From NCBI GenBank assembly GCA_946614405.1, contig CAMOGZ010000094.1, positions 1-6,252 of the forward strand: 6,252 bases of DNA, given 5' to 3'. Below, one piece after another: positions 1 to 6,252 of this stretch (position 1 is the stretch's first letter; each line of letters starts with the position of its first letter). A model generated the notes under the pieces. That model was not told the DNA's origin. It saw only the letters and a list, made by a program, of their open reading frames with translations, and did no database searches. A program made the position numbers and the translations under genes. The stretch is from an uncultured Eubacterium sp. Its GTDB lineage: Bacteria > Bacillota > Clostridia > Peptostreptococcales > Anaerovoracaceae.

Positions 1-40
1 GGGCTGCAGCGCCTGCAAGAAAATAATGGAAGAGCTGTAA
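1..40 (+). CDS. Possible C-terminal end of a plus-strand gene (partial)
   Basis: Reading from base 2, the frame gives GCSACKKIMEEL and then a TAA stop at 38-40. The rest of the gene would lie left of the window. Two cysteines in a CxxC spacing close to the end, followed by a short charged tail, resemble the second structural zinc site at the C terminus of Fur/PerR-type repressors. Twelve residues are too few to identify a family. The support is mainly positional: a hairpin at 100-130 could terminate transcripts arriving from both sides. This could equally be chance open frame. Confidence 0.3.
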   Translation, partial: GCSACKKIMEEL

Positions 41-91
41 CAGGCATTCTCTTGCCCTGGAGCCAGACGCGCCCTCTCTGGTCCTCGTCGC

Positions 92-130
92 AGAGAAAGA
101 AAGCCTGCCGCATAATCTGCAGCAGGCTTT
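92..130 (-). terminator. Intrinsic terminator of the flavodiiron gene, possibly bidirectional
   Basis: A 12-bp stem joins 100-111 to 119-130 with a 7-base loop. On the minus strand all 12 pairs form (one G·U at 109/121) and a U-rich tail follows (CTTTCTCT, 99 to 92). On the plus strand position 109/121 is a C·A mismatch and the tail is a short TCTATT, so it may also act, less strongly, on a transcript coming from the left. It lies 19 bases past the flavodiiron stop codon. Confidence 0.85.
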
Positions 131-149
131 TCTATTGCAATTATATATC

Positions 150-1946
150 TCAGCCCATTCTGGTGAAGTCGCTGGCAGGATGTTTGCACAGCGGGCAGAT
201 GAAGTCTTCCGGAAGCTCTTCGCCTTCGTAGACGTATCCGCAGATGCTGCATACCCAGCCCTTGACTTCTTCCTGCGGCTTGGGTTTCACGTTCTTCTGA
301 TAGAAGGTGTAGGTCATGGTCTCAACATTGTTGAGGACGGCAGACTCGGTGATGTCGCAGAGGAACATCCAGTGGGATCCCATGTCGACTACATCGAATA
401 CCTTCAGAGAAACGTATCCATTAGCATACTTGTTCAGGTACGGTACGCCGTTGGAAGCTACGTCGTAGTGATCGAAGTCTGCGAACTTGTCCACGTCTCT
501 TCCGGACTGGAATCCGAAGTGCTTGAAGATCTGGAACGGGCACTCCTCGTTCAGGAAGCAGACGTTCAGTTCTTTGGTCTCGCGGATCACGTCAGCAGAG
601 TAGTTTGCCTTGTTGATGTTGACAGCGATGCGGTCCGGGTTGCTTGCAACCTGGGAAACGGTGTTCACGATCTGGCCGTTGAACTTGGTTCCGGTGTTGC
701 AGGTAACGACATACAGACCATAACCGATCTTGAACAGAGCCTTGGGGTCGACTTTGTTGTCTTCCTCGATCTCGACTTTGTTGTAGCTCTTAGCCAGTTC
801 TTCTGCCAGAGCCATCAGCTGTGCGGTGCTCTCCTCGTTCAGAGCGGACAGGATGGTCACGTTGTTCTTAGCATAGGTGATGTCCTTCAGGCCGGCCAGC
901 TTTTCCTTCATGACGCGCATAGCCATAGGAGCCCAGGAACCGTTCTCGATGAAGGCAACGGTTCTCTTCTGGAAGTTGCGCTCAACCAGGTGGTCGATGA
1001 ACTCTCTCATGAACGGGAAGATCTCAGAGTTGAAGGTGGTGGTAGCCAGGACCAGCTTGTCATAGCGGAAGGCGTCCTCCACGCACTCAGCCATGTCGGA
1101 TCTTGCCAGGTCGTTCAGAGCGACCTTAGGTACTCCTCTCTTCTCCAGTTCCTCAGCCAGCATCTCTGCAGCCTTCTTGGTGTGGCCGTAAACAGAGGTG
1201 TAGCAGATGCAGATGCCGTCGGTCTCTGCGATGTAGCTGGACCATGTGTCATACAGGCCGATGTAGTATCCCAGATCCTCACAGAGAACCGGTCCGTGCA
1301 GCGGGCAGATGATCTGGATGTCCAGAGCAGCAGCCTTCTTCAGTACGTTCTGTACCTGTGCGCCGTACTTACCAACGATACCGAAGTAGTAACGTCTTGC
1401 CTCGCATGCCCAGTCTTCCTCTACGTCCAGAGCGCCGAACTTGCCGAAGCCGTCTGCGGAGAACAGGATCTTATCCGCAGAATCGTAGGTCATCATAACC
1501 TCCGGCCAGTGGACCATCGGAGCATAGACGAAGGTCAGCTGGTGCTTGCCCAGGGACAGTGTGTCGCCATTGTCCACGCCCTTCACGTTCTTGATGTCCA
1601 GTGTCGGGAAGAACTGGAAGATCATTGCGAAGGTCTTGGGGTTGCCGACTACGGTTGCTTCAGGATATACCTCCAGGAAGGCCTCGATGGATGCGGAGTG
1701 ATCCGGCTCCATGTGCTGAACGATCAGGTAGTCCGGGCTGCGTCCGTCCAGAGCTTCCTTGATGTTTGCCAGCCACTCATCGGTCTTTCTCTGGTCGATG
1801 GTGTCCATGATTGCAATCTTCTCATCGATGATCGCATAGGAATTGTATGCCATTCCGTTCGGAACCACGTAATGGCCCTCGAACAGATCGATGTCATGGT
1901 CATTTGCGCCAATATAGATGACGGAATCGGTTACTTTTTTAATCAT
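150..1946 (-). CDS. Multidomain flavodiiron protein (O2/NO reductase) with fused flavin reductase and rubredoxin domains
   Basis: A 598-residue, probably cytosolic protein. Residues 1-240 are the metallo-beta-lactamase-like diiron domain, with family ligands visible as H78-x-E80-x-D82-H83, H146, D165 and H217. Residues about 245-385 are a flavodoxin domain with FMN-binding loop TSVYGHT (250-256). Residues about 400-550 resemble flavin-reductase-like FMN domains. Residues 562-598 are a short rubredoxin with C566-x2-C569 and C584-x2-C587, closer in loop length to rubrerythrin tails than to free rubredoxin. The family reduces O2 to water and/or NO to N2O; which one cannot be read from sequence. 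The frame stays open to a GTG at 1982, but AAGGAG at 1953-1958 points to the ATG at 1946, and the likely transcription start is near 1982. It is a single-gene unit between its own promoter and terminator. Confidence 0.95.
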   Translation of the reverse strand: MIKKVTDSVIYIGANDHDIDLFEGHYVVPNGMAYNSYAIIDEKIAIMDTIDQRKTDEWLANIKEALDGRSPDYLIVQHMEPDHSASIEAFLEVYPEATVVGNPKTFAMIFQFFPTLDIKNVKGVDNGDTLSLGKHQLTFVYAPMVHWPEVMMTYDSADKILFSADGFGKFGALDVEEDWACEARRYYFGIVGKYGAQVQNVLKKAAALDIQIICPLHGPVLCEDLGYYIGLYDTWSSYIAETDGICICYTSVYGHTKKAAEMLAEELEKRGVPKVALNDLARSDMAECVEDAFRYDKLVLATTTFNSEIFPFMREFIDHLVERNFQKRTVAFIENGSWAPMAMRVMKEKLAGLKDITYAKNNVTILSALNEESTAQLMALAEELAKSYNKVEIEEDNKVDPKALFKIGYGLYVVTCNTGTKFNGQIVNTVSQVASNPDRIAVNINKANYSADVIRETKELNVCFLNEECPFQIFKHFGFQSGRDVDKFADFDHYDVASNGVPYLNKYANGYVSLKVFDVVDMGSHWMFLCDITESAVLNNVETMTYTFYQKNVKPKPQEEVKGWVCSICGYVYEGEELPEDFICPLCKHPASDFTRMG

Positions 1947-1952
1947 TTTCTT

Positions 1953-1958
1953 CTCCTT
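1953..1958 (-). promoter_or_regulatory. Ribosome binding site that fixes the flavodiiron start
   Basis: AAGGAG lies 6 bases before the ATG at 1946, inside a purine run. If the frame were started at the upstream GTG (1982), this run would be translated as a Lys/Glu-rich peptide with no homology to the family. The Shine-Dalgarno match therefore favours the shorter, 598-residue protein. Confidence 0.85.
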
Positions 1959-1988
1959 CTCCTTCCGAAAAATCGTCTTCACCGTATT

Positions 1989-1997
1989 ATTATAACA
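1989..1997 (-). promoter_or_regulatory. Extended -10 promoter of the flavodiiron gene
   Basis: The minus strand reads TGT-TATAAT (1997 to 1989), a perfect -10 with the TGn extension. No good -35 is present; the best hexamer at a 16-base spacing is TTTTCG, in the loop of the cobD terminator. The expected start is near 1982, giving a leader of about 36 bases. Extended -10 elements can work without a strong -35. Confidence 0.6.
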
Positions 1998-1998
1998 T

Positions 1999-2026
1999 AA
2001 AAAGTCCTGCCGAAAAGGGCTAACTT
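1999..2026 (-). terminator. Probable intrinsic terminator after cobD
   Basis: Immediately after the cobD stop, AAGTT pairs with GGACTT-type bases and GCC with GGC around the loop CTTTTC, with a small internal loop, followed by five U residues. The stem is imperfect, so some readthrough into the flavodiiron gene is possible. It ends one base before the extended -10 element of the next gene. Confidence 0.6.
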
Positions 2027-2027
2027 C

Positions 2028-3077
2028 CTATTTCTTTACGATATCTGCCAATACCTGAAGCAGATACTGATTCTCCTCCTCGGTGCGTACCGCTACCCGG
2101 TAGTATCCCTGGGACAGCCCCGCGTAATTGGAGCAGTTCCGGATCAGGATGTCATGCTCCAGAAGAGGCTCGTCCAGGGGGATGTCGCTGTGGAAGAACA
2201 CATAGTTTGCCCGCGAAGGATACACCCGGAATCCCAGGTTGAACAGCCCTCCGATGAGGCTCTCCCTCTGCAGCGCCACATAGGCCTTGGTTTCGTCTAC
2301 GAAATCCGGCTGGCTCAGGGCCGCGATCCCTGCCGCAGCGCTTGCGGTGGACACGGGCCAGCTCTGCATACAAAGCCTTACTGCCTCGGCATCCTCAGTG
2401 CTGCCGCAGATGCAGTAACCCAGACGCAGTCCCGCCATGGCGAAAATCTTGGTAAAGGACTTCAGGATGATCACATGGCTGAGCTTGCTGATCTCCGGAA
2501 GAATGGAATACTCCTCCTCCCCCATCACAAACTCCATGAAGCATTCGTCCAGGATCATCCGGGTGCCGGCCTGGGTGCAGGTATAGACCAGCGCCATCAC
2601 CTGCTCCTTCTGAACCGGGACTCCCGTGGGATTCGCCGGCGAACAAAGGAAAACCATATCATACTTTCCCAGGCGGATCTCATTCCGGGCGCCATCGTCC
2701 ATCTGAAATCCGTTCTCTTCTTTCAGGATATAGTAATTGATCTCACTTCCGGCAAGCTCCAGCGCCTCTCCGTATTCCGAGAAGGCTGGTCCGATGATCA
2801 GTGCCTTCTTCGGCCGGAAGGCCATGGCAATGCGGAAGATCAGATCCGCCGCACCGTTTCCGCAGCAGATCCGTTCCGGCTCCGTTCCGTGATAATCGGC
2901 GATGGCCCTGCGGATCTCCCTGCATTCCGGATCCGGATAACTCTCATATTCATTCATGTGATCGATCACTGCCTGCTTCACCACTTCCGGCATTCCAAGG
3001 GGATTCAGGTTCGCCGAGAAATCATACATCTTGTGATCATATTTGTAGATGTTTCCACCATGCTTTTCAATCTTCAC
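2028..3077 (-). CDS. cobD: Threonine-phosphate decarboxylase, cobalamin biosynthesis (PLP enzyme)
   Basis: A 349-residue, cytosolic fold-type I PLP enzyme. CobD converts L-threonine O-3-phosphate to (R)-1-amino-2-propanol phosphate, the linker of the cobalamin nucleotide loop. CobD-specific signs are the N-terminal HGGNI (6-10), DFSANLNPLG (19-28) and the C-terminal NYAGLSQGYYRVAVRT (317-332), which closely follow the Salmonella enzyme. Aminotransferase-fold residues are N149 in NPTG, D177 in LDECF, the PLP lysine K210 in SFTK, R218 and R331. Length is normal for the family. The start is GTG at 3077, preceded at 6 bases by GGAGG, and it matches the N terminus of homologues. It is the second gene of a two-gene unit, 12 bases after the upstream stop. 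No other cobalamin gene is in view, and no cobalamin riboswitch is recognisable upstream. A histidinol-phosphate aminotransferase is the main alternative, disfavoured by HGGN. Confidence 0.9.
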   Translation of the reverse strand: MKIEKHGGNIYKYDHKMYDFSANLNPLGMPEVVKQAVIDHMNEYESYPDPECREIRRAIADYHGTEPERICCGNGAADLIFRIAMAFRPKKALIIGPAFSEYGEALELAGSEINYYILKEENGFQMDDGARNEIRLGKYDMVFLCSPANPTGVPVQKEQVMALVYTCTQAGTRMILDECFMEFVMGEEEYSILPEISKLSHVIILKSFTKIFAMAGLRLGYCICGSTEDAEAVRLCMQSWPVSTASAAAGIAALSQPDFVDETKAYVALQRESLIGGLFNLGFRVYPSRANYVFFHSDIPLDEPLLEHDILIRNCSNYAGLSQGYYRVAVRTEEENQYLLQVLADIVKK

Positions 3078-3083
3078 TTCTTT

Positions 3084-3088
3084 CCTCC
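3084..3088 (-). promoter_or_regulatory. Ribosome binding site of cobD (GTG start)
   Basis: GGAGG fills most of the 12-base gap between the upstream TGA and the cobD GTG, with 6 bases to the start. It supports a GTG start and suggests coupled translation of the two genes. Confidence 0.8.
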
Positions 3089-3089
3089 G

Positions 3090-3818
3090 TCAGCGCACTT
3101 CCTCAATACTGCTATCACTATCTTCCCCGAAGGTCTTGAATTCCTGTACGATCTTCAGGTCGATTCCGTAGATGGTATAGCCCTCGATGTAAAGCTTCAC
3201 ATCGTCAGGATGTCTGGTCATCTTGGTGGTGCGGCCGAACATATACTTCTTGCCGTACCACTTGGTCCCTCCGGTGGCGTAGTTTACCTCATAGGTCCCC
3301 AGAGGTGCCTTGAATTCCACCGTCTTTCCGGCCTTCACATAGAATGCAAAACTGTCCTCCGATTCGTCTTTGTTCTTGAAGAAGACGTAGGCATCGGAGT
3401 CCTTGCTGCAGGTGACCTTCACCGGGGAGACGGGTTCCCCCTTGAACTCCCGGAACATGTGGCCGTTCTTGACCTTCTTTTCCTTATATTTCACATGGAC
3501 CTGACAGGTCCCCTGGATCCGCTCTTTGTCGGCGACATAGGCCCGGACCTGGGCATAGCCTTCTCCCACGGCGTGGAGGTCCCCGGCCAGATCCACCTTC
3601 ACCACCTCAGGATCGGAGCTCTCCCACTTGATGAGGTCGTACTCCCGTTTCTTCTCGGATACCGTGGTCAGGTCGAAGGTCTTGCCGGCATAGAGTTCCA
3701 CCGGCTCCCCTCCATTCAGGATCAGAGAGTCCCGCAGATACTCCGGAAGCAGGGTCAGCACCCCGCCGGAGGTCACCATAAAGGCGATGAATACCAATAA
3801 TGCTATGACTCGTTTCAT
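3090..3818 (-). CDS. Secreted or membrane-anchored protein with Ig-like (Big-type) domain, function unknown
   Basis: 242 residues. MKR followed by a hydrophobic stretch (about 4-24) is a signal peptide or N-terminal anchor; there is no lipobox cysteine, so it is not an obvious lipoprotein. Residues about 35-112 look like a bacterial Ig-like (Big_2) domain: the WESSDPEVVKV segment (65-75), then an AVGEGYAQVRAYV segment (83-95). Residues about 130-225 resemble a beta-rich domain I associate with Firmicute surface proteins, with YVKAGKTVEF, PLGTYEVNYATGG and WYGKKYMFG (187-195) as the recognisable parts. The tail is acidic. The start ATG has GGAG 4 bases upstream (3823-3826). It is the first gene of a unit with cobD; the pairing does not explain its role. 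A binding or envelope role outside the membrane is inference only. Confidence 0.85.
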   Translation of the reverse strand: MKRVIALLVFIAFMVTSGGVLTLLPEYLRDSLILNGGEPVELYAGKTFDLTTVSEKKREYDLIKWESSDPEVVKVDLAGDLHAVGEGYAQVRAYVADKERIQGTCQVHVKYKEKKVKNGHMFREFKGEPVSPVKVTCSKDSDAYVFFKNKDESEDSFAFYVKAGKTVEFKAPLGTYEVNYATGGTKWYGKKYMFGRTTKMTRHPDDVKLYIEGYTIYGIDLKIVQEFKTFGEDSDSSIEEVR

Positions 3819-3830
3819 ATCACTCCAAAT

Positions 3831-3858
3831 AAAAAAAGTGCACGTTCCAACTGCACTT
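3831..3858 (-). terminator. Intrinsic terminator at the 3' end of the candidate RNA
   Basis: On the minus strand AAGTGCA (3858-3852) pairs perfectly with TGCACTT (3842-3836). GTT/AAC can extend the stem past one bulged G. Seven U residues follow, coded by the A run 3831-3837. It ends five bases before the GGAG of the secreted-protein gene, so transcripts from far upstream should stop here unless the hairpin is prevented from forming. Confidence 0.85.
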
Positions 3859-3859
3859 A

Positions 3860-3888
3860 ATTATAGCGGTTATTCACATCTCAGGCAA
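3860..3888 (-). promoter_or_regulatory. Promoter of the secreted protein-cobD unit
   Basis: TTGCCT (3888-3883), a 17-base spacer and a perfect TATAAT (3865-3860). The expected start, near 3853-3855, falls inside the left arm of the terminator hairpin. A transcript begun here would carry only part of that arm and should escape termination, while one from the upstream RNA promoter would be stopped. The leader would be about 35 bases. Confidence 0.65.
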
Positions 3889-3903
3889 CATCAATTTCCA
3901 TTT

Positions 3904-3949
3904 CCGCGGTAGCTCGCAGCCAAATCGGAGATTTGGGCGAGCCTCGCGG
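3904..3949 (-). repeat. Inverted repeat forming a long hairpin within the candidate RNA
   Basis: CCGCG/CGCGG (3904-3908 with 3945-3949), GCTCGC/GCGAGC (3912-3917 with 3937-3942) and CCAAATC/GATTTGG (3920-3926 with 3930-3936) stack with a 2-base bulge and a 3-base loop. That is 18 pairs in 46 bases. There is no U-run after it, so it is a structural stem rather than a terminator. It sits inside the helix 3955-3961/3882-3888. Confidence 0.8.
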
Positions 3950-4299
3950 CTGACCTGCCTGCGGCTCTGTCTGCGCCTTCGGCTTGCCAATCGCCGGGCT
4001 AGGGACAAGCAACATACAAAACCGGCTGCGTTTCTCTTGTTCACTCCGAAGCTTTCATCTTACTACACCCACTACTTGGTGAGCAGTCGTAACTTTCCGC
4101 TTTAGCACAGATCCTTGGTTTCGCAATGATAACACTGGATCCAACAACACAGCCGGTTTCACCGATTGATATTCACTTGCACTTCTGGTGGACTCACCCT
4201 CCTTCATCCGCCACCGGTCTCACCCGATGACTTTCTCGTCTCCAAAAGCGAACCTGCTTCGCCGCTTTCGCTCACTTGCTTTCCGCTTTTCTTATCTAA

Positions 4300-4327
4300 A
4301 GTATAGCATAAAATCCCCCCGAGTCAA
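4300..4327 (-). promoter_or_regulatory. Strong promoter of the candidate RNA
   Basis: TTGACT (4327-4322), a 16-base spacer and TATACT (4305-4300): five of six consensus bases in each hexamer. It lies just after the mnmM terminator and has no protein start close downstream. The first 7-bp helix of the RNA begins about three bases after the expected start at 4293. Confidence 0.8.
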
Positions 4328-4345
4328 GGCAAAAACGGAATTTTC

Positions 4346-4378
4346 AAAAAATTACCACGATTTGCATTTTACTGGTAA
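4346..4378 (-). terminator. Probable intrinsic terminator after mnmM
   Basis: On the minus strand TTACCA (4378-4373) pairs with TGGTAA (4357-4352) around a 15-base loop, followed by a run of six U (4351-4346, with the first overlapping the stem flank). The stem is short and AT-rich, so termination may be partial. It lies 9 bases past the mnmM stop. Confidence 0.55.
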
Positions 4379-4387
4379 AGGGACACA

Positions 4388-4957
4388 CTACCGTTTCCGG
4401 GTGATCCACAGCACCTCCGGCGGGTTCTTTTGCTGGTTCAGCATGTTGCCGTAGACCACGTGATACTGCCGCGGGTCCAGTGCCCCGGCCCATTCCAGAA
4501 TCTGCTCCTTCTCCTCCCGGCCCTGCTCGTGGCCGTCATACATGACCACTGTCACGATGCCGTCTGTGCGGATCGCCGTCAGGGCCGCTTCCAGACCACG
4601 GAGAGTCTCCGAAGCGTCAGTGGTGATGGCTTTGTCCCCTCCCGGGAGGTATCCCAGGTTGAAGATCACGCAGGAGGCACTCCCCGGCGCCACGTATTCT
4701 CCCATGGTGGCGAAGGACCCGTGGACCAGCTTCACATTGTCATACCCCTGGCATGCCAGGTATCCGCTGGTGGCGTCGATGGCCCGCTTCTGAATATCGA
4801 AGGCCCAGACGGTACCCCCGGAGCCCACGGCCTTTGCAAGGGTCAGGGTGTCATTGCCGTTTCCGCAGGTAGCGTCCACCACAACATCACCCAGCCCCAC
4901 ATAGGGCCGGGTGACAGTCATAGCCAGTTCAGTTGTCTTTACCAGTATATTGCTCAT
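4388..4957 (-). CDS. mnmM: tRNA 5-aminomethyl-uridine-34 methyltransferase (YtqB/MnmM family)
   Basis: 189 residues, the usual length for this compact SAM-dependent methyltransferase family, once annotated as putative rRNA methylase (YtqB). Known members in Bacillus and Staphylococcus methylate the aminomethyl group on tRNA wobble uridine to give mnm5(s2)U. Visible motifs are SAM motif I DATCGNGNDT (28-37), acidic D54 in FDIQ, the family signature FNLGYLPGGDK (99-109), YDGH (140-143) and the C-terminal NQQKNPP (174-180). All match the B. subtilis protein closely. The ATG shares one base with the dsdA stop (TAATG), so translation is probably coupled; only a weak GGGGA lies upstream, inside dsdA. 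Its substrate in this organism is inferred from the family. Confidence 0.9.
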   Translation of the reverse strand: MSNILVKTTELAMTVTRPYVGLGDVVVDATCGNGNDTLTLAKAVGSGGTVWAFDIQKRAIDATSGYLACQGYDNVKLVHGSFATMGEYVAPGSASCVIFNLGYLPGGDKAITTDASETLRGLEAALTAIRTDGIVTVVMYDGHEQGREEKEQILEWAGALDPRQYHVVYGNMLNQQKNPPEVLWITRKR

Positions 4958-6252
4958 TATAAATAGGTCCCCAGATACTGCTCCCAGACCTCCTCCGGCA
5001 CCAGTCTTCCGCCGGTGGCCCAGCAGATCTGCACGGCATTGTCCAGCTTCTCACCGGCAAGTCCCTGCTCTTCCAGGTACTTGCGGCCCGCCTCGTATTT
5101 CTTCAGGCCCACAGGTCCGATGAATGCAGCGCAGCTGGATGGCTCGATGCGGATGTTCTCTGTGTCCATGAGCATTCTCATGTAGTCATAGAGTTTGGCG
5201 TCTTCGATGGTGAAGTCTCCTGCCACGATGTTATTATCGATGCGTGTCACAAAGCCTGACGGGCTGGCACAGGCAAGTCCGTCGGCATGGGTCAGGCCGC
5301 TGATCCCGAAGTCGTGGACATTGGCTTCCTCGTACTTCTGGGAGGCATATCCCACCAGAAGGGACGGACACATCACAGGCTCCGTGAAGAAGACATGGAC
5401 GTTGTCACGATAGAGCCGCTTGAGGCCGTAAGCCACGCCTCCCGGCGCTCCGCCCACTCCCGCAGGAACGTACACGATCAGCGGGTGATCCTCATCGATG
5501 GTCACGCCCATCTCATCGAACTGCTTCTTCAGACGGTTTGCCGCAACAGCATATCCCAGGAACAGATCCACGGAATACTCATCGTCCACGAAGTAGCTCA
5601 TGGGATCCAGGTCAGAGCTGCGGCGCCCTTCCTCCACGGCTTTGGAATAGTCATCCTCGTACTCGATGACCTCCACGCCCTTGCTGCGGAGCATATCCTT
5701 CTTCCACTGCTTGGCGTCAGAAGACATGTGTACCTTGACTTTGAACCCAAGGAATGCACTCATGATCCCGATGGAAAGGCCCAGATTTCCGGTGGAACCC
5801 ACCTGGACGGTGTACTGCCCGAAGAACTCCTTCATCTCAGGCTCCGCCAGTTTGGAATAATCATCCTCCACGCTGAGCTTGCCGCCGGCGATGGCCAGCT
5901 CCTCTGCATGCTTCAGGACCTCATAGATCCCGCCCCGGGCTTTCACGGATCCTGCTATGGCAAGGTGGCTGTCCATCTTCAACATCAGCATGCCCGGAAT
6001 GTCCGCACCCTGCTCCACCAGCTTCTCCTGCATCTTCGGAATGCATACCAGCGGCGACTCGATGAGTCCGCCGGTCTCCTCCGTCTCCGGGAAACACTTC
6101 CGGATATAGGGGGCAAACCGGGCCAGGCGGTCCTCCGCATCCTGTATGTCCTGATCCGAAACCACCAGCTGGCTCAGTCCGTCGATCAGCTCGAAGGGCA
6201 AAAGCCTGGGATTCAGCCAAAGGGTCTCCTTCTGATCCACCACATCCCGGAT
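4957..6252 (-). CDS. dsdA: D-serine ammonia-lyase (D-serine dehydratase), 5' end outside window
   Basis: A PLP-dependent fold-type II enzyme converting D-serine to pyruvate and ammonia in the cytosol. The frame is open to the window edge. The first in-frame start, GTG at 6243, is probably not real: the bases before it code IRD, and IRDVVDQKETLW aligns with KDLVALKETTW near residue 17 of the E. coli enzyme. About 15 N-terminal residues are therefore missing. The PLP lysine is in GSVKARGGIYE (codon 5941-5943). The substrate loop GSTGNLG is at about 5779-5799, followed by the phosphate-binding glycine loop GVGGAPGG and the C-terminal CWATGG. Identity to E. coli DsdA is high by eye across the length, which separates it from threonine dehydratases. 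It overlaps mnmM by one base. No dsdC regulator or transporter is visible. Confidence 0.95.
   Translation of the reverse strand: MRDVVDQKETLWLNPRLLPFELIDGLSQLVVSDQDIQDAEDRLARFAPYIRKCFPETEETGGLIESPLVCIPKMQEKLVEQGADIPGMLMLKMDSHLAIAGSVKARGGIYEVLKHAEELAIAGGKLSVEDDYSKLAEPEMKEFFGQYTVQVGSTGNLGLSIGIMSAFLGFKVKVHMSSDAKQWKKDMLRSKGVEVIEYEDDYSKAVEEGRRSSDLDPMSYFVDDEYSVDLFLGYAVAANRLKKQFDEMGVTIDEDHPLIVYVPAGVGGAPGGVAYGLKRLYRDNVHVFFTEPVMCPSLLVGYASQKYEEANVHDFGISGLTHADGLACASPSGFVTRIDNNIVAGDFTIEDAKLYDYMRMLMDTENIRIEPSSCAAFIGPVGLKKYEAGRKYLEEQGLAGEKLDNAVQICWATGGRLVPEEVWEQYLGTYL

Follow-up and report, generated by a model that had tools for sequence, protein, structure and literature searches.

A predicted RNA of about 280 nt with a putative ribosome-binding-like micro-ORF module in an uncultured Eubacterium and its relatives in Clostridia

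Leader-peptide attenuators, such as mgtL, the erm leaders and vmlR, are built around a short ORF whose stop codon lies at a terminator stem. Dual-function sRNAs, such as SR1, RNAIII and SgrS, are RNAs of regulatory size that contain a small ORF. The large structured RNAs of Bacillota (OLE, ROOL, GOLLD and raiA/ModT; for ModT, the available part of PMC11706538) are standalone units with their own promoter and terminator. STAB-SD, described for cry3A in the accessible portion of PMC4113751, is a Shine-Dalgarno-like run without a start codon at the normal distance. In S. aureus, moreover, hpf, which encodes a hibernation factor, is tied to the regulator CodY (available part of PMC6256015).

Here, we analyse a locus of an uncultured Eubacterium sp. 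that shares features with each of these systems. The window (that is, the whole stretch of 6,252 nt that was analysed) very probably contains a real RNA gene that carries a micro-ORF module, predicted on the minus strand at 4293-4012. Like the large RNAs of Bacillota, the unit appears to stand alone with its own promoter and terminator, and some of its relatives (in families f2, f15 and f21) reach a similar size of 340-530 nt; unlike them, it has no Rfam match, measures only about 280 nt in the window and concentrates its conservation in the ribosome-binding-like micro-ORF module. Unlike the leader-peptide attenuators, it has no conserved downstream gene, and its module also occurs away from terminators. 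The difference from SR1, RNAIII and SgrS is that the ORFs mostly have 5-25 codons, that the peptide is not conserved and that some relatives hold at least two modules. Compared with the STAB-SD of cry3A, as the same portion of PMC4113751 presents it, a framed micro-ORF follows the Shine-Dalgarno-like run here, in a standalone RNA. With the CodY-regulated hpf system (within the excerpts of PMC6256015) the locus shares a predicted CodY link from nutrients to ribosome use, albeit with an RNA instead of a protein factor and with the action of CodY deduced from a box. A keyword search of the literature found no earlier description of such an RNA, a method that can't exclude one.

The original prediction had proposed a single promoter-to-terminator unit with no protein at 3831-4327, a structured RNA of about 460 nt for which ROOL, GOLLD, raiA and HEARO RNAs were the natural comparison. 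Both of its end signals are present. The near-consensus promoter (4327-4300, minus strand, 10/12) is kept at the same place in relatives, and the terminator hairpin followed by T7 can be read at 3858-3831 (minus strand), although our terminator scanner did not list it, probably because its loop is longer than 8 nt. Since the window holds five promoter-like sites against 3.5 in shuffles, the promoter match alone proves little. The proposed interval, flanked by an rRNA_methylase-like gene (4388-4957) on one side and a Big_2 domain gene (3090-3818) on the other, is made up of several parts: the predicted RNA, about 280 nt long (4293 to ~4012), then a dispersed repeat (4012-3929), then a distal promoter and a hairpin (table 1). 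In relatives, the RNA ends at the stem that matches window 4159-4143 with 4035-4019, hence the length of about 280 nt. Moreover, when 60 relatives were searched by DNA, pieces of 4012-3929 turned up apart from the RNA, two such places being elsewhere in this genome; with up to three mismatches, the repeat core has two copies in this genome, the window's being one. A single ornate RNA of 460 nt, framed as it is by the promoter and the distal hairpin, is hardly credible when part of its 3' third is a dispersed repeat and the RNAs of relatives stop earlier. The TATAAT at 3865-3860 and the distal hairpin probably belong to the gene at 3818, directly after them. Within window 3818-3860, this TATAAT would start the Big_2 transcript inside the hairpin, so that the mRNA may begin with a 5' stem-loop.

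Table 1. Features of the locus, in window coordinates.
Feature	Position	Strand	Basis
CodY-box-like site AATTTTTTGAAAATT, 14/15 to AATTTTCWGAAAATT, upstream of promoter	4339..4353	(-)	consensus match
Promoter TTGACT-N16-TATACT, TG before -10	4300..4327	(-)	10/12 match; promoter kept here in relatives
Predicted RNA, about 280 nt	4012..4293	(-)	ends inferred from promoter and 3' hairpin
5' hairpin CATCGG-GTGAGA-CCGGTG	4213..4230	(-)	sequence comparison
Shine-Dalgarno-like GAAGGAGG	4198..4205	(-)	motif alignment
Micro-ORF GTG AGT CCA CCA GAA GTG CAA GTG AAT ATC AAT CGG TGA (VSPPEVQVNINR, stop)	4159..4197	(-)	frame analysis
Closing stem 5' arm, RNA's likely own terminator; first base is the stop codon's last	4143..4159	(-)	stem search
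Inner hairpin GGATCC..GGATCT within closing stem	4109..4142	(-)	four-sequence alignment
Helix with internal loop (CTAAAGC GGAAAG .. GATGAAA GCTTCGG)	4046..4105	(-)	common to congeneric relatives, four-sequence alignment
Closing stem 3' arm, then TGTATGTTG (weak U tract)	4019..4035	(-)	stem search
Dispersed GC-rich repeat, absent from relatives' RNA	3929..4012	(-)	DNA searches of relatives
Promoter-like TTGCCT-N17-TATAAT, probably for gene at 3818	3860..3888	(-)	promoter scan; assignment inferred
Hairpin plus T7, the terminator of the original prediction	3831..3858	(-)	sequence
Next gene, Big_2 (Ig-like) protein	3090..3818	(-)	domain search

The GC-rich repeat around GGCGATTGGCAAGCCGAAGGCGCAGACAGAGCC is REP-like and was seen at window 3929-4012 and at L002, L003, L007, L009, L015, L023 and L029. 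In genome G008 (51736-52292) it is arranged in tandem, mostly with 101-bp spacing, and in the genome of the window it also follows genes with a SecA-like tail (judged by eye).

What stands of the original prediction is a standalone structured RNA without an Rfam family. The folding energy is only modestly below that of shuffles (-155.1 vs -142.1 ± 5.7 kcal/mol; z -2.27, with 1 of 100 shuffles equally good). Covariation supports parts of the structure: it was seen in nine relatives whose 3' domain is long, both in the closing stem and in two helices that flank a purine-rich internal loop. In their alignment, from which the structure itself was derived and which thereby favours it, 97.0% of cells are paired (slid controls at most 54.3%) and 8 of 26 pairs have changed on both sides, against 2.8 ± 1.3 in shuffles and with 0 of 500 as high. 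Further pair types in the nine relatives are not above chance (16 vs 16.3 in shuffles). A four-sequence alignment that includes the window has inner helices similar to those of the nine-relative set, and relatives of type B have a helix similar to that at 4046-4105. At the place of 4213-4230, close relatives form hairpins from other sequences, as judged by eye. A GGTG/CACC hairpin in the core was not relied on; it is broken in, for example, the first copies of L081 and L118.

No Rfam covariance model matched inside the window's unit even at E<=5, the families checked including ROOL, GOLLD, raiA, OLE, HEARO, T-box, tmRNA and 6S, and membership of ROOL, GOLLD, raiA or HEARO is not supported. Nothing above chance came from the same models on 17, 18, 11 and 6 relative loci (E<=1 or 2). 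The T-box and tRNA matches in the loci searched lie outside the units, and a single match (E 1.3, far below cut-off) overlies the terminator hairpin of L087. Both the RNA at 4293-4012 and the relatives searched are without an Rfam family. ARAGORN reported 0 tRNA/tmRNA genes in the window, a distant BLAST against plasmid and phage collections returned no match, and the core pattern was not found in viral contigs. In two congeneric genomes, a T-box leader that scores below the Rfam cut-off sits just downstream of the RNA (L032 1744-2014 and L034 994-1264).

Searches across Clostridia find relatives in the order and, less surely, in other families of the class. At the DNA level, four congeneric genomes out of the 60 searched (G002, G007, G008 and G013) share parts of the 5' ~250 nt. 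A core pattern search gave 12 stretches, including Hornefia butyriciproducens, Aminicella lysinilytica, Anaerovorax odorimutans and uncultured Eubacteriales/Bacillota; two of them, L056 (in Desulfoluna, ahead of what by eye is a selA-like gene) and L060, were discarded as likely chance matches. A core covariance model matched 56 of 393 genomes of the order at 59 places; 39 of these genomes belong to the same family as the window, 13 to a second one (f2) and 4 to others. All 59 places were inspected by reading; L119 proved to be coding, and in L114, from the same genus, the motif is degraded. Within the family, a pattern search allowing up to two mismatches found 18 of 296 genomes, and L043, L045, L047 and L049 from this search look like coding or chance matches. 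The f2 RNAs are about 340-510 nt long and combine two module copies, a covarying ACAAG-loop hairpin and a terminator. They also contain a conserved TTATGTNAACC-like stretch (L081 about 1365-1415 and other f2 loci).

At a wider scale, the phylum search with the core model matched 65 of 398 genomes at E<=0.1; 14 of the 30 returned loci were inspected, and just two besides the window are convincing, L122 from its own genus and L138 from its class. The class search reached 34 of 341 genomes (E<=0.03), with 7 RNA-like places among 22 loci inspected, and a search of family f21 reached 38 of 116 (E<=0.1), with 15 RNA-like among 19. In family f15, a DNA search found 4 of 60 genomes, the query's own included, and two are convincing relatives. 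RNA-like places beyond the order fall in families f15, f21, f154, f173 and f207; those of f15 and f21 are about 220-530 nt long by eye, and the loci tested are Rfam-negative. Units related to the window's may occur, less surely, in other families of the class; what the families appear to have in common is the module, and homology of the whole RNA between families is a candidate only. The copies are related and some nearly identical, so all counts given here overstate independence. Two further matches stand apart: in L200 (family f192, around 1501), the motif AGAAAAGAGGTGAGACCACC lies directly before the ATG of a seemingly ordinary coding sequence, and in L127 (elsewhere in the phylum, around 1501), a gene that looks nifH-like by eye has AAGGAGGTGATTCTGCCAGAAATGTTAGCAGTATAA just upstream, which may be there by chance.

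The best conserved feature of the unit is a ribosome-binding-like site with a putative micro-ORF. The original prediction of 'no protein' is thus inexact, given a micro-ORF of conserved geometry at 4197-4159. In the window it has 12 codons, with a second in-frame start-like GTG at 4182. Read in order, the copies have a purine run and (G/A)TG, then a single variable codon followed by CCN CCN and in most cases GAA or AAA, with a few more codons before the stop. The common core thus comprises a Shine-Dalgarno-like run, a GTG or ATG, codons for x-Pro-Pro-(Glu/Lys) and, soon after them, a stop in the same frame. Because the pattern used to extract the 67 instances demanded CCNCC followed by (A/G)A(A/G), the conservation of these positions is partly by selection. 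The purine run is present in the copies of the module set and resembles the complement of the 16S 3' end, with which it may pair.

The position of the stop codon is frame-specific. Of 56 terminator-proximal copies in the order, 46 have the first stop after +15 of the GTG frame at the terminator foot, compared with 5 and 11 for the other frames; shuffles reach 19.0 ± 3.5, with a maximum of 30. In the 47 less similar copies, the corresponding counts are 37, 5 and 8. These counts leave out L119 and L114 as well as the near-identical L083, L094, L095 and L112. Seven copies have no RTG at about +15, and in six of them (L038, L078, L081, L089, L108 and L109) the GTG frame stops at the foot all the same, while in L103 it runs past it. 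A 1-nt indel breaks the GTG frame in four copies (L086, L117, L118 and L120), where a later RTG frame reaches a stop at 37-38 nt. Among the aligned f2 copies, linker lengths vary by 3, 6 or 9 nt. Of 41 further copies (first copies in the order, from f2, plus other families), 22 have their stop exactly at codon 7, against 3.6 ± 1.8 with a maximum of 11 in 2000 shuffles, and against 5 and 1 at matching places in the other frames. All of TAA, TAG and TGA serve as stops in these copies and ATG replaces GTG in five; the RTG is lost in L220 and L221 (f15). Such frame-specific stops point to translation of the putative micro-ORF. They also make it hard to do without translation, as does the GTG/ATG exchange, and we consider it quite unlikely that the unit is an sRNA without any coding role, which would act in trans by pairing its purine-rich core with mRNAs and whose reading frame would be incidental, even though the core is conserved as RNA and the frame has no synonymous excess.

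Codon-type conservation, the sign of a protein gene, was looked for and is absent: the ORF has 17 synonymous to 68 other codons, the other frames 12/69 and 19/64. This lack of synonymous bias also bears on a micropeptide gene, with a short peptide MxPP(E/K).. as product, signal or regulator. The xPP(E/K) does recur in all 67 instances, where the extraction pattern demanded it, and L227 and L228 have similar 25-residue peptides in common. However, the residues after PPE vary and the lengths range from 5 to 30, and a micropeptide gene is very unlikely. Ribosome engagement, rather than the peptide, seems to be what is selected.

The spacing of the possible starts counts against efficient initiation: there is no gap between the Shine-Dalgarno run and the start-like GTG, and one of about 14 nt before the alternative RTG, both of them poor distances for a start codon. 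Across 26 RNAs, there are 77 Shine-Dalgarno words against 38 ± 6 expected, a count that includes the motif itself and several ends set by eye; for the window alone, extra ribosome-complementary words are not above chance (2 vs 1.57 in shuffles). Two or three tandem Shine-Dalgarno micro-ORFs precede a single terminator in L108, L118 and L138. Once translation is under way, the Pro-Pro codons may matter. According to the available part of PMC4140641, PPX motifs can pause ribosomes without EF-P in a context-dependent way, PPE being among the strong pauses listed and PPK among both pausing and non-pausing sites. Ribosomes may pause in this way on the micro-ORF too.

The stop codon is also close to the terminator stem, as in an attenuator. 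The two are at most 12 nt apart in 50 of 57 copies (median -5), the seven beyond this distance being L088, L103, L105, L115, L116, L122 and L138. For ordinary genes of the same loci (39 of 273 with a terminator found), the stop-to-stem median is +20 and the stem starts before the stop in 5 of 39, in a search window somewhat different from that used for the RNA copies. A cis-acting leader-peptide attenuator, in which a ribosome translating the micro-ORF would open the terminator stem and allow polymerase through into the downstream gene, would account for a stop in or at the foot of the stem, and a gene of cluster c18 (CorA-like by eye) follows in 3 of 41 loci, plus some further loci. On the other hand, the downstream neighbours differ among loci, with no conserved same-strand gene. 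A simple ORF caller placed the next gene of 41 loci on the same strand in 20, on the opposite strand in 20 and found none in 1; it misassigned the window, which is truly same-strand, for a corrected count of 21/19. At 7 of 8 f2 loci the RNA and the gene that comes next are convergent, and in other families the module is often far from the terminator (by eye). A second terminator, expected for a defined readthrough product, was found in only 4 of 53 (1.9% in shuffles), and we rejected it as a general sign of readthrough. Taken together, a cis-acting attenuator is improbable. A ribosome effect in trans is favoured because no downstream gene is conserved.

Upstream of the promoter, a box points to nutrient control. 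We scanned 210 nt upstream of each copy for the CodY box consensus AATTTTCWGAAAATT, which is taken from the available part of PMC5314169. A site matching at least 13 of 15 positions is found in 22 of 43 copies of the window's family, the window included, against 1 of 84 control pieces (intergenic, 80-210 nt, from the same loci), and one matching at least 14 of 15 in 10 of 43 against 0 of 84. In shuffles for both families tested, the rates are 1.0% (>=13) and 0.1% (>=14). The box ends 23-26 nt before the -10, i.e. against the -35, in 20 of the 22 family copies; the gap is 33 in the window and 36 in L103. About half of the copies in the window's family have no good box. In f21, 5 of 15 copies reach 13 of 15, with sites inside the promoter by eye, whereas the best match is 10-11 of 15 in 13 f2 copies and in three f15 stretches, one of which was set upstream of its promoter. 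A TATTCTGAATA-like palindrome lies between -35 and -10 of many f21 promoters (e.g. L238 and L247), a possible variant of the CodY box. A codY gene (PF06018 over cut-off) is present in 23 of 26 genomes tested, including that of the window (G000). Judging from the box near the promoter, CodY control of the RNA is likely.

From these observations we propose, tentatively and at slightly less than even chances, that the locus encodes a predicted nutrient-regulated, ribosome-docking RNA of ~280 nt, with a core that is found again in several families of Clostridia. The ribosome-binding-like site and tiny reading frame suggest that it likely works by engaging ribosomes, probably when nutrients are short. 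CodY would restrain transcription while GTP and branched-chain amino acids are plentiful and release it on nutrient limitation. The RNA would then form a hairpin region on its 5' side and, on its 3' side, a structured domain whose closing stem, on comparative evidence, likely doubles as terminator. Ribosomes would bind the purine-rich site that resembles the complement of the 16S 3' end, translate fMet-x-Pro-Pro-(Glu/Lys) and a few more codons, as the comparison of frames suggests, and stop at the foot of the 3' hairpin. Since start, Pro-Pro and stop position are kept but the peptide varies in sequence, it would be the presence of the ribosome that matters, through the holding of ribosomes, protection of the RNA or, in this order, gating of the hairpin. 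Of these, we favour the holding of ribosomes in trans; gating of the terminator may be a local use.

An alternative is a stabiliser of the STAB-SD type only, in which a 30S subunit parks on the Shine-Dalgarno-like run and shields the RNA from RNase J. It has the precedent described for cry3A (in the accessible portion of PMC4113751), and the purine run does resemble the 16S complement, while start codons are missing at the usual distance from it; such a stabiliser leaves the Pro-Pro codons and the fixed stop unexplained, and is distinctly improbable as the whole explanation. A wider form of the proposed ribosome docking is a predicted class-wide, nutrient-controlled ribosome-parking RNA with one or more landing modules of Shine-Dalgarno plus fMet-x-Pro-Pro-(Glu/Lys)-x-stop. 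Slow or abortive rounds of ribosomes would occupy it once CodY repression lifts, making it an RNA counterpart of hibernation factors. This extension is unlikely as it stands.

Several families of Clostridia hold Rfam-negative RNAs with a common, testable module, and its carriers include the cultured species Hornefia butyriciproducens, Aminicella lysinilytica and Anaerovorax odorimutans. If ribosomes are engaged as predicted, the RNA would connect nutrient sensing to translation, and it would show that six-codon reading frames can be selected for their action on ribosomes and not for a peptide.
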